Source of the DNA: a virus
IMG/VR virus record: IMGVR_UViG_3300030102_007788
Location: 1-64,000 of that record
Strand: one strand, 5' to 3'
DNA: 64,000 nt
A program made the translations under genes and the position numbers. Positions 1 to 64,000 of this stretch are shown here, piece by piece (within the stretch, counting starts at the first letter, position 1; each line of letters starts with the position of its first letter). A model generated the notes under the pieces. It had not been told where the DNA came from. It searched no databases and saw nothing but the letters and a program-made list of their open reading frames with translations.

Positions 1-2978
1 TGTGGGTAGACGCTTCCGGCAACAGAAAGATTAATGCTGGTACTACAGAGGTTTTTTCCTTTACTCATGCTGCTGTTGATATAAAGCAAGCTACAACATT
101 TAGCAGCGGCAGAGCTACATTTAGCGGCACGGCTGGTGCAGATGGAGTTGTTCTTGCGGGTGGTGAAAATAACAATATTTCAAGTAGGTTATTCTTTGAT
201 AATGGTACATCGGGAGAAGCGGTAACTATATTGAACAATACTGCTGGTATGGAGTTCAGGACAGGCGGTACACCGGGTTCTAGTAGCGGAACCACAAGGA
301 TGTATTTAAATTCTGCGGGTAATCTCGGCGTAGGAACAGGTAACCCTCCTCATAAATTATCTATTTACGGTACTGGGGCGGGGAAGGCTACTGTTCAAAT
401 TGAAGGAGAAGGTGGAGCTGATCCATATATAAATTTCCTTGTCAACAACACAACTCACTGGGCCGTGGGAGCTGATGATTCAGCTAGTGATTCTTTCAAA
501 ATAAGTCAACATAGCGCATTAGGTACTAATGATAGAATTACGGTCCTTAGCGGCGGAAGTGTTGGCATCGGAGTGGCAGACCCAGATCAATCACTAGAAG
601 TAGCGGGAGCTGTAAAATCTACAGGAGCTTATGGGTTCTATGCTGGAAGGGGAGATACGACATGGGCTTCATTTGGCTCAGGGGTTCCTACTATTTTATT
701 AAGAGGCTCACTTGATAACAGTAGAGCTGGCGCAGTTCAATTTAAAGAATACGACGGGACTGATACGGCGGCTATATATTCTACTGACGGAACAGATGGT
801 TATGGTCTAGTCATGGCGGCGTACCAAGGAGACATGAAGTTCGCTACTGGTTCATTGACTGGATATAAAATGGTTATTCTTAGCGGCGGAAGTGTTGGTA
901 TAGGGACAAATGCCCCAGTTACAAAACTTGATATTTGGGGAGGGACAGGAACTAGGCCAACTGATCCATTCGGTGGACAAAATCAATTATTTATATCTCA
1001 AGGTAGTACAGCTAACGCCGGAATAACTATTAGCGCAGATAATAATGGCGGAACTCAAATCTGTACATTTATCCAGTCAAACACTTCTGCTTCTGCGGCT
1101 TTAATAGGAACTCAAAGTAATCACGGGGCGCGGATAAGGACTAATAACACAGATAGAATTACAATAGCTTCCGGAGGAGCAATTACATTTAACAGTGCCT
1201 TTACTTTTCCAACTGCAGATGGCTCAGCTGGTCAAGTACTTACAACAGATGGTAGCGGTACTTTAAGTTTTACTTCAGCTGGAAGTGGTACAGTATCAGG
1301 TTCTGGAGCTAATGGTTATATATCTATTTGGACAAGTGCCAGTGCTTTAGGTAGTTCTGTTCTTTATCAAAATAATGGTCTTATTGGTGTTAGTACTACA
1401 AGTCCTGCGGCAAAATTGCATGTTAGCAACTCGGCTTCTTCGGGGGGTACTTTTAAATTTACTGATGGTTCTTCTCGGACATTAATGGATTTAGGCGGGG
1501 GAGTTTTGTCTTGGAACGCTGCATCTGTATTGGGGGCAGGAGCGTGGGCTGGTACTGCTGACCACGAGATAAAAACTCTTACCACTGCTAGAGATACAGT
1601 TTTGATAGCTGGCCCTTCTTCAGGAACAAACCATGCTTTATATGTAACGGGTCTAAAGAGTTATTTTGGTGGTAACGTCGGAATAGGAACTGTTGATCCT
1701 GACGGTAGGCTCCATGTCTATACGGGAAGCGCAGGGTCAACTACTCCTAATACTAACCATGATGATCTTACAATTGAAAGTTCTGGTAACGCTGGCCTTC
1801 AATTGTTTACCCCTGACGCAAATTACCAATACATTGCTTTCGGTAGTCCAGCGGGAGCAAATAGAGGTTATGTTCGCTACGGGCATAACGAGGAAGAAAT
1901 GGTTCTTAGAGCCGCGACTGTAGACATTTTAAAAATAAAAAGCACGGGAGTTGGTATCGGTACTACCCCGAACTCAAGTGCAAAACTAGAATCCTATATA
2001 ACAGGTGGCGGAGAAAAGGGACTACGCCTAAATAGTAATTTTTCAGGAGGTAATGCAGTTGATTTTATTCCTGCTGTCGTTGGGGTTTCAAACGCAGGAT
2101 TTAGTATAGACGTAGCTGGAACTACTAGATTCGTTATTAACGATGGCGGTAATGTAGGTATAGGAACTAATAGTGCATTAGACAAACTAGACGTATACGG
2201 AAGCGGTGCAGTATTTAGAAATCTTTCTGATAATGCTGATTCAGTACAAATTGTAAGAGGTACTGGCCATACAGCTAATCCCGACGCTAAGTTTTATATA
2301 TATGATAATTCAAGTGCAGATTGGGCCGCAAGAATTAACTTGGATGGAGCGAGTTATGGCTTAGATATTACAGGGGGAGCAGATTATTTCTTCCTTTGTC
2401 GTAAAGCTAGTGGCGATCATCTATTTTCAGTTCATGGAAGCCATACTACCGTTAATGACGGTGGAATTGATTATGATTTCAGGGTAGAAAGTAACAATGA
2501 TGATTACCTTCTATATACTGACGGCGGTAATGACCGCGTAGCCGTTTCGACAAACGCTCCTGCCGCTAAACTTCACGTCGAAGGCGATTTTAAAGTCGGC
2601 ACCACCAATAACGGTAACTGGATGGGTTATAAAGATGTAAGTTTAAATGGAAATACCTATACCACAGCTCTTACAATTAATTTAAACAACCATACCGGCT
2701 GCTATGTGAAGCTATTCTTAAGCGGCGATTGGAGCAGTCATAGTGCTGTAGCATTTGTCGGCGAATACTTTATACAAAACGGAAGCGACGCATATGCAGA
2801 GCCCGGAACAGTGATAAGTGAATTTGATAATACTAATACTGATTCAATTGAATCGAAAATAGTAGACCCAAGTAGTGATACGTTTACTATACAATTAAAA
2901 TTAAGCACCGCTGCTAACGGAACACTGGGAGGTAAACTAAGTTACCACGTGATGGGAATGGCAACGGCAGTATCATAA
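1..2978 (+). CDS. Giant tail fibre / adhesin with VGIGT repeats (5' partial)
   Basis: The reading frame (codons from position 3) is open from the left edge, so the gene starts outside the window; 991 codons are visible. The protein is a string of beta-rich repeats, each ending in a signature of the form GxVGIGTxxPxxKLxV, separated by variable Gly/Ser/Thr/Asn-rich stretches. Such repeats are common in long phage fibres and large surface adhesins, where they probably form trimeric beta-structure. The last 130 residues or so have no repeat and look like a globular tip (HTGCYVKLFLSGDW, then a beta-rich end), perhaps a trimerisation or receptor-binding domain. The next fibre gene follows after 9 bp. 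Fibre function is inferred from repeat type and location; the receptor is unknown. Confidence 0.8.
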   Translation, partial: WVDASGNRKINAGTTEVFSFTHAAVDIKQATTFSSGRATFSGTAGADGVVLAGGENNNISSRLFFDNGTSGEAVTILNNTAGMEFRTGGTPGSSSGTTRMYLNSAGNLGVGTGNPPHKLSIYGTGAGKATVQIEGEGGADPYINFLVNNTTHWAVGADDSASDSFKISQHSALGTNDRITVLSGGSVGIGVADPDQSLEVAGAVKSTGAYGFYAGRGDTTWASFGSGVPTILLRGSLDNSRAGAVQFKEYDGTDTAAIYSTDGTDGYGLVMAAYQGDMKFATGSLTGYKMVILSGGSVGIGTNAPVTKLDIWGGTGTRPTDPFGGQNQLFISQGSTANAGITISADNNGGTQICTFIQSNTSASAALIGTQSNHGARIRTNNTDRITIASGGAITFNSAFTFPTADGSAGQVLTTDGSGTLSFTSAGSGTVSGSGANGYISIWTSASALGSSVLYQNNGLIGVSTTSPAAKLHVSNSASSGGTFKFTDGSSRTLMDLGGGVLSWNAASVLGAGAWAGTADHEIKTLTTARDTVLIAGPSSGTNHALYVTGLKSYFGGNVGIGTVDPDGRLHVYTGSAGSTTPNTNHDDLTIESSGNAGLQLFTPDANYQYIAFGSPAGANRGYVRYGHNEEEMVLRAATVDILKIKSTGVGIGTTPNSSAKLESYITGGGEKGLRLNSNFSGGNAVDFIPAVVGVSNAGFSIDVAGTTRFVINDGGNVGIGTNSALDKLDVYGSGAVFRNLSDNADSVQIVRGTGHTANPDAKFYIYDNSSADWAARINLDGASYGLDITGGADYFFLCRKASGDHLFSVHGSHTTVNDGGIDYDFRVESNNDDYLLYTDGGNDRVAVSTNAPAAKLHVEGDFKVGTTNNGNWMGYKDVSLNGNTYTTALTINLNNHTGCYVKLFLSGDWSSHSAVAFVGEYFIQNGSDAYAEPGTVISEFDNTNTDSIESKIVDPSSDTFTIQLKLSTAANGTLGGKLSYHVMGMATAVS

Positions 2979-2987
2979 GGATTTATA

Positions 2988-5900
2988 ATGGCAGATAAAA
3001 CTATACCAGCGTTAAAGATTTTAAGAGGAAAAGTCGGTATAAATATCGCAACGCCCACTCAACAGTTACATGTTAACGGCGAAGCGTTTATTTCTACGGG
3101 TTCAACAAGTGTCCGTACTTTGAGCGGCATATTTAAAGCTGACACTATAGAAAACAGCGCTGGCGCTTCTAACTTGAAACTTCAAACTGAAGCTGGGGGA
3201 AATAAACATATTGAGATAACTCCTAACGGTACAGGTAATGTTGGAATAGGCACAAATACTCCGAGCAAATTATTAGAGCTATACGGTGGAGGTTTAAGAT
3301 TACCAAATGGTAATTCTATAGATTGGAATAATGAGAATACTAGAATATTAGCCTCTCATGCCTCACAGTATATTCGGTTTGACGTAGGGGGAACGTCCAA
3401 TGTTTTATACGCTACTCCTACTTACGTTAGTTTTACTCCAAAATTGATAGCGGGTTCTAGCTCTACTACTGGTGGCTCATGGTTGGAGAAGAATTATACT
3501 GGGGCTAATAAACTTAACGTACTTTCGTCTAAATATTCCAGCGGAAACACTATTATAGGTTACGGCGCAAAAGGAAAAAGTGGTAGTGGTGGATATGTGG
3601 CTACCTATGGAAACTTTTCTGGTAAAAAATCTATTATAGAATTAAGTGCCAGCACTCTTTATTTTAAAGTAACCGATTCAGCAGCGCAGGATACTATTGG
3701 CGATGACATAACCTTAAACCAACGGTTGGCCGTTGATAAGGATTCTATGACATTCACCTCGTCTGGTGGGACTGGGTTGATTGTTAATCGGACATCGGCT
3801 ACTGCTTATCTCCAATTATTTCCATCGTATTCCAACGTCCCAACTATTATGGGTAAAGGGGCGGGAGGTTTGCATCTTAGCTATAACTCAAGCACTAGCG
3901 GCATTCGGATTGACACTAGTAATAACGTAATTATAAAAGATAATATACTTTATTTTGGCAGTACCGCTGGAGGTTTTGTTTATAATGACTCTGGAGTAAT
4001 GAGGGTTTCTGGTGACGCAGGGATAAAGCTTCAAACGTATGTTGGCGGTTGGCAAGATAGGTTAGTTATTTTAGATGACGGAAATGTTGGTATAGGAACT
4101 GATGGCCCAGCTAAAAAGCTAGAAGTCAACTTCACTGGTGATGATGGGCTGCAGGTTCAAAACACAGGTAGTAGTCATGCAAGTATATGGCTTGAGGGCG
4201 GAACCGGAGGGGTTGGCGGTGCCTACTTGAGGCTAACCTCTAGGGACGGCACGAATACTATGACCCATTGGATAAACTTACAAAGCAATGGGAATTTAGT
4301 TTTTAGGCCTGCTGCAACAGGAACTGCGGCAAATCAAATTATTTTTAACCAGAACGGCTCGATTGGCGTAGGTGGAACCCCGCCAAGTGGCTATAAATTT
4401 TATGTAAACGGGCTCACTCACTTAAACTCCGGGGTCCTTATCGGAGACTCTTCGAACACAGGCACAACTTTAACAATAAGAGCTCAAAATACTTCCGGTG
4501 CCCCTGCCGCTACAGCTAAAATTATAATGCAGGGTTATGAGGGAAGGGGGATTGGCACATTCTACGAGGACTCTTCCTATTCCGGTGAGCAGTGGTTTTG
4601 CGGAATGAATTACTCTGGAAGTTTCAATAGCTGGAACGTTGGTTATGACGCTTCTGGTGACCAAGCTGAATATGTTGCTAATACCTTATTGCAACTACAT
4701 TATACGGGTAAACTTCAGCTTTACGCTTATGGCTCTGGAACTCATACAGGAACTGCCGCTTACAAATTAGCCGTTGACTCAAGTGGTAATATAATTGAAA
4801 CCGCAGTTGGCTCCGGTCAAGTCGATGGTTCAGGCACAGCGAATTATGTAACTAAGTGGACTGATGGGGACACAATTGGCAACTCTAGCATCTTTGATAA
4901 TGGTAGCGTCGGAATAGGTACGAATAACCCTTCCTGCTTATTACAACTGGGAACTGATGGGGTGCAAGGTGGTGCATCTTTGGCCATTCGCAGAAATGGT
5001 GACTCTATTAATTTTGGTCATGTTAACGGAGCTGGATATGGTTCTGTCATTGGTTGTTCATCAAACAATGGATATCCACATATTGGATTCATGTGTGAAG
5101 CGGGAACGAATAATAATACATTCAGAACTCGCGGCTTAAAAGGTAATGTTATTTATACTAACACAAGCGGCACATTAATCTTTGGACAAGTAACAAATGC
5201 TAATGCAGATAACCAATCCGTAACGACCAGAGTCGCAATTGAATCTGACGGTGACGCTTACTTTTATGGTGGTAACTGGTTTTGTAACTATAACAACAGT
5301 ACTAATGTTAGTAATGGCGGATTATATATAAATAGAGGAGGGGGTCTTCACGCATATGCTTTAGCGGCTGCAAGGTCTGGTACTGGATTAGGCGGCGTTG
5401 ATTTTTGGGATTACCATGGCGTGGGTCTAGTATTTGGCCCCGATTCAAGTACTAAAGTTTTAACTGTTAAAAGTAATATTGGCATTGGAACAACTGATCC
5501 CGGATACAAGCTAGAAGTCAAAGCTTCAGTTACTGGCAATTGGCTTTCAAGGATATATAATACGGCTACCAGTGGGAACTCAAGTGGGCTGCTGGTGCGA
5601 ATGGATGAGCCGGGAAGTACGGGTATAGCTTTTGGGGTTTATGCAAATGGGGGCTATAAGTTTAGAGTCGAGCCAGACGGTGAGGTTCAGATATTGAGCG
5701 GAGCGGCTTATACCACGCACTTAAATTACCAAAACTCAGGCACTCACTACATAACTATGGCTAATGGCGGGTATACTTACTTTAGGGGCTCTAGCAACAG
5801 TATAACTACCATGACGGTTACGGGGGCTGGGAAGGTTGGGATATTAGACTCTAGTCCTCAAACCACTTTAGCTGTAAACGGAGAGGCAAGTTTCGGTGAT

Positions 5901-7733
5901 GGAGCTAGATTAAGTTTAATTGGATTAAATATAGCTTCTAGCGCCGCGAGCCCGAATATTAAAATTAGAACAAAAATTCCTTTCGCTTTGGGTGGCGCTG
6001 ATTTTACCGTTAATATTAAAGGTTTTATTTATGGTAATCAGGAGACAGCTAACCTGACGGTATGCTGGCATTATTACAATAGCACTTTCTATAATGCTAC
6101 CTGTAGTTCTGCTGGCAGCTGGGCACCCACTATTCAACTATCCGCTGAAGATTGGGACTCGTCTGGAACTAAGAAGGTTTGTATTTGTCTTAGCACCCCG
6201 GGTTATTGGGTCAAAATGTACGTGGAAAGCATGTTTAGTAATAATTATAATGACGCTTATGCTGATGGATGGACTTGGGTTGACGGGACTGCCTCTGGCA
6301 CAGGTAATGATTTAGCGTCGCTTTCTTACCGATCTGATTTCGGTAATAACTTCAAAATGTTAAGTAATGGATGTGTCGGCATAGGGGGAGGCATATTAAC
6401 TAATGCACAATTAACTGTTAATGGTGCGGTGGCTATTGGCGACACCGCTTACCAATCCAACATGAATGGCGGTAATGCCGATTTTTCAGTAGACTGTAAT
6501 GGTACTCCTCAAATTAGTTGGCTAAGTAATTACCTTCAGGTAGGTGGAACCAATCAAAACTGGGACATGAGGATGTCCACCAGCCTACTGCAAACGTATA
6601 GTAGTAATCTTACTATCACAGCAGGTGGTACAGGAACAACTTATAAGCTTTATCTTGGCACCAACGGCCAAACACAAACAATCACATGTAATAATGGAAG
6701 CGTTGGCATAGGGACAAATGCCCCTAAATCAAAACTGTTTGTAGCCAGCGGTGAACTCATGGTTGATTACGGTAGCGGCGGTTCTAATGGTGGGGCTGCT
6801 ATGCGTATTGCAACTAATTCTAATGAAGCGTTCATCCAAAGTAATGCTTATTATGATTCTAGTCTCAAACATGCTCGTGCCCAAGCAAGCTCGTTAATCG
6901 CTTTTAAATTAGATGCTACTAGGGGTGGTGACATTGTGTTTCAAACCGCCCCGTCGGCCTCCGCTGATGCTAATATGACGTTAACCGAGAGGATGACGAT
7001 CAAGAGAGCTGGTAACATTGGTATAGGAACAACTGATCCCGATTCTTTATTGATGGTTTATAAATCATCGGCGGATTCAATAGTTCATGTAAGGGGAGCA
7101 AATAGCGGAGCGGATGCTAGAGTCAGAATTAACGGCTATAATAGCTCAGAGCTTTATATTGACAGAAACGGAGTAGGTCGATTCGCTTTTAGACGGACAA
7201 CTGGAACAGATGATCTTTCACTTCTTAAATTAAACGATAATTATTCAGATAATTCCACAATTATGTTCTGGGATTATAGTAGTGGCAACGTTGGTATAGC
7301 ATCAGCTAGTCCCGCAGCTACGCTTGATGTAAAACAGGGAACTGCAACCAATAACAACAAATTAATGAAAGTCGCTGATGATGTTCTCAGCGTCTATAAA
7401 GTAACCAGTCTTTCAAATCACACAGTAACTTTAACTTGCGGTTCTTACTTCCAAGCGGAAGTAGTGATCACCGCGAACCAAACAAACGGCGGTACATATA
7501 ATAATTTATATATTAGAGGTATTTGGTCTAATAACCATCACTCTCATCATTGGGATGAAATAGAAAACATTGGCAGCTTGTCAGGCAGCAGTTTTTCAAT
7601 TGCTGTATCTGCAAATGATGTAAGTAATTCTGGAAAGCTAGTAATCACTCACACATATTCTAGTGGGAGTTTTTCTCAAATGGTGGTTAGGGTAACAGAT
7701 CTCTTTGGGGTACATTCATATTCAATAACTTAA
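2988..7733 (+). CDS. Giant tail fibre / adhesin with VGIGT repeats
   Basis: A 1581-residue protein, complete, with AAGGATTTATA just before its ATG as a ribosome site. It has at least ten copies of the NVGIGTxxPxxxLxV signature (for example near residues 84, 365, 640, 825 and 1240) separated by diverse beta-rich inserts. This is the same architecture as the genes on either side, so the three probably arose by duplication. The last 120 residues or so lack the signature and hold a His-rich loop (NNHHSHHWDE) inside a beta-rich terminal domain that resembles the end of the preceding fibre in general pattern. Likely a structural part of the tail fibre or tail side-arm; no enzymatic motif is visible. 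Confidence 0.8.
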   Translation: MADKTIPALKILRGKVGINIATPTQQLHVNGEAFISTGSTSVRTLSGIFKADTIENSAGASNLKLQTEAGGNKHIEITPNGTGNVGIGTNTPSKLLELYGGGLRLPNGNSIDWNNENTRILASHASQYIRFDVGGTSNVLYATPTYVSFTPKLIAGSSSTTGGSWLEKNYTGANKLNVLSSKYSSGNTIIGYGAKGKSGSGGYVATYGNFSGKKSIIELSASTLYFKVTDSAAQDTIGDDITLNQRLAVDKDSMTFTSSGGTGLIVNRTSATAYLQLFPSYSNVPTIMGKGAGGLHLSYNSSTSGIRIDTSNNVIIKDNILYFGSTAGGFVYNDSGVMRVSGDAGIKLQTYVGGWQDRLVILDDGNVGIGTDGPAKKLEVNFTGDDGLQVQNTGSSHASIWLEGGTGGVGGAYLRLTSRDGTNTMTHWINLQSNGNLVFRPAATGTAANQIIFNQNGSIGVGGTPPSGYKFYVNGLTHLNSGVLIGDSSNTGTTLTIRAQNTSGAPAATAKIIMQGYEGRGIGTFYEDSSYSGEQWFCGMNYSGSFNSWNVGYDASGDQAEYVANTLLQLHYTGKLQLYAYGSGTHTGTAAYKLAVDSSGNIIETAVGSGQVDGSGTANYVTKWTDGDTIGNSSIFDNGSVGIGTNNPSCLLQLGTDGVQGGASLAIRRNGDSINFGHVNGAGYGSVIGCSSNNGYPHIGFMCEAGTNNNTFRTRGLKGNVIYTNTSGTLIFGQVTNANADNQSVTTRVAIESDGDAYFYGGNWFCNYNNSTNVSNGGLYINRGGGLHAYALAAARSGTGLGGVDFWDYHGVGLVFGPDSSTKVLTVKSNIGIGTTDPGYKLEVKASVTGNWLSRIYNTATSGNSSGLLVRMDEPGSTGIAFGVYANGGYKFRVEPDGEVQILSGAAYTTHLNYQNSGTHYITMANGGYTYFRGSSNSITTMTVTGAGKVGILDSSPQTTLAVNGEASFGDGARLSLIGLNIASSAASPNIKIRTKIPFALGGADFTVNIKGFIYGNQETANLTVCWHYYNSTFYNATCSSAGSWAPTIQLSAEDWDSSGTKKVCICLSTPGYWVKMYVESMFSNNYNDAYADGWTWVDGTASGTGNDLASLSYRSDFGNNFKMLSNGCVGIGGGILTNAQLTVNGAVAIGDTAYQSNMNGGNADFSVDCNGTPQISWLSNYLQVGGTNQNWDMRMSTSLLQTYSSNLTITAGGTGTTYKLYLGTNGQTQTITCNNGSVGIGTNAPKSKLFVASGELMVDYGSGGSNGGAAMRIATNSNEAFIQSNAYYDSSLKHARAQASSLIAFKLDATRGGDIVFQTAPSASADANMTLTERMTIKRAGNIGIGTTDPDSLLMVYKSSADSIVHVRGANSGADARVRINGYNSSELYIDRNGVGRFAFRRTTGTDDLSLLKLNDNYSDNSTIMFWDYSSGNVGIASASPAATLDVKQGTATNNNKLMKVADDVLSVYKVTSLSNHTVTLTCGSYFQAEVVITANQTNGGTYNNLYIRGIWSNNHHSHHWDEIENIGSLSGSSFSIAVSANDVSNSGKLVITHTYSSGSFSQMVVRVTDLFGVHSYSIT

Positions 7734-7737
7734 AATC

Positions 7738-10700
7738 ATGGGAATAGCAACGCAAACATCAGATGGATTAAAATTTAGCACAACGTACATGTACGTTAAG
7801 AATAGCTCGGGCACCACTTTAGCTGCATTTAAGAGCGATGGTAGTGTTGGTATAGGTACTGGAACTCCAGCAGCAAGGCTAGATGTTAGAGGTGCACTTG
7901 GGGCAAATGGCACAGCAGTAGTTACCTCTTATTTTGCAAATGTTACATCCGGGGCTACAAGTTCAGCCATATACATTGGGGCAAGCTCTGGTACTGATTG
8001 GAAGATTGGTAAAAACGTAACTGGCATAACGAGTAATACTAATTTCAGCATTTCTGACCATGCCAATAATAGATTTCTTGATATAAATTCTAATGGTAAC
8101 ATCGGCATAGGAACGACAGATCCGGCTTTTAGACTGCATGTTGCTGGCGGCGATGTAAGACTTACCACTTATTCCAATTCGGTTTATTTCGGATCAGCAA
8201 GGCTGCTAGGTTACGACTCGTCTACTGCTGGCAATTTGTGGATAATAGGCGGCTCAGGAGGGGCGAGTGGCTCATGCCGTGTTACTTTGGGAACGGTCTG
8301 GAGTTGGGATACAAGTTGTGATTTTCACTATGCTCCCGGCACTTACGGAGCGGGAACTGGCATACTGTCAATTGGACAGCAGGTAAAAAACAACACTAAT
8401 TTTACCCACGGAATAACTCGCTTTTATACAAAAGGAGCAGAGCAGGTCCGCATAAATGTTGATGGTAATGTTGGAATAAACACTACAAGTCCATCAGCAA
8501 AATTACATATCCAAAGCGACGGATCACATGACGAAGGGGCAGAAATAGTATTAAGGCATGCTAACAACAATACCACTGATATCGTTTCTACGTTATCATT
8601 TCAAAATAATGGTGGGCAGGTAGCAATGATTCAGGCGGGGACTACAGGCGCTAATAATACTGGTTATATTTCATTCTTCGCAGACAGCGCCGGGACGTCT
8701 GGAGAAAGAATGCGTATCCAAGGTAATGGTTACGTCGGAATAGGTACAGCCACAGCTTACTCACCTTTACAGGTTTATAGTTCAGCCGACCAAAAAATAC
8801 TGTTAAGTGGTTCGGCTAATCCATATATCCGTTGGCAAAATGGAGGCTCTAACCGCGCTTATATTCGGTGGATTGAAGGAGGCGCTAACTCTGCATTGAC
8901 GTTTGTTAATTCCTTAAGTGACAATTTTGATTTTCTTCCTCATGCTAATACAGGGGCACTAGCACTGAGGTTAAGGGGTAATGATAGTGATGTTTGGGGT
9001 TACGTTTACGCAGAAGAAGGAAGTGGTGCAGCTCATACCGTAGGTTTTCTAGATGGCGATGGAGCTTGGGCAGCTCAACACGTAAAAGACACTTCTTGGG
9101 ACTTTAGAATTAATAATGACTCCAAGATGTTCATTAACAGCAACGGTAGTGTTGGCGTAGGGGCAAATTCTCCAAATAAAACATTAGAAGTCAGATATGT
9201 AAGCACTTCTACTGATGTTACTGCAGAAGGTTTAGGTGGAGGTTCAGCGGGCAAAGGCCTACTAATTTACAACAACAATCAAAGTAATAATAATGTTTAC
9301 GCCAACTTAGATTTTAGAGCAAGAAATGCTGACGGGAGAATCGCTTATCAATATCAAACTGCTGCAAATACAGGAGATTTTCATTTTATAACTGATAATA
9401 CTAACTCACCTCAGAGCATGATGACTATTAAAAATGATGGAGAAGTTAGACTCGTCAATAAGTTATTAGTTCAAAATAGTAGTTCTAGCTCTGAAATTAA
9501 CATTTATAAAAGCGCAGGAAGTAATACTGATTCGGCAATTTTAAGGGTAGGGTATGATTCAGCCAGTTCATTTGCTATTAGCAGGCAACAAGGCAGCAGC
9601 GCCATATACCTTAATTCAGGGCAATCTGGCTCAACTGTTTACCATCAAATTGCTAGCTCTACTAAGATGACTGTTAATGCAACTGGTGTTGGCGTTGGAA
9701 CCGTTTCTGCCTCTGGCCGTTTACATGTTTATAGGACCGCAGACACCGTTCCGGGATTGCTACTTGGTGCTAACCGCGATGGAGCTAGAGTTAATTTCAA
9801 CTATCTTGGGAATACAGCTACTCTAGGTGAAATTGGAATGACTTATTATGGCGGAAATGGAGATTGCCAAATTTGGATGGGGGCAAACTTAAACTCTAAT
9901 TCTAGTAGCCATTCTGGTCCGACAGTTGGGGTCGCTGGGACAAGCGCTTCATCTTGGTATACAGTATGGAATACTCAGACCGCTTCAGATTTTTATGGCA
10001 TCTACCGCAGAGCCCCGAGCCCTTCTTCTAGTTATGAAAATTACTTTAGAATCAAATCAGATGGAAACGTTGGTATTAATACTACAAATCCGACTGACAG
10101 ACTTCATGTAAGAAGTGTCCAAGCTGCAGGTTACGATGGCTCAAATTTAGCTACTTTAAGTTTGGAAACTTACAATAGTAATAACAGTAGCTATGGATCT
10201 TATGTTAAATGTAAGAATTTTGGAGGAGGAGGCGGTGGTCCCGATTGGAAAATAGGAGGTATGGAAGGATATTGGACTACCAATAAGGTCGCCAGTATTG
10301 ATTTCATAACGGGTGATGATTGGTACAACCCCGGAAACAAAGATGAAGGAGAAATAGCATTTACTGTTTATAACAATACCGGTAGTGGTAGCACCGCGAT
10401 AGAAGCCATGAGGATCCATCAGACCGGTAACATTGGAATAGGATCAACTAATCCGGGTTCTAGACTAACCGTAAATGGATCTTTCTCGGCTTCTTCAAAA
10501 TCTTTCTTAATTGACCACCCAACTAAAGAAAATAAAAAATTAGAACATGGCTGCTTAGAAGGTCCAGAATTTGGAGTTTACCATAGAGGAACAACTCAAT
10601 CAAATACGATTACTTTGCCGGATTACTGGTCTGGCCTTGTCCGAGAAGGCACGGTTACAGTTCAACTCACGCCAAAAGGTTCATTCCAGCATTTATATGT

Positions 10701-10824
10701 AGTTAGTCAGTCATTAACTGAGATAGTAATCGGCGCTGCTGGCGGCGAAACAATTAACTGTTTCTACACGATTTATGGGGAAAGAGCTGATATAGATAGC
10801 CTCGTGGTTGAAAAAGATGTGTAA
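7738..10824 (+). CDS. Giant tail fibre with conserved phage C-terminal domain
   Basis: A 1028-residue member of the same VGIGT-repeat family (signatures near residues 37, 121, 242 and 336 and several later ones). Unlike its two neighbours it ends in a recognisable domain: from about residue 915 it reads SKSFLIDHPTKENKKLEHG and then CLEGPEFGVYHRG. I know this block from the C-termini of many phage, notably cyanophage, fibre-like structural proteins. It is followed by about 80 residues of beta-rich sequence. The start ATG lies 4 bp after the previous stop, without a strong Shine-Dalgarno, which suggests coupled translation. Probably the distal or host-contacting fibre of the set; the exact position in the tail is unknown. 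Confidence 0.8.
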   Translation: MGIATQTSDGLKFSTTYMYVKNSSGTTLAAFKSDGSVGIGTGTPAARLDVRGALGANGTAVVTSYFANVTSGATSSAIYIGASSGTDWKIGKNVTGITSNTNFSISDHANNRFLDINSNGNIGIGTTDPAFRLHVAGGDVRLTTYSNSVYFGSARLLGYDSSTAGNLWIIGGSGGASGSCRVTLGTVWSWDTSCDFHYAPGTYGAGTGILSIGQQVKNNTNFTHGITRFYTKGAEQVRINVDGNVGINTTSPSAKLHIQSDGSHDEGAEIVLRHANNNTTDIVSTLSFQNNGGQVAMIQAGTTGANNTGYISFFADSAGTSGERMRIQGNGYVGIGTATAYSPLQVYSSADQKILLSGSANPYIRWQNGGSNRAYIRWIEGGANSALTFVNSLSDNFDFLPHANTGALALRLRGNDSDVWGYVYAEEGSGAAHTVGFLDGDGAWAAQHVKDTSWDFRINNDSKMFINSNGSVGVGANSPNKTLEVRYVSTSTDVTAEGLGGGSAGKGLLIYNNNQSNNNVYANLDFRARNADGRIAYQYQTAANTGDFHFITDNTNSPQSMMTIKNDGEVRLVNKLLVQNSSSSSEINIYKSAGSNTDSAILRVGYDSASSFAISRQQGSSAIYLNSGQSGSTVYHQIASSTKMTVNATGVGVGTVSASGRLHVYRTADTVPGLLLGANRDGARVNFNYLGNTATLGEIGMTYYGGNGDCQIWMGANLNSNSSSHSGPTVGVAGTSASSWYTVWNTQTASDFYGIYRRAPSPSSSYENYFRIKSDGNVGINTTNPTDRLHVRSVQAAGYDGSNLATLSLETYNSNNSSYGSYVKCKNFGGGGGGPDWKIGGMEGYWTTNKVASIDFITGDDWYNPGNKDEGEIAFTVYNNTGSGSTAIEAMRIHQTGNIGIGSTNPGSRLTVNGSFSASSKSFLIDHPTKENKKLEHGCLEGPEFGVYHRGTTQSNTITLPDYWSGLVREGTVTVQLTPKGSFQHLYVVSQSLTEIVIGAAGGETINCFYTIYGERADIDSLVVEKDV

Positions 10825-10827
10825 TTT
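10818..10827 (+). promoter_or_regulatory. Weak copy of the AGTGTAATAT-type motif
   Basis: TGTGTAATTT overlaps the stop codon of the third fibre gene and lies 8 bp before the ATG of the neck gene at 10836. It matches the motif found before other structural operons at most positions, but it may be chance because its GTGTAA is also the end of the fibre gene. Confidence 0.25.
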
Positions 10828-10835
10828 TAAAAAAG

Positions 10836-11432
10836 ATGAAGATTGTAGACATAGCTGACGAAATTTACAGAGAACTGGCTGAGCCATCTTCTCTTTCTAT
10901 CCCTGCGATTTCCTTCTGGATCCGCAGTAATGTTGGTGAATTAAATAATAGGCTTAACACTGCGTTTAAGATTTACGACCACGGAACAGAGGCCTATGAA
11001 TTCTCTGGCAGTTTTGATAACTCAGAATACGTCCCTCAAGCTTTTAACGAAGCTACAGGCGCTGTAGGTCTTGGTGATCCAGCTTCTGTTACTATTGAAG
11101 CTGAGGAAGCGTCCATATTGAAAAAAATGTATTTTGTGCATTATTACGATAAGCAGATACGTAGTACAATTGGCGCCGCTTCAACCGATCCCGTAGTGGA
11201 AGTCGCATCTGACGGATCAAGAGTCAGAAAAATTAACAAAAACGAGTTAAGTAAAACATACCTAGCTTTGAAGAAAGAAGAGTATATGGAGCTAACTGAT
11301 TTAATTAATGCTTACAAGCTTAGAAAAGCTTCTCCAGTTCAAGTTGCTGGGGACGATACTGTAAGGGGAGAATTCGCAAATAATAATGACGGTTATCCTT
11401 ACAATAGGGTTCCGTATAGTATAGGGGTATAA
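10836..11432 (+). CDS. Putative neck / head-tail connector protein
   Basis: A 198-residue protein, first of four small genes in a tight block (next gene overlaps by 1 bp, TAATG). The N-terminus (IADEIYRELAEPSSLSIPAI, then a helix with RSNVGELNNRLN) is predicted mostly helical. The end of the protein is charged and then Asn/Tyr-rich. The order small helical protein, beta protein, gp10-like protein, terminator-like protein, tail tube is the usual order of neck and tail-completion genes in long-tailed phages, and this supports a head-completion or connector role. I recognise no specific family, so the function rests on position and size. Confidence 0.5.
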   Translation: MKIVDIADEIYRELAEPSSLSIPAISFWIRSNVGELNNRLNTAFKIYDHGTEAYEFSGSFDNSEYVPQAFNEATGAVGLGDPASVTIEAEEASILKKMYFVHYYDKQIRSTIGAASTDPVVEVASDGSRVRKINKNELSKTYLALKKEEYMELTDLINAYKLRKASPVQVAGDDTVRGEFANNNDGYPYNRVPYSIGV

Positions 11433-11869
11433 TGGCGTCTTTAATTCCATCATCTGCGTTAGCAGGACTGCAAGCAGCCCTGTCTGATCATTTTGACACT
11501 TTTAAAGGTACTATAATTGTCAATAAAGAACCTAAAAAAACTGTTACATTAACCGCAGACCAAAACATCTATGCTGGTTATGGAGCGCCGAAAACTCAAA
11601 CTACCTATACCCCAGTTAATCAGTCCTTCAGTGCGATTATTAACTATAAAGAGAATCAGCCTTTAGAATATCAAGACGAGTTAAAGGTTATGATAGAAAA
11701 AGGGGACGTTAGGATTAAAGTAGAGCTGGATTGTAAAAATTATATCGATAAAGGAAAAACCGAGTCGATTGAAATAAACGGAAGTCTTTTTAACGTAGTT
11801 AGCTCTGACGGCGCTAGATTTTTTGTAGGGCAGACCTACTATGTTTACTATTTGGAGGCGACGACTTAA
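11432..11869 (+). CDS. Putative head-closure / neck protein
   Basis: A 145-residue, mainly beta-strand protein that begins with a short Ala/Leu-rich helix (SSALAGLQAALSDHFDTFKG) and ends within 1 bp of the next start (TAATG overlap at 11869). It lacks Cys clusters and known enzymatic motifs, apart from a single Cys near residue 101. In comparable gene orders a small beta-barrel protein at this place is the head-closure (stopper) protein. That role is inferred from synteny only. Confidence 0.45.
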   Translation: MASLIPSSALAGLQAALSDHFDTFKGTIIVNKEPKKTVTLTADQNIYAGYGAPKTQTTYTPVNQSFSAIINYKENQPLEYQDELKVMIEKGDVRIKVELDCKNYIDKGKTESIEINGSLFNVVSSDGARFFVGQTYYVYYLEATT

Positions 11870-12492
11870 TGGCAAAGAGAGGTCAGTTGGACATGAACAG
11901 ACTGCTTAAGCAGATTTCTGTTGAAGTTCCTAAGAATTTAGAAAAGTTCGCCAACAGGGAAGCTAGAAAAAAAGCTGATGCTATAAAAAAAGAGGTGTTG
12001 CGAGAATTTGACCGGCACGAAGTCACAAAAGAAATAAAAAAGGGGCCTAAGGGAACCGGTAGCACATTGCTTGGTGGGAGAGGGAACTTCTACGGGTTTT
12101 TGGGTTTTGAAAAAGGCTCACAACCCGTGGCTATTTTAAGGGACGCTTTAGAAAACTCTTTTACCTTAACGAGTAAGAAAGGAAGAGTGGTCAGGGTAAG
12201 TAAAACTACTTTTAAAGTCGAGTTTGATATAAGAGTGCCAAGCAAAATGGAAATTTACTCAGTTACCCCATTACCTTGGACTACAAAAAGTTGGGTTCAG
12301 GGTGTGGAAAAAGGTATAACAAATTATAGTCAGACAGTATTTCAACCAAGAAAAGGTTCTGGCTTTTTGTACGATAAATATAGCAGGTCAGGAGTAGCGC
12401 TACAGACTCAACGACAGATTAATTTTATTAAATTTAGTCCTACTCCTTATATAATTAATATACTGGATAAAGCAAAAAATAAACTAAAATGA
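11869..12492 (+). CDS. HK97 gp10-like tail-completion protein
   Basis: A 207-residue basic protein. The first 60 residues form a long charged helix (NLEKFANREARKKADAIKKE), followed by a Gly-rich loop GSTLLGGRGNFYGFLGFEKG and beta strands. This arrangement, a helix rich in Lys/Arg/Glu followed by a glycine loop and an FGF-type strand, resembles HK97 gp10-family tail-completion proteins, which join tail to head. The aromatic-rich C-terminus (TPYIINILDKAKNKLK) ends in a basic helix. It overlaps the next gene by 4 bp (ATGA). The family assignment is tentative. Confidence 0.45.
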   Translation: MAKRGQLDMNRLLKQISVEVPKNLEKFANREARKKADAIKKEVLREFDRHEVTKEIKKGPKGTGSTLLGGRGNFYGFLGFEKGSQPVAILRDALENSFTLTSKKGRVVRVSKTTFKVEFDIRVPSKMEIYSVTPLPWTTKSWVQGVEKGITNYSQTVFQPRKGSGFLYDKYSRSGVALQTQRQINFIKFSPTPYIINILDKAKNKLK

Positions 12493-13349
12493 AGGCACAA
12501 TTTGACAACCAAGTACTATCTAGCTTTTTGCTGTGGTTTGACCATACTCTTCTAAACGTTGGGGAGGCTTATCAAAACACTACAGGTCAGTTCTATAACG
12601 TGTCTCAAGAGTTTGCTGGATATCAAACATATGCGAGTTCTTACTCTCAAATCGTTTCTGACGCTTCAATTACTGGCGCGACTATACCCACGGGTCTATA
12701 TGTAGGAAGTAATTTGGTCAATGTTGGCCAAGGCGCTGGAACTGGTTTGTATGCTATTGATTATAACAATGGTCGCTCCTACTGGTCAGGAGAGCAGGGC
12801 GGGGATGTGACCGGAAGCTTCGCTATAAAAGACTTTAACACTTTTCTCACAAACCGTACAGAAGACGAGATTTTATTCCAAAGTCAGTATACAAATAGAA
12901 ACAAAATATCAAATGTTGTTCCGACGGGACTCGAGCCTGATACAAAAACATACCCCGTTGTTTACATAAAAAATGACGGAAGCACTAACGACCCTTTTGC
13001 TTTTGGCGGTCAAGATAGCACGGTTATAGATATTCGAGCTATTGTTATAGCAGATAGTCAGTTTGAAATTGATGCAATTGGGTCACTGTTTAGGGATCAG
13101 GCAAGAAAGTATTTTTCATTATTTGAGGCTTCGGAGATGCCCTTTGACCAATTTGGATACTACAGGAATGGCACTCAATACAATTACAATACAGTAGTTT
13201 CGAGTAAAAACGAAAGCCAGAAATGCTTCTTGGAAGAGGTTAACATTTCGCGATTTGATCGTGTTTTAGAGAATGAAGTTAGGAAATTTAATCCTAATGT
13301 CTATTCTACGTTAATCGATTTTGAGATTAGTAAAGTAAGAATCCCTTAA
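12489..13349 (+). CDS. Putative tail terminator / neck protein
   Basis: A 286-residue protein translated from an ATGA overlap with the gp10-like gene. It is rich in aromatic residues and Asn/Gln. The C-terminal half carries the pattern DSTVIDIRAIVIADSQFEID and a later EEVNISRFDRV strand; this strand-helix-strand arrangement is reminiscent of tail terminator proteins, which cap the tube before it joins the head. Position directly before the tail-tube genes supports this. No motif proves it. A weak hairpin with a T-run follows the stop. Confidence 0.45.
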   Translation: MKAQFDNQVLSSFLLWFDHTLLNVGEAYQNTTGQFYNVSQEFAGYQTYASSYSQIVSDASITGATIPTGLYVGSNLVNVGQGAGTGLYAIDYNNGRSYWSGEQGGDVTGSFAIKDFNTFLTNRTEDEILFQSQYTNRNKISNVVPTGLEPDTKTYPVVYIKNDGSTNDPFAFGGQDSTVIDIRAIVIADSQFEIDAIGSLFRDQARKYFSLFEASEMPFDQFGYYRNGTQYNYNTVVSSKNESQKCFLEEVNISRFDRVLENEVRKFNPNVYSTLIDFEISKVRIP

Positions 13350-13350
13350 C

Positions 13351-13374
13351 AGAGATGATTTTATTTCTCTTTTT
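13351..13374 (+). terminator. Weak intrinsic terminator after the neck genes
   Basis: AGAGA (13351-13355) can pair with TCTCT (13366-13370), followed at once by TTTT. The stem is short and AT-rich with a 10-nt loop, so termination would be partial at best. It sits between the neck block and the tail-tube genes. Confidence 0.3.
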
Positions 13375-13383
13375 GGGCTATTA

Positions 13384-13393
13384 AATGTAATTT
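13384..13393 (+). promoter_or_regulatory. Possible variant of the AGTGTAATAT-type promoter motif
   Basis: AATGTAATTT lies 34 bp before the ATG of the first tail-tube-like gene, in a 78-bp gap after a weak terminator. It matches the late-type motif imperfectly and is farther from the start codon than the better copies, so it is a low-confidence site. Confidence 0.3.
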
Positions 13394-13427
13394 AAAATAA
13401 GAAAACTTGAATAGGAATTAAACTAAA

Positions 13428-14858
13428 ATGGCAAGAACAAGAGTAATTTATCAAGGAGAAGCGCTGTATTGCAGCCAAGATGTAGCGTATAACGTTGCTG
13501 AAACCGGTACCCAAGAAGGGGATGGGGTCACTTCTACTCCTGATAATTTTAACATTAAAGACTTAAACCGCGTTCAAAGCGTTAATTACTCTTTTAATGT
13601 AACTCGTCAAGACGTTAATCAATTTGGAGATTTAGCTGCGATTGATCAATGTATTGTAGAAGCCCCCACTGTTTCCCTTGATGCTTCTTATTATTTGGCT
13701 GACTTTACAAATGAGCATCGCTTGGGTCTTTATGTGACTCAAAGTGGAGAAGGTACAAAATATGGAGGAGCTGCTGATAATCCAGTTGGCGATCAAACGG
13801 TAGAAGCTAGCGGTCTATACAAATCTGCGATTACTAATTTGATAGACAGCACAACAACCGCTTACCAAAAAAATTATTTTATTTTAACTGCTAAAGAAGG
13901 TAAAGATGCTAACCTTAACAGTCCCAGCGGTGTTCCTTTAGCTAATTCTGGTAACTACGAGAGTATTATTGGTATTGGAAATGGATTTTTATCATCTTAT
14001 TCCACAGAAGGTTCTGTTGGTGGAATGCCTACCGTATCAATTGGCGTAGAAGGTCAGAATATGAATTTTGTAAACCTGCCTTACACGCCAGATATAATTA
14101 CAGAAAGTGGTAATATTAAAGCAACTAATCAAGGGTACAGAACTTCAGGCTCCGTTGGGGGCAACGGTATCATAGCTTTAGCAAATTCTTCTTTAATAGG
14201 TCTCTCTGGGGAATCCCCTGCTGTTAATCCTGTAAATGGAACTAAATATGGCCATCCTGTTTGTTTGCCAATTCCTACTGGAAATGCTTCGGGTAAATTC
14301 ATGGGGAGCATATCAACTTTACGCCCCGGAGACATCACCCTTACATTAGCCAAACAAACAGGTGATGCAATAACTTTTGCGGCGACTGGAGAAAATACTT
14401 CTGAACCAACTAATCGTATAACTTCTCCTGATTATGCTGGAGCTAGTATAGCTGACGCTCATATCCAAAGCTATAACATTGGATTTGATTTATCTAGAAC
14501 AGCAATTCAAAAAATGGGTGTTAAATATGCGTTTGCGAGACCGGTAGATTTTCCAATTAACGTAAGTCTTAGCGTAGACGCTATTGTCTCAGATCTTACA
14601 ACTGGTTCTCTAGCTGATATTATTAACTGTGATGATTCTTTTGACGCTAGAGTAACTATGAGAGACCCAAGTTGCGAGACCGATCCCAAGCCAATTGTTT
14701 GTAATTACATTGTTAAGGGATTAAAGTTGGATAGCGAATCCTTTTCGTCAGATATAGGTTCAAATAAAACAGTAACTTTGGACTTCTCAACTCAGATTGG
14801 CGGTCCATCACAGAAAAATAAAGGAATATTTATGAGTGGATCTCATAACATTAATTAA
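13428..14858 (+). CDS. Tail-tube-like major tail protein, copy 1
   Basis: A 476-residue protein, one of two adjacent paralogues. The first 27 bases of both genes are identical, and long stretches match in protein (for example RQDVNQFG, PTVSLDASYYLA or PTVSFDTSYYLA, VEGQNMNFVNLPY, RPGDITL, GSLADIINCDD, SDIGSNK). Position between the neck genes and the chaperone/tape-measure genes, abundant beta structure, and a repeated pattern of the type GxGFLSSYSxxG fit a tail-tube protein. Size is at the large end for tube proteins, which suggests added surface domains; the central stretch of residues 220-300 differs most from the paralogue. Function is inferred from context; no catalytic motif is seen. 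Confidence 0.7.
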   Translation: MARTRVIYQGEALYCSQDVAYNVAETGTQEGDGVTSTPDNFNIKDLNRVQSVNYSFNVTRQDVNQFGDLAAIDQCIVEAPTVSLDASYYLADFTNEHRLGLYVTQSGEGTKYGGAADNPVGDQTVEASGLYKSAITNLIDSTTTAYQKNYFILTAKEGKDANLNSPSGVPLANSGNYESIIGIGNGFLSSYSTEGSVGGMPTVSIGVEGQNMNFVNLPYTPDIITESGNIKATNQGYRTSGSVGGNGIIALANSSLIGLSGESPAVNPVNGTKYGHPVCLPIPTGNASGKFMGSISTLRPGDITLTLAKQTGDAITFAATGENTSEPTNRITSPDYAGASIADAHIQSYNIGFDLSRTAIQKMGVKYAFARPVDFPINVSLSVDAIVSDLTTGSLADIINCDDSFDARVTMRDPSCETDPKPIVCNYIVKGLKLDSESFSSDIGSNKTVTLDFSTQIGGPSQKNKGIFMSGSHNIN

Positions 14859-14879
14859 AAAATTTAAAGGATTAATAAA

Positions 14880-16151
14880 ATGGCAAGAACAAGAGTAATT
14901 TATCAAAGTGAAGCGGTTTACTGCAGTCAAGACGTAGCTTTTGACGCGGAACAAAGAGGAGCCGGAGCTATCAAGCAGTTGAGTAGGGTGCAAAGCGCCA
15001 ACTATTCATTTTCTGTAGCTCGTCAGGACGTTAATCAATTTGGCAATCTTGCTGCAATTGACCAAATCGTTACGGAAAGCCCTACAGTTTCATTCGACAC
15101 TAGCTATTATTTAGCTAATTTTAGCAATGAAGCTCGTTTAGGTTTTAATGTGCTGCAAAGTGGCGTAATAGCTACTGGGTATACTTCATGTATTGGTGAT
15201 ATTATTGATAGTACTAGTAATGCTTATCAAAAAGATTACTACATGCTAACCACTAAGGAAGGTAAGGACGCTAATGAAAATGTAACTACCGGAGACTTTA
15301 GCTACGGCGCAAGCATTATTGGTATTGGCAATGCATTTTTAAGTTCTTACAGTACTGAAGGAGCTGTTGGTGGATTACCTACTGTTTCTGTCAGTGTTGA
15401 AGGGCAAAACATGAATTTTGTAAATTTGCCCTATGCTCCAACTGGAGGTAACTTTGTTGGGGCTGGGCAAGTTGTTGCAGGAGGAAATACGGTTAGAATT
15501 TCCGGAGAAAACCCTGCTGTAAGCGCTACAGATGGTGAAAAAATTGCTTTACCTATCGAGCTGCCAGTGCCAAAAACAAACTCGAATTCAGCCGCGGGGA
15601 ACGAAATTACTACATTGCGTCCCGGCGATATTACCTTAAGCTTAGCGAAGCAAACAGCAACAAGTAACACTGCTGCAACTCTTTTTAAAAGCACAGATGC
15701 TGGAAATAATATGGCTAGCCCGGATTATGCAGGTGCTTCTATTAGCGATGCTCATATTCAAAGCTATACTTTAAGTTTTGATTTGAGTAGATCTCCTATT
15801 CAAAAGTTAGGCAATAGATTTGCTTTTGCTCGGACTGTTGATTTTCCAATCACTGTAAGCTTGAGTGTTGATGCTGTCCTTTCAGACTTAACAAGTGGAT
15901 CTCTTGCTGACATTATTAATTGCGACGATAAGTTTGACGCTAGAATTAGTATTAAAGAGCCAGAGTGTGCCCCCGGCGCTGTTAAGCATGTAGCATTAAA
16001 TTATCTGCTAAAAGGAATGAAGTTGGATAGTCAGTCTTTTTCCTCTGATATTGGTTCTAATAAATCTGTAACATTAGATTTTAGTTCTCAGATTGGCGGT
16101 CCGGATCAGTTTGAACACGGAGTCTTTATGAGCGGTTTTCATAACCCTTAA
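14880..16151 (+). CDS. Tail-tube-like major tail protein, copy 2
   Basis: A 423-residue paralogue of the preceding gene, 21 bp downstream with AAAGGATT before its ATG. It is shorter because two insertions of copy 1 (near residues 20-40 and in the central region) are missing. The conserved core is retained: RQDVNQFGNLAAIDQ, the FLSSYSTEG loop, MNFVNLPY, SDAHIQSY, and the C-terminal SDIGSNKSVTLDFSSQIGGP block. A strong terminator follows, so the pair may be one high-output transcript. One copy could form the tube and the other a decoration or tail-end variant; the sequence alone does not say which. Confidence 0.7.
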   Translation: MARTRVIYQSEAVYCSQDVAFDAEQRGAGAIKQLSRVQSANYSFSVARQDVNQFGNLAAIDQIVTESPTVSFDTSYYLANFSNEARLGFNVLQSGVIATGYTSCIGDIIDSTSNAYQKDYYMLTTKEGKDANENVTTGDFSYGASIIGIGNAFLSSYSTEGAVGGLPTVSVSVEGQNMNFVNLPYAPTGGNFVGAGQVVAGGNTVRISGENPAVSATDGEKIALPIELPVPKTNSNSAAGNEITTLRPGDITLSLAKQTATSNTAATLFKSTDAGNNMASPDYAGASISDAHIQSYTLSFDLSRSPIQKLGNRFAFARTVDFPITVSLSVDAVLSDLTSGSLADIINCDDKFDARISIKEPECAPGAVKHVALNYLLKGMKLDSQSFSSDIGSNKSVTLDFSSQIGGPDQFEHGVFMSGFHNP

Positions 16152-16172
16152 GATAATTAAAAAAATTCACAG

Positions 16173-16199
16173 AGCCCCTCTTATGAGGGGCTTTTTTTT
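16173..16199 (+). terminator. Strong intrinsic terminator
   Basis: AGCCCCTC (16173-16180), TTAT loop, GAGGGGCT (16185-16192), then a run of T to 16199. A perfect 8-bp GC-rich stem followed by eight T residues is a textbook rho-independent terminator. It closes the tail-tube-like transcript. Confidence 0.92.
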
Positions 16200-16217
16200 G
16201 TACTTTTATGTATTTTT

Positions 16218-16227
16218 ACTGTAAGAT
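16218..16227 (+). promoter_or_regulatory. AGTGTAATAT-type promoter motif before the chaperone operon
   Basis: ACTGTAAGAT lies 14 bp before the ATG at 16242 and just after the terminator at 16173-16199, where a new promoter is expected. It differs from the consensus AGTGTAATAT at two positions. Confidence 0.45.
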
Positions 16228-16241
16228 ATAAGGTATAAGGC

Positions 16242-16496
16242 ATGTCTAAGGAAGAAGGACCGGATAGGGATATTATCAATAATTTTTTTGCGTTTCAAAC
16301 AAAGCGGAAAATTACAAACCTGTATAAACAATTCTTTTTTATACTAGAAGACCTCCAAGCTGATGGGATAAAAATCCCTGAAGAAAAACATCAAAGAATC
16401 CGAAAAAAAATACTAGATTTAGGCAACGATACTATTCGTGAGCTGGAGGATTATTTTGATAAATTCATTGAATATAACAATAATAAACAAAAATGA
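16242..16496 (+). CDS. Small putative tail-assembly protein
   Basis: An 84-residue, highly charged, predicted all-helical protein (FAFQTKRKITNLYKQ; later KHQRIRKKILDLGND). It is the first gene after the terminator and overlaps the next gene by 4 bp (ATGA), so it belongs to the chaperone/tape-measure operon. I do not recognise the family. Its place before the tail chaperones suggests a helper in tail assembly. Confidence 0.5.
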   Translation: MSKEEGPDRDIINNFFAFQTKRKITNLYKQFFFILEDLQADGIKIPEEKHQRIRKKILDLGNDTIRELEDYFDKFIEYNNNKQK

Positions 16497-17287
16497 AACG
16501 TATATACGAATTTACTGTCGATAGAGAAGAAATTGTTAAAGAGGAGACCGTTAAAAAAGAAAAAGATGGTACTGAGGTAACAACTTCAAAAGACGTAAAG
16601 AAAAGCGTACCTAAGAAGTATTTTTTACGACGCCCAACTCGCGCTATGACTGACGAAGCGGAGTTATATTATGGCGTTAAATTAGCCGAAGGAATTAAGG
16701 CTGGACTCCTGACCAAGGCGTTGCTTGAAAAACGCTTTGACAACGACGGAGGGACTCGTAATGACCAAGAAAATAAACAATATAAAGAAACTTTAAGTAC
16801 TTTAGAGCAGCTTCATAAAGAGCAAACTAAAATTTTAAATGTAGAAGACAAAAAAAGAACAGCGGCTCAGAAAAAAAGACTAAAAGAGTTGGAAGAGGAA
16901 ATGAAGCCAGCTAGGAGGACTCTTCGCGACCTTCAATTGATGGAGGATGGTCTGTATGAGGAAACCGCAGAAAGCCGCGCTAGAAACAAAGTAATTTTAT
17001 GGTGGATGCTTCACCTAGCTTATGCAGAAAAGGGCGATAAAGAAGCTCCCTTTTTTGGCGAAGGGTCGTTTGACGATAGAATCGAAAGGTACGACGAAAT
17101 TGACGAAGGTGAAGACATTCATGATCTTGTTGTAGCTAGAAAAGTTGCTTATTATGTGAGTTTTTGGTTTGTGGGAAGACCCAACAGTCAAAAAGAGTTT
17201 CAAGAGATGATTGACTTAGCTCTAAAGCTTGACGAAGAAGAAACCAAAGCCGCAGAAGAAGAAGCTAAGAAAGCGGAGAAGTCGTAA
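16493..17287 (+). CDS. Putative tail assembly chaperone, upstream partner
   Basis: A 264-residue, strongly charged, helical protein with a coiled-coil-like central part (residues 95-150, rich in Lys/Glu) and an acidic/Ala C-terminal tail (EEETKAAEEEAKKAEKS). It lies two genes before the tape measure, the usual place of the lambda G / GT type chaperones. The next gene continues in the same frame after one TAA codon and one further codon. In lambda-like phages the two chaperone products are made by a -1 frameshift. Here the arrangement would instead allow reinitiation or stop readthrough. Chaperone function is inferred from order and composition. Confidence 0.5.
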   Translation: MKRIYEFTVDREEIVKEETVKKEKDGTEVTTSKDVKKSVPKKYFLRRPTRAMTDEAELYYGVKLAEGIKAGLLTKALLEKRFDNDGGTRNDQENKQYKETLSTLEQLHKEQTKILNVEDKKRTAAQKKRLKELEEEMKPARRTLRDLQLMEDGLYEETAESRARNKVILWWMLHLAYAEKGDKEAPFFGEGSFDDRIERYDEIDEGEDIHDLVVARKVAYYVSFWFVGRPNSQKEFQEMIDLALKLDEEETKAAEEEAKKAEKS

Positions 17288-17290
17288 AGT

Positions 17291-18286
17291 GTGGAAGATG
17301 CCAGTTTAAAGGTCATTTTTTCTGAAATTCTTAGAGGGTTTACTCTTGTGGATTCTCAATCTCATGGAAAAATAAGAATTAAACACTTCACTAATTTTGA
17401 CTCAGCAGAACTGGATATAAAAAACAAATTATTTCTTGATAAAGCTATAAATCAAGGGCTTCCAACGCGAAAAGATCGAGTTGATTACCTATTAAAAGAA
17501 AATATTTGGACGGAGGATAAGAATAAAGAAATCCTTCAGTCTAAAAGCATGTTAGCGGGGTTAAAAAACTCCAAATCTAAAGTTTTTCTTAAAGTTCATA
17601 TTGATAATATCAATGAACAAATGAAAAAAGAACAGCTTAAGCTAGCAAAACTTGAAACCGAAAAAGAGGAGTTAATAGGTTTCTGTGCTGAGAATTATGC
17701 CTCCCGCCGAATCAATGAGTTTTACATGTTTAACGCTATCTTAGGCCCTGATGGTGACAAACTTTTTAAAACCGATGATTTTGAAGACTTAGAAGAAGAT
17801 GAGTTAGTCGAACTGATAGGAATATACAATAAAAGTACTCACAAGTTTGGTTCAGACAACTTAAAAAAAATATCTCTTTCAGGGTTCTTCACTAATTTAT
17901 TTTATCTTTGTAAGGATAACGCTTTTACTTTTTTTGGCAAACCTCTCGTCCAATTAACCTTTTACCAAATAGAACTTTTTGGATATGGGAGGTATTACAA
18001 AAGTCTAATGGAAAATTCTGAGACTAAAGTCCCAGATGATGTAAAGGAAGATCCCGAAAAGCTTGTAGAATGGTTTGACTCTACTAAAAGCGCGAGAGAA
18101 ACCCTTGAAAAGTCTAAAAACGCGGGTCAGGACGGTAGTGCTACTTCTTTGGTGGGAGCTACAAAAGAGGACCTTCAAAGACTTGGGTTGGATAATCCAG
18201 ATGAGACTATAAACCTCGCCAAAAAAGCCGCAGAAAAGGGAGGCAGGCTTAATATGGAAGATATGATGAAACTTCACGGAATGTAA
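17291..18286 (+). CDS. Putative tail assembly chaperone, downstream partner
   Basis: A 331-residue protein that begins with GTG; the frame is the same as that of the preceding gene, from which it is separated only by TAA AGT. There is no early in-frame ATG, and GGAG lies 12 bp before the GTG. The protein is helical, with a Lys/Glu-rich coiled coil near residues 110-130 and a conserved-looking acidic segment (DDFEDLEEDELVELIG). It directly precedes the tape measure, as the T half of the lambda GT pair does. The true initiation site is uncertain: it may also be expressed as a C-terminal extension of the upstream protein by readthrough. Confidence 0.5.
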   Translation: MEDASLKVIFSEILRGFTLVDSQSHGKIRIKHFTNFDSAELDIKNKLFLDKAINQGLPTRKDRVDYLLKENIWTEDKNKEILQSKSMLAGLKNSKSKVFLKVHIDNINEQMKKEQLKLAKLETEKEELIGFCAENYASRRINEFYMFNAILGPDGDKLFKTDDFEDLEEDELVELIGIYNKSTHKFGSDNLKKISLSGFFTNLFYLCKDNAFTFFGKPLVQLTFYQIELFGYGRYYKSLMENSETKVPDDVKEDPEKLVEWFDSTKSARETLEKSKNAGQDGSATSLVGATKEDLQRLGLDNPDETINLAKKAAEKGGRLNMEDMMKLHGM

Positions 18287-18294
18287 CGTAAAAA

Positions 18295-18305
18295 TAGTGT
18301 AATAT
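18295..18305 (+). promoter_or_regulatory. AGTGTAATAT promoter motif before the tape measure
   Basis: TAGTGTAATAT ends 11 bp before the tape measure ATG. It is the core of a 19-bp block, GTAAAAATAGTGTAATATC (18288-18306), that recurs exactly at 35959-35977, also 10-11 bp before a structural gene start. Exact recurrence at matching positions points to a phage promoter, although activity is not shown. Confidence 0.6.
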
Positions 18306-18316
18306 CCCTTAGGAAT

Positions 18317-21300
18317 ATGGCTAGGGATAAAATAGAAGTCGATTTATTATTAAACGCCAAGAGAGCGGAAGCCACGATTAAGAAAATGAATCGTGAGCTC
18401 GATAAAATGGGTAAAACCATGAGTCGGGCTTTTAGTGGAGGTCCCGGTGCTGGCGGTGATAAAGTTAGAGCCCTTGGCACTGGCTTGTCAAAAGCTACTG
18501 TTCGTGCCGACGAGTTCACTAAATCCCTAGAAGCTTCTAATGCTCGTGTTATAGCTTTTGGCGCGTCAGCGGGTCTTATAATGAACGTTGAGAAGGCTAT
18601 GAGGGCTATGGTAGTGTCCGCTATCAAAGTCGAAAAAGCAATGGCCGATGTAAATGTGGTCATGAACGTATCCACCAAAAGGTTGGAGCAGTTCGGAAAG
18701 GGCATGTTTAAGGTTGCTAAAGACACTGCACAAAATTTCGATACAGTAGCAGAAGCAGCGACAGAGCTTGCTCGTCAAGGTTTAGGAATGGAAAAGACTT
18801 TGATGAGAACAAAAGATGCTCTCATCCTTACCCGACTGACAGGTATGAACGCAGCGGATTCTGTTAAGTCTTTGACTGCTGCTGTAAACTCTTTCAATAA
18901 AGCCGGAGTCACCTCTACCCAAGTTATCAATAAAATGGCAAAAGTTGACGCTGCCTTTGCTGTTAGTTCAGAAGATTTAGCAAAATCCATTTCCCGAGTT
19001 GGTTCTTCTGCTGTTGACGCGGGAGTAAGCTTAGATCAGTTACTAGCAATTACTACGGCAGTGCAGCAAAAAACTGCACGAGGTGGTGCTGTAATTGGTA
19101 ACGCATTTAAAACTATCTTTACGCGCATTCAGCGTACTGACGTTCAGCAAAAATTAGCTAATATAGGTGTTGCTACTCAAGACATGCAAGGAAACATGTT
19201 GGACGCAGTTACCGTGTTAAGAAATCTAGCCGGAGAATTTCAGAATTTAAGTAAGCAACAACAAGCTAACATAGCAGAAAACGTAGCTGGAGTTTTCCAA
19301 GTTAACGTTTTAAGAGCTGCTTTGTCAGATTTAAGTTCAGAATATTCTAACTACGGAAGAGCTTTAAACACCGCTAGTACCGCTACTACAGAAGCCTATC
19401 AAAGAAACGAGCAGTTAAATAAAAGTTTAGACGCGTTAGTAAACAGAACGCTGGCTAATTTAACACAAGCTGGAGCAGCTTTAGGTGGAGATTTATTTGG
19501 GCCAACAATTGAAAAGATTTTAGGTTTAGTAAATACAACTATTGACTCCTTTGGCAAAGGGGGTGCCATGGAAGGGTTTGGTCAGACTATAGGTAAAGGT
19601 TTGATCAAGGGGATTGGAAGTTTTATATCAGGCCCCGGCTTGGTTTTAGCAACTGCAGTGTTTGGTAAGCTAGCTTTGAGTTTGGGTAAATTTGCCTCAC
19701 AGGCTTTAAAAGATATTGTAGGGCTCAATACTGCAACTAAACAAAGAGCGGCGTTAGAGGAGGTTGTAGTCGCTACCATAGCTAAAGAGCCAGCTCTTTT
19801 ACAAAGAGTAAAAGCGGGAACGTTGGATGTCCTAACTGTCGAAAAACAAATTTTAAATACGATAAGACAACAGCAGGCAGAGAGAAAAGCTTTATCAGGT
19901 TACGGAGGAGCTTTAGCTACATCTATGTATGGGAGAGGGGCTCGAGTTGGATCAAGTGGTAGAGCTTTTATGAGAGGTGGCCCCGGGGCCGCTGGTGGAT
20001 TTGTCCCTAACTTTGCTAACCCAAATACTGAGAGAGCCGCGGCAGCTGCCGGAGGATATACTGCGGGAGCCATTAAGACGATGAGACAGCCCGGGGCTGG
20101 CACTATGATGTATAATTCTGCCGAGACCGTTAGGCAGTTTCCGGGGATGGCTCAGAAAGCTATCATGCCACCAAAGGGAAGCCCTGCTGGAGCTGCTTAC
20201 AAATCAGCTTTCGGCGCAGCACACGGTTTTAACCCTTACGCTGCTGGTGGATTTGTACCTAATTTCGCTCCAAAATCTAGCCCTTGGGCTACCGTTAGTA
20301 GAAAAAGAGGCATCGGAAACAAAGAAGCCACTTATACGATTCCGGCGAATGATATAGGAGTATTGTTAGGTTATGACGAAAAAAGAACGACTACCTTTGA
20401 TGCTCCAGCAAATGTTGCGAGTTTAGCTGGCTTAAGGAATACCCCTATAGGTAAAAAGCTTGCTAAAGACAAAGCGCGTGTCGTCCTAAGAGGCATAAGA
20501 GCAAAAAGTTTTCAATCTCCTAGTGCAGATGCGACTGCGGAACAGTTGTTTGCAAATGATTTAGACTTGAATTTGAAAAAGGGTATGTCCGGTCTCTCTA
20601 AAACCATGATGAGAAAAATGGGGATAGAGGGCATGCCCGGAAGAATGGGTCGTTTAGACCCCGGAACTGAGGGGGGCATTTTTGAAGAGGCTATGCGTAT
20701 GTCGATGAAAGCAGCGCAAGCCACTCCCGGGGCTGCTTTTGATTTCGAAGCAGGCGGAAAACCAACTGACGCGATGTCTAGAATTTTTGGTGTTCCTATC
20801 ACTCGTATAGATGCTAAAAGAAGACTTGAGGCAGCTAAGGGTGGGGAAATGCCTAAGAAATACTTTAATGATCCTGTGACTAAGAAAACTGGAATAAAAT
20901 TACTAACAGATCTTGCGGCAGGTAAATATGGACAATTTACAAAAAGCGCTGCAGCTGGCTTTGTTCCTAACTTTAGCCCTCTTTCTAATTCCATAGGAAG
21001 AGAAATGGCGGCAGGAGTTCCTGCTTCTGCAATTAGAGTGGGTTCTAGCTCATCTCTTCGTGGGCCGGGAAATCCTCGTGGCCTTGGAGTTTACAATACT
21101 ATAGATGAGCCAATGGGTTTGAATCAGGGTATTCGTCGATCAAGGAATATGGGTATTAATCCTCGCGGGCATGGTGCTGCTGAGGGTTTTGTGCCTAACT
21201 TTATGGTGCCTACGCGTATCCTTAATCAACCAAGACCTTTGGGACCTTACCGTCCTGCACAAAAGAAAGTTGATAAAGCAACTACCGAAACTGCAGAAAA

Positions 21301-24300
21301 TACTGGCCGTATGGCTAAGATAATGCAAGGAATACGAGATAGGCCAGAGATGGCTTCAATGGGTGGATTTGCAGCTTATACAGCTTTAACTGGTAGTACC
21401 TCTATGATGGGCGATCAAGTAGCCGCGGGAGGCAGAATCGCAGCAAATATGGGAATGATGACAATGACTGGAGCGGCTCTTGCAGGGCCTGCGGCGCCAT
21501 TAGGGGCAGCCGTAGGGGCGGCTGTAGGCGCTCTTTCTTCTATTGGTGACATAATGATCCTTTTTAAAGATAATACTGAACAGGTTGCAGAAGCGCTAGC
21601 TAAATCTACAGGTATTATAAACGAAAGCTTAGGTAAAATTCTAGGAGCTGTAGACGCTCTTGGTAATTATGATTCTATGACTGTTGAAGAAAGAATGAAC
21701 AAGCTCATGGAAATTGAAACAGAGCGGGTAGAAGCTTTGAACTTTCTTGAAAAAGAGGCGAAAAAAGAGGGGGCAAATCCTATTTTTGCGTCGTTAGCGG
21801 CAGATTTGAAAAAGACTTTACCTACTGCTGGCGCTGCTATTGCCAAAGGAAACGTTAGCGCTGAATTCTTAAGGGGTTCGCGTCAGCAATTATCCCAAAT
21901 ACAGGGTCAAACTCAAGCTGCGTTAGGGTTACAAGGGTTTGTAAATGAAGAAGGAGGGTTCGCGGGATTAACAAAGGAAGAAGATACAGGTCGTTATAGG
22001 CATCTCGACTTCGCAACCGAAAGGATAATGAAGACCGTAGGCGACCCTAATAAAAAAGGTCAGGCTCAATTTTTGCTTAATACTTTAATAGGAGCTAAGG
22101 GTGGCGCGGAAATAGCAACGGCACCACTTACAGGCGCTGGCCCAGTAACGAAAATGAGAGGAACAACTGGGCTAACTGAATTAGAAGCTATAAGTAAGCT
22201 CGTAAAGGATGGTAAGGTTCAGGAGGGGATAGGGGCTTTTCTTGCTTTATTGGAAAATCCAGCAATAGGTAAAGGGGGGCTCGCTAAAGGTTTTGAAAAA
22301 GCTTTTGCTTTTGATAGGAGCTTTAACGTAAAAGAATATAAATCTGGAATAACCGATAAAACCCCACTGGGCAGGTTCAGCCGGAAGCATGGCGATCTAG
22401 CTACAACAGTAGGGGCACGTTTTGCATTTCAATCCATGTTTGAACAAGGGGGCATGTATGGTCCTGAGATGTTAGAGGCCGCAAGGGCAGCTACTATAAG
22501 AAAAGATTCTGGACCCGGTCCCGATTTAGGCGCCGCTATAAGAGGATCCTCAAGAAGAGGTTTCAGCGCTCAGCGTATGGCCAGAGGACAAGCTCGCTCT
22601 AGTATTGATTTAAAAAGAGAGGCTCAAGCAGCAAATAAGTTGGCGGCGCAACAAATGCAATACGCAACGGCTATAGCTCGGGCTACCAAAGACACTATAG
22701 GGCTTTCTGATGAAACTAAAAAGTTAGCAGACGCGGAAGCAGAGAGAAGATTTGAGCAAGATATGAATATCGCCAAAGCTTCAAAAAGAGAAGCTGAAAG
22801 CAAAGCTTTCGTTAGCGCTAATGCTCTACGCACATCTTATCTTATGGATAATAATTTGGGCGTGTCTCAGCAAAAATCTGTAAGTAGAGCGTTTGATAGA
22901 GTATTAACGATGTCCCCAAAAGAGATGGAGGACGAAGTGACTCGAATACGTGGTATAATGGGTCCTAAACTTCCCCAAGATGATTTTACTTTAAAGCTTT
23001 TAGAGGCTGTTCTTCCTAATTTCCAAAAAATTGGAGAAGATTTTAAAACCGCGGGAGACAACGCAACAAACGCTCTTACAGATTCAAAAAATATTAATAA
23101 GGAGAAAAACGAAGCTGATAAAGAAGCGTTAAGGTTATCTCGCATACTGAATACTGAAAAACAAAGGGAAATAAGAATAACTCAAGCTATACTATCTAAG
23201 CAAAGTGTTGATGACGCGAAGAGAAGAGCGAAGCGTGGTCAAATGTCGGCAAAAGATGTAGCTAGAACTTATCAAGGGTCAATAGATGATCAAATTGCCG
23301 CTTACGGTATAGGTAGCGTTGATGTCGGCGGGGTTATGGGCCAAACATTTAGAAATGAAATGGCTTACAATCAGGTTGACGCGTTTAGGGATTTTAGAAG
23401 CGGGGTCCAAGACGTAGCTGGGACTATGAAGTCCTCTTTCGCTCAAGCGTTTCAATCTATATCTACCGGAGCAACAACTGTGCAAGGTGCTTTGGCTAAT
23501 ATGGCCCAAAGCATTCTTAATTCAATTAACCAAATGTCTAGTCAGATATTTGCCAACATGATGTTCTCCAAAATGTTTGCAGGTAATTCTCCCGGAGCTT
23601 TTGCTCAAGGAGGTTATGTAAGAGGATACGCTGGTGGTGGTTTAGTTACAGGGGGTTCTGGTTACAAAGATGACGTGTTGACAAAAATGTCTGGCGGGGA
23701 ATTTGTGATTAAAAAATCTGCTGTTAATAAAATAGGAGTAGGAACTTTAAACGCTATTAATGGATATGCTAACGGCGGCCAAGCGGGACCCGGTATGGGC
23801 GCTATGGGTATGTTGGCTTTAGGGTCAGGAGCTGCTTCAGGTATAATTGGGGCAGCAATGGCCGACGGTCCAGATAAACCTATTCGTATGCAAAACTATG
23901 GTAAGGGCAGAAATGAGTTGGGTTATTTAGGTGGTGCGGATATAGACGCTGGCCAAGTCGATTCCATTGGAGGAGGACCAAGGTCTGCGAGTACTTCACT
24001 GGCTAAAGGTTTTGTATATTATACAAGAGATCCAAAAACAGGTAGGCTTATTAGTGAAAGAGCTAGACCTACTGAAGGAAGATTTGAAGTGAGTGACAGT
24101 TTATCTTTAATGGGCAGGCTATCAGAAGGAGACCCGCAAACAGCAAGAATGTTTGAGAAGGAACAAAGATTGGGTTCGTATCTTAATTATGTAGCTGGGG
24201 AAAAAGCTAGCAGAAAGGCTCAAATACAAGCGGTCAAAGATCAAAAAAGAGCAAGAACTATGGGTGCATTTGTGAACGCAGCTATGTTAATAGGTGGAGC

Positions 24301-24868
24301 GAAGCTAATGTCAATGGGTAAGCCTGATTCTCCAGCAGCAATAGACGTGGATTTTGATCCATCAACAGGAGCAAGTAGCAGTTACCCTCTGGGTTATGGT
24401 GGTACAACTGGCTCCTTTAGCGCTACCACGGGAGCATCACGCAGTTATCCGTCAAATTACCCCGGGATAGGAGGAGATAACGCTAATGGGGGGCTGGCTA
24501 AAGTAATGGGTGGAGAGTATATAATGAGCCCTCAAGCAGTCCGTACTCACGGCGTAGGCTTCATGACAGAGCTTAATCGCGGAAATGTCCCCGGTTACGC
24601 TTCTGGCGGTTTAGTTGGCGGCGGAGGAGGCGGTTCTACGGTCAATAACGGCGGTAATACCACTAATAACGTTAAGATAAATATCAGTATTGATAAGAAG
24701 GGTAAAGCTGAAGTAGAATCTGGAGTCACAACTGCTCAAGCCAGCGGAAGCGACAGAGACGATCAGGGAGAAGCTCAGAGTAACGCCAAGTTCGGTGAGA
24801 TCATTCAGGGAATGGTTTTGGAAGAAATTGTCAAGCAGCAAAGACCCGGTGGGCTTTTAACAAATTAA
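18317..24868 (+). CDS. Tape measure protein
   Basis: A 2183-residue protein, the longest gene here. The N-terminal third matches the TP901-type phage tail tape-measure family: an N-terminal helix with repeated Lys/Ala (KRAEATIKKMNRELDKMG) and the block TARGGAVIGNAFKTIFTRI near residues 255-275. By the known rule of about 0.15 nm per residue the tail would be roughly 330 nm. The middle carries four copies of an AAxGFVPNF motif (near residues 558, 642, 878 and 955). The C-terminus has two GGEFVI/GGEYIM modules (near residues 1795 and 2065) with Gly-rich spacers, typical of tape-measure ends. A hydrophobic Ala/Gly stretch (residues 1035-1080) may insert into the host membrane. It converges with the tail-tip operon, stop codons overlapping. 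Confidence 0.92.
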   Translation: MARDKIEVDLLLNAKRAEATIKKMNRELDKMGKTMSRAFSGGPGAGGDKVRALGTGLSKATVRADEFTKSLEASNARVIAFGASAGLIMNVEKAMRAMVVSAIKVEKAMADVNVVMNVSTKRLEQFGKGMFKVAKDTAQNFDTVAEAATELARQGLGMEKTLMRTKDALILTRLTGMNAADSVKSLTAAVNSFNKAGVTSTQVINKMAKVDAAFAVSSEDLAKSISRVGSSAVDAGVSLDQLLAITTAVQQKTARGGAVIGNAFKTIFTRIQRTDVQQKLANIGVATQDMQGNMLDAVTVLRNLAGEFQNLSKQQQANIAENVAGVFQVNVLRAALSDLSSEYSNYGRALNTASTATTEAYQRNEQLNKSLDALVNRTLANLTQAGAALGGDLFGPTIEKILGLVNTTIDSFGKGGAMEGFGQTIGKGLIKGIGSFISGPGLVLATAVFGKLALSLGKFASQALKDIVGLNTATKQRAALEEVVVATIAKEPALLQRVKAGTLDVLTVEKQILNTIRQQQAERKALSGYGGALATSMYGRGARVGSSGRAFMRGGPGAAGGFVPNFANPNTERAAAAAGGYTAGAIKTMRQPGAGTMMYNSAETVRQFPGMAQKAIMPPKGSPAGAAYKSAFGAAHGFNPYAAGGFVPNFAPKSSPWATVSRKRGIGNKEATYTIPANDIGVLLGYDEKRTTTFDAPANVASLAGLRNTPIGKKLAKDKARVVLRGIRAKSFQSPSADATAEQLFANDLDLNLKKGMSGLSKTMMRKMGIEGMPGRMGRLDPGTEGGIFEEAMRMSMKAAQATPGAAFDFEAGGKPTDAMSRIFGVPITRIDAKRRLEAAKGGEMPKKYFNDPVTKKTGIKLLTDLAAGKYGQFTKSAAAGFVPNFSPLSNSIGREMAAGVPASAIRVGSSSSLRGPGNPRGLGVYNTIDEPMGLNQGIRRSRNMGINPRGHGAAEGFVPNFMVPTRILNQPRPLGPYRPAQKKVDKATTETAENTGRMAKIMQGIRDRPEMASMGGFAAYTALTGSTSMMGDQVAAGGRIAANMGMMTMTGAALAGPAAPLGAAVGAAVGALSSIGDIMILFKDNTEQVAEALAKSTGIINESLGKILGAVDALGNYDSMTVEERMNKLMEIETERVEALNFLEKEAKKEGANPIFASLAADLKKTLPTAGAAIAKGNVSAEFLRGSRQQLSQIQGQTQAALGLQGFVNEEGGFAGLTKEEDTGRYRHLDFATERIMKTVGDPNKKGQAQFLLNTLIGAKGGAEIATAPLTGAGPVTKMRGTTGLTELEAISKLVKDGKVQEGIGAFLALLENPAIGKGGLAKGFEKAFAFDRSFNVKEYKSGITDKTPLGRFSRKHGDLATTVGARFAFQSMFEQGGMYGPEMLEAARAATIRKDSGPGPDLGAAIRGSSRRGFSAQRMARGQARSSIDLKREAQAANKLAAQQMQYATAIARATKDTIGLSDETKKLADAEAERRFEQDMNIAKASKREAESKAFVSANALRTSYLMDNNLGVSQQKSVSRAFDRVLTMSPKEMEDEVTRIRGIMGPKLPQDDFTLKLLEAVLPNFQKIGEDFKTAGDNATNALTDSKNINKEKNEADKEALRLSRILNTEKQREIRITQAILSKQSVDDAKRRAKRGQMSAKDVARTYQGSIDDQIAAYGIGSVDVGGVMGQTFRNEMAYNQVDAFRDFRSGVQDVAGTMKSSFAQAFQSISTGATTVQGALANMAQSILNSINQMSSQIFANMMFSKMFAGNSPGAFAQGGYVRGYAGGGLVTGGSGYKDDVLTKMSGGEFVIKKSAVNKIGVGTLNAINGYANGGQAGPGMGAMGMLALGSGAASGIIGAAMADGPDKPIRMQNYGKGRNELGYLGGADIDAGQVDSIGGGPRSASTSLAKGFVYYTRDPKTGRLISERARPTEGRFEVSDSLSLMGRLSEGDPQTARMFEKEQRLGSYLNYVAGEKASRKAQIQAVKDQKRARTMGAFVNAAMLIGGAKLMSMGKPDSPAAIDVDFDPSTGASSSYPLGYGGTTGSFSATTGASRSYPSNYPGIGGDNANGGLAKVMGGEYIMSPQAVRTHGVGFMTELNRGNVPGYASGGLVGGGGGGSTVNNGGNTTNNVKINISIDKKGKAEVESGVTTAQASGSDRDDQGEAQSNAKFGEIIQGMVLEEIVKQQRPGGLLTN

Positions 24869-25740
24869 AAATTCATATTCTCAACATTAGAAATTCTCTT
24901 TTCGAGCTCTAGGATTTTTTCTTCTAGGATTTTTATACCTTGGTTGTACATGGTATTGGTCTGCACCGCCTCAGAAGGAATCATAGGTATTTTTAATAAA
25001 GGCGATAAGTCAAAGCTAATCTCGCAAATCGCGTTTTCCAACGAGCCAAAATTAAAACCTTTATTTAGATAAACAATTTGTTTCTTTAGCGAGATATCAC
25101 CAGAGTCAACTTTCGGCGGGAGACTGTAATTAAAGTTAATTATTGTTTGCCCATCTTTATATATTACTTGGCTTACAGTTTTTTGCAATATCGAGGCTGA
25201 AATAGATTCGGTAAAATCAAAGTCAACTTCAATAACTTCTCCATGACTATTCATTACCTGCACTGGATTTTCGGGAGGATAAATATACTTACCCGGCGAG
25301 TTAATTGATAAATTTAAGATTTTTCCCTTGTCGTCTACTTTTTTAACAACCAGTTCTGCATATTCTCCGGTTAGATTTGTATTACTGCTTGAAGAAACTC
25401 CTCCTTGTGCGTAAATCTTTTCCCCTAGCTCGTATTTATGATTATTTTTTTGTTCAAAACTTTGGATACTTTCTGCTTCGTACTCTTCAAAGGTTATTTG
25501 AGCCTCATCATTTGGGGATATTTTGTACAAAAAATTTCCCTTTACTGATACGCTATTGTTATCAATGCGAGTAAACTTTCTTTTCAGGTTAATTATCTCA
25601 CTGGTCTCTATTTGATAAGGAACTTGATTTCCACCAATTAAAATAGTTGAGCCATTTTTTGTTAAAACTTTTCTTGTACTGCTTATAAATAACTGATCTG
25701 TACCTTTCTTAATTGAGCCTTGAAAAATCTCAGGTTTCAT
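24865..25740 (-). CDS. Virion structural protein with C-terminal coiled coil
   Basis: A 291-residue, beta-rich protein that ends in a heptad-like helix (IKILEEKILELEKRISNVEN), probably a trimeric coiled coil. It is the last gene of the tail-tip operon, 9 bp after the J-like gene, and its stop overlaps the stop of the tape measure. In many lambda-like phages the gene after J encodes a fibre or a tip accessory protein, and this one could play that part. I do not recognise the family. Confidence 0.5.
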   Translation of the reverse strand: MKPEIFQGSIKKGTDQLFISSTRKVLTKNGSTILIGGNQVPYQIETSEIINLKRKFTRIDNNSVSVKGNFLYKISPNDEAQITFEEYEAESIQSFEQKNNHKYELGEKIYAQGGVSSSSNTNLTGEYAELVVKKVDDKGKILNLSINSPGKYIYPPENPVQVMNSHGEVIEVDFDFTESISASILQKTVSQVIYKDGQTIINFNYSLPPKVDSGDISLKKQIVYLNKGFNFGSLENAICEISFDLSPLLKIPMIPSEAVQTNTMYNQGIKILEEKILELEKRISNVENMNF

Positions 25741-25749
25741 ACTGATATT

Positions 25750-28700
25750 TTATTCCAAATCCGCATATACGGCGAATTTTATTCTTAATCCTCCTGCTTG
25801 AGCAACAGACACAGCATTAGTCATTCCCCCAAGGTCTGAACTAATAAGGCCTAGTGATTTATAATTCTTTAAACGAGCTCTTCTTTGGGTGATCATAATC
25901 AAAAATGAATCTTCTCTTTTTTGAACCTCATAGGAACTAATGGTATTCGACCCTAAATAACTCAAACCTGTATCATTACGCTTACCCCCTGAGGAGTTTG
26001 GAGCTTCTATTTCTGCGCGAACACTATAAAGATCAGGGTTTAAGTTTTGATTTAAAAAAGGAACGGATAATATAAAGGTTCTTACATGGCCTATATGAGA
26101 TCCTACACTAAAATTTTCGTCATCGCCTTTATCGTAAACCCTTGCTTTGTAATTGAACTCATTCTTTTCTGTTTCATTGACCGATACTACCTGAACATAA
26201 CACTGGATACCATTTAAATCCACAATGCCTTTAGTCATTGTAGGGGTAGCATTTGGGCTTACTTTTTTAACATCCCCTACCGTTCTGCTAACAAGTTGCT
26301 CAACAACCTCTCCTCCTCCATGGTACACTCGTAATGGTACCGTAGGTACGAGACCTTGCCCTGCATTATTTTTATATTTTTCGGCGTCAGGTTTGTCTGT
26401 TTCTGCCAGATTACTAAATTGCACTGGTACCTGCGTTATAATAGCTTCCAACGGGGTGTGTGCAATAGTTACCTCTCCCCAGCCTACGCTTGATAGTGAA
26501 GAAGCTGCTAAACTATTTAGATTATATTGAGGTATAAATATTGGTGTTCCCAAAGAGTTCAAAAAAGCTCCTTCTGCGTCTCCAGCTAGAGAAGCCCCTT
26601 CAACTGTATACTTAGTTTCTGAACTTTTTGGAAGAGTCGAGAAGTTTATATCCACATCTTGTAATATTTTAGGCACTTTATAGGTAGTGTTTCCCTCTGT
26701 GTAGCTAGAAAACCTTATGATATCATCATCTTCAACAAAAGCTCTGTTGTAGGACAGGGTGTCATAGAAACCCATTGTGATGTTAATATTATCCGCTTCT
26801 AGACCTATGGGAAACGGGATTATAAAGCGTTCTAAATTATCTCCATCCCCTAGTTCATAAAAAGACCTATAAATTAGATAGGGTTTTGGATTATTACCCT
26901 GTCCATCTCCGGCTCCTTGATGACTTGCGTAACTTGAATCTATGGTTACCAGTCCATCAAATGCGGTCCCATCGGCTGCTATCTGGCTAGTTCTATTATT
27001 TTTTATATTTTCATCTGTTTTAGCTATAGCATCTCCGTTTTCTTTTGTGGCTTTTATATTTAATTTAAAGTCTGGAGCTAGGTTTGAGGAAGATTGCCTA
27101 TCCGACTCACTGTCAAATACTTGTGAATTATCTCCTGTGGTATAATAAAAAACCACTCCCTCAATATTATTAAAGAATCTGTCAAAAGTTTCTTCGTCTA
27201 CTGTGGTATCACCCGCAAGGGTAGTAACAGGAGCAATCCCGACTTCAAGAGAATCTCTAATTAACTTAATAGAAGCTAGGTACGGGTAGTTATTCTCTGC
27301 GGCATTTCTGTTTGTGAGGTAACGTACAGATCCCTCTCTGTCAGGTAGGGGATCGATTGCAAAAAACATTCCGCTAGGGGGCTCTATATTTACTCCTATT
27401 AAATCATAGGCGCCGCCCATTAAAAAGTTATCATCACCTTCGCCGACTGAGCTATCAATAAACTTTTCTCCGTCAGGCCCAATAGTGTTGGCATAAACTG
27501 GATTATCAGCAGCAGTGGTGCCAAACTGATCTTGAGGTTCTACCACTAAATCAAATTTTCTAAGCGGGTATTCGTTAGAATCCCTTACTACAAGCCCGCT
27601 TGATGGAACTTTGTAAAAAGTAGATTTTTCGTCAGGTCCTACGTTTTCATATTTTTGCCCAAGAGTGTTTCCGATAGAAGCCGGGAATACAGCAGAATTT
27701 CCTCTTAAATCAGATATTACGTCAGGGTTGTTAACGTCGCTTGTTAAAGTGAAACTAGGCTCTGCTGCTGGGTCATTGTATCCAGTGAATTCAAAATAAA
27801 TATGCTCATTAGGCGCATTTGGGGTATCCGGTTTGCTTGGTTTCCTTACCGTAATTCTGTAATTTATTTGGCTAGAGTTAAACGTTAATGGGTATTGTTT
27901 GTATATTGGCGATTCTTCTTCAGGTCTATTGTATATAGATGATTCTGCGCTTATTTTCCACTGGAATGAAGGCTCTTGTTCTTCTATGGAAAACATGGAT
28001 TGACTATCCCCAACCGCTAAACCTTCCTCGTCCAAAACTTTTAACTGATTTAAATTCAAAGCAGCAACTGAGCTTTTAAAAGATGTCGAGCTTGTTAAGT
28101 CTAACGCTGACATCAGGCCGTATCCTATAGTGCCCATATCTGATATTGGGTAAATAACAACATACGTTACTTTTGCTTCCGTAATCAAGGTTTCGTAATT
28201 TAACCGTTTGTACTGTTCTAATACATCTTCAGATTCACTAGAGTCTGAGATTAAGTTAAAATACCCATTGTCAGCTATTGCTTCTTCATAGGTTATTATT
28301 TTTACTTCATTTTCTCTTATGTCGTTGTAGTAGACGGGATCAACTAAATACCCAACATTATATTGGGCTGTGCCCCCTCCAGCGGGGTATCTCACCCTAG
28401 GGTTTCCGTTTGCTGTCCAATTGTTTAGGATTTGAGGATCTCCGCTAGTTATAATACTAATAGAATAACTAATCTGTTGATCTGTTCTCTTTAAGTTTAC
28501 GGAGTCTGAGGGCTGGCTATTGTCAGTTGCGTTAACTGAGTTTATGCCATTCCTAAATCCAGCGGCGCTAAAATCAATTAAAAGAGTCTGATAATTTGTA
28601 TCAGCATTAAGGCTACCGCCTTCAACATAAGCGGTGTCAGCTTTTACTTCAATCAAATTAGTATTACTTTGAGTAACTCCATTAGAGGGAGTGGTGGTAG

Positions 28701-31656
28701 GTAAATAATTTTGCTCAGGGTAGTTGGAGAAATAAGTTTTTAAATCTCCTGCGAAATTTTTAATTTGCGAAACGGGAAAGTATATCAAGTCACTATCTAA
28801 AGATACATTTGAGGCGCTAACACTGTCCACCTCTGAATACTTTCCTGTAGAGTAAGACAATGCAGAAATGTCATGGGTTCCTCCTTGCCCTTCTTTTATG
28901 TTTACTATTCTATAGGTAGAAGAGGTATTGTTTATAGAGTCAGGGTCATCTTTTATTAACGGTTCTATTGACCAGACCAGATTTTGACCAGAGAAATATC
29001 CGCCAGAGTATGGAAAACTGTCGGTAGTTCTATCTCCGTTTACTTCTCTTCCTACTGTAACAGCGTTATTGTCATACCCCGTAATTACATAATCAACAAA
29101 ATTTAATTGATTTCCGGTATATCCAGCAGCTACGTTACCAGCATCTGCGTTAAAGGTATCCGCGCCCTGAATAGCAGGGTCTTCTAAAATCATACCTGAA
29201 TTAAAATAAATTTTTGTGCAAACACCGCTTCCGCTAATCCTAAAATCAGATCTGAATGAGCCAGCTTCTCCGGTTATGGATTCAGCATCTGAGCCATTAA
29301 AAGCTAATGACTGGATTTGAGTTCTTCTTACTCCATCCAGCTCTGTGCTATTTCCTACGTTTTCATTTGAGTAGTCGTAAGTCGGAGTTAAAATAGAAAA
29401 TTTATACTTTTTATTTTTTTCCAAATCTACGGATTGATCTAAAACTACACTGTTTACAGTTGACCTTGCTGCAGCGACAATTTGATTTTCATCAAGCACT
29501 GTACCTCGAGCAACAGTAAGCGGAGTTACCGCATTTGTCCTTCCGCTGTATTTTAGCGGGTTTCTGTTATTATCGTATATAGTTACTACATCCCCGGGTC
29601 GTAGATAAGCTCCTTCAAGTCCAGCTTGGAAAGATACCGTCTCTGTTTCTTGGGATTCACTTGCTATAATCCATTTTGCAAATCTTCGGGCTTGTCCTCG
29701 GCTTGTGCAGCCTAAGGCTGTAGTTTCAAGCTCTCTTATCCCGTATCTTTTAACGGCTTCTTCATCTTCCATGTATTCTATAGCGGGTTGATACCAGTTT
29801 CTCTTATCGTTGTATCTAACTACCGCAACAGTATGGCGAGCTTTTTTGGCTGAGCTGGAATACGTAAAGTTACCATCAACAACATTTGTGTTATTGAAAG
29901 AGTGAACAGCAGACTTAAATTTATCCTGTGTGGAAAAAATACTTCCATTCGTATAGTAGCATATACCGCGAAATACAGATGATAAATCATTTAAAACTTT
30001 ATAAGCTTCTTCTCTGGACGTTATGATATAGTTAATTGTGAACCGTGGCTCAAACCCTCCGTATGTATCATCAACTAGCTCATCACAGTATTGGGCAATC
30101 TCATAAAGCACCCATTTATCTATTTGGTTGGGAGATATGTAGTCACCCAGTCCGTATATTGGATTGGTTATTAAGTCATAAAAACACCAAGCAGGATTAT
30201 CTGTCCACACTTTATCCTTATTAAACTCTCCATTCCATTCTACGGTTGCGTTGGAGCTTAGCCTGCTCCATGTTTTTCCGTTATCTAGGGTGTTTGAGTT
30301 TGTGGCTGTGCCCACTGCTATCCCTTGTACTTTAGTTCCCATGCCCCCAGCGCTAGTTCCGTAGCTTTTTATAATTGGGTTGTAATTGTTAGGGACTTTT
30401 ACTTTCAACAATTTAGTGTCGTAAGCCCTACTTGGAACGCGTGAAAAAGATCTGGCGTCAAACTGAGAGTATACCATGGAAGAGTAGGGGTATCTCAATT
30501 TAGTTCCATAAACCTCTACAATAGAATCCACAAATGATTGATGCCTCAGAAACGAACTCAAAGATTCTGGTGTGGTTCTTACTATGCGGATATTCCAGCC
30601 TTGAAAGCCCTTTTTATCTTGAAACCCCGCTTCAGATAAATCAATTCTTGATGATCTTATATAAGCCTCGTCAACTTTACCTTGAATAGTCTCTTTCTTA
30701 CCTAACTCCCAATTAGAAGATGAATAATGTCCCCCAGCGTTGCTGCTAGTTTTGTTCTGGGAAAACCTTTCGTCAAAAATAGGTTGATAATATATACTGT
30801 AATCAATACTTCTGGCTTTAGTGTCTCCGTACCCAACAGGCTGGGGACTGCGTTTCTTTTTGTACATTTTAGGCCCCGCTTGTATTTGCTCTACCATTGA
30901 CGGGACTTTAATATTTACTATTAACTCGCTGCACTGTTTATTTAAAATAGTATAAGTTTTAGCGTATTTGTCTATAGGTCCTCTTAGGGTTGCTTGTCTT
31001 TCTGCTGTCGGTAAAAGATCTCCTCCTTTTACTTCTGGTCCATATAGTCTCTCTCCAATATTTCTGGATATACTTAAATCTAAAATATCGGTATCAGTCA
31101 TGTTGGCGTAAAGAGGTAAGTTAGTGGAGTCTAGTTTAGGTGTGTTTCCTGTAGGATTACCTATCGTATAACTTACGTTAACTGAAGAAAAATTATAAAA
31201 AGAGCTATCGTCTACTATCGGGATTTCGTTCCAATAGATAGATCTGAGAAAGCCTAAATTTTGAGACTGTTCTGAATCTGTGGGGTCTATTCCTGTAGCT
31301 GTGTAGTGAGTAAACTCAGACCTATAATAACCAGTAACATTATCATTTTTTGTAAAAACATACTCCCCGCTTACGAGGCCTTCAATAGGCCCTTCGGATA
31401 TTAAATCTACTACCTCTGCATAACCTCTTGAAGTAACGGGATCTCCGTCAACCTTAACAGCTGCAACGTCTGTCACTGTTGGTCGGGCCTTCTTCTTTTG
31501 TTTTTTACCACCAAAGCTGATGCCTAACATAGGTTCCAAGCCGCTGGCAGGAGAGTTAGCGTCGCCTCCTAAAACTATTAAATAGATAAGGTAAAACCAA
31601 AATATTATATTTGGACTACTTATTGTTTCGATTAATTTTTTCTTCATTTTAGCCAT
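25750..31656 (-). CDS. Tail tip attachment protein, lambda gpJ-like
   Basis: A 1968-residue protein with the hallmarks of the gpJ/central-fibre family. Early on it has SRGYAEVVDLISEGPIEGLVSG (about residues 77-98), the conserved opening of gpJ. Near residues 600-700 follow RHTVAVVRYNDKRNWYQPAI, GCTSRGQARRFAKW and RPGDVVTIYDNN, the hub domain. The rest is long and beta-rich, presumably fibronectin-like domains and the receptor-contacting end. It follows the gpI homologue with an 8-bp overlap. The first 42 residues include a hydrophobic segment (NIIFWFYLIYLIVLGG) unusual for gpJ; initiation at Met43 is possible, but no good ribosome site precedes it. Confidence 0.88.
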   Translation of the reverse strand: MAKMKKKLIETISSPNIIFWFYLIYLIVLGGDANSPASGLEPMLGISFGGKKQKKKARPTVTDVAAVKVDGDPVTSRGYAEVVDLISEGPIEGLVSGEYVFTKNDNVTGYYRSEFTHYTATGIDPTDSEQSQNLGFLRSIYWNEIPIVDDSSFYNFSSVNVSYTIGNPTGNTPKLDSTNLPLYANMTDTDILDLSISRNIGERLYGPEVKGGDLLPTAERQATLRGPIDKYAKTYTILNKQCSELIVNIKVPSMVEQIQAGPKMYKKKRSPQPVGYGDTKARSIDYSIYYQPIFDERFSQNKTSSNAGGHYSSSNWELGKKETIQGKVDEAYIRSSRIDLSEAGFQDKKGFQGWNIRIVRTTPESLSSFLRHQSFVDSIVEVYGTKLRYPYSSMVYSQFDARSFSRVPSRAYDTKLLKVKVPNNYNPIIKSYGTSAGGMGTKVQGIAVGTATNSNTLDNGKTWSRLSSNATVEWNGEFNKDKVWTDNPAWCFYDLITNPIYGLGDYISPNQIDKWVLYEIAQYCDELVDDTYGGFEPRFTINYIITSREEAYKVLNDLSSVFRGICYYTNGSIFSTQDKFKSAVHSFNNTNVVDGNFTYSSSAKKARHTVAVVRYNDKRNWYQPAIEYMEDEEAVKRYGIRELETTALGCTSRGQARRFAKWIIASESQETETVSFQAGLEGAYLRPGDVVTIYDNNRNPLKYSGRTNAVTPLTVARGTVLDENQIVAAARSTVNSVVLDQSVDLEKNKKYKFSILTPTYDYSNENVGNSTELDGVRRTQIQSLAFNGSDAESITGEAGSFRSDFRISGSGVCTKIYFNSGMILEDPAIQGADTFNADAGNVAAGYTGNQLNFVDYVITGYDNNAVTVGREVNGDRTTDSFPYSGGYFSGQNLVWSIEPLIKDDPDSINNTSSTYRIVNIKEGQGGTHDISALSYSTGKYSEVDSVSASNVSLDSDLIYFPVSQIKNFAGDLKTYFSNYPEQNYLPTTTPSNGVTQSNTNLIEVKADTAYVEGGSLNADTNYQTLLIDFSAAGFRNGINSVNATDNSQPSDSVNLKRTDQQISYSISIITSGDPQILNNWTANGNPRVRYPAGGGTAQYNVGYLVDPVYYNDIRENEVKIITYEEAIADNGYFNLISDSSESEDVLEQYKRLNYETLITEAKVTYVVIYPISDMGTIGYGLMSALDLTSSTSFKSSVAALNLNQLKVLDEEGLAVGDSQSMFSIEEQEPSFQWKISAESSIYNRPEEESPIYKQYPLTFNSSQINYRITVRKPSKPDTPNAPNEHIYFEFTGYNDPAAEPSFTLTSDVNNPDVISDLRGNSAVFPASIGNTLGQKYENVGPDEKSTFYKVPSSGLVVRDSNEYPLRKFDLVVEPQDQFGTTAADNPVYANTIGPDGEKFIDSSVGEGDDNFLMGGAYDLIGVNIEPPSGMFFAIDPLPDREGSVRYLTNRNAAENNYPYLASIKLIRDSLEVGIAPVTTLAGDTTVDEETFDRFFNNIEGVVFYYTTGDNSQVFDSESDRQSSSNLAPDFKLNIKATKENGDAIAKTDENIKNNRTSQIAADGTAFDGLVTIDSSYASHQGAGDGQGNNPKPYLIYRSFYELGDGDNLERFIIPFPIGLEADNINITMGFYDTLSYNRAFVEDDDIIRFSSYTEGNTTYKVPKILQDVDINFSTLPKSSETKYTVEGASLAGDAEGAFLNSLGTPIFIPQYNLNSLAASSLSSVGWGEVTIAHTPLEAIITQVPVQFSNLAETDKPDAEKYKNNAGQGLVPTVPLRVYHGGGEVVEQLVSRTVGDVKKVSPNATPTMTKGIVDLNGIQCYVQVVSVNETEKNEFNYKARVYDKGDDENFSVGSHIGHVRTFILSVPFLNQNLNPDLYSVRAEIEAPNSSGGKRNDTGLSYLGSNTISSYEVQKREDSFLIMITQRRARLKNYKSLGLISSDLGGMTNAVSVAQAGGLRIKFAVYADLE

Positions 31657-32392
31657 TCCAGTTTGATGGATTTACTGCTTGAGGTACGTTGTATTTCAAT
31701 CCGTAATCTGTTCTTCCCCAGTGACTGTTAAAATTAACTCCTGCGTCGACATCCACCACGTCGGAGCTTGATTGAATTACATGACTACCAACTAAAAGTC
31801 TACCGTAGCCAACAAAAACTGGCCCTCCTTCCCTAATTGTGTTTTCAGGACCATTGAACAAGTAAGACTTACCTCCTTGCTGCTCTATTTCTCTAAAATC
31901 TCCAAATTTTGGCATCGGAGTAAGCAAATTTGTAATACCTGCCGCTACAAGGCCAACACCGCCCATAAAGACCGCTTGAGCCATAAAGTTACCTCCTTGC
32001 ATTAACGCGCCGAAACCTCCTGCCATACCCACTCCGGTTGCCATTAAACCAATACCTACAATGACCGGAATCCAATCTGAGGCCCCTTCAATTACAGGCA
32101 CAATATCAATTGTTTCTAAATTAGATTTTTTAACTATTAACTCTGAAGACGCAAGGCCTTCTAGCGTGTTTATATCCTTACTTTCATCGTAAGAAATGTC
32201 TTTTTCGTTTATTAAGACTCTGTATTTTATATTTTTCTTATCGTTTTCTATAAGGTGTTTGTACAGCTTTCTGCAATTAGACTCGATTGCCCGAATCGCC
32301 TCATCAACACTGGACACCGATAAACTCCATTCCGATTTACCTATCTGCTCGCCAAGTATACCGTGTATTTTAATGCTAGTTAAATTGCTCAT
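31649..32392 (-). CDS. Tail tip assembly protein, lambda gpI-like
   Basis: A 247-residue protein. The first 85 residues have the ubiquitin-like fold pattern of gpI (IKIHGILGEQIGKSEWSLSV). A Gly/Ala-rich hydrophobic stretch (residues 105-160) follows, then the family signature around residues 178-205: SYLFNGPENTIREGGPV followed by GYGRLLVGS. gpI helps assemble the tail tip with gpK and gpL and is not kept in the mature virion in lambda. Gene order L-K-I-J is exactly that of lambda. It overlaps the K-like gene upstream (17 bp) and the J-like gene downstream. Confidence 0.85.
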   Translation of the reverse strand: MSNLTSIKIHGILGEQIGKSEWSLSVSSVDEAIRAIESNCRKLYKHLIENDKKNIKYRVLINEKDISYDESKDINTLEGLASSELIVKKSNLETIDIVPVIEGASDWIPVIVGIGLMATGVGMAGGFGALMQGGNFMAQAVFMGGVGLVAAGITNLLTPMPKFGDFREIEQQGGKSYLFNGPENTIREGGPVFVGYGRLLVGSHVIQSSSDVVDVDAGVNFNSHWGRTDYGLKYNVPQAVNPSNWNG

Positions 32393-33116
32393 TTCTGTAT
32401 ATTTTGTAAATTTTACTAATTCTTTTATTCGACATTTTTTCTATAGTCACGTCTCTATTTCTAGGTCTATGGATCATAGAATTGTCCCCTAAATAAATGC
32501 CAACATGATTTCCAAGTCTGCCCGGAAGCATTTTAAAAAGAAGTATGTCGTGCTTTTTAGCTTGGGAAAAGTTATCTATTTTAAACCAGTTCTCTTTAGT
32601 GTTTAAATTAGTTTCTACTATCTCTTCTATTAGGTTGGGTTTGACTTCGTACCAGTTTTCTTTTCTGCCAGTTTCAGGGTCCTCTAGGGTTATGTTTAAA
32701 TTATTGTAGTAGTTCACTACAAAATTGTAACAGTCTGAAATTCCCATCTTAAAAGGCTCATTGCATATATATGTTTTTTCTTTTTTTGGGTCAAATATAG
32801 AAAAGGAGTCTTCTGTTACGTTGTAGAGAATAAAAATTAATGAGTGTCCTAAGCTATTTATTAAATCATAAGAAGAGAAGTCTTTTGTTCCATCTGTATG
32901 GGAGTGATATACTGCAATTATTTTACCTAACCTCCCAGCTTTAAGATAATCTTTAGGGGATATGGAAAAATTATTATTAGGATTTTCTGAGAAATTTTTG
33001 CACGGGAAAACGTCTATCTCGTTATTTTTTTCGAAAACAAATCCACACGCTTCCTTAGGTTGTTCATCTAAGGAAAATGACTTTATTTTCTCTTTAATTT
33101 TTTCTAAAAATAACAT
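32376..33116 (-). CDS. Tail tip assembly protein, lambda gpK-like: JAB + NlpC/P60
   Basis: A 246-residue two-domain protein. The N-terminal JAB/MPN domain has Glu22 (EACGFVF) and the metal motif His71-Ser-His73 with Asp84 (HSHTDG, later SSYDL). The C-terminal NlpC/P60 domain has Cys129 in DCYNFV, His204 in GNHVGIYLG and His216 in MIHRP. Both active sites therefore look intact. In lambda, gpK is needed for tail tip assembly, and the peptidase domain may also help the tip through peptidoglycan. It lies 3 bp after the gpL-like gene. Confidence 0.87.
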   Translation of the reverse strand: MLFLEKIKEKIKSFSLDEQPKEACGFVFEKNNEIDVFPCKNFSENPNNNFSISPKDYLKAGRLGKIIAVYHSHTDGTKDFSSYDLINSLGHSLIFILYNVTEDSFSIFDPKKEKTYICNEPFKMGISDCYNFVVNYYNNLNITLEDPETGRKENWYEVKPNLIEEIVETNLNTKENWFKIDNFSQAKKHDILLFKMLPGRLGNHVGIYLGDNSMIHRPRNRDVTIEKMSNKRISKIYKIYRNEQFN

Positions 33117-33119
33117 AAA

Positions 33120-34436
33120 TTATCCACCTCTTGAAATTTTCTTGGCCGCAGGGAACCCTCCGAAAGGTAATTCACCTGCTGGTATTTCGCAGCCGCCTTT
33201 GTTGATATTGACTGATCCGCCCTGAGGGTAAAGGGCGCTTTTTGTAGCTCCCCATCTTAAGCGACATCCCTGAAGTGTTTTAGAACATTGATCAGCAGCC
33301 CAAAAATTCTTGTTAGGTGGGGGTTTTGGGGTCCCTCCGTCTCTTTGTTTTAAGGTTCTCCTGCAGACAAAGTAGTATTTTACTTTTGTGGTTTCATCTA
33401 CGGTATATACATAGTTGCCGGGATCGTAATCTTCGTTAGCACTGTAAAGGCCTTTATCTTTTTTATGAAAATTTTCTGCAGCTATAGTTTGATTTCCAGC
33501 CTCCCTCCATATACTTAGATCTGCGTCAGTGGCAGCGGGGGGAGCATTCTTTAACATCCCTATATTTTTAATATTGTCATTTTCTTGGTCGGTTTTTCCA
33601 TCTGCTCTAAGAGTATCGAGACCAGCTCTTTCTAGTAAGGGTAGATTTTCACCATCAGCTTCGCCGTTTATATACTTTTCCCATTTTTCAAGTTCAGGAT
33701 CGTTGTACGGATGCTGATACCAACAGCCTAAACCTCTATATTGCCAAGAGCATTTATCGGCTAGTATTGTTCTTTTTGGAAGTTTGATATTTTCCAAGTC
33801 TAATACAGAGCTTAATTGATATACCAAATTTGCTTTATTCTCCGTTTGTTTTCTTTCTATGAAATAAACATCGCTTGGTAGGTAAGCAAACGGGTCAGGT
33901 TCATATCCGTCAGGTAAAGAATTGGTATGCGCTCCGATTGCGGCTTCCTTGCTAATTCCAAAGTTAGACGAGTCCAAATATTTTGCAAAGGTCCTCTTTC
34001 TTGTCACTTTTGCTCCTACAATATCTCCCATTTTTCTTATTTGATATTTTAAGAAATTTAATTGACTGATTCCGTCTTCTGTATTGGTCGCTAAACTAAG
34101 AGTAGGTTGTGGGGTACTGCCTTTAGTTGTGGATTCAAAACCTTCAGCCATAATCGGCGCCGGGAAGAAAGCTTTACCTTGCCAAGTGATATAAGAATTG
34201 AAAACTTTTATATTATTGTGAAACCTTAGAATACCTCCTTCAACTTGTGATCTGTCTGTTAACCCTAGTTCTTGGGCGTCTTTTTCTAGATCTATGCTTA
34301 AATCTTTTGCTAATGACCGAATATCGATTTCGAATAAGGTTATGATGGAAGAAGGGGTTAAGTTAGATAGCTCCGCATTTAGAGACCTTATAGAGTTTCT
34401 ACTTTGAGCTGCGTTTCTTGTGTCGTAATCTGGCAT
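33120..34436 (-). CDS. Tail tip protein, lambda gpL-like with Fe-S cysteines
   Basis: A 438-residue protein, longer than lambda gpL (about 230) because of an Asp/Ala-rich insertion between the cysteine pairs. Conserved parts include the N-terminal LTPSSIITLFEIDI and a central LSFLKYQ-type region. Four cysteines lie in two pairs, KCSWQYRGLGC (near residue 232) and QCSKTLQGCRLRWG (near residue 396). This is the arrangement of the gpL C-terminal iron-sulphur domain. It follows the M-like gene by 1 bp. The insertion around residues 245-390 includes a segment resembling a carbohydrate-binding module (YSANEDYDPGNYVYT, then CRRTL), which is a guess. Confidence 0.8.
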   Translation of the reverse strand: MPDYDTRNAAQSRNSIRSLNAELSNLTPSSIITLFEIDIRSLAKDLSIDLEKDAQELGLTDRSQVEGGILRFHNNIKVFNSYITWQGKAFFPAPIMAEGFESTTKGSTPQPTLSLATNTEDGISQLNFLKYQIRKMGDIVGAKVTRKRTFAKYLDSSNFGISKEAAIGAHTNSLPDGYEPDPFAYLPSDVYFIERKQTENKANLVYQLSSVLDLENIKLPKRTILADKCSWQYRGLGCWYQHPYNDPELEKWEKYINGEADGENLPLLERAGLDTLRADGKTDQENDNIKNIGMLKNAPPAATDADLSIWREAGNQTIAAENFHKKDKGLYSANEDYDPGNYVYTVDETTKVKYYFVCRRTLKQRDGGTPKPPPNKNFWAADQCSKTLQGCRLRWGATKSALYPQGGSVNINKGGCEIPAGELPFGGFPAAKKISRGG

Positions 34437-34437
34437 T

Positions 34438-35022
34438 TTAATTATTGGTTTCTACGAAAGATGCTTTAATACTATGGTTGTCAACAAAAGCAAAAGACGA
34501 AGAAAAGTTAGAGCAGTAGAACCTTTTTTTATAGCCTCCGTCGGCGTATACTGCGGGTAGATGCTGGACAACAAAACTTTCAACCCCTTTTCGGGCTCTT
34601 AAAAAGTGCATTATTGCTTTAGTCTCCTTGTCTGTTCTCATGTCAAAAGAAACATCGAGTTTCATTAGGGAGTTGTTTATTCCATCTGGAATTCGTTGTT
34701 CGTAACCGTTTTGAAAAACTACTGTGTTGGTTTTTGGTTGAAAATTGGTGGTAGCATTGTAAGAAGGAATCCAGATGAACTGAGGCACTTTTTGCGCTCC
34801 TGCAATTTCTGAATTGCCTAAATGCTCTGTATACCCTCCCCAGAACTCAGTATTTGTAACAGCTGTGTTTAGTGGCACAGCCTTTAAAGCGTAATAATAC
34901 TTTACCGTTTTGGGTATTAAACCGGAGGGTCTTAGTAGTTCTTGCACTAAAACTATGTCGTTTTTAGCGTAAGTCCTATTCAGTCTGTGTAGGTCAATAT
35001 CGTATATGCTGTCAGTTGCCAT
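34438..35022 (-). CDS. Minor tail protein, lambda gpM-like
   Basis: A 194-residue protein starting at the ATG at 35022 (MATDSIYD), which has AAGGAAA directly before it. A longer reading frame exists to 35127 but would overlap the divergent gene and both promoter motifs, so it was rejected. The C-terminal half carries the gpM-type pattern GYEQRIPDGINN and MRTDKETKAIMHFLRARKG. First gene of the tail-tip operon M-L-K-I-J; gpM is part of the tip near the end of the tail tube. Confidence 0.75.
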   Translation of the reverse strand: MATDSIYDIDLHRLNRTYAKNDIVLVQELLRPSGLIPKTVKYYYALKAVPLNTAVTNTEFWGGYTEHLGNSEIAGAQKVPQFIWIPSYNATTNFQPKTNTVVFQNGYEQRIPDGINNSLMKLDVSFDMRTDKETKAIMHFLRARKGVESFVVQHLPAVYADGGYKKRFYCSNFSSSFAFVDNHSIKASFVETNN

Positions 35023-35043
35023 TTTCCTTGTACCTTTATTATT

Positions 35044-35053
35044 ATAATACACT
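35044..35053 (-). promoter_or_regulatory. AGTGTAATAT-type promoter motif for the tail-tip operon
   Basis: On the minus strand AGTGTATTAT lies 21 bp before the ATG at 35022. It is one of a divergent pair of motif copies in a 61-bp gap between two structural operons, the right place for a promoter. Confidence 0.5.
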
Positions 35054-35061
35054 GAAAAAAG

Positions 35062-35071
35062 AGTGTAAAAT
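35062..35071 (+). promoter_or_regulatory. AGTGTAATAT-type promoter motif before the 35084 gene
   Basis: AGTGTAAAAT lies 12 bp before the ATG at 35084, one mismatch from the consensus. It is back to back with the minus-strand copy at 35044-35053. Confidence 0.55.
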
Positions 35072-35083
35072 AAAGATAAGGTA

Positions 35084-35962
35084 ATGTTAGGTAGAATTAC
35101 AAGGGAAGCTGAAAAGCTCACAATCAACGGTAGCGGAATAGAAGGAATTCAATCCTTATCGGCTTCTTATAGCTCTGTAGCCAAACCAGTAATAGGATTG
35201 GGCGTAAAGCCTGAGATTTCAGCAGATCCTCACAGTTCTTTTGGGTATTATCCAGAGGGGCCACAGCAGGCTTCTTTGCAGGTAAACACCTTAATGACTC
35301 ATTTTTTACCAAATCCTGATGAATTTAGCAGTTATAAGTCCCGAGACCCGCTCCAAAATTATACAGGTCAGTTTCCTTTTAGCGGAATTATAGACCATGG
35401 GACTAAAAAGTTCTATTTTACAGAGGGATACTTGGAGACTTACTCTGTTAGTTGTGGAATTGGAGAAATACCTCAAAGCTCAACAAGTGCAGTTATTTAT
35501 GGCAATTTTGGCACCGGAGCTAAATTTGATTCGTGGCAGCAGTATAATGATGGAGTAACGAGCCCAAACCTTAATATAGCAAGTTATGGGTCTATGGAAA
35601 TTAATCTAGACACTTTTACAACCAACCGAGTAAATTCTTTTAATGTAAATATTGCCACACCTAGAATTCCTTTATATGCAATAGGTATCGACCAGCCTAC
35701 TGGAGTAATCGCTGGCACACCAATCGAAGTTAATGTAAATTTTCAAATTGAAGCTGATGATTACGAAATAAAAAATATGCGCCTGAGCCCCGGCGAAACA
35801 GTTTTCAAAAATACAATAATAACTTTGAAAGAAAACAATTCTCACAATATATTAATTAGGTACTCTTTTGATAACATGTTGTTATCCTCGGAGTCCTTTA
35901 ATGGAAGTAACAATTCAAACGCTACCGTTGATTTTAATTTAAGATCTTTCATTTTAAGGTAA
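35084..35962 (+). CDS. Tail-tube-fold-like structural protein A
   Basis: A 292-residue protein, first of three consecutive structural proteins that share a two-halved plan. Each half begins with a strand, then has a pattern of the type xEGYLxTYSVxxGxxxxxxxSAxxxG (here near residue 120) and ends in long strands. The same pattern occurs in the tail-tube-like proteins at 13428 and 14880 (GFLSSYSTEG). This suggests a tail-tube or tail-tip ring fold, duplicated internally. The ribosome site is GATAAGGTA. It is likely a virion component; its place is not known. Confidence 0.55.
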   Translation: MLGRITREAEKLTINGSGIEGIQSLSASYSSVAKPVIGLGVKPEISADPHSSFGYYPEGPQQASLQVNTLMTHFLPNPDEFSSYKSRDPLQNYTGQFPFSGIIDHGTKKFYFTEGYLETYSVSCGIGEIPQSSTSAVIYGNFGTGAKFDSWQQYNDGVTSPNLNIASYGSMEINLDTFTTNRVNSFNVNIATPRIPLYAIGIDQPTGVIAGTPIEVNVNFQIEADDYEIKNMRLSPGETVFKNTIITLKENNSHNILIRYSFDNMLLSSESFNGSNNSNATVDFNLRSFILR

Positions 35963-35965
35963 AAA

Positions 35966-35976
35966 TAGTGTAATAT
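35966..35976 (+). promoter_or_regulatory. AGTGTAATAT promoter motif before the 35988 gene
   Basis: TAGTGTAATAT ends 11 bp before the ATG at 35988 and partly lies after the previous stop codon. The 19-bp block 35959-35977 is identical to the one before the tape measure gene. Confidence 0.6.
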
Positions 35977-35987
35977 CAAAAAAGGTT

Positions 35988-36899
35988 ATGGCAAGAATAT
36001 TTTACGATAAGGCTCCGGTTGAAATTCAGGTGGGTACCTACAGGGAAACCCTGATAGCGACTGACTGTAGCATAAACTTCAATAACTCTCAGTCCCCTAT
36101 CTATTCTGTTGGTAAAAAAGGGCCTATCGGCCAGTTTCCTTCGGCAGCAAGAGCTGGAGACATGTCTTTTAATTTCTTAACCACAATAACAGGAAATTTT
36201 GATTCTATAGTGGGAGTTTCTACATCTACTCAGGGTAATATTATTAACTACCTAGCAGATGCAATTAAAAATTCAACAGATTCTGAGGCCAGCGGAGTTA
36301 TTGTAAAATGCGCAGGAGTAAGTGGCGTTGGTTTTCTTAATTCTTACAGTTTTAATACTACGGCTAATAGCATTTCCTCTTCTAGCGCAGCATTCACTCT
36401 TTTTGGGTCAGGTACGCAGCTGCCTGTTAGTGGGAGATTGAGCGGTATTAGTGCTGGAGTTGGTATAGGTGGAACTGAAGCAAGTACAGTTACAACAGGT
36501 ATTGCTCATGGTAGGTTTACAACTATGCCAGCAGCTTTAAATACAAAGTTGTATGATGACACTACTGCCGAAAATCCCGCCACTGCAACAATTTATAGTG
36601 CAGATTATTCTATAAGTTTTAATCATAACCCAATTTATAAAATTGGTCAAGAATTTCCCACCACAACATTTTATACAAACGCTTCTGAATCTTTAAACGT
36701 TTCTGAAGACCTTTTCAACTCTGGATTAAAATTTGATGAAACTGCGGCTAGTTACAATCTTGAAATAAAAGGGTTGGCCGGGGCCGGTACTCTAGGTATG
36801 AAGGTAAGGGTTAAAGATGCAAAGCAAATTAGCACTTCAGCAAGTGTGGGATTAGATGATATTATCAGAACTCAAAAATCCTTAACCGCGGTTTATTAA
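35988..36899 (+). CDS. Tail-tube-fold-like structural protein B
   Basis: A 303-residue beta-rich protein. It shares with its neighbours the half-domain signature (GFLNSYSFNTTANSISSSSA near residue 112) and a second-half strand (YSADYSISFNHNPIYKIGQE, near residue 203). The N-terminus (MARIFYDKAPVEIQVG) resembles the start of the two tail-tube-like proteins. AAAAAAGG precedes the ATG. It probably forms part of the virion, perhaps a tail ring or head decoration; no enzymatic motif is visible. Confidence 0.55.
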   Translation: MARIFYDKAPVEIQVGTYRETLIATDCSINFNNSQSPIYSVGKKGPIGQFPSAARAGDMSFNFLTTITGNFDSIVGVSTSTQGNIINYLADAIKNSTDSEASGVIVKCAGVSGVGFLNSYSFNTTANSISSSSAAFTLFGSGTQLPVSGRLSGISAGVGIGGTEASTVTTGIAHGRFTTMPAALNTKLYDDTTAENPATATIYSADYSISFNHNPIYKIGQEFPTTTFYTNASESLNVSEDLFNSGLKFDETAASYNLEIKGLAGAGTLGMKVRVKDAKQISTSASVGLDDIIRTQKSLTAVY

Positions 36900-36900
36900 T

Positions 36901-37788
36901 GTGTTTTATACTGCCAATAATTCTAAATTACAGGTAAACGGAAATGAAATTTTAGCTTCCGACGCTCAAATTTCTTTACAAACCAACTTACAACCCAACT
37001 ACAATATAACACAGAGGCACACCGCTGATTTTAGGGCAACTAACGGTGTGGGAGGCACCCTTTCGTTTAACTATTACTTAACTGGGGTGGACTATTTTAA
37101 AAGTTTTATAACAGGTCAAGCGGAGATGCCCTTCACTGCGAGTCAGGTTATTTCTGGCAATTTTGGCGGTTTAAATTTTGACAGCGGTTACTTAACTTCT
37201 TATTCAGTTAATTTTGGGCCTAATGCTTTAGCCACAGCTAATGCTTCAATATCTTTTTTTGATCAGTTAAATGGGGAATTTGACCCTACAGTTGAACAGG
37301 CTCCTACGGATAAAGAGGTCCTGAACTTTAAGAACGCTACCGTGTCTCATTATATCCCAATAACCAATGAAACTTTGTCGGGGACTGTAGACGAGTTTGT
37401 GGAGGGAACTTTTAATTATGATTGTGAGGTAAAACCGGTTTATTTAATGGGAGAAACAAAGCCGAGTTCTGTAAACTTTGGACCTAAAAACGTAAGCATG
37501 AATTTTGAAACCGATAACCCTACCGGTTATTTACCTTTTTCAGGAAACACGGCTAGAATTTCCGTAGGGCTGCAAAACTCACAAGGAACTCAGGTTGAAG
37601 CTTTTACGTGTTCTGGGGTTATGAGGGGTAGGAATTTAGCTACTTCAGTTGGAGACTATATTAAGCAAACCATTAACATAACCCAAGCCTCAACACAGGG
37701 GACAAATGTATATGTAGCGAGCATAATTGACAGTAATGGAGTGGCAGGAAACATAGGAGCAGGTACTAGTGGAGGAGGTAACGTATAA
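36901..37788 (+). CDS. Tail-tube-fold-like structural protein C
   Basis: A 295-residue protein that starts with GTG one base after the previous stop, so translation is probably coupled. It has the same two-half plan: first half with LNFDSGYLTSYSVNFGPN (near residue 100), second half with FNYDCEVKPVYLMGETKPSS (near residue 178). The end is a Gly-rich tail (GNIGAGTSGGGNV). The next gene overlaps by 1 bp. Structural role inferred from paralogy with proteins A and B. Confidence 0.55.
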   Translation: MFYTANNSKLQVNGNEILASDAQISLQTNLQPNYNITQRHTADFRATNGVGGTLSFNYYLTGVDYFKSFITGQAEMPFTASQVISGNFGGLNFDSGYLTSYSVNFGPNALATANASISFFDQLNGEFDPTVEQAPTDKEVLNFKNATVSHYIPITNETLSGTVDEFVEGTFNYDCEVKPVYLMGETKPSSVNFGPKNVSMNFETDNPTGYLPFSGNTARISVGLQNSQGTQVEAFTCSGVMRGRNLATSVGDYIKQTINITQASTQGTNVYVASIIDSNGVAGNIGAGTSGGGNV

Positions 37789-40700
37789 TGCCAGTATATA
37801 ACCCTAAGAAGAGTTTTACTTTAAGCGGAGAGGGCTTGAACTTTATTAATAGAGTTTACTTTGGGGAAGATCAAGTCGAAGAGCTATTTTACCTAGGGTC
37901 TACCGGCGTGTCTGGGGAAATCCCTTCTTCAGCTATGACTGCCGACCTGACCGCTCAGACTAATGACGGCATACTTAATTTAGGCCGTCCTAACATAGTG
38001 TTAGATTCTTCTTCTCAGGTCCTTGTAAGTGGCCTACTTCCCGAATACGTAAGTGGTCAAGCTGGAGACACTATTGTTATATCGGGAGAAAACTTTCATA
38101 AGATAACAAATGTAAACTTTGGAGCCGGTTTAGGCAGCTCGGGTGAATCTGGTCAATTTTCTGTTATATCTGATCAAATCTTAGAAGTAATTGTTCCAAC
38201 TGGCGCAAGTTATGATGGGGTAACTGTTTTTTCTTCACTTAGAACTGGGCTGAATAATAATCAAACTTTTGCTAGCGGAAAATCATACAACAATTTTATT
38301 CCTATTCCCAATGTCACAGGCATAAATTCAGGTATGTTAGCAAAAGACTCAGAGTTTATTATTGGTGGTGTTAATATGTCAGGGGTAACTGGGGTGTCTG
38401 TTAATGATATAATATTTAATCAGTCTTCTTTTGAGAACCTAGGGAAGACTGGCGTAAAAGTCACAGTCCCTACAGGTTATGCGCAAGGCAGACCAAACCT
38501 TTTGTTGCAAAGCGGAGTTTCTCATTTAGCTCCAGAGGAATTTTCTTTTAACCCTCTAGCTGAAATAGTTGGAGTGAGTGCTGGAAACATTATTGGCTCT
38601 CAGATGACAATATCTGGCCACAACTTTAGCTCCGGTATGTTCTACACAGGGCTGGGGTCTCTAACAGGGAGTTTAGTGGAAGTTGGGGAAAAGACCGGAT
38701 TGTTTACGCAAATATCAGACGCTGGGGGGTACAATAGGCTTAGAGGCTATGTCCCTACGGGTATATCGATTCTTCTTTCGGGAGGTAACATTAGCGCAGG
38801 GGTTACGCCTGATATTTTGCATTTGCCTGTTTCAATTTTTACGCCAGATTATCCTGTCGCGTACCCTAGTGACAAAACTTTTAGACCCGGTATTGGGAGC
38901 CCTTCAGTTTCTCTTATATCACCAACCTCTGGAATAGGGGGAGATCTTGTCACGATCAGCGGAGAAAATTTATTTGGAATTACTGGAGTCGTTTTCGGCG
39001 CTGGTAACGCAGGGATAGGGTCGGAGGGTTTTAATTTTGGTATTACTGAAGTGATTCCCGGTAAACAAATTACCGCAACAGTCCCTCAGGTGAGTTATGA
39101 TACAGCGGGTGGGTTTCTGGATATTGAGGTATCGGGAGCTTTTGGTAATGTTGGTATTGAGGAAGGATTTTTTATATATGGTAAACCTAAAATTAATACT
39201 ATTATCCCGGGAGGATCTGGTATACTTCCCGGGGCAACTGGAACCATATACGGAGAAAGACTTTATTCTGGGTCTGAAGTTTTATTGTATGGAGGAAATG
39301 GAGGCTTAGCTTCTAGTAACTTTATACAAAAGTTAAATATTAGCGGCTACAGAGGAGATAATGCTGAAATAGTTTTTAGCTACCCTAACTCTTTTGTGAC
39401 TGGTAACACATATGGGATTAGGGTTGAAAACCAGAGGGGTTATCATATTAGTCCGACTAATACTTACAAGATAACCGGATTTAATACACCTTCGGTTGGT
39501 GGGGTGAGTTTGGTTAGCGGTACCCAAGGAGAATCTGTGACCATCTCGGGGTATTTTGAAGAAATATCTCCCAGTGGTTTGAAAATAGGAGAGACAGTTG
39601 TTAGTGATTTTACTAGAGTTTCAACTACTGGAATCGTATTTGACATACCTACAAAAACTACAAGTAACCTGATAAATATTGAGACTAGCGGAGGATTCGC
39701 TAGTACTACGGGTATTTTAAATATAGCCCTTAAAGAGCCTACAATTAGCGGATATTATCACACTCCGTCTTTTACTGGCGTCAATACTTACTACGATTCA
39801 AGTGACCAAGTTTTTGCGCAATCTAATGTAATTACAATTACAGGGGAAAGACTAAATTTAGTTACAGGTATTGTTTTCTCTGGAAATAACCAACAGTTTG
39901 GTATTAACGAGTTTACAAATAAAGATAATAGCAGTTTAACTTTCCGCCTCCCAACTGGAATTAACGCTGCGAGTGGTAATTTTATAACAAAAGATTTTAA
40001 AAATAGAGACTCTTTAGTGCCGTTGCCCATAAACGTGTTTAACTTATCGGGGTATAATAATTTTGTATTACCGGGGCAAAACTTAACTCTTAGCGGGACT
40101 AATCTAACAGGATTAAATGTTGCCTTTGATCGAGTTCAAGGTGGTCAAATAATAGTAGAACCTCATCAAAATTTAGTTTCTGGAGGTACGGATGTTTTAG
40201 TTTTAACAATGCCGACTGGGGTAGTAGGAGGCACTGCTGCTTTTTCAGGGCGTAATAGTGACGACTTTTTTAATTTTGCTTTTGATCCAACTCCTGTTGT
40301 TACAGGAACCGTAGGGTTTGGGTCAGCCCTGCAGGCCGGGACAGGAAACTTGATTACCATTACTGGAGTTAACTTTCCAACTGGGGTGTCCTCTGGAGAT
40401 TTTGCAATAGGAATAACAGGCACAGGAAACTCGTTATCTAAGCAACAAGTAGACTTGATAAGAATTGAATCGGCTACAGGGGTTGTCGGAGCAGGAACAA
40501 ATGTAGCTACCTCATTGGGATCTGGGGAATTATCATTTAGGCTTCCAAATACTTTTATAGGTACTGGGCAATTTTTTATTAACACAGATAATTCGCTTGC
40601 GTTCCAAGATGACATAACCGCAGATTTAAATTCAACTGGAATAGACACCTCTTTGTTAGACTATGACTTTGTTAGAGCTACTACAAATTTTTTAGGTACT

Positions 40701-41156
40701 AACTTTAAAATTACAGGAGACAGGGTTAACGCGACTGGATATGGGCCTACCAGAGGGGTTACTGGTCAAGCTGTGGAGTTTACCGGGCACGGGCTTAGGG
40801 CTGTTAGGGAAGTTTATTTTCAGGCTCCGAGTGGAGACTTATTTAATTCTCAATTTAATGCTAGCTCAGACACAAAGCTCACAGCTTATGTTCCAGAAGA
40901 AGCAATAGAAGCTCGAGGAACCGCCAATATTATATTTTCAGGAGGTACAAATCAAGAGGTAGGCCCATTTGAGATTATTTTAGATGCTAGTGTTGTAGAA
41001 TTTAACATTGTTGAAGAGGACGATGTGCCGACAAGTTCTAGCAGGGTTGGTAACTTTACGCAAAAAGAAACCATAAACGGAACTGTCTTTCTAGTTACTA
41101 GGACTAGGTTTCCAGATGGAACCACAGCTATTGTGAGTAGCACTCCGCAAGCTTAA
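37788..41156 (+). CDS. Giant surface protein of about ten TIG/IPT Ig-like domains
   Basis: A 1122-residue protein with GGAGGAGG before its ATG. It is a string of about ten domains of roughly 90-100 residues, each with the TIG/IPT signature: a Gly turn, then xVTISGENLxxxTGVxFG (clear copies near residues 95, 190, 273, 385, 480, 580, 680, 765, 855 and 1000). TIG domains are Ig-like and are found in cell-surface receptors and phage fibres. The last 60 residues differ and end in a threonine-rich strand (VFLVTRTRFPDGTTAIVS). It probably protrudes from the virion as an adhesin or spacer, perhaps on the tail-tube-like proteins encoded just before it. Confidence 0.75.
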   Translation: MPVYNPKKSFTLSGEGLNFINRVYFGEDQVEELFYLGSTGVSGEIPSSAMTADLTAQTNDGILNLGRPNIVLDSSSQVLVSGLLPEYVSGQAGDTIVISGENFHKITNVNFGAGLGSSGESGQFSVISDQILEVIVPTGASYDGVTVFSSLRTGLNNNQTFASGKSYNNFIPIPNVTGINSGMLAKDSEFIIGGVNMSGVTGVSVNDIIFNQSSFENLGKTGVKVTVPTGYAQGRPNLLLQSGVSHLAPEEFSFNPLAEIVGVSAGNIIGSQMTISGHNFSSGMFYTGLGSLTGSLVEVGEKTGLFTQISDAGGYNRLRGYVPTGISILLSGGNISAGVTPDILHLPVSIFTPDYPVAYPSDKTFRPGIGSPSVSLISPTSGIGGDLVTISGENLFGITGVVFGAGNAGIGSEGFNFGITEVIPGKQITATVPQVSYDTAGGFLDIEVSGAFGNVGIEEGFFIYGKPKINTIIPGGSGILPGATGTIYGERLYSGSEVLLYGGNGGLASSNFIQKLNISGYRGDNAEIVFSYPNSFVTGNTYGIRVENQRGYHISPTNTYKITGFNTPSVGGVSLVSGTQGESVTISGYFEEISPSGLKIGETVVSDFTRVSTTGIVFDIPTKTTSNLINIETSGGFASTTGILNIALKEPTISGYYHTPSFTGVNTYYDSSDQVFAQSNVITITGERLNLVTGIVFSGNNQQFGINEFTNKDNSSLTFRLPTGINAASGNFITKDFKNRDSLVPLPINVFNLSGYNNFVLPGQNLTLSGTNLTGLNVAFDRVQGGQIIVEPHQNLVSGGTDVLVLTMPTGVVGGTAAFSGRNSDDFFNFAFDPTPVVTGTVGFGSALQAGTGNLITITGVNFPTGVSSGDFAIGITGTGNSLSKQQVDLIRIESATGVVGAGTNVATSLGSGELSFRLPNTFIGTGQFFINTDNSLAFQDDITADLNSTGIDTSLLDYDFVRATTNFLGTNFKITGDRVNATGYGPTRGVTGQAVEFTGHGLRAVREVYFQAPSGDLFNSQFNASSDTKLTAYVPEEAIEARGTANIIFSGGTNQEVGPFEIILDASVVEFNIVEEDDVPTSSSRVGNFTQKETINGTVFLVTRTRFPDGTTAIVSSTPQA

Positions 41157-41788
41157 CGCTCCCAATTATCATACCTTGCATTAAAGGCTATAGATACTCT
41201 CATTGCTTCAGTTGGGTTAGGGTCAACGTAGTGCATTAGCCAAGATGGGAATATCACAATTTTCCCTTCTTTTACTTCATATGTAAAAAGACTGCTATCG
41301 TATTTATTTTTGTTTCTATACCAATTTATATCCCCTTCAAAAGATAACTCTGGACATGCTATAACGTGCTGGGGGCGTGGGTCTAAAAAGTGAATTAAGC
41401 CAGAATTGTGTGGAAAGTTTACGTAATAGCATCCTGAGTAATGGTTTGATGGGTGAATGTGGGGCGGATTAAAATTTCCTTTTAAATTAACGTTTAGCCA
41501 AGCCTCTGGCTTCTCCCATTTTCCTTTTCTCCAAGAATGTTCTTTTTCTACATTGTTGAGTAGTTTCAATGTTTGAATTTGAAAAAAGTTATAAAGCTCT
41601 GGAACAGCATCAAAATCTAGTTCATCTCCACCGTAAGAGTCAAGGGATGGGTTAATATCTTTGTTATCGTTGATGTGTGTTTTCGCTATTGGGTGATTGG
41701 TTATGTAATCAAGGATCTGTTTTTTGAACTTATCATGATAAGGAAAATCGAATTCCCAAAAATCGGTAACAAACAAATCGCGTTTCAT
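41153..41788 (-). CDS. 2OG-Fe(II) oxygenase-like protein
   Basis: A 211-residue protein with the double-stranded beta-helix pattern of 2-oxoglutarate/Fe(II) oxygenases that are common in phages. His110 and His112 (NPPHIHPSNHYSGCYYV) and His186 (PSWLMHYVDP) are probable metal ligands, and Arg197 (RVSIAFNARYD) would bind 2-oxoglutarate. The sequence resembles the phage family with SGxYYVxxP and LDPR blocks. The substrate could be a protein, a nucleobase or a sugar. It is the last gene of the minus operon with a DegT aminotransferase, and its stop overlaps that of the TIG gene. Confidence 0.75.
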   Translation of the reverse strand: MKRDLFVTDFWEFDFPYHDKFKKQILDYITNHPIAKTHINDNKDINPSLDSYGGDELDFDAVPELYNFFQIQTLKLLNNVEKEHSWRKGKWEKPEAWLNVNLKGNFNPPHIHPSNHYSGCYYVNFPHNSGLIHFLDPRPQHVIACPELSFEGDINWYRNKNKYDSSLFTYEVKEGKIVIFPSWLMHYVDPNPTEAMRVSIAFNARYDNWER

Positions 41789-41994
41789 AAATCAGCTTCT
41801 CCTATATCTATAAAGTACAAAAGTCTATAAAGCCTTTCTGTCCCTTCCTGATTAAAAATGTCAATAGGCATATCCATATTTAGATCACTGTTTGGAGTAT
41901 GTAACCATGTCTCAACATAATTATCGTCCATGACATCACAACATTCGTTAACTAAATTTACAAATTCTATTAATTTTTCTTTTTTAACATGCAT
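41785..41994 (-). CDS. DUF2384-like small protein (MbcA/ParS/Xre antitoxin C-terminal type)
   Basis: A 69-residue protein. From residue 28 on it reads ETWLHTPNSDLNMDMPIDIF, then a Gly turn and a helix (GTERLYRLLYFIDIGEADL). This matches the toxin-binding DUF2384 domain (WLxTPNxxLxGxxPxxxxxxxxGxxxVxxxLxxIxxG) of Xre/MbcA/ParS antitoxins. It lacks the usual N-terminal DNA-binding Xre domain and no RES-domain toxin gene is visible nearby. It overlaps both neighbours (oxygenase by 4 bp, aminotransferase by 11 bp). It could neutralise a host RES toxin; this is inference. Confidence 0.55.
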   Translation of the reverse strand: MHVKKEKLIEFVNLVNECCDVMDDNYVETWLHTPNSDLNMDMPIDIFNQEGTERLYRLLYFIDIGEADL

Positions 41995-43087
41995 GAGAAC
42001 GAATAATATCCACTATTTCATCTTGCTCTTCCTCCGTTAGAAAGGGATGCATCGGAAGGCTCAAAACCTCGCTAGATGCTTTTTCTGAGGCGGGGAAATC
42101 CCCAAGCTGACCCGCCTTCCACCAAGGGAGAGAAGAAAATACGGGTTGTTCATGTAAGCACTTTGGATAATATATAGCAGTTGGAATACCTCTTTTTTGC
42201 AGTTTTTCTTTTAACGAATCCCTATCTTTGGTTCTGATAGTATATTGCCCGTAGACATGAGTATTGCCTTCTGATATTGATGGGGTTACGCACACTTCTC
42301 TTAAGAGCGATGAATAGCGCTTACCAATAGACGATCTAGCTTCTAGCTCTCTTGAAAAGTGCGGGAGCTTCGCTAAAAGAACTGCTGCTTGTATTGTGTC
42401 GAAACGGCCATTCATCCCAACTAGATCGTGATGACCTCTTTCTATTCCGCCATGATTTCTTATAGATCTAAATTTTAAATTTAACTCTTCGTTATTAGTA
42501 AAAAGGGCTCCACCGTCTCCATAACATCCTAATACTTTCGCGGGGAAAAAACTAGTACTGCCTATAACAGTGGTTCCGCAACTTTTTATTCCGTTTCTTT
42601 CTGCTCCAAAACTTTGAGCCCCGTCTTCTATAACGGGCAAATTATATTTTTTTGCTATAGAAGAAATTTTTTCTATATTAGGTATTTGTCCAAATAAGCT
42701 AACTGGGATAATCGCTTTTGTATTTTCATTGATTGCTGCTTCCAGTAAATCGGGATTCATATTATAGCTATCTAGTTCAATATCTATAAATATTGGAGTG
42801 GCTTTTACAGCCATAATAACTTCAGCAGTGCTAATCCAAGTAAACGGGACGGTTATCACCTCATCGCCGGGGCCTATATCTAAAGCTCTAAGGGCTATCT
42901 CTAAACTAACTGTTCCGCTTCCTACTGTTACGCAGTGTTTAACGCCAACAAAATCTGATAGTTCTTGTTCTAGTTTTTCAATTTCTGGACCCATTAAATA
43001 CTTACCGTGGTTAAGTACTGAATGGATTGATGAATCTATGGAGTCTTTATATTGTTGGTATTGAGATTTTAAATCAATGAACTGCAT
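41984..43087 (-). CDS. DegT/DnrJ/EryC1/StrS family aminotransferase
   Basis: A 367-residue PLP-dependent sugar aminotransferase of usual length. Family landmarks: GSGTVSLEIALRAL (residues 57-70), GDEVITVPFTWISTAEVI, EDGAQSFGAERNG with Asp155 and Gln158, and the PLP lysine Lys184 in SFFPAKVLGCYGDGG. Such enzymes add an amino group to a keto-sugar nucleotide to make dideoxy or diamino sugars. The C-terminal PSMHPFL-type ending is also typical (LPMHPFLTEEEQ). The product would feed a glycan made by the glycosyltransferases elsewhere in the window. Its start is 1 bp from the GspC-like gene. Confidence 0.87.
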   Translation of the reverse strand: MQFIDLKSQYQQYKDSIDSSIHSVLNHGKYLMGPEIEKLEQELSDFVGVKHCVTVGSGTVSLEIALRALDIGPGDEVITVPFTWISTAEVIMAVKATPIFIDIELDSYNMNPDLLEAAINENTKAIIPVSLFGQIPNIEKISSIAKKYNLPVIEDGAQSFGAERNGIKSCGTTVIGSTSFFPAKVLGCYGDGGALFTNNEELNLKFRSIRNHGGIERGHHDLVGMNGRFDTIQAAVLLAKLPHFSRELEARSSIGKRYSSLLREVCVTPSISEGNTHVYGQYTIRTKDRDSLKEKLQKRGIPTAIYYPKCLHEQPVFSSLPWWKAGQLGDFPASEKASSEVLSLPMHPFLTEEEQDEIVDIIRSHAC

Positions 43088-43758
43088 TATTTCTTACGAT
43101 CTTTACTTTTTCTGTATTCTTCGTATTTTTGCATTCTTTCTCTAATTTCTTTATCGTAATCTCCTCTTTGGAATTTCTCTAGTCTCTCTAGCATCGCTTG
43201 TTTTTTTTTGGGGTTGTCAATTTTATTAAGGTATTCAAGCCCTTTTTGGACGACTCTTGGATCTATTTTTGGCCGTCTAGAAGGTACAGTAACAATGTTT
43301 GGCTTAGGGGTTGCTGGCGTAGTCTTGAGAGGTTTACTTTTATCGTCTTTCTTTTTTATGATTGTTGGTTTGGTGTTAAGCTTGGGCAATGTGACAATGG
43401 ACGGTAATTTGTGGGTATCAAACGAAAGCAACTCTGTTACCCCATTGTTGTCTACCTTCACTAAACCTCTTTCTACACTCAGTAACGTTACTCCACTATC
43501 TGTTCTCTTTTTAGAGGACAGCGTCAAAAACCTTTTTGGTATATCTTTAGAGAACATGTAGACGTTAGTAACTCCTCCCCTAGTTATAATACCTGTCAAG
43601 TTAAGCTTTATAGGTAGTTGCTCTATTAGTTTTGGAACCTCAACTTTTGCTGGCGTCTCTTCAAGTAAGGCGAAGGCGTTCCGTTTAGCGATTGTATCGT
43701 AAGGGTTCTCTTGTGCAAAAAGAGAACTAACAAAGAATAGTGGTATTAGTTTTTTCAT
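43087..43758 (-). CDS. Secreted GspC/PilP-like protein
   Basis: A 223-residue protein starting at the ATG at 43758, whose ATGA overlaps the prepilin-like gene; a 13-residue upstream extension was rejected. A signal peptide (MKKLIPLFFVSSLFA) is followed by NPYDTIAKRNAFALL, which resembles the RNPF block of GspC/PilP-type proteins. A domain PIKLNLTGIITRGG then leads to GLVKVDNNGVTELLSF. From memory, this combination is typical of a family in Verrucomicrobia. The rest is Pro/Lys-rich and ends in a charged helix. In type II secretion and type IV pilus systems such proteins link inner-membrane parts to the secretin. A role in the phage is unknown. Confidence 0.55.
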   Translation of the reverse strand: MKKLIPLFFVSSLFAQENPYDTIAKRNAFALLEETPAKVEVPKLIEQLPIKLNLTGIITRGGVTNVYMFSKDIPKRFLTLSSKKRTDSGVTLLSVERGLVKVDNNGVTELLSFDTHKLPSIVTLPKLNTKPTIIKKKDDKSKPLKTTPATPKPNIVTVPSRRPKIDPRVVQKGLEYLNKIDNPKKKQAMLERLEKFQRGDYDKEIRERMQKYEEYRKSKDRKK

Positions 43759-44030
43759 TCTGCGTAATAGTAAGGTATTCTTGCTGAGGTATGGCATTTA
43801 TAACATTGATCATATGTCTCTATTAAAAGTTTAATATCGGAGTCCGATATAGTTAGCAGGTCGTACTCTGGCATTTCGTGAAAAGTCTCTATTTGTTTCC
43901 TATATACTTTACATGCAGCGATTCTAGCTTGGCGCTGCGCATTTGCGTAACTTTGTAAGGATAAAGAAATTAGCAAAAATATAACAGTAATGGCTAATAA
44001 AAGCTCCAACACTGTAAATCCTTTTTTCAT
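43755..44030 (-). CDS. Prepilin-like (type IV pilin / type II pseudopilin) protein with CXXCH
   Basis: A 91-residue protein with a canonical class III prepilin leader: MKKG, cleavage after Gly4, then Phe5-Thr-Val-Leu-Glu9, with the conserved Glu at mature position 5, and a hydrophobic helix to about residue 25 (LELLLAITVIFLLISLSL). The C-terminal half is soluble and carries Cys76-Tyr-Lys-Cys79-His80, a CXXCH motif that in exported proteins can bind c-type heme or form a disulphide. It overlaps its neighbours on both sides by 4 bp, so it is cotranslated with the GspC-like gene. Processing would need a host prepilin peptidase. Phage-encoded pilins are unusual. Confidence 0.7.
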   Translation of the reverse strand: MKKGFTVLELLLAITVIFLLISLSLQSYANAQRQARIAACKVYRKQIETFHEMPEYDLLTISDSDIKLLIETYDQCYKCHTSARIPYYYAE

Positions 44031-44272
44031 TCATCTTCTAATTCTTTTATACACTTGTTTAAATCGCAGCACTCTTGAAGTAAGTTAATAGCCGTGGCTC
44101 TCCAGTATTTACCAATATCTCTTAGAGCTTCGTTTTGATCCCTTAGTTCTTCTAGGTATTTTTGAGCTTTGTCTATGTGCGGGCAAGTGTTCCCGGGTAT
44201 AGGAGGACAGTCCTCTTTTATCTCCTTGTATCCTTTATGGGGAAAATTCACGCCTTCTGTTTTTCTAGCCAC
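44027..44272 (-). CDS. Hypothetical small Cys-rich protein
   Basis: An 81-residue soluble protein with no signal peptide. It has six cysteines, in two groups: CPPIPGNTCPH (residues 22-32) and ECCDLNKC (near residues 67-74), with a charged helix between them (KAQKYLEELRDQNEALRD). The grouping could bind zinc, but no known ribbon or finger pattern fits. It overlaps the pyrophosphatase gene (25 bp) upstream and the prepilin-like gene (4 bp) downstream. Function unknown. Confidence 0.55.
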   Translation of the reverse strand: MARKTEGVNFPHKGYKEIKEDCPPIPGNTCPHIDKAQKYLEELRDQNEALRDIGKYWRATAINLLQECCDLNKCIKELEDE

Positions 44273-44784
44273 CTATTATGAGCATCCAAAACTACCGTGC
44301 TGGCTTTTTTTCCGTTTTTCCATTCGCCCACTTTTACAGAACTGGCTCTATCAATTTTATAAATTCTGAAAAACTGTTTGTAAATTTTGAGATGCTCCTC
44401 TTCTATGGAGGATAAGCGTGGGTAGCGGCTTTTTGGTGACCAATGCGGTACAGCTATTACTTTATAATCTGTTTCGTTATTGTCTACAAAATCAAGAACG
44501 CCCAAAACTCTACATTTTACTAAACTTCCCCTGTCAATAGGGTCGTGATTAAAAATTAAAACATCTAACGGATCTTTATCTAAAGCGTAAGTTTGAGTTA
44601 TAAACCCATAGTTAACAGGATATTGTAGAGAGGAAACAAGGCATCTCTCAAGCTCAAATATATCATGATTTTCATTATACTCGTATTTAGTATTAGTTCC
44701 TTTAGGGATTTCGACGATACAGCTTATGTGATCAAAGCCATCTTTTGTAATTGGGATATCGTTTACTAGATTTCTTTTTGTCAT
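44248..44784 (-). CDS. ppa: Inorganic pyrophosphatase, family I
   Basis: A 178-residue protein, the usual length of soluble bacterial family I pyrophosphatases. The signature D-K-D-P-L-D-V-L supplies Asp69, Asp71 and Asp74, and the second acidic cluster has Asp101, Asp106 and Lys108 (DNNETDYKVIAVP). Other family residues are present: KYEY near residue 33, ERCLVSSLQYPVNYG, and YK (near residue 142). It should split pyrophosphate released by polymerases and by nucleotide-sugar and nucleotide synthesis. It is the first gene of the minus operon that holds the prepilin and aminotransferase genes. Confidence 0.9.
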   Translation of the reverse strand: MTKRNLVNDIPITKDGFDHISCIVEIPKGTNTKYEYNENHDIFELERCLVSSLQYPVNYGFITQTYALDKDPLDVLIFNHDPIDRGSLVKCRVLGVLDFVDNNETDYKVIAVPHWSPKSRYPRLSSIEEEHLKIYKQFFRIYKIDRASSVKVGEWKNGKKASTVVLDAHNRWLEKQKA

Positions 44785-44795
44785 TAGTGTAATAT
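44785..44795 (+). promoter_or_regulatory. AGTGTAATAT promoter motif before the 44802 gene
   Basis: TAGTGTAATAT ends 6 bp before the ATG at 44802, in the 17-bp gap between divergent genes. It is a perfect copy of the 11-bp core seen before the tape measure and the 35988 gene. Confidence 0.55.
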
Positions 44796-44801
44796 TATTT
44801 T

Positions 44802-45122
44802 ATGAATCTTTTGGTTCATGCTCCTTTATCTGAGCCGCCAACGGAATCGCTTCCGTTCAGGTACGTGTTGTCGTGCTGTAAGATTGATTGTGGAATGGAG
44901 GTGCTGCTAGAGTGCGAAGAGGGCACTAGGGACTTATACTGGAACTTCTTGAGAAAAAGGGGTATGTTTGACTTTATATCAGACATCGTCAACCCATTTG
45001 AAGAAAGAGGGTTGAGATTAGACACTAAAGTCCGAAACCACCAAAACACCGTAGTAGTTAAGTACATTCGAGTAGAGAATCAAATTGAAATAATTGACCT
45101 CGTAAAAGAAAAGGTAATTTAG
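44802..45122 (+). CDS. Hypothetical protein
   Basis: A 106-residue soluble protein, the only plus-strand gene in a minus-strand region, preceded by a perfect promoter motif. It has Cys-rich and acidic parts (SCCKIDCGMEVLLECEEGTRD) and a basic-aromatic stretch (YWNFLRKRGMFDFISD). Its stop overlaps that of the converging 45119 gene by 4 bp. No family recognised. The late-type motif suggests late expression. Confidence 0.6.
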   Translation: MNLLVHAPLSEPPTESLPFRYVLSCCKIDCGMEVLLECEEGTRDLYWNFLRKRGMFDFISDIVNPFEERGLRLDTKVRNHQNTVVVKYIRVENQIEIIDLVKEKVI

Positions 45123-45355
45123 CTGGCAGTTTGCTCTGCCATATTGTCATGCTTAAGCATTTTAGCTTCTAGTACCTTCACTCTCTCGCTGGCTTCTACT
45201 GCTTTTGAAGCTGCATCCTGAGCCATCTGATCAATTTCTAGGGCTTCATTTTGAGCTTCCTGAGCTGCTTTCCTAGCGTCCTCAGCCGCGTCTTGAGTTG
45301 CCGCTGCGCATCTACGGGCTGAATCCAACATTAGTCTTAAATAACCACTTGCCAT
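45119..45355 (-). CDS. Small Ala-rich coiled-coil protein
   Basis: A 78-residue protein that is almost entirely one Ala/Glu/Gln-rich helix (AAEDARKAAQEAQNEALEID, then AQDAASKAVEASERVKVLEA), so a coiled coil is likely. It is the last gene of the minus operon, 12 bp after a DUF2589-like gene, and may form an oligomer with those products. Function unknown. Confidence 0.6.
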   Translation of the reverse strand: MASGYLRLMLDSARRCAAATQDAAEDARKAAQEAQNEALEIDQMAQDAASKAVEASERVKVLEAKMLKHDNMAEQTAS

Positions 45356-45367
45356 GGTTATATTATA

Positions 45368-45844
45368 TTAAGTTGGGATAGTTTTTACAATTTTATCATT
45401 AACCCTAGCTAGTCCTTCAGGGGTTTCGCCGTTTTTTATAGTTAATTTTACTTTTGCTAAGGTTTTTTTAGGGTCTTTACGGCCAATCATAGCAATCATA
45501 CGTCGTTTTTTATGATTATCTTCGTTCTCAAACTGACCTAAATCTACATCAAACTCCATTTCAAGAGAATCAATTTTAAGATGATTGTGCCCAGCAAGGG
45601 TCATGAGAGGTATCTCTACTTCTTGCTCTCCCTCACTAGTAGGAAGCATCATTTTTTTTGTAATTGGCCGACCATACTCGTCAAAATACGTGCCTATGAC
45701 CCTTTTTAAATGCTCAGTTTCTACATAGCGTTGAGCATAGACTACGGAGTTATAAAGACACTGGATCAGATGATCAAACGTTTTTAACGCAGGAGCACCC
45801 TTGAAAGATCCAGATTTAGAATAAGATAATTTGTCGTCAGACAT
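45368..45844 (-). CDS. DUF2589-like protein, copy 1
   Basis: A 158-residue protein. It starts with a helical segment (FDHLIQCLYNSVVYAQRYVE), continues with beta strands (EVEIPLMTLAGHNHLKIDSL and MEFDVDLG), and ends in the block GETPEGLARVNDKIVKTI. The second gene of the pair (45844-46440) has the same plan, with DDGAPEGLMKVLDILGAAIQ at its end, so the two are paralogues. The larger copy resembles the DUF2589 family. The family has no established function to my knowledge. It overlaps the upstream copy by 1 bp. Confidence 0.5.
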   Translation of the reverse strand: MSDDKLSYSKSGSFKGAPALKTFDHLIQCLYNSVVYAQRYVETEHLKRVIGTYFDEYGRPITKKMMLPTSEGEQEVEIPLMTLAGHNHLKIDSLEMEFDVDLGQFENEDNHKKRRMIAMIGRKDPKKTLAKVKLTIKNGETPEGLARVNDKIVKTIPT

Positions 45845-46440
45845 TATTTATTGCCGCCACCGCCGCCAGCAGGAACAGGTTGGATAGCTGCTCCGAGAAT
45901 GTCAAGAACCTTCATCAGCCCTTCAGGAGCTCCGTCGTCCCGGGCCTCTACGTGAACAGTATATTTTGCGGAGTTATCAGTTTTGCGAATATTTTCGCTT
46001 TTGGTGGATACAGAAGCGTTAAGGTTTACCTTCACGGGAGACCACCAATTATCATACTTAACACTTAGGTCAGTCTTTGTGTTTACTGAGCTTGTGTCTT
46101 GAGTACTGGATTTAACCTCCATGTCAAAATCAACAGTGGCTCTTTTTACTCCCAAGTTAGGGGTTTGAATGATTGACAACAATGGAACCTTCATCTTTCG
46201 GTTTTCAATAGTTGTGGTGATGGTTCCGTCTGCTGCTTTAGATTCTACCGGGGCATCATAATCGAATTCTACGGTGCGAGCACTAAGTTTTCCGTTTCCG
46301 TCGTCTTCGAGTCCGATGTCTTTTATAAACTGTTCCGTTGTGTGAGCAAGTTGGCCCTGTGCTTTTGCTGCTCCGAGTAATGGTTCTGCGATTAATGTCC
46401 CAATTGGGAGCCCTTTGAATTGATCTGCTATGCTAGCCAT
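45844..46440 (-). CDS. DUF2589-like protein, copy 2
   Basis: A 198-residue protein. The N-terminal helix (QFKGLPIGTLIAEPLLGAAKAQGQLAHTT) and the beta-rich middle (MKVPLLSIIQTPNLGVKRATVDFDMEV) match what I know of DUF2589 domains. It ends with GAPEGLMKVLDILGAAIQ followed by a Pro/Gly tail. It may form a beta sandwich that assembles with its shorter paralogue and the Ala-rich helical protein encoded next to it. No enzymatic residues stand out. A partial GTGTAA motif lies on the minus strand just upstream. Confidence 0.55.
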   Translation of the reverse strand: MASIADQFKGLPIGTLIAEPLLGAAKAQGQLAHTTEQFIKDIGLEDDGNGKLSARTVEFDYDAPVESKAADGTITTTIENRKMKVPLLSIIQTPNLGVKRATVDFDMEVKSSTQDTSSVNTKTDLSVKYDNWWSPVKVNLNASVSTKSENIRKTDNSAKYTVHVEARDDGAPEGLMKVLDILGAAIQPVPAGGGGGNK

Positions 46441-46458
46441 AAATAACCTTACACAATA

Positions 46459-46653
46459 TTATCGACCAGATACGAATTTTTGAAAAATATTCTTTAAATC
46501 ATTTAAAAAAATTCGGGACATTTCTACTCTTACGGCATCGGTGTCTTCCATGACTACAGTGTCCTTTATCAACTTCTCGTATTTCTCCTTAGCGGAAATA
46601 ATCGCTTTGTGAGTTTCAACTGGTTTATTTCTTTCAAATTCAGAGATATTCAT
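46459..46653 (-). CDS. Hypothetical small protein
   Basis: A 64-residue, charged, mostly helical protein (ETHKAIISAKEKYEKLIKD and FLNDLKNIFQKFVSGR). It overlaps the next upstream small gene by 14 bp, which suggests coupled expression within the nrd operon. No family recognised. Confidence 0.5.
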   Translation of the reverse strand: MNISEFERNKPVETHKAIISAKEKYEKLIKDTVVMEDTDAVRVEMSRIFLNDLKNIFQKFVSGR

Positions 46654-46834
46654 CTTTTTCTACAAGGCTTGTTTTTACGCTTTTCATTAGGCCCATTATC
46701 CTATCGAATTCAACTAATTCGCCGTTTAGTTTTTTTCCCTCGAAATTGTCTAAATCGTTACAAAGAGCGATTATATCACAAGTTATTTGCTTTAATTTAA
46801 AAGCATCCGGAGAAAAAACATATGAGCGGGACAT
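46640..46834 (-). CDS. Hypothetical small protein
   Basis: A 64-residue helical protein (FKLKQITCDIIALCNDLDN, then ELVEFDRIMGLMKSVKTSLV). It follows nrdB by about 17 bp and overlaps the next small gene. An ATGTAATTT-like element lies just before its start but does not fit the promoter motif well. No family recognised. Confidence 0.5.
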   Translation of the reverse strand: MSRSYVFSPDAFKLKQITCDIIALCNDLDNFEGKKLNGELVEFDRIMGLMKSVKTSLVEKDEYL

Positions 46835-46851
46835 ATCTGTAAAAAATTACA

Positions 46852-47868
46852 TCAAAAGTCATCCTCAAGGGAACCCGATTGTTGATATTCTCTAACTCTT
46901 CTTTCAAAGAAGTTCCCCATAGCTTGAACGTCTACTACTTCCCCTAGCCATGGGAAAGGATTTTTATCTGATTCAAATCTATATTCAAGGCCTATACCTT
47001 CTAACCTGCGGTTGCCGATGTAATGCATATAGTCTACAAACATCTCAGCGTTAAGGCCGAGAATACCCCTAGGTAAAACATCTTTAGCATAGGCTATCTC
47101 AAGCTGTACAGCTTTCTGTACATGTTCGGTTACCTCCTGCTGAAACGCTTTAGTCCATATTTTAGGATTTTGCTCTATAATTTGATTAATTACATAAGTA
47201 CCGAATTTAATGTGAGAACTTTCGTCTCGTAGGGTATATTTAATCTGATCAGCAACGCCTTGCATTTTATTCTGGCGGCCAAGTGCCAGCAACATTGCAA
47301 ACCCACTAAAGAAAAAGATGCCTTCGCAAACAATCCAGTAAGTAATAAAATTTCTTAAAATTTCTTTTCTACCCTCTTGGGTGTGGGGATTAAAGTCTGA
47401 CCTGCTTAAATCAGTCGTAATGCTCATCAAGAAGTCATCTTTAGCTTTAATTGACGGAATATTCAGATAAGCCTGATAAACTTCATCTATCTTAAGATCC
47501 AAAGAATCGCAAACGTAAACAATAGTAAGATTATGAAGGCTCTCCTCAAACGCTTGTCTAAGAATATACTGACGACACTCAGCATCAGTAATGTACCTAA
47601 AACCAGAAAGTAATAAATTATTACCAACAAGAGATTCACTACCGGCAAAGAAGCCGAGTGAACGTTTGACCAAAAGTTTTTCATCGTCAGTTATTTCTCC
47701 GTTTTTCCATTGCTTAATATCGTCTGCCATAGAGATTTCTGTTGGCATCCAGTTATTAGCGCAGCCCTTTAAGAATAAGTCCCAAGCGGTCTTATGCTTG
47801 TGCGGAAGAATACAGTTAACCCCCGCTACATCTTTCCCAAGTATTTGTCCGTTCTTTGATTCGCTCAT
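46852..47868 (-). CDS. nrdB: Ribonucleotide reductase small subunit (NrdB), radical Tyr replaced by Ile
   Basis: A 338-residue class I R2 protein with all six metal ligands in place: Glu78 (AGSESLV), Glu109 and His112 (FEESLHN), Glu182 (VCEGIFFF), Glu216 and His219 (LRDESSH). The first ligand is Glu, not the Asp of E. coli. The residue that aligns with the radical Tyr122 of E. coli is Ile116 (HNLTIVYV), with a Tyr two residues later. Missing the tyrosine recalls class Ic/Id enzymes, in which a metal centre holds the oxidising equivalent. The C-terminus SLEDDF is the usual tail that docks in NrdA. Gene order nrdA - glycosyltransferase - nrdB is unusual. Confidence 0.93.
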   Translation of the reverse strand: MSESKNGQILGKDVAGVNCILPHKHKTAWDLFLKGCANNWMPTEISMADDIKQWKNGEITDDEKLLVKRSLGFFAGSESLVGNNLLLSGFRYITDAECRQYILRQAFEESLHNLTIVYVCDSLDLKIDEVYQAYLNIPSIKAKDDFLMSITTDLSRSDFNPHTQEGRKEILRNFITYWIVCEGIFFFSGFAMLLALGRQNKMQGVADQIKYTLRDESSHIKFGTYVINQIIEQNPKIWTKAFQQEVTEHVQKAVQLEIAYAKDVLPRGILGLNAEMFVDYMHYIGNRRLEGIGLEYRFESDKNPFPWLGEVVDVQAMGNFFERRVREYQQSGSLEDDF

Positions 47869-48635
47869 TTTGTATAATAAGTAGATTGTGCTTTAAGATT
47901 CCCTAAGTAAGTATTAAAACCGCGATGGCCAAGATTTACGTCAGAGACGACTTTTATCTTTCCGCCTAAAGATGTCCAGAGTTTACAAAAGCCATAATCT
48001 TCGCTTTCATACTTCTTAGTTTCTTCATTTACTTTACACTGAAAAATATCGTAAAAGTTATCTCCCGCGTCCATATATCCATCTATATCATTTTTGTAAT
48101 GAAGCTCTGGTTTTTCTTTGATAATTTTTTCTATACATTCTCTTTTTATAAGCATGAAGCCGGTTGCTGCGTATTTAGCTTCAACCGAAGTTTGAGTTTT
48201 AGATTTTTTAAATTCTTCGAAATCTAGCTCTGTGGAGAAATCGGTTGCTAGATGCCTCCAATATTCGGGGAGCTTACCTGTCGAAGCCATTAGCTCAATT
48301 TTCTGACCATTGAAATACTTCTTGGGGTAGACTCCCACTACTACATCGTCGTCTTCGTCAACCAGTTTTAAAACATCAAATGCGCTAAACTGTATATCAG
48401 TATCGACAAAAAGTAGGTGGGTGTAGTCTTTATTTAACATGAAAGCTACAGCTGCATTTCTTCCGCGGCTAATTAAGCTTTCAAACCAAATAGACCTTAA
48501 TCCGATCTTGATTCCTTTCTGTCTACAAACCGATAGAAAGTCGATGGTGCTCATCATGTAATCAGAGTGAACCATCCCCGTGTATCCAATCACGGGATAG
48601 AATATATTTACTTTAGAGTAATCCATTATTGGCAA
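47865..48635 (-). CDS. Glycosyltransferase-like protein between nrdA and nrdB
   Basis: A 256-residue protein with a GT-A-type nucleotide-sugar fold: an N-terminal Rossmann-like segment, RGRNAAVAFMLN, and an acidic DxD motif in LLFVDTDIQFSAFDVLKL (near residue 75). Later come ATGFMLIKRECIE and an EDYGFCKLW acidic motif that could be catalytic or bind acceptor. It resembles phage GT-A-like proteins in the family of short sugar transferases. It overlaps nrdA (10 bp) upstream and nrdB (4 bp) downstream, so it is translated as part of the reductase operon, although no sugar substrate is indicated. Confidence 0.65.
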   Translation of the reverse strand: MPIMDYSKVNIFYPVIGYTGMVHSDYMMSTIDFLSVCRQKGIKIGLRSIWFESLISRGRNAAVAFMLNKDYTHLLFVDTDIQFSAFDVLKLVDEDDDVVVGVYPKKYFNGQKIELMASTGKLPEYWRHLATDFSTELDFEEFKKSKTQTSVEAKYAATGFMLIKRECIEKIIKEKPELHYKNDIDGYMDAGDNFYDIFQCKVNEETKKYESEDYGFCKLWTSLGGKIKVVSDVNLGHRGFNTYLGNLKAQSTYYTK

Positions 48636-51055
48636 GCCTCACATGCTTCAGGGTTGGCGATAGAACAAGCTATTTGTTCTTCTTCAGTATATTCTTTTTT
48701 AGTTGACTTTTCAACTTTGGAAGCACCTCGGTTGCGTAAATAATACGTAGTTTTCAAGCCTGCTTCCCACGCTGCCATATAAATGTCATTGAGATATTTT
48801 AGACTTGTCCCTTTGTTATAAAGGTTAAACGAAATACCTTGGTCAATCCACTTTTGTCTAGTGGCGTTACATTCAATTAATTTGAACATATCTCGATCAA
48901 AAGCAGTTTTATACTTCTCTTTATACTTTTCTGGGATATCTAGAAGGGTTACGTCTCCGTCCACTTCCTTAACAGCTTCCGCAAACTGAGGGTTCCAAAT
49001 ACCCTCTTTTTTCATGTCGTTGACGAATTGTTCGTTTGTGATGTAGAAGTTTCCGCTTTTGTTTTCGTAGACGAAGAGGACCGAGAAGTTCGGTTCGATG
49101 CTCTGCTCCACACCGTTGATATAACCAATAGTGGCAGTAGGAGCAATTGCCATAGTGTTGCTATTTCGGATTCCATATTTTGAAATACTCTCCCTTACTT
49201 CTGACCAATCCATTTTACCCCCCCGGGGGGTGCCTGAAGATTTTTTTCTAAAATCTAGTAATCGATTGTATGTGTCGATAGGTAATTCACCCTTATCCCA
49301 TAGAGATCCAGAGTAAGTTTTATAACTGCCTCTTTCTTGAGCAAGCTTACTAGAAGAAAGAATAGCGTGATAAGAAAAGAACTCGGTAAGTTCATCGACA
49401 TATTTTACGGCTTCATCTGAATCGTATTGTAAGTCAACGAGTTGCAATACATCATGAGTGGCCATCATGCCAAGACCAATTGGTCTATGTTGCATGTTTG
49501 CGTTTTCAGCTTCTTTTGTTGGATAGAAGTTTAAATCTATTACGTTATCAAGGAGGCGTATAGCTGTTTTAACTGTACTAGCTAATAAATCTTTGTTTAG
49601 CGCATATTTACCTGACTCGTCTTGAGATAGGTGATTTTTTAGATTAACGCTGCCTAGGTTGCAAACAGCGGTTTCTCCGATTTCTACTTTTTCTCCGTCT
49701 TTGTATTTAGATGGTTTTGTATGTAGTAATATTTCAGTGCATAGGTTGCTGGAGTGGACAGTCCCTTGATGCTGATTGCTATACCTTAAGTTAGATGGGT
49801 CTTTAAAAGTAATCCAAGGATGTGAGGTTTCAAATAAAACCTTTAACATTTTCTTCCAAAGTTCTTTAGCTTTTACCTTGCGAAAGTTCTTAAGTTCTCC
49901 CGCCTCGGCTTTATTAACCATCTGCTCGTAAACTGCGGTAAAACAATCCCCAAATGCTTCATGCAGGTCTCTTGAATCCGAAGGACAAAACATGTACCAG
50001 TCTTCATCAGTTTTAACTTTCTGCATAAATAGGTCAGGAACCCAAGAGGCTGTGTTCATGTCGTGACACCGTAGTCTTTCGTCGCCGGTATTTCTGCGAA
50101 GGTTGAGGAAATCCTCAAAATCGAGATGCCAAGGCTCCAGATAAGCGCAACCAGCGCCGGGCCTTTTACCTCCTTGATTTACCGCGACGAGTGTGTCGTT
50201 GAGGATTTTGAGCCATGGCACAAGACCTCCAGAAATCCCGTTTGTGCCTTTGATATAAGCCCCAGAAGCACGAAAATTAGTAACATCAAAGCCAAGACCT
50301 CCGGCGTACTTACTCTTTCTGGCCTCTTGCCAGACTCCTTCGAATATTCCGTCGATACTGTCATCGAATGTATTTAGGTAACATGAGCTTAATTGAGAGT
50401 GAGTAGTTCCACTATTAAAAAGAGTAGGAGTGGATGGAGTGTACAGCAAATTGCTAAACAGGTTATAGAATTCAATTGCTCGTTCTTCTTTGTTATCTTC
50501 ATTTAAGGCCAAGCCCATTGCTATCCGCATCCAGAAAGCTTGCGGGGACTCTATAATCTTATTATTATTGCGAATAAAGTATCTGTCGATTAAAATTTGT
50601 AATCCGAGGTATTTAAATTTCCTGTCTCTTTCTGGAACAAGGGCTTCTGATAATTTTTTTAAGTCGTAATCAAGCAGCCTTTCGTTTAAAATGTCGTTTT
50701 TTACAAGTTTTTTAACACCTTGGACAAAAGCTTTCTTATACTGAAGATCAAAAGTATCCGAATCTACACTTTCCCTGAAAACTTCTTTGTATAAAGCGTT
50801 AACAGCTAGAGCGGCAGCAGCGTTGCTGTAGTTAGGCTCTTTTTCTATCTTAGCTCGGGCCGACAAGATCAAAGCTTCATCAATCTCTTTGGTGGTAATT
50901 TTATCATAAAGTTGTAACTGTGCATCAAGAATAATCTCACTGGCAGAAACGTTATTTCCGTCTATCCCAGCGCAGGCCCTATAAACACATTTGTTTATTT
51001 TCTCTACGTCAAACTGCTCTAGTTTACCGTTTCTCTTTTTTACTTTTATTTCCAT
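48626..51055 (-). CDS. nrdA: Ribonucleotide reductase large subunit (NrdA)
   Basis: An 809-residue class I alpha subunit. An N-terminal ATP-cone (about residues 1-90, VKKRNGKLEQFDVEKIN) provides activity control. The catalytic core has the cysteine in SQLSSCYLNTF, the NLCTEI active-site motif, the second cysteine in AVCNLGSVNL, and the radical-transfer tyrosine pair in KTTYYLRNRG. The C-terminus ends in a CEAC pair that is reduced by thioredoxin or glutaredoxin. With NrdB it makes deoxynucleotides from ribonucleotides. Its start is 20 bp after a bidirectional terminator-like hairpin. Confidence 0.96.
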   Translation of the reverse strand: MEIKVKKRNGKLEQFDVEKINKCVYRACAGIDGNNVSASEIILDAQLQLYDKITTKEIDEALILSARAKIEKEPNYSNAAAALAVNALYKEVFRESVDSDTFDLQYKKAFVQGVKKLVKNDILNERLLDYDLKKLSEALVPERDRKFKYLGLQILIDRYFIRNNNKIIESPQAFWMRIAMGLALNEDNKEERAIEFYNLFSNLLYTPSTPTLFNSGTTHSQLSSCYLNTFDDSIDGIFEGVWQEARKSKYAGGLGFDVTNFRASGAYIKGTNGISGGLVPWLKILNDTLVAVNQGGKRPGAGCAYLEPWHLDFEDFLNLRRNTGDERLRCHDMNTASWVPDLFMQKVKTDEDWYMFCPSDSRDLHEAFGDCFTAVYEQMVNKAEAGELKNFRKVKAKELWKKMLKVLFETSHPWITFKDPSNLRYSNQHQGTVHSSNLCTEILLHTKPSKYKDGEKVEIGETAVCNLGSVNLKNHLSQDESGKYALNKDLLASTVKTAIRLLDNVIDLNFYPTKEAENANMQHRPIGLGMMATHDVLQLVDLQYDSDEAVKYVDELTEFFSYHAILSSSKLAQERGSYKTYSGSLWDKGELPIDTYNRLLDFRKKSSGTPRGGKMDWSEVRESISKYGIRNSNTMAIAPTATIGYINGVEQSIEPNFSVLFVYENKSGNFYITNEQFVNDMKKEGIWNPQFAEAVKEVDGDVTLLDIPEKYKEKYKTAFDRDMFKLIECNATRQKWIDQGISFNLYNKGTSLKYLNDIYMAAWEAGLKTTYYLRNRGASKVEKSTKKEYTEEEQIACSIANPEACEACQ

Positions 51056-51074
51056 GTCGTTAGTAGAAAAAAAT

Positions 51075-51099
51075 ACACCTACAATCGAGGTGTTTTTTT
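51075..51099. terminator. Bidirectional terminator-like hairpin before nrdA
   Basis: ACACCT (51075-51080), 7-nt loop, AGGTGT (51088-51093), flanked by A-runs and T-runs on both strands. On the minus strand it lies directly between the small gene ending at 51130 and the nrdA start at 51055, so it may terminate upstream transcripts or attenuate nrdA. Confidence 0.65.
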
Positions 51100-51129
51100 A
51101 TGTTATGCCTTACAGGGAGAGTGGTCAAG

Positions 51130-51297
51130 TCATTTTTCGACGATTTCCAGTTTTTCTTTGACCTTTTTCTGCATGGCAGTTAAATATTTTTTTGCTTGCT
51201 GTAATCCTTCATCAGTGTGTGGGAATGCCCCATACGACCATTTTCTTTCTATAGATTCGATTAAATAATATTTTTTATTTTTTTTGTTTCTTGGCAT
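51130..51297 (-). CDS. Small protein of 55 residues
   Basis: A short gene found by reading the minus strand. The ATG at 51297 overlaps the end of the preceding gene by 23 bp, and the frame stops at TGA 51130-51132. The protein is Lys-rich (MPRNKKNKKYYLIESIERKW, then SYGAFPHTDEG and a Lys/Glu helix). The aromatic motif and charged C-terminal helix look like a real, conserved small phage protein, but no function is known. It is followed by the terminator-like hairpin. Confidence 0.6.
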   Translation of the reverse strand: MPRNKKNKKYYLIESIERKWSYGAFPHTDEGLQQAKKYLTAMQKKVKEKLEIVEK

Positions 51298-51604
51298 ACT
51301 TTTTAACGAAGTTTACAATTCTTAATTCCAGTTCCATTAAATTTTTTTCAAGAATATCTAGCTGGTTATTCTCGAATTCAATCCTATTCATCAAGGAGCG
51401 CATCTCTTTTGAGTATTGCGCGTACTTTGATTCAGCCTCTTCTGTTGGGAGGTAAGAGGCCTCTGCCTCTAACTCGTCCATTTTGGCAAAAAGTTTGTTA
51501 GCCTCATCTTCCCAAAAACCGATACTATCACAGCAAAGATTAGCAGATTCTAAAAGATCTTTCTTTTTGTCTGAAAGAAGCTGTACTTGTTGTTCAAATT
51601 TCAT
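51275..51604 (-). CDS. Coiled-coil small protein
   Basis: A 109-residue, mostly helical, charged protein (EQQVQLLSDKKKDLLESANL; later FENNQLDILEKNLMELELRI), so a long coiled coil is likely. It overlaps the small gene downstream and the one upstream. No family recognised. Part of the minus operon that runs into nrdA. Confidence 0.55.
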   Translation of the reverse strand: MKFEQQVQLLSDKKKDLLESANLCCDSIGFWEDEANKLFAKMDELEAEASYLPTEEAESKYAQYSKEMRSLMNRIEFENNQLDILEKNLMELELRIVNFVKKYAKKQKK

Positions 51605-51782
51605 TAAGTAGAGTCTTTCTGATTAATTTAAGTTTTGAGGTCATAAAACCTTCGCCGGTGTTTTGGGTGGGGTCTTCTTCTTTTTTTGTAAAATCTTCAG
51701 ACTGAGAGAACTCTATGAGTTGTTCTATTAGCTGTATCACTTGGTCGTGGGCAGCTTGAGTTATGATAACATCGTTAGTCAT
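51594..51782 (-). CDS. Hypothetical small protein
   Basis: A 62-residue helical protein (AAHDQVIQLIEQLIEFSQS), first gene after the Hsp20 terminator. A sigma70-like promoter appears just before its start (minus strand TTGACT, 17 bp, TAAAAT). The gene ends inside the next coiled-coil gene. No family recognised. Confidence 0.5.
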   Translation of the reverse strand: MTNDVIITQAAHDQVIQLIEQLIEFSQSEDFTKKEEDPTQNTGEGFMTSKLKLIRKTLLNEI

Positions 51783-51790
51783 TTAAAAAA

Positions 51791-51819
51791 ATTTTATTTT
51801 ATAGAAGACGGAAAGTCAA
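51791..51819 (-). promoter_or_regulatory. Sigma70-like promoter for the 51782 gene
   Basis: On the minus strand TTGACT (51814-51819), a 17-bp spacer, and TAAAAT (51791-51796). The expected transcription start, about 51784, would lie 2 bases before the ATG, so the transcript would be nearly leaderless. A partial GTGTAATA element overlaps the T-run of the terminator just before it. Confidence 0.5.
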
Positions 51820-51831
51820 ATACTATTACAC

Positions 51832-51855
51832 AAAAAAACCGGGCCGAAGCCCGGT
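51832..51855 (-). terminator. Intrinsic terminator after hsp20
   Basis: On the minus strand ACCGGGC, TTCG loop and GCCCGGT (stem 51838-51855), then a run of T to 51832. A perfect 7-bp GC stem with a UUCG tetraloop is a strong terminator for the hsp20 gene. Confidence 0.9.
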
Positions 51856-51862
51856 TGTCCCG

Positions 51863-52231
51863 CTATGTTATTTGGATTTCCTTGGGTTTGTGCTTTTCTT
51901 TTCTTTTAAGGGTTATAGTGAGGATACCTTTGTCCAGTTTTGCCTCTACTGAAGACGTGTCTGCTTTCTCTGGTACTCTGTAGGTTTCTCCAAACTTAAC
52001 TTCCTTCCCCCGCCTTTTGGTTTTTCCTTGCAAGTTGAGGTGTCCGGTATTGTCAATTTTGATGCTGACATCTTTCTTATCAAAACCGGGCATTTCTACC
52101 TCGAACACATAATCTCCGTCCTCTTCAAAAAAATAATTGTTTTCTTCGTGGAAGGCTCTTTCGATGTCGGTGAATAACGGCGTTGCGAAATCGAGCAAGC
52201 CCCTGCTAAAAGATGTACTTGGCGTATACAT
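51863..52231 (-). CDS. Small heat shock protein, Hsp20 / alpha-crystallin family
   Basis: A 122-residue protein with an alpha-crystallin domain (about residues 39-110, YVFEVEMPGFDKKDVSIKID, later GILTITLKRKEK) and a C-terminal IXI motif (EIQI). Short N-terminal arm. Such ATP-independent chaperones hold unfolding proteins and occur in many cyanophages and large phages, where they may assist virion protein folding. The gene has an extended -10 promoter upstream and a strong terminator downstream, so it is a single-gene transcript. Confidence 0.92.
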   Translation of the reverse strand: MYTPSTSFSRGLLDFATPLFTDIERAFHEENNYFFEEDGDYVFEVEMPGFDKKDVSIKIDNTGHLNLQGKTKRRGKEVKFGETYRVPEKADTSSVEAKLDKGILTITLKRKEKHKPKEIQIT

Positions 52232-52238
52232 ACGATTT

Positions 52239-52247
52239 ATTATAGCA
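52239..52247 (-). promoter_or_regulatory. Extended -10 promoter for hsp20
   Basis: On the minus strand TGCTATAAT, a perfect extended -10 (TGn plus TATAAT), ends 8 bases before the hsp20 ATG at 52231. The expected start of transcription is at or next to the ATG, so this message too may be leaderless. Confidence 0.6.
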
Positions 52248-52336
52248 GCGGGTGTGCCAACTTGGCATGGCGCTGTTTTTCCTAGGAAAAATGAAGGTTT
52301 TAATTTTTAGGTGTGGAACAACTGAGACATTTTGAA

Positions 52337-52558
52337 TCAAGGTGTCTCATAAGATAGGGACCTTATGTCATACATGGAAACAACTTCGGTTTCAAGAGGG
52401 TTTTCGAATTTAGAAATTTCAAAGTATTCTTCGTCAATGACTCTCTCTACTTTTCCTTTCCATTTTGATCCGTCTTTGGCGCGGACAACAAGAACTTGAT
52501 CCCCCACCATTTTTGAGTTGTAAGACATTAAGTCTTTTTTTGAATTGTTAGTGTCCAT
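52337..52558 (-). CDS. Small hypothetical protein
   Basis: A 73-residue protein that starts at the ATG at 52558 (MDTNNSKKDLM); a TTG extension to 52579 was rejected because it overlaps the dUTPase stop. The later part (VGDQVLVVRAKDGSKWKGKVERV) has the look of a small beta-barrel, such as an SH3- or KOW-like fold. No specific family recognised. Follows dut closely, so it probably shares its transcript. Confidence 0.55.
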   Translation of the reverse strand: MDTNNSKKDLMSYNSKMVGDQVLVVRAKDGSKWKGKVERVIDEEYFEISKFENPLETEVVSMYDIRSLSYETP

Positions 52559-52559
52559 T

Positions 52560-53033
52560 TTATCTACCGGAACTGCCAAATCCGCCTTCGCCTCTTTGGC
52601 TATTTTCTAATGTTTTCATTTCAATCCATTCTGGCGTGTGGCAACTTTCAATTATGAGTTGAGCCACTCTATCGCCGGGTTTTACGTCAAACTTGTTAGC
52701 TGAACCGAACATAGACTCGTAAACACTCGGCTTTAAATTATAGCCTTCAAAGTTTAGGTTTATCAATAAAATTTTTATTTCACCCCGATAACCTGAATCC
52801 ACGACCCCAGCCATGACATCTATTCCTCTTTTTACAGCCAGTCCACTTCTAGGGGCAATCCGTCCATAAAAACCTTCAGGAATTTCTACGCTAATTCCTG
52901 TCGAAATTAATGTTCTTTGGCCCGGCTCCAAAGTGGCGTACTCTGTTGAAAAAAGGTCAAACCCGGCATCAGAAGTGTTAGCTCGGTAGGGAGCTAAGGC
53001 TTCTTTGTTTATTTTTTTATAATTTATTTTCAT
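52560..53033 (-). CDS. dut: dUTPase, trimeric type
   Basis: A 157-residue protein with all five dUTPase motifs: DAGFDLF (from residue 22), PRSGLA (61-66), GVVDSGYRGE with Asp79 and Tyr82, GDRVAQLI (120-127) and the C-terminal Gly-rich RGEGGFGSSG. It hydrolyses dUTP to dUMP, which prevents uracil incorporation and feeds dTMP synthesis. An extra stretch of about 20 residues (FEGYNLKPSVYESMFGSANK, residues 95-114) lies between motifs 3 and 4. It overlaps the dCMP deaminase gene by 4 bp, a natural pathway pair. Confidence 0.95.
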   Translation of the reverse strand: MKINYKKINKEALAPYRANTSDAGFDLFSTEYATLEPGQRTLISTGISVEIPEGFYGRIAPRSGLAVKRGIDVMAGVVDSGYRGEIKILLINLNFEGYNLKPSVYESMFGSANKFDVKPGDRVAQLIIESCHTPEWIEMKTLENSQRGEGGFGSSGR

Positions 53034-53434
53034 AGTTTAACGCAGTCAATTCCGTAAAAATCAAAAATGTTTAACGCCGCGACATCTCTATCATAAACTT
53101 CTTCATAGACGACTTTTTTAACACCGTATGCTGCTATCATAGTAGCACATGAGGAGCATGGAAGTAGCGTGCATGCAAGGAGATTTACTTCCCCTCTTTT
53201 GACTAAACTCAAGCAGTTAACCTCAGCATGAATCATATAGGGTCTGCGGTGGTTTCGGTTCCGAAAAAATTGATACGAGACATCTTTTCCCGGAGCTAAA
53301 CCGTTGTAGCCAACTGCAACTATCATATTTTTGCTGTTAAGAGCACAGGCTCCGACTTTTTTGTAGATGTCCTCACTCCTTTGCGCAGCGGTCCTAGCAA
53401 TATCTAACGCGTATTTTTCCCAAGAAACTCTCAT
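53030..53434 (-). CDS. dCMP / cytidine deaminase family protein
   Basis: A 134-residue zinc-dependent deaminase with H69-A-E71 and P92-C93-S-S-C96, the ligands and catalytic glutamate of the cytidine deaminase superfamily. Together with NrdA/B and Dut it likely supplies dUMP for thymidylate synthesis, so dCMP deaminase is the best guess, although the length and motifs do not rule out other deaminases. AAGGAAG precedes the ATG. It overlaps dut by 4 bp. Confidence 0.9.
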   Translation of the reverse strand: MRVSWEKYALDIARTAAQRSEDIYKKVGACALNSKNMIVAVGYNGLAPGKDVSYQFFRNRNHRRPYMIHAEVNCLSLVKRGEVNLLACTLLPCSSCATMIAAYGVKKVVYEEVYDRDVAALNIFDFYGIDCVKL

Positions 53435-53495
53435 AATCTTCCTTAAAAATCACAACCTAAATCAAACAGGTTGCCAAATCAAGAAAAAAAAGTTG

Positions 53496-53815
53496 TTGAC
53501 TTCCCTGCCTGAGTCAATTACAGCTTGCTCACGTAGCACTTCCGTCTTGCTACGGTAAAAGGTAGGCGGATCCGCAATCTATGTGTCCGGCTCTGCTGTG
53601 GAGACTTGCAACCGGAGGAACTAACTGGCGTGAAAAGGGCGCTTCGTTAGGCGAGTAGTATAGGCGATGTCATATGGGTGGAAACTACCACGCACCCAAA
53701 AAAGGCTAGCCGGGGAGAATTCTCAGGGAAAAGTAAAAAGATTGCCGATGTTCTGGAATAGCCGCCAAAACGGGGAAAGTCTCCGTTTCACTTCGACTTT
53801 CTAGGGAAAAGTTTT
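53496..53815. ncRNA. Candidate structured noncoding RNA
   Basis: A run of perfect or near-perfect stems: TTGACT/AGTCAA (53496-53517), CGTAGCA/TGCTACG (53532-53554), GCGGATCCGC (53566-53575), TCCGG/CCGGA (53586-53616), TGGGTG/CACCCA (53675-53698), GAGAATTCTC (53715-53724), and AAACGGGGA pairing with TCTCCGTTT (53768-53788). A 10-mer AGGGAAAAGT occurs twice (53725 and 53803). tRNA, tmRNA, RNase P and group I intron signatures are absent. The strand is not decided: on the minus strand a T-run follows the first stem, but no clear promoter is seen. Could also be a 5' leader of the 53858 operon. Confidence 0.45.
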
Positions 53816-53831
53816 ATATATATTTATTTAT

Positions 53832-53845
53832 TTAACTATAGTTAA
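53832..53845. promoter_or_regulatory. 14-bp perfect palindrome before the 53858 operon
   Basis: TTAACTATAGTTAA is a perfect palindrome 12 bp before the ATG at 53858. It could be an operator; it also contains TATAGT, a possible -10 element, without a good -35. Confidence 0.4.
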
Positions 53846-53857
53846 CTTTAATTAAAC

Positions 53858-54454
53858 ATGGATTTTAATTACAAAAATATAGGTATATCCGGGGTCGCAG
53901 GATCCGGCAAAAATACTCTAGCTGAAATACTGGGGCTGTTTTTTTCTAGATTACAGTTGCCGATTAAAGAGCTTTCAATTGCAAGGAACTTAAAGCAGGA
54001 GATAAGCCCCGTCTGTAAGAGTCTTTATTCTATTGATTCTCTTAATTGCTCCAGAGAGGAGAAAAATTTAATCAGACCTATGCTGGTTGCTCACGGAGAA
54101 ATAAAAAGAAAAATGACAGAGGGTACTCATTGGACCTCATTACTGGAGAAAGATTTAGAAAAAGATAAAATAAATATTATTACCGACATAAGATACGCTG
54201 AATATCCCGAGGATGAATATTTTTGGCTTACAAAAAAAGCAAACGGCGTATTGATTCACGTTTCAAGGTACGACGAAATCGATGGAGAAAGACATTTCAT
54301 AAAACCTGCAAATCCGTCTGAGGAGAAAAACGACCATCGAGTAAAAAAATTATCAGATTTTTCCTTAAATTGGAAAACTGAAAAGAATTATGGAGATATG
54401 ATCTTTAACTGCCGAAAATTACTCAAGTGGCTTAAAAAAATATATGTCGAATGA
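53858..54454 (+). CDS. Deoxynucleoside monophosphate kinase-like P-loop protein
   Basis: A 198-residue protein with an N-terminal P-loop (GVAGSGKNT from residue 12) and the pattern of dNMP kinases such as T4 gp1: a substrate-binding central part (HGEIKRKMTEGTHWTSLLEK), a DIRYAEY motif and ER-HF near residue 145 (GERHFIKPANPSE). It would phosphorylate dNMPs, completing the dNTP supply with NrdA/B, Dut and the deaminase. It starts the large plus operon after the noncoding region. Confidence 0.7.
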   Translation: MDFNYKNIGISGVAGSGKNTLAEILGLFFSRLQLPIKELSIARNLKQEISPVCKSLYSIDSLNCSREEKNLIRPMLVAHGEIKRKMTEGTHWTSLLEKDLEKDKINIITDIRYAEYPEDEYFWLTKKANGVLIHVSRYDEIDGERHFIKPANPSEEKNDHRVKKLSDFSLNWKTEKNYGDMIFNCRKLLKWLKKIYVE

Positions 54455-54884
54455 TACCGTAGAGGATAGTTTATGCCAACCTATCGTAGCTTATTGCGGT
54501 AGAAATGCTAGTATAAATTTTTCCCCTGAAAATGCCAATAAAGCTTTAGGTTTTTCTTTCGACAATCACTACGCTTTATTCAATTATGAGATTCGAATAG
54601 TAAGATTCAACGGTAAAGATGTAAAAGCAACAGAAAATAATGAGAATTATTATCTAGTAGAAATTTTCATATGCTCAGATGACTTGAATGATGATTCTTT
54701 TTGCGATTCTTATATTTTCAGAGAAGAAAATTTAGAAGATTTAATTGAGTATGTTATAATATTGCCACGTCTCTTTAAAAGACACCATCGTTATGTTCTT
54801 GCCATGGAGAGAGATGACGTGTGTTTTTTTAAAGATTTCGGGTATAAGGTTGACTTATGGAAACAGGCTGCTGGGATAATATAA
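54444..54884 (+). CDS. Hypothetical acidic protein
   Basis: A 146-residue acidic, mixed alpha/beta protein that overlaps the end of the dNMP kinase gene by 11 bp and the start of the sigma-like gene by 28 bp. Residues 60-85 are Glu/Asn-rich (NNENYYLVEIFICSDDL). No motif is recognised. A partner of one of its neighbours is possible but not shown. Confidence 0.5.
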   Translation: MSNDTVEDSLCQPIVAYCGRNASINFSPENANKALGFSFDNHYALFNYEIRIVRFNGKDVKATENNENYYLVEIFICSDDLNDDSFCDSYIFREENLEDLIEYVIILPRLFKRHHRYVLAMERDDVCFFKDFGYKVDLWKQAAGII

Positions 54885-55456
54885 CGGATAATTGTCTAGT
54901 AAATAATGTAAAAAATAGCAATTGTGAGGAAAGCTTACTAGAACTGTCAAACAGGCATACTGGACTTTGCTTCAAAATAATGAAAAAATACGCAAAGACT
55001 TTTTGCGCCAATGATATCTGCATCCAAGAAAAACACGCTGAAAAAAATTTAATTATTTGGAATTCAGCAAAGACTTTTAACACTGAAAAAAATGTAAAAT
55101 TTTCTACTTGGCTAGCCAATCAAGTTAAATACAGCTGCCTTAATGAAATTAACAAAAAGTCTAAAGACAGACTAGTAACGCTTGAAGATGAGATGCTGGA
55201 CGTGTTAAAAGATCCACCAGAAGAAGAGGATTCTGGTATCTTTGAGTATACTAATAATATTTTAAAGCAACTTCGAGATAACAGGATTCAAAACATCTTC
55301 TCAATGAGGTATTCGAAAGAGGTTAAAAAGCCTTCATGGTCTCTAATTGCAAAAAGACTTGATATCAGCACTCAAACAGCTATAAACCTACATAATAGAG
55401 GCTTGGAAATTTTAAGAAAAAAAATCAAAAGTAATAAATTTTTAGACAATGTTTAA
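54857..55456 (+). CDS. Sigma-70-family-like factor (regions 2 and 4)
   Basis: A 199-residue protein with AAGG 7 bp before its ATG. Residues 27-101 resemble sigma region 2, including FSTWLANQVKYSCLNEINK (residues 82-100), which recalls the region 2.3-2.4 helix. Residues 140-190 look like a region 4 helix-turn-helix (WSLIAKRLDISTQTAINLHN, then RGLEILRKK). This spacing fits small phage sigma factors such as T4 gp55-like late factors or bacterial ECF-type factors. It may direct RNA polymerase to the AGTGTAATAT-type sites seen before the structural operons. That link is inference. Confidence 0.7.
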   Translation: METGCWDNITDNCLVNNVKNSNCEESLLELSNRHTGLCFKIMKKYAKTFCANDICIQEKHAEKNLIIWNSAKTFNTEKNVKFSTWLANQVKYSCLNEINKKSKDRLVTLEDEMLDVLKDPPEEEDSGIFEYTNNILKQLRDNRIQNIFSMRYSKEVKKPSWSLIAKRLDISTQTAINLHNRGLEILRKKIKSNKFLDNV

Positions 55457-55464
55457 AAAAAGTG

Positions 55465-55493
55465 TTGACACCCCTGCCAGAGGGGTATAATAT
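55465..55493 (+). promoter_or_regulatory. Sigma70-like promoter for the 55504 gene
   Basis: TTGACA (55465-55470), 17-bp spacer, TAATAT (55488-55493); TATAAT also reads at 55486-55491 with a 15-bp spacer. The spacer holds an inverted repeat CCCCT/AGGGG. The transcription start would be about 55500, only a few bases before the ATG at 55504, with no Shine-Dalgarno. Confidence 0.65.
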
Positions 55494-55503
55494 ACAGACT
55501 CTT

Positions 55504-55803
55504 ATGTCTACCGAACAAAAGAACAACGACTGGAAAGAGCGTGAATTAGGCGCTCTTTGGGCAAAGAAAAGCAACAACGGTTCTCAGTACATGACTGGCC
55601 ATATTGAAGTTAAAGGGGCATCTGGAAAGGTGCAGCTCGTAGTCTTCAAAAATAAAGGCAAGTACAATGACGACGGAACTGTTAAAAGCGAGAACGCTCC
55701 CGATCTTCGCATCTATCTTAGTGAACCACGCGAGGAGCGCTCTAATAAAGCCGAGACCACGGCTGCGACTACAAACCAATCCAATAACGACCCATTGTTT
55801 TAA
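55504..55803 (+). CDS. Small protein with conserved GALW-type N-terminus
   Basis: A 99-residue protein. The ATG at 55504 is chosen over a GTG at 55462 because the longer frame would translate the promoter. The N-terminal part (KERELGALWAKKSNNGSQYM then TGHIEV) and the strand VQLVVFKNKGKY resemble small uncharacterised single-domain phage and bacterial proteins that have this GALW-lysine opening. The C-terminus is low-complexity (TTAATTNQSNN). Likely a nucleic-acid-related or regulatory protein; function unknown. Confidence 0.65.
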   Translation: MSTEQKNNDWKERELGALWAKKSNNGSQYMTGHIEVKGASGKVQLVVFKNKGKYNDDGTVKSENAPDLRIYLSEPREERSNKAETTAATTNQSNNDPLF

Positions 55804-56909
55804 TGTCGGACATAGCCTTACATCTTCCAATTAACGGTGTAAGCTTTGGTCAGGTTAGCACTGCCCTTCTGCGTGAATATTACCAGAAGGGCGTGCAACC
55901 TTTTATTTTTACAATAGGCCAAGTTGACCTCAACTCACAAGAAGCGGACAAGGATTTCACCAAGTGGATAGAGTCCTGCATTAAAAAGTCCTTCGAAGAG
56001 TACAAAAGGTCTACGCCTATCTTAAAGCTGTGGCATTTAAACCATGAAAGTTTATCGTCTTACAGCAAAAGTCAGACTCTTTTTACTTTTTATGAATTAG
56101 ATCACCCTACGACATATGAAGTAAATATTGCTAAAAATCAGTCCAATATAATCGTAAGTAGCACTCACGCTAAACAAATTTTTGAGGCAGTCGGTTTAAC
56201 TAACTGCCACTACGTTCCTTTGGGTTTTGATAAAAACAATTTCAAAGTAAAAGATCAGCAATACCTTGAGGGTAAAATTGTCTTTAATCTTACTGGTAAG
56301 TTAGAAAAAAGAAAGCACCACAAAGAGGTAATTCAAGCTTGGGTTAAAAAGTACGGCAATAATAAAGACTACGTTTTGCAGTGCGCTATTACAAACCCCT
56401 TCATGAAAGAAGAGGATTTCAAGAGTAGGCTTTCCCATATACTTGACGGCAAAAGTTATTTTAATCTTAACTTTTTAGGGAGTATGCAGAAAAATGTTCT
56501 GTACAATGATTTTCTAAACTCCTCTAACATTGTTATAGGCATGTCGGGGGGAGAGGGCTGGGGCTTACCAGAGTTTCAATCTACTGCCCTTGGAAAACAT
56601 GCGGTTATACTTGATGCGCCGGGTTACCAAGAGTGGGCGAATGAAAAAAATGCTGTCATGATAAAGCCTGATGGAAAAGAAGAAGCTGCCGACGGTATAT
56701 TTTTTAATAAAGGTGGAGCTTTTAATCAGGGGAGTATATTTACCTTTAATGAAGATGAATTCATCGCTGGCTGCGAGCAGGCTGTAGAAAGATACAAGTC
56801 TTCTCCCGTAAACACCGAGGGGTTAAAACTGCAAGATGAGTTCACTTACGAAAAGACAGTCAAAAGTATCACGGACATCATGCAATCACAAGGAGAAATA
56901 AATGCCTGA
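55803..56909 (+). CDS. Glycosyltransferase, GT4-like
   Basis: A 368-residue protein of the usual length for GT-B glycosyltransferases. The C-terminal half has the nucleotide-sugar-binding and catalytic region GMSGGEGWGLPEFQSTALGK, with the conserved acidic residues of the EX7E motif, followed by APGYQEW. The N-terminal half carries the Rossmann-like acceptor domain. It starts 1 base after the 55803 stop (TAATG) and opens the glycan locus. Donor and acceptor cannot be told from sequence. Confidence 0.8.
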   Translation: MSDIALHLPINGVSFGQVSTALLREYYQKGVQPFIFTIGQVDLNSQEADKDFTKWIESCIKKSFEEYKRSTPILKLWHLNHESLSSYSKSQTLFTFYELDHPTTYEVNIAKNQSNIIVSSTHAKQIFEAVGLTNCHYVPLGFDKNNFKVKDQQYLEGKIVFNLTGKLEKRKHHKEVIQAWVKKYGNNKDYVLQCAITNPFMKEEDFKSRLSHILDGKSYFNLNFLGSMQKNVLYNDFLNSSNIVIGMSGGEGWGLPEFQSTALGKHAVILDAPGYQEWANEKNAVMIKPDGKEEAADGIFFNKGGAFNQGSIFTFNEDEFIAGCEQAVERYKSSPVNTEGLKLQDEFTYEKTVKSITDIMQSQGEINA

Positions 56910-57267
56910 GTATATTTACGAACACCCTGAAACCGGCGAAAAAATAACTGTTTGGCAGACTATTCACGAGGCTCATGAATATGAAGTCGATGGAGTTGCT
57001 TATAACAGGGTTTATACGGTACCTAACGCTTCAATAGATACAAAGATTGACCCTTTTTCTCAAAAAGAATTTAGGGAGAAAGCTAAAGCTTCAACTATTG
57101 GAGACCTGTGGGATCAGTCAGCGGAAGCTTCCGAGAAAAGAACTGAGAAGCTTGGGCACGATCCTGTTAAGCAAAAACATTTTGAGGACTATTCCAAGAA
57201 AAATAAAGGCGCCAAACATCCACTAGACAGAGGTAAAGTGGATAATTCCAACTTTACTCTTGAATGA
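56902..57267 (+). CDS. FmdB-like small protein without zinc cysteines
   Basis: A 121-residue protein with AAGGAG before its ATG. The start (MPEYIYEHPETGEKITVWQT) is the shape of the FmdB zinc-ribbon family, whose normal cysteines are absent here. A charged disordered C-terminus follows (GAKHPLDRGKVDNSN). It lies between two glycosyltransferase genes, overlapping both by 4-8 bp. Loss of the cysteines suggests the fold has lost its metal; function unknown. Confidence 0.5.
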   Translation: MPEYIYEHPETGEKITVWQTIHEAHEYEVDGVAYNRVYTVPNASIDTKIDPFSQKEFREKAKASTIGDLWDQSAEASEKRTEKLGHDPVKQKHFEDYSKKNKGAKHPLDRGKVDNSNFTLE

Positions 57268-58145
57268 TAAAATATACCGTAATAGACGACTCCGCTATAC
57301 AGCTAGGAGGCACGTCACTTACTTTAGAGGCCATAACAGAGCCTTTTAAAGATGAGTGTGAGTTTATTACGACTTCAGAGTTAACAAAAACTCATTTACA
57401 ATTCAAGCACCCTAAAGTTTGGATTATAGGTAACACCTTAGGACTCTCTAGAGAATCTTATGAGTCATTATTAGAGGTTATAAAAAATAGAACTTCTATT
57501 AAAATAGATTTTGATTATGGATTTTGCAGGTTCAGAGGGCCAACCCCGCACCGCGTTTTAGGTAAAAAAGAGTGCGATTGTCTGGTAAACTCAGAAACAG
57601 CAACACTAAAAAATTTATACTACCAAATAAAAGAAAACAGCTCCGCTGTCTTCTACATGTCAGAGGCGCAACGTCAGATTCATCAACAGGCAATTGGCAT
57701 AAAAGATGAGCAGTCTATAGTTTTATCATCCTGTTTTACTAGCGATTCTTTCAAAAAAATGAAAGAGTACAGAAGTAAGCTTAAATCAGAAAAGTATGCA
57801 GTGATTGATGGCCATCAAGGCTGGCACTCTGAAGCTAAAGGTGTTACAAAGTCAATTAATTATGCCGTGACTAAAAATTTAGCTTACGATGTGTTTAAAA
57901 CAGACACGCATGACGAAATGCTTGATAAACTAAGTGAGTATAAAGGATTAATATTTTTACCCACTATCGAAGATACCTGCCCTAGGATAACCATCGAAGC
58001 GAAACTTATGGGCTTGGAAGTTATAACAAATGAAAACTCCCAGCACACCTCTGAAAGCTGGTGGAACTTCAGTTTAGAGAAGATGGAAGAATACTTAAAA
58101 GAAAGGCCAGAATTATTACATCAAAAACTCATAAGTTTGAGTTAA
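57264..58145 (+). CDS. Glycosyltransferase-like protein
   Basis: A 293-residue protein with an ATGA overlap upstream. The C-terminal half carries LIFLPTIEDTCPRITIEAKL and GLEVITNENSQHTSE, a variant of the EX7E region of GT4-type enzymes, and a His/Asp/Gly stretch (AVIDGHQGWHSEAKG) that may contact the donor. It lacks a strong Rossmann signature, so family and donor are unclear. It is followed by a GT2-like gene that overlaps it by 85 bp. Confidence 0.55.
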   Translation: MIKYTVIDDSAIQLGGTSLTLEAITEPFKDECEFITTSELTKTHLQFKHPKVWIIGNTLGLSRESYESLLEVIKNRTSIKIDFDYGFCRFRGPTPHRVLGKKECDCLVNSETATLKNLYYQIKENSSAVFYMSEAQRQIHQQAIGIKDEQSIVLSSCFTSDSFKKMKEYRSKLKSEKYAVIDGHQGWHSEAKGVTKSINYAVTKNLAYDVFKTDTHDEMLDKLSEYKGLIFLPTIEDTCPRITIEAKLMGLEVITNENSQHTSESWWNFSLEKMEEYLKERPELLHQKLISLS

Positions 58146-58882
58146 TTGCTAGGATTCATGGTGACTGTTTGCATAACATTAAAAGGTTAGTATCTAGTGT
58201 TTTAGTCCAAAGTCATTATAATTTTAGGCTTCATTTAGCTATCGACAAAACCTCTAACGAGGTTATTTCTTTATGCAGGCAGATAGAATCTGACCCTCAG
58301 TGCGTTATGCCTTTTCCCGTCGATTACCCATCCGGTACAATAAAAGTCTGGGAAAACAATGGTGACCGACTTTACGCTGTAGCCAACACGGCTCGCGTTT
58401 TAGATTCTCTTAACGATATAGATTCAATTATAGGAGTCATAGATGCTGACGACCAACTCTGTGAAAGGAGCGCTTTACAGTGGGTCAACAGACTTTACAA
58501 TAACGCAAATTTAGGCGCTGTTTGGACATCAAACATCTGGGAGCCGTATGGTATTAATTTATGTTCAAACAATTTAGATGACTCTCAAGATGTATATAAA
58601 CATCCTTGGGTAAGTAGTCACTTCAGAACCTTCAAGCTCGGATATTATAAAAGAGTTAATCCAGATAATTTTAAAGATGAAAATGGCGACTGGATGAAAA
58701 GGTGCGAAGACCAAACTTTTATGCTTCCCATTATCCACGTAATTCATAAAAATAACGAGCACACACATTTTTTAGAAAATCCATGTTATCTGTATAGAGG
58801 ATATCAAGAGATAGGTGGTGAAGCGCATCAATACCAAATGCAATTAGAAAAATTTATAAGAAATAGAGGTTTTGTAGAATGA
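58061..58882 (+). CDS. Glycosyltransferase, GT2-like
   Basis: A protein of about 273 residues with the GT2 plan: FELIARIHGDCLHNIKRLVS and SVLVQSHYNFRLHLAIDKT (nucleotide-binding), then IGVIDADDQL with an acidic DxDD-type motif and a further acidic part ending CEDQTFMLP. The start is uncertain: the frame opens at GTG 58061, well inside the preceding gene, and the family domain begins about residue 27, without a good ATG nearby. A non-standard start or short extension is possible. The 3' end has an ATGA overlap with the next gene. Confidence 0.65.
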   Translation: MELQFREDGRILKRKARIITSKTHKFELIARIHGDCLHNIKRLVSSVLVQSHYNFRLHLAIDKTSNEVISLCRQIESDPQCVMPFPVDYPSGTIKVWENNGDRLYAVANTARVLDSLNDIDSIIGVIDADDQLCERSALQWVNRLYNNANLGAVWTSNIWEPYGINLCSNNLDDSQDVYKHPWVSSHFRTFKLGYYKRVNPDNFKDENGDWMKRCEDQTFMLPIIHVIHKNNEHTHFLENPCYLYRGYQEIGGEAHQYQMQLEKFIRNRGFVE

Positions 58883-59829
58883 GTTTTAGTTTTTATATAA
58901 ATAACTGTAGTCCGACAGGCGGTCCCGGTATTTTTGGAGGCCGTCTTAAAAAGCAGTTTGAAAAAAATGGTCATAAATTTGTAGACCCATATGTGTCCGG
59001 GGAAGTTCCTGAAAAAAATATCTCTATTATACAAGGGGAGAGAATACCGGGATGTCCTTTTAACATGCTTAGGCTAGATGGTCTTTATTTTGATTCGGAT
59101 AATCCCAATAATGATCAAATGAATTCGGGTATTTTTAAGAGCTTTGACGAAGCAGACTATATAGTTTACCAGTCCGAGTTCTCAAAAGAAATGTATCACG
59201 CTTTTTACAAGGATAAACCTTTTACTATTATTGCTAATGGTATAGACCAGCAAGATTTTATTTCAAACGCGAAGCCTATAAAGTATGAAAATCCAGTTTT
59301 TTCCAAATACGAAAAAATATGCGTTGCTTCAGCTTCTTGGCGCAGGCATAAAAGGTTAGAAGAAACTATAGAGGCATTTAAAGACCCTAAACTTAAAAAC
59401 GTATTACTGATTGCGTTAGGAGGTTTTGAATATATAAAAGACAAATCTTCAATACCTGAGAATGTTATACTAACACCTTTACTGAAACCTAACGATACTG
59501 CCTCTATTTATACAATGGCTGATGCTATGATTCATTTAGCTTGGTTAGATTGGTGTCCAAATACTGTTGTAGAGGCCTTGTCTTGCGGAGCTCCAGTTCT
59601 ATGCTCTCATAACGGTGGTACTAAGGAGCTAGTTAAAGATGACGGAGTAGTTATTCAGCTAGAAGAAGACTATGATATAGGCACTAAAGTTCCTCTTTAC
59701 AACCCACCAAAAGTAGATACAAAAATAATTGTTGATGGTGTTTTAGAGGTTATAGAAAAATCAACGCTTTTTGATAGGCCTGATCTAGATATTAGTTACG
59801 TAGCTAATCAATACGAGGAACACTTATGA
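58879..59829 (+). CDS. Glycosyltransferase, GT4-like
   Basis: A 316-residue protein that starts with MSFSFYINNCSPTGGPGIFGGRL, a Gly-rich loop typical of GT4 enzymes, and has the C-terminal donor site WLDWCPNTVVEALSCGAPVL, SHNGGTKEL with the family acidic residues. The N-terminal half carries WRRHKRLEETIEAF, a typical binding stretch. Probably transfers a hexose or amino sugar to a glycan. ATGA overlap upstream. Confidence 0.8.
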   Translation: MSFSFYINNCSPTGGPGIFGGRLKKQFEKNGHKFVDPYVSGEVPEKNISIIQGERIPGCPFNMLRLDGLYFDSDNPNNDQMNSGIFKSFDEADYIVYQSEFSKEMYHAFYKDKPFTIIANGIDQQDFISNAKPIKYENPVFSKYEKICVASASWRRHKRLEETIEAFKDPKLKNVLLIALGGFEYIKDKSSIPENVILTPLLKPNDTASIYTMADAMIHLAWLDWCPNTVVEALSCGAPVLCSHNGGTKELVKDDGVVIQLEEDYDIGTKVPLYNPPKVDTKIIVDGVLEVIEKSTLFDRPDLDISYVANQYEEHL

Positions 59830-60722
59830 AAAATTATAACGCTTGTATTTCTTATATATCCTCACGAGAGAACTGTATAGGTAACTCTCTAAAGTCACTA
59901 CATGATAACTTTAATTATAAATACAACTACCCTGTCTACGTTCATTATTTTGACGATATATATTCTCATCCCGATTTACTAAAGTCAGTACATGAGCAAA
60001 TAGGTGATTACATCCAATTTATCAAAATAGATTATAACACCCCAAAACATGTAAAAAAGGAAGACTTATTTTTTAATAGAGATTTGTGGTATGTGAATAA
60101 TCATTTTTCCGTACATAGGATTGGTTACTTGCATATGTGTCATTTTGTTAGCAACATGTTTGAGTATCCCAACACTAAGTTTCATGAGTATGATTACGTA
60201 ATGGTTCATGACGATGAAGCTGGATACAATTCAGAATTACCTTACAACCCATTTGAAATTCTCTCTGAGCGGGAAGAATTTTTAGGTAGTTTTAAATCAG
60301 GCCAAAGGTTAAGAGACGGCAAACCTCACCAAGGTCACTTAGACACTAGAATTGGTCTTTGTGAACTAACAGTTAATTTCTTAAAAAAGAATAACATAAC
60401 CCCTAAAAATAAAAAGTTATTAAATTTGTTAGATAGCGATACTGCTGAAAGTGACTTTCACTTTTTAGATTGGTGCGACACTTACGTCCTTAAAACATCA
60501 ATGTTTAAAACTGATATATGGAAACTCTGGATAAAGGAGGTGAACGAAAGTGGAGGTATCTACAAATACCGCTGGGGAGACAATGAAATAATTAGCCTAT
60601 TTGCGCATTTTGTTCAAGAGGAAATTTTTGATTTTAAAGCTGTTGAGGAGGGATACCACGACTTAGGTAAATACAGAAGACTACAAGACACCGCGCCAAG
60701 TGTGCAAGACCTAAATAAATGA
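59826..60722 (+). CDS. Glycosyltransferase of GT15-like type
   Basis: A 298-residue protein with GAGG before its ATG. It has the pattern of the KRE2/MNT1 alpha-1,2-mannosyltransferase family (GT15): VHRIGYLHMCHFVSN, then YDYVMVHDDEAG with an acidic motif, and near the C-terminus YKYRWGDNEIISLFAHFV, the RxGDxxI-type block. GT15 is best known from fungi. The match is at motif level and needs a profile search. It lies in the middle of the glycan locus, with overlaps on both sides. Confidence 0.6.
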   Translation: MKNYNACISYISSRENCIGNSLKSLHDNFNYKYNYPVYVHYFDDIYSHPDLLKSVHEQIGDYIQFIKIDYNTPKHVKKEDLFFNRDLWYVNNHFSVHRIGYLHMCHFVSNMFEYPNTKFHEYDYVMVHDDEAGYNSELPYNPFEILSEREEFLGSFKSGQRLRDGKPHQGHLDTRIGLCELTVNFLKKNNITPKNKKLLNLLDSDTAESDFHFLDWCDTYVLKTSMFKTDIWKLWIKEVNESGGIYKYRWGDNEIISLFAHFVQEEIFDFKAVEEGYHDLGKYRRLQDTAPSVQDLNK

Positions 60723-61654
60723 CCTTTTACATCATAGAGCCTCATTTTCACTATCAACAGTTTTCTTATTATTCTACATTAGCAAAAGAAATAGTAAAAA
60801 ATGAAGATGCCCAAGTAGCCCTAAATCCAAATTCTATCCAAGACATACCAGAATCTCTTTCTAAAGAGAATTGTATTTTTTTAGGCTTGGGTTTTTTCGA
60901 TAGCAAATGCTATGAAAAACATTTTTCTAACTTCCTGAATACAAAGGCTTTAAAAATAGCATACTTGCATAAAGTAAAAAACTCCTATCAAGAAAAAATA
61001 AACTTCTGCAAAAGCCATAAGGTAGATTTGATTCTAACTTCCACCCCCTTAGAAAAAGAAATACAAGAAGATTCAGGTATACGAACTTTCACTTTACCAT
61101 ATGGAGCAGATCCCAATACTTTCAATATTGCCCCTGATGTTAAAAAACAATATGACATAAGCTTCAGCGGCGCTATGCATGAAAACAAGCAGGGTGTACC
61201 AGAAGAATTATTAAACATAAGATTTAAAGCGCGTGATCTTATCAAAGAAAGAAAAGACTTGTCTATTTTTTGGAATGGCTCTGACGACCCCAGTCAATCC
61301 TATAGAATGTCCCAGCCTGAATATGTCAAAAAACTAAATCAAAGCAAGATCTGGTATGCTGCGACTGGGCCAGCTTGGGACATGAACCCTCGTCATTCTG
61401 AAATTTTATTTTGCGGAGCTGTTTTGCTTACAAACGAAACCCCTAGCGGTTATTATGACCAATGGGAGGACGGTTTTAATTGTGTTCGATACAAGACGGA
61501 TCTGTCAAATCTTAATGAAAAAATAAATGAAGCGTTAGAAAAACAAGAATTTATAAGCAAAAACGCATATAATTTTGCGTTAGATAATTTAACTCCTAAT
61601 AAAATTTACGAAAGACTTAAGTGGATAATAAAGCAAAATTTAAAGATAATTTAA
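60719..61654 (+). CDS. Glycosyltransferase, CgeB-like
   Basis: A 311-residue protein, ATGA overlap upstream. It has a Rossmann-like N-terminal region, an IRTFTLPYGADPNTF stretch, the donor motif KIWYAATGPAWDMNPRHSEIL and a late GAVLLTNETPSGYYDQWEDG block, which together resemble the CgeB-type glycosyltransferases that often occur in phages. The radical SAM gene begins inside its last 34 bp. Confidence 0.7.
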   Translation: MTFYIIEPHFHYQQFSYYSTLAKEIVKNEDAQVALNPNSIQDIPESLSKENCIFLGLGFFDSKCYEKHFSNFLNTKALKIAYLHKVKNSYQEKINFCKSHKVDLILTSTPLEKEIQEDSGIRTFTLPYGADPNTFNIAPDVKKQYDISFSGAMHENKQGVPEELLNIRFKARDLIKERKDLSIFWNGSDDPSQSYRMSQPEYVKKLNQSKIWYAATGPAWDMNPRHSEILFCGAVLLTNETPSGYYDQWEDGFNCVRYKTDLSNLNEKINEALEKQEFISKNAYNFALDNLTPNKIYERLKWIIKQNLKII

Positions 61655-62475
61655 AGCTTATAGAGATAGAAATTTTTTCTTTCTGTAATAGGAAGTGCTG
61701 GTTTTGCCCCAACTCTTATGTGGATCGTATTTCAGAAACAACTTTCATGAATGAGGAAGTATATTTAGGCCTCATCAAACAACTTCAGGAAATAGATTAT
61801 TCAGGCGAGTTAACATACAGCAGATACAACGAGCCCCTTTCTTACCGAGAAGTTTTTACTAAAAGAGTAAAACAAGCTCGTAAACTTTTACCAAATGCAA
61901 CCTTAAGAACAAATACTAACGGAGATTATATAACTAGAGATTACATAGAAGAGCTTTGTGACATAGGGCTAGATCAACTTTGGATTCAACAGTATTTAGC
62001 TAATCAAGAAAGGTACAATCATGCTAAAGTAAAATCAAAAATGATATCTAAAATTAAAAAATTAGACTTACCTTACGAAACGCTTGTTGATATAGAAGGC
62101 TGTAAAATAGAGTTTGACCTCTCTCACAGGGATACCACAATTCACCTTAGGGCAAGAAACTTTGCGATTGACGGATCTAGCAGAGGAGGTACCGTACCTA
62201 TTGCAGAGCAGTACACAAGAACACAACGATGCCTTCAGCCGTTTCATAATATGTACATTGATTACAACGGGCACGTTATGGTGTGTTGCGCCCTAAGGTC
62301 TGACGTGGAGCCTTACGACGAAGGTAGAATGGGGCACATAAACCAAGGTAAATTATGGGACATACATTCTAGCGACACCTATAAACCTTGGAGGGAGCAC
62401 CATAAAGAAGACGGCCCCAAAGAGGGGGTTTGCAAAACTTGCAGAGACAATGTCAAGCCATCTTATCTAGAATGA
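61621..62475 (+). CDS. Radical SAM / SPASM-type protein
   Basis: A 284-residue protein that begins with GTG. The radical SAM motif CNRKCWFC (Cys22, Cys26, Cys29) binds the iron-sulphur cluster and S-adenosylmethionine. Cysteines near the end (RCLQPFHNMYIDYNGHVMVC, then VCKTCRD) look like a SPASM-type auxiliary cluster region. Radical SAM/SPASM enzymes modify peptides, sugars or other small molecules. In this locus it may modify a sugar or a glycan-linked residue. The GTG lies inside the preceding gene, 34 bp before its stop. Confidence 0.85.
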   Translation: MDNKAKFKDNLKLIEIEIFSFCNRKCWFCPNSYVDRISETTFMNEEVYLGLIKQLQEIDYSGELTYSRYNEPLSYREVFTKRVKQARKLLPNATLRTNTNGDYITRDYIEELCDIGLDQLWIQQYLANQERYNHAKVKSKMISKIKKLDLPYETLVDIEGCKIEFDLSHRDTTIHLRARNFAIDGSSRGGTVPIAEQYTRTQRCLQPFHNMYIDYNGHVMVCCALRSDVEPYDEGRMGHINQGKLWDIHSSDTYKPWREHHKEDGPKEGVCKTCRDNVKPSYLE

Positions 62476-63248
62476 AAACAGCGGTACTTATAACAGGTCA
62501 ACTTAGAGACTATAAGATAAATTGCCTTAACCATGTCAAGCATCTTATAGAACCCAACAACGCAGATGTTTTTGTTTATGCATGCACTCAAAATACTATT
62601 CACAACTGCGGTAAGAGTCTAGACCAGAAATATTATAGAACTGCTAACTATGGCAAAGATGAGATAATTGATAATGTAAGTGAAATATATGGCAATTACT
62701 TAAAACTTGTAGAAGTAGATGAAAATGAAAAGTTAACGGAGGATGACTTTGGCACACTTGGATATTTCAGAACAAGGATGCAAAACCAAATAGATAACAT
62801 AGGCAAAGGTTTTGCTATGGCTAAGTCCCATGACGATTATGACGTTATAATTAGATGCAGACCTGACAACTCTATGTACTTGCAGCCTGTCAAAGTTAAG
62901 GATTTCCCTTTTAACGACACTACAATATATAGCACGGTTTTTATGCCATCTAGGCATAGGGATTTATGTTTTTTTGCGATGGCTAACCCACACGTATTTG
63001 AAAAATACTGCTCTTACGAATACCTTAAAGGGGAAGACCCAAATAGAAAGGATAGTAACTTTTTATGCACGGAGCACGCTTGGGAGGGGTATTTAATGCA
63101 AAACGGCATAAATGTTCAATATATACCAGATGTATGCAGGCCATTCACTCAATTTGACAAAAGCACAAAAGTAGCAGATTTCCCATACAGAAACGAAAAA
63201 GAAAAGTTGGTGGATCATCACGGAAATTGGGTAGATCAAGTAATATAA
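62472..63248 (+). CDS. Glycosyltransferase-like hypothetical protein
   Basis: A 258-residue protein starting at the ATG at 62472 (MKTAVLITGQLRDY), whose ATGA overlaps the radical SAM stop; a 14-residue upstream extension was rejected. The opening LITGQLRDY and DVIIRCRPDNSMYL (near residue 123) look like the first part of a nucleotide-sugar-binding fold seen in sugar-transferase-like proteins. The rest is not distinctive. It overlaps the next gene by 1 bp. Confidence 0.55.
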   Translation: MKTAVLITGQLRDYKINCLNHVKHLIEPNNADVFVYACTQNTIHNCGKSLDQKYYRTANYGKDEIIDNVSEIYGNYLKLVEVDENEKLTEDDFGTLGYFRTRMQNQIDNIGKGFAMAKSHDDYDVIIRCRPDNSMYLQPVKVKDFPFNDTTIYSTVFMPSRHRDLCFFAMANPHVFEKYCSYEYLKGEDPNRKDSNFLCTEHAWEGYLMQNGINVQYIPDVCRPFTQFDKSTKVADFPYRNEKEKLVDHHGNWVDQVI

Positions 63249-64000
63249 TGCAGCCTGTTATAAGAGTAGACTTTACCGTAGGGTTTGGTAATAACTTATT
63301 CCAATTTGTTTACGCTAAATTATTAGCTGAAAAAATCGGAGCCAAGATTTATATTCTCTCTCCTATTACAGACTACTTTGGAATAGATTGCCTAGACTTG
63401 CTAGTAGCAGACGACACCTATGAAAATGTTTCTGTATATTTTTCTAGTAAAATTTTTGAAAACGGGCTTCCCTTAAAACAGGTGACTACCGAGCAGCAGG
63501 CTAAGACCGAGCTAGAGAACCCTTCAAAGTGCAACTATTTACTTAATGGTTATTTCGAAGATTATACGTTATACGAAACCCATCTTGAAAAAATTAGATC
63601 TTGGTTTATTAGACCTGATGTTATAGATAAAGAAAATGCAGTCTTGCATCTAAGGTTAGGAGATAGGTTATTCATCCCCACAACTTACCAACAGGAAAGT
63701 CTTCTTACTTTCGATAAGTATAAACGCGGCTTAGATCAAATGGATTTTGACAAACTTTACATTGTTTCTGACCTACCTGAGTGGAGGCATTTTAAATATG
63801 ATGAGCTTTTACAATACAGATACCACGTTAAGGTTGAGGAAAATACTCTCGAAATGTCTGCAAAAGCTGCTAATTACGTAAACGAATTAGTTGAAAAATT
63901 TTCAAATTCATATAAAATAAGCTTTTGTAACGGTAATCTTAGTTCTGATTTTTATAAGATTATGAGCTACGATAAAATTATTTTTGGCTATAGCACTTTC
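63248..64000 (+). CDS. GT11-like (alpha-1,2-fucosyltransferase type) protein, 3' partial
   Basis: The frame opens at ATG 63248 (TAATG overlap) and is open to the right edge; 251 codons are visible. Two stretches fit the GT11 family: a GFGNNLFQFVYAKLLAE opening, and HLRLGDR near residue 133, which recalls the HxRxGD motif that binds GDP-fucose. The end of the visible part (YDKIIFGYSTF) is close to the family's FSWW-type C-terminal site. It likely continues for some tens of residues past the window. Substrate is uncertain. Confidence 0.65.
   Translation, partial: MQPVIRVDFTVGFGNNLFQFVYAKLLAEKIGAKIYILSPITDYFGIDCLDLLVADDTYENVSVYFSSKIFENGLPLKQVTTEQQAKTELENPSKCNYLLNGYFEDYTLYETHLEKIRSWFIRPDVIDKENAVLHLRLGDRLFIPTTYQQESLLTFDKYKRGLDQMDFDKLYIVSDLPEWRHFKYDELLQYRYHVKVEENTLEMSAKAANYVNELVEKFSNSYKISFCNGNLSSDFYKIMSYDKIIFGYSTF

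Follow-up and report, generated by a model that had tools for sequence, protein, structure and literature searches.

How two neighbouring phage genes that share one reading frame and stand on either side of a single stop codon are turned into protein, separately or also as one longer chain, is the question raised by a locus in the window, the 64,000-nucleotide stretch analysed here, taken from a virus record of 170,406 bases (IMGVR_UViG_3300030102_007788). Gene B (16493-17287, plus strand; 264 aa, ATG start) ends in TCG TAA, with the TAA at 17285-17287, and gene C (17291-18286, plus strand; 331 aa) opens with GTG after one intervening codon, AGT (17288-17290). The junction reads TAA AGT GTG (17285-17293), and translation of 16493-18286 meets one internal stop. 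All of this agrees with the preliminary description of the locus, in which both genes were called chaperone-like and either a longer form made by stop readthrough (TCG TAA AGT) or a second protein made by reinitiation was suggested. The comparison of related loci leads to the view that B and C are probably two separately translated tail-assembly genes, placed like G and GT of lambda and derived from one ancestral protein, with no designed fusion between them.

Among viral contigs, 14 relatives of B and, by profile search, 121 relatives of C were found; the best 80 of the 121 were kept, and 83 loci were examined (the window, L022-L101, L115 and L116). B and C are adjacent in 80 of these 83 loci, which include the best 80 of the 121 C relatives, and none of them contains a fused B-C open reading frame (ORF); the three loci without B (L083, L100 and L101) are cut by a contig end. 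Removal of 16 of the 80 as duplicates of junction and lengths leaves 64 loci, and three with a truncated B (L031, L081 and L099) are left out of counts on B, for which n is hence 61. Across the 64 non-duplicate loci, which share kinship and whose counts are not independent, C lies in the frame of B in 22, at +1 in 26 and at -1 in 16, and the tree of C requires no fewer than 15 changes of frame. Since the same-frame share is close to the one in three expected if all frames are free, the common frame of B and C in the window is not remarkable in itself. Spacing also varies among close relatives, some of which have TAGTG overlaps (L025, L030, L032 and L033) and others B-C gaps of 40-49 nt followed by an ATG start (L026, L027, L029 and L035). 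Because frame and spacing change freely in relatives, B and C are best taken as two separate tail-assembly genes and not as one protein obtained via stop readthrough.

A B-C fusion made by readthrough of the TAA, which would play the role of lambda GT, is extremely improbable in the light of these junctions. A lone stop between the frames is shared by the window and 12 of the 63 other loci, and the clade of the window (five loci: the window, L022-L024 and L028) retains this form, the other eight of the 13 such loci being scattered; moreover, a lambda-type system requires the long form, as stated in excerpts of the lambda study (PMC5009743). Within this clade, however, the pattern TAA-NNN-GTG is kept with the middle codons AGT, GAT, GAT, CGT and AGT (window, L022, L023, L024 and L028, respectively), and neither the intervening codon nor the end of B is conserved. 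Two or more in-frame stops occur in 9 of the 22 same-frame junctions (for example, TAA TGA ATG in L041, L045 and L052), and in 29 of the 64 junctions no single readthrough or one-base slip could join B and C. The combination expected of a readthrough gene, a conserved in-frame stop with an open frame beyond it, was not found across the 64 loci. The preliminary description had also called for a comparison with related phages and had taken a lack of conservation of the in-frame stop to speak against readthrough; on the sequence side that lack is what is observed, with the same frame in 22 and a single stop in 13 of the 64. The TAA by itself is ordinary: it is the commonest stop of B (TAA 41, TAG 12 and TGA 11 among the 64 non-duplicates) and ends 26 of the 32 ORFs of the window, as an ordinary stop for this phage. 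The only tRNAs found in the 170-kb record are Arg(tct) and Cys(gca), neither of them a suppressor. The drifting frame, the multiple stops, the unjoinable junctions, the common TAA and the absence of a suppressor tRNA in the record together make readthrough unlikely.

A programmed frameshift elsewhere, from A to B or from B to C, could yield the long form instead, and the overlaps at both junctions give this idea some footing. Gene A, a highly conserved small protein of 84 aa (16242-16496, plus strand; 86-99% identity among close relatives), is present as a separate gene in 53 of the 61 loci having a complete B. It shares ATGA with B, in the -1 frame, in the window and 17 further loci, and B and C overlap by at least 9 nt in 22 of the 64 loci (6 at -1 and 16 at +1); C start codons were chosen for their closeness to the profile, with uncertainty in the long-overlap clade (L079-L082, L084 and L086) and in L051. 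Against this, the A-B spacing and frame are variable. The overlap of 15/16 -1 junctions tested contains no X_XXY_YYZ heptamer, and heptamer positions within B are common to at most 6 of 61 members. The same 29 junctions that a single readthrough could not join are equally out of reach of one slip. Production of a long form from the short gene by programmed frameshifting, which marks the G/GT arrangement, thus finds no sign in the -1 heptamer scan of 15 -1 junctions or in the free frame, and is very improbable here.

The ordinary way to read the junction, and the favoured one, is that C has an initiation of its own, coupled or independent. Stop-start overlaps (ATGA, TAGTG) and near-adjacent restarts are typical of translationally coupled gene pairs in phage and bacterial operons, and, as judged from the junction sequences, those found between B and C suggest that C is started either by coupled re-initiation or independently. 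Of the two routes first suggested for the second product, readthrough falls away and reinitiation, or coupled initiation, fits the stop-start overlaps. B would terminate at the TAA, and C would be made by ribosomes that re-initiate on, or independently initiate at, the GTG lying 3 nt further on. Starts other than ATG are found in 27 of 64 C genes (GTG or TTG), 4 of 61 B genes and 11 of 63 tape-measure genes. Shine-Dalgarno matches of at least 4 bases precede C in 21 of 64 loci and B in 13 of 61, as compared with 6 of 64 random places, a weak signal. Between B and C, a terminator-like hairpin followed by T's was detected by script in 13 of the 64 loci, or in 15 when L056 and L064, judged by eye, are added, and the script found no such hairpin after C in the 64 loci. 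All 15 loci were used on the tree and in the Fisher test: the trait needs 5 changes on the tree, and its link with an ATG start in C (13 of 15 vs 24 of 49, p 0.015) is unsupported once phylogeny is included (2 independent pairs). Within the window, a strong intrinsic-terminator-like hairpin of 10 pairs with a T run lies at 16171-16200 (plus strand), separating the second large tail protein from gene A, and such a hairpin is also present upstream of B in many relatives.

Besides being neighbours, B and C are related in sequence. Profile-profile comparison of the two gives a probability of 94% (E 1.5e-7) over 143 columns, and a repeat on trimmed alignments gives 94.9% (E 4e-8) with a score of 62, whereas 100 column shuffles reach at most 28 and reversed profiles 18 and 17. 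Coiled coils can inflate the scores of such comparisons; with the coil removed, the relation is retained at E 5e-5 and a probability of 68%. In pieces it is weak (3.5% for the N part alone, 29% for the coil alone and 45% for the post-coil part). The AlphaFold2 models of B and C (pLDDT 84.1 and 83.5) have a common order of elements: first a beta hairpin, then helices of 20 and 10 residues, a long coiled-coil hairpin and finally a helix of 17 residues. In the model of B, two strands are followed by helices at residues 50-69, 75-84, 91-115, 124-155 and 159-175 and by two further strands; in that of C, a first helix precedes two strands and helices at 35-54, 60-69, 75-97, 101-129 and 133-149, after which about 160 further residues follow. 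On these profiles and models, B and C look paralogous, with an extra C-terminal part in C: C would consist of an N-terminal part resembling B (about residues 27-166), a C-terminal part of its own and a C-tail. B ends in a variable charged C-terminal tail. The C-tail of C is very conserved (18236-18283 in the window, consensus KKGGSLSMEDLMKLHG). Both genes would stem from one ancestral protein, to which C has added a further part.

The function of the pair is approached through its neighbours. Downstream of C lies the gene of the tail tape-measure protein (18317-24868, plus strand; 2183 aa; phrog_4211, E 8.8e-53; PF10145, E 1.5e-27), which follows C in 63 of the 64 non-duplicate loci, and lambda-like tail-tip genes are found further downstream on the opposite strand. 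From this gene set, including the tape measure and the lambda-like tail-tip genes, the phage is probably long-tailed and non-contractile. Upstream of gene A are two large tail proteins of 476 aa (13428-14858, plus strand) and 423 aa (14880-16151, plus strand) that are 57% identical to each other and that, from their position 5' of the tape measure, are probable tail-tube paralogues; PHROGs and Pfam scans gave no family match for them. More than one copy of such a large tail protein is present in the relatives L001, L002, L005, L006, L007 and L010, and one copy in others, within the sequence examined. The slot between a tail tube gene and the tape measure usually holds tail chaperones, and B and C occupy it, the tube identity of the upstream genes being presumed. 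On gene position, a chaperone role for B and C is plausible, B as a proposed G-like protein and C as its proposed GT-like partner.

The earlier label of chaperone-like is plausible from gene order, with the tape measure downstream and tube-like genes upstream, but is not backed by family membership. PHROGs and Pfam scans of the window and of all 61 B and 64 C members matched no tail-chaperone family; they gave scattered weak matches, and the most widespread of these, to PF18165 (10 of 64 C members, best E 8e-4), was given no weight. In 50,697 phage records, tblastn found no match for B and C of the window, for B of L090 and L116 or for C of L096. Among solved structures, sequence search gave nothing for B and one weak match for C (6un9, E 0.04); the rows of the fold search against the PDB mainly cover the coiled coil, and known chaperone folds are not among them. 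The fold search against BFVD returned no match at E <= 0.001, and two of its rows labelled tail assembly chaperone (E 0.3 to 1.8, with low TM-scores) are not evidence. Family, fold and literature searches gave no hit that names either B or C a chaperone. With the N-terminal 500 residues of the tape measure, 141 phage records were matched, each at less than 60% identity; one of these, Bacillus phage vB_BcoS-136, is uninformative, hypothetical proteins and a recombinase preceding its tape measure. The one distant relative in the genome collection (L118) lies on a 34-kb contig, perhaps of a phage, binned as a Halobacteriovorax MAG. The lack of a family match, together with the length of B and C (long for chaperones) and the conserved C-tail of C, would also suit tail genes of another function, such as hub, completion or scaffold proteins. 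This alternative is at odds with the site of the pair between tube-like genes and the tape measure and with the constancy of the tape measure behind C, and we regard it as unlikely.

Under the preferred reading of two separately translated tail-assembly genes, B may be the more abundant form and coat the tape measure, while C may be scarcer and, through its own B-like part and its extension, couple the tape measure to the tube protein. What fixes the ratio of B to C might be a weak coupled start or, in certain relatives, the terminator between the genes. A broader proposal, which we offer tentatively and hold to be possible and on balance doubtful, is that a large uncultured family of long-tailed phages has replaced the frameshift of the lambda type by duplication, a G-like B and a GT-like C being paralogues whose ratio is tuned per lineage by a terminator or by a weak coupled start, with lambda-like stoichiometry reached at the level of transcription or initiation, without recoding. 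If so, selection would keep the ratio and not the frameshift, and the phage group would provide a natural test series. The wider B/C family is of mild interest in that it may offer, by duplication, an alternative to frameshifting.

Control of the G:GT ratio by frameshifting is a textbook case of recoding. In lambda, as described in excerpts of the same study, frameshifting sets a gpG:gpGT ratio of 30:1, which is of importance in assembling the tail; the tape measure is the binding partner of gpG and of the G part, and the tube protein is that of T (PMC5009743). B and C are like gpG and gpGT in lying after the major tail protein and before the tape measure, and in the expectation of two related products of which the longer carries an additional C-terminal domain. 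They differ in that each is a gene complete in itself with a B-like part of its own, and in that the searches above gave neither a frameshift signal nor a match in sequence or fold to a known chaperone. In being two separate genes they resemble those of Microbacterium phages of subcluster EA1 (e.g., Figueroism), whose chaperones are said, in the part of the publication available, to come from two separate genes with no frameshifted pair (PMC11659878); for other phages of the EA cluster the annotation gives a frameshift, according to an excerpt (PMC7975873). Two chaperone genes are annotated without being joined in 342 of 3679 SEA-PHAGES genomes, where the authors, in the accessible portion of their text, suspect largely incomplete annotation (PMC10885494). 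From the EA1 phages and these genomes, as far as the excerpts go, separate chaperone genes as such are already known. Separate chaperone genes that are paralogous, or that have a hairpin between them, were not found in the open-access literature searched, part of it in excerpt, which does not prove their absence. With translationally coupled gene pairs, finally, the B/C loci have in common ATGA, TAGTG and near-adjacent restarts, and in this respect they are nothing unusual.
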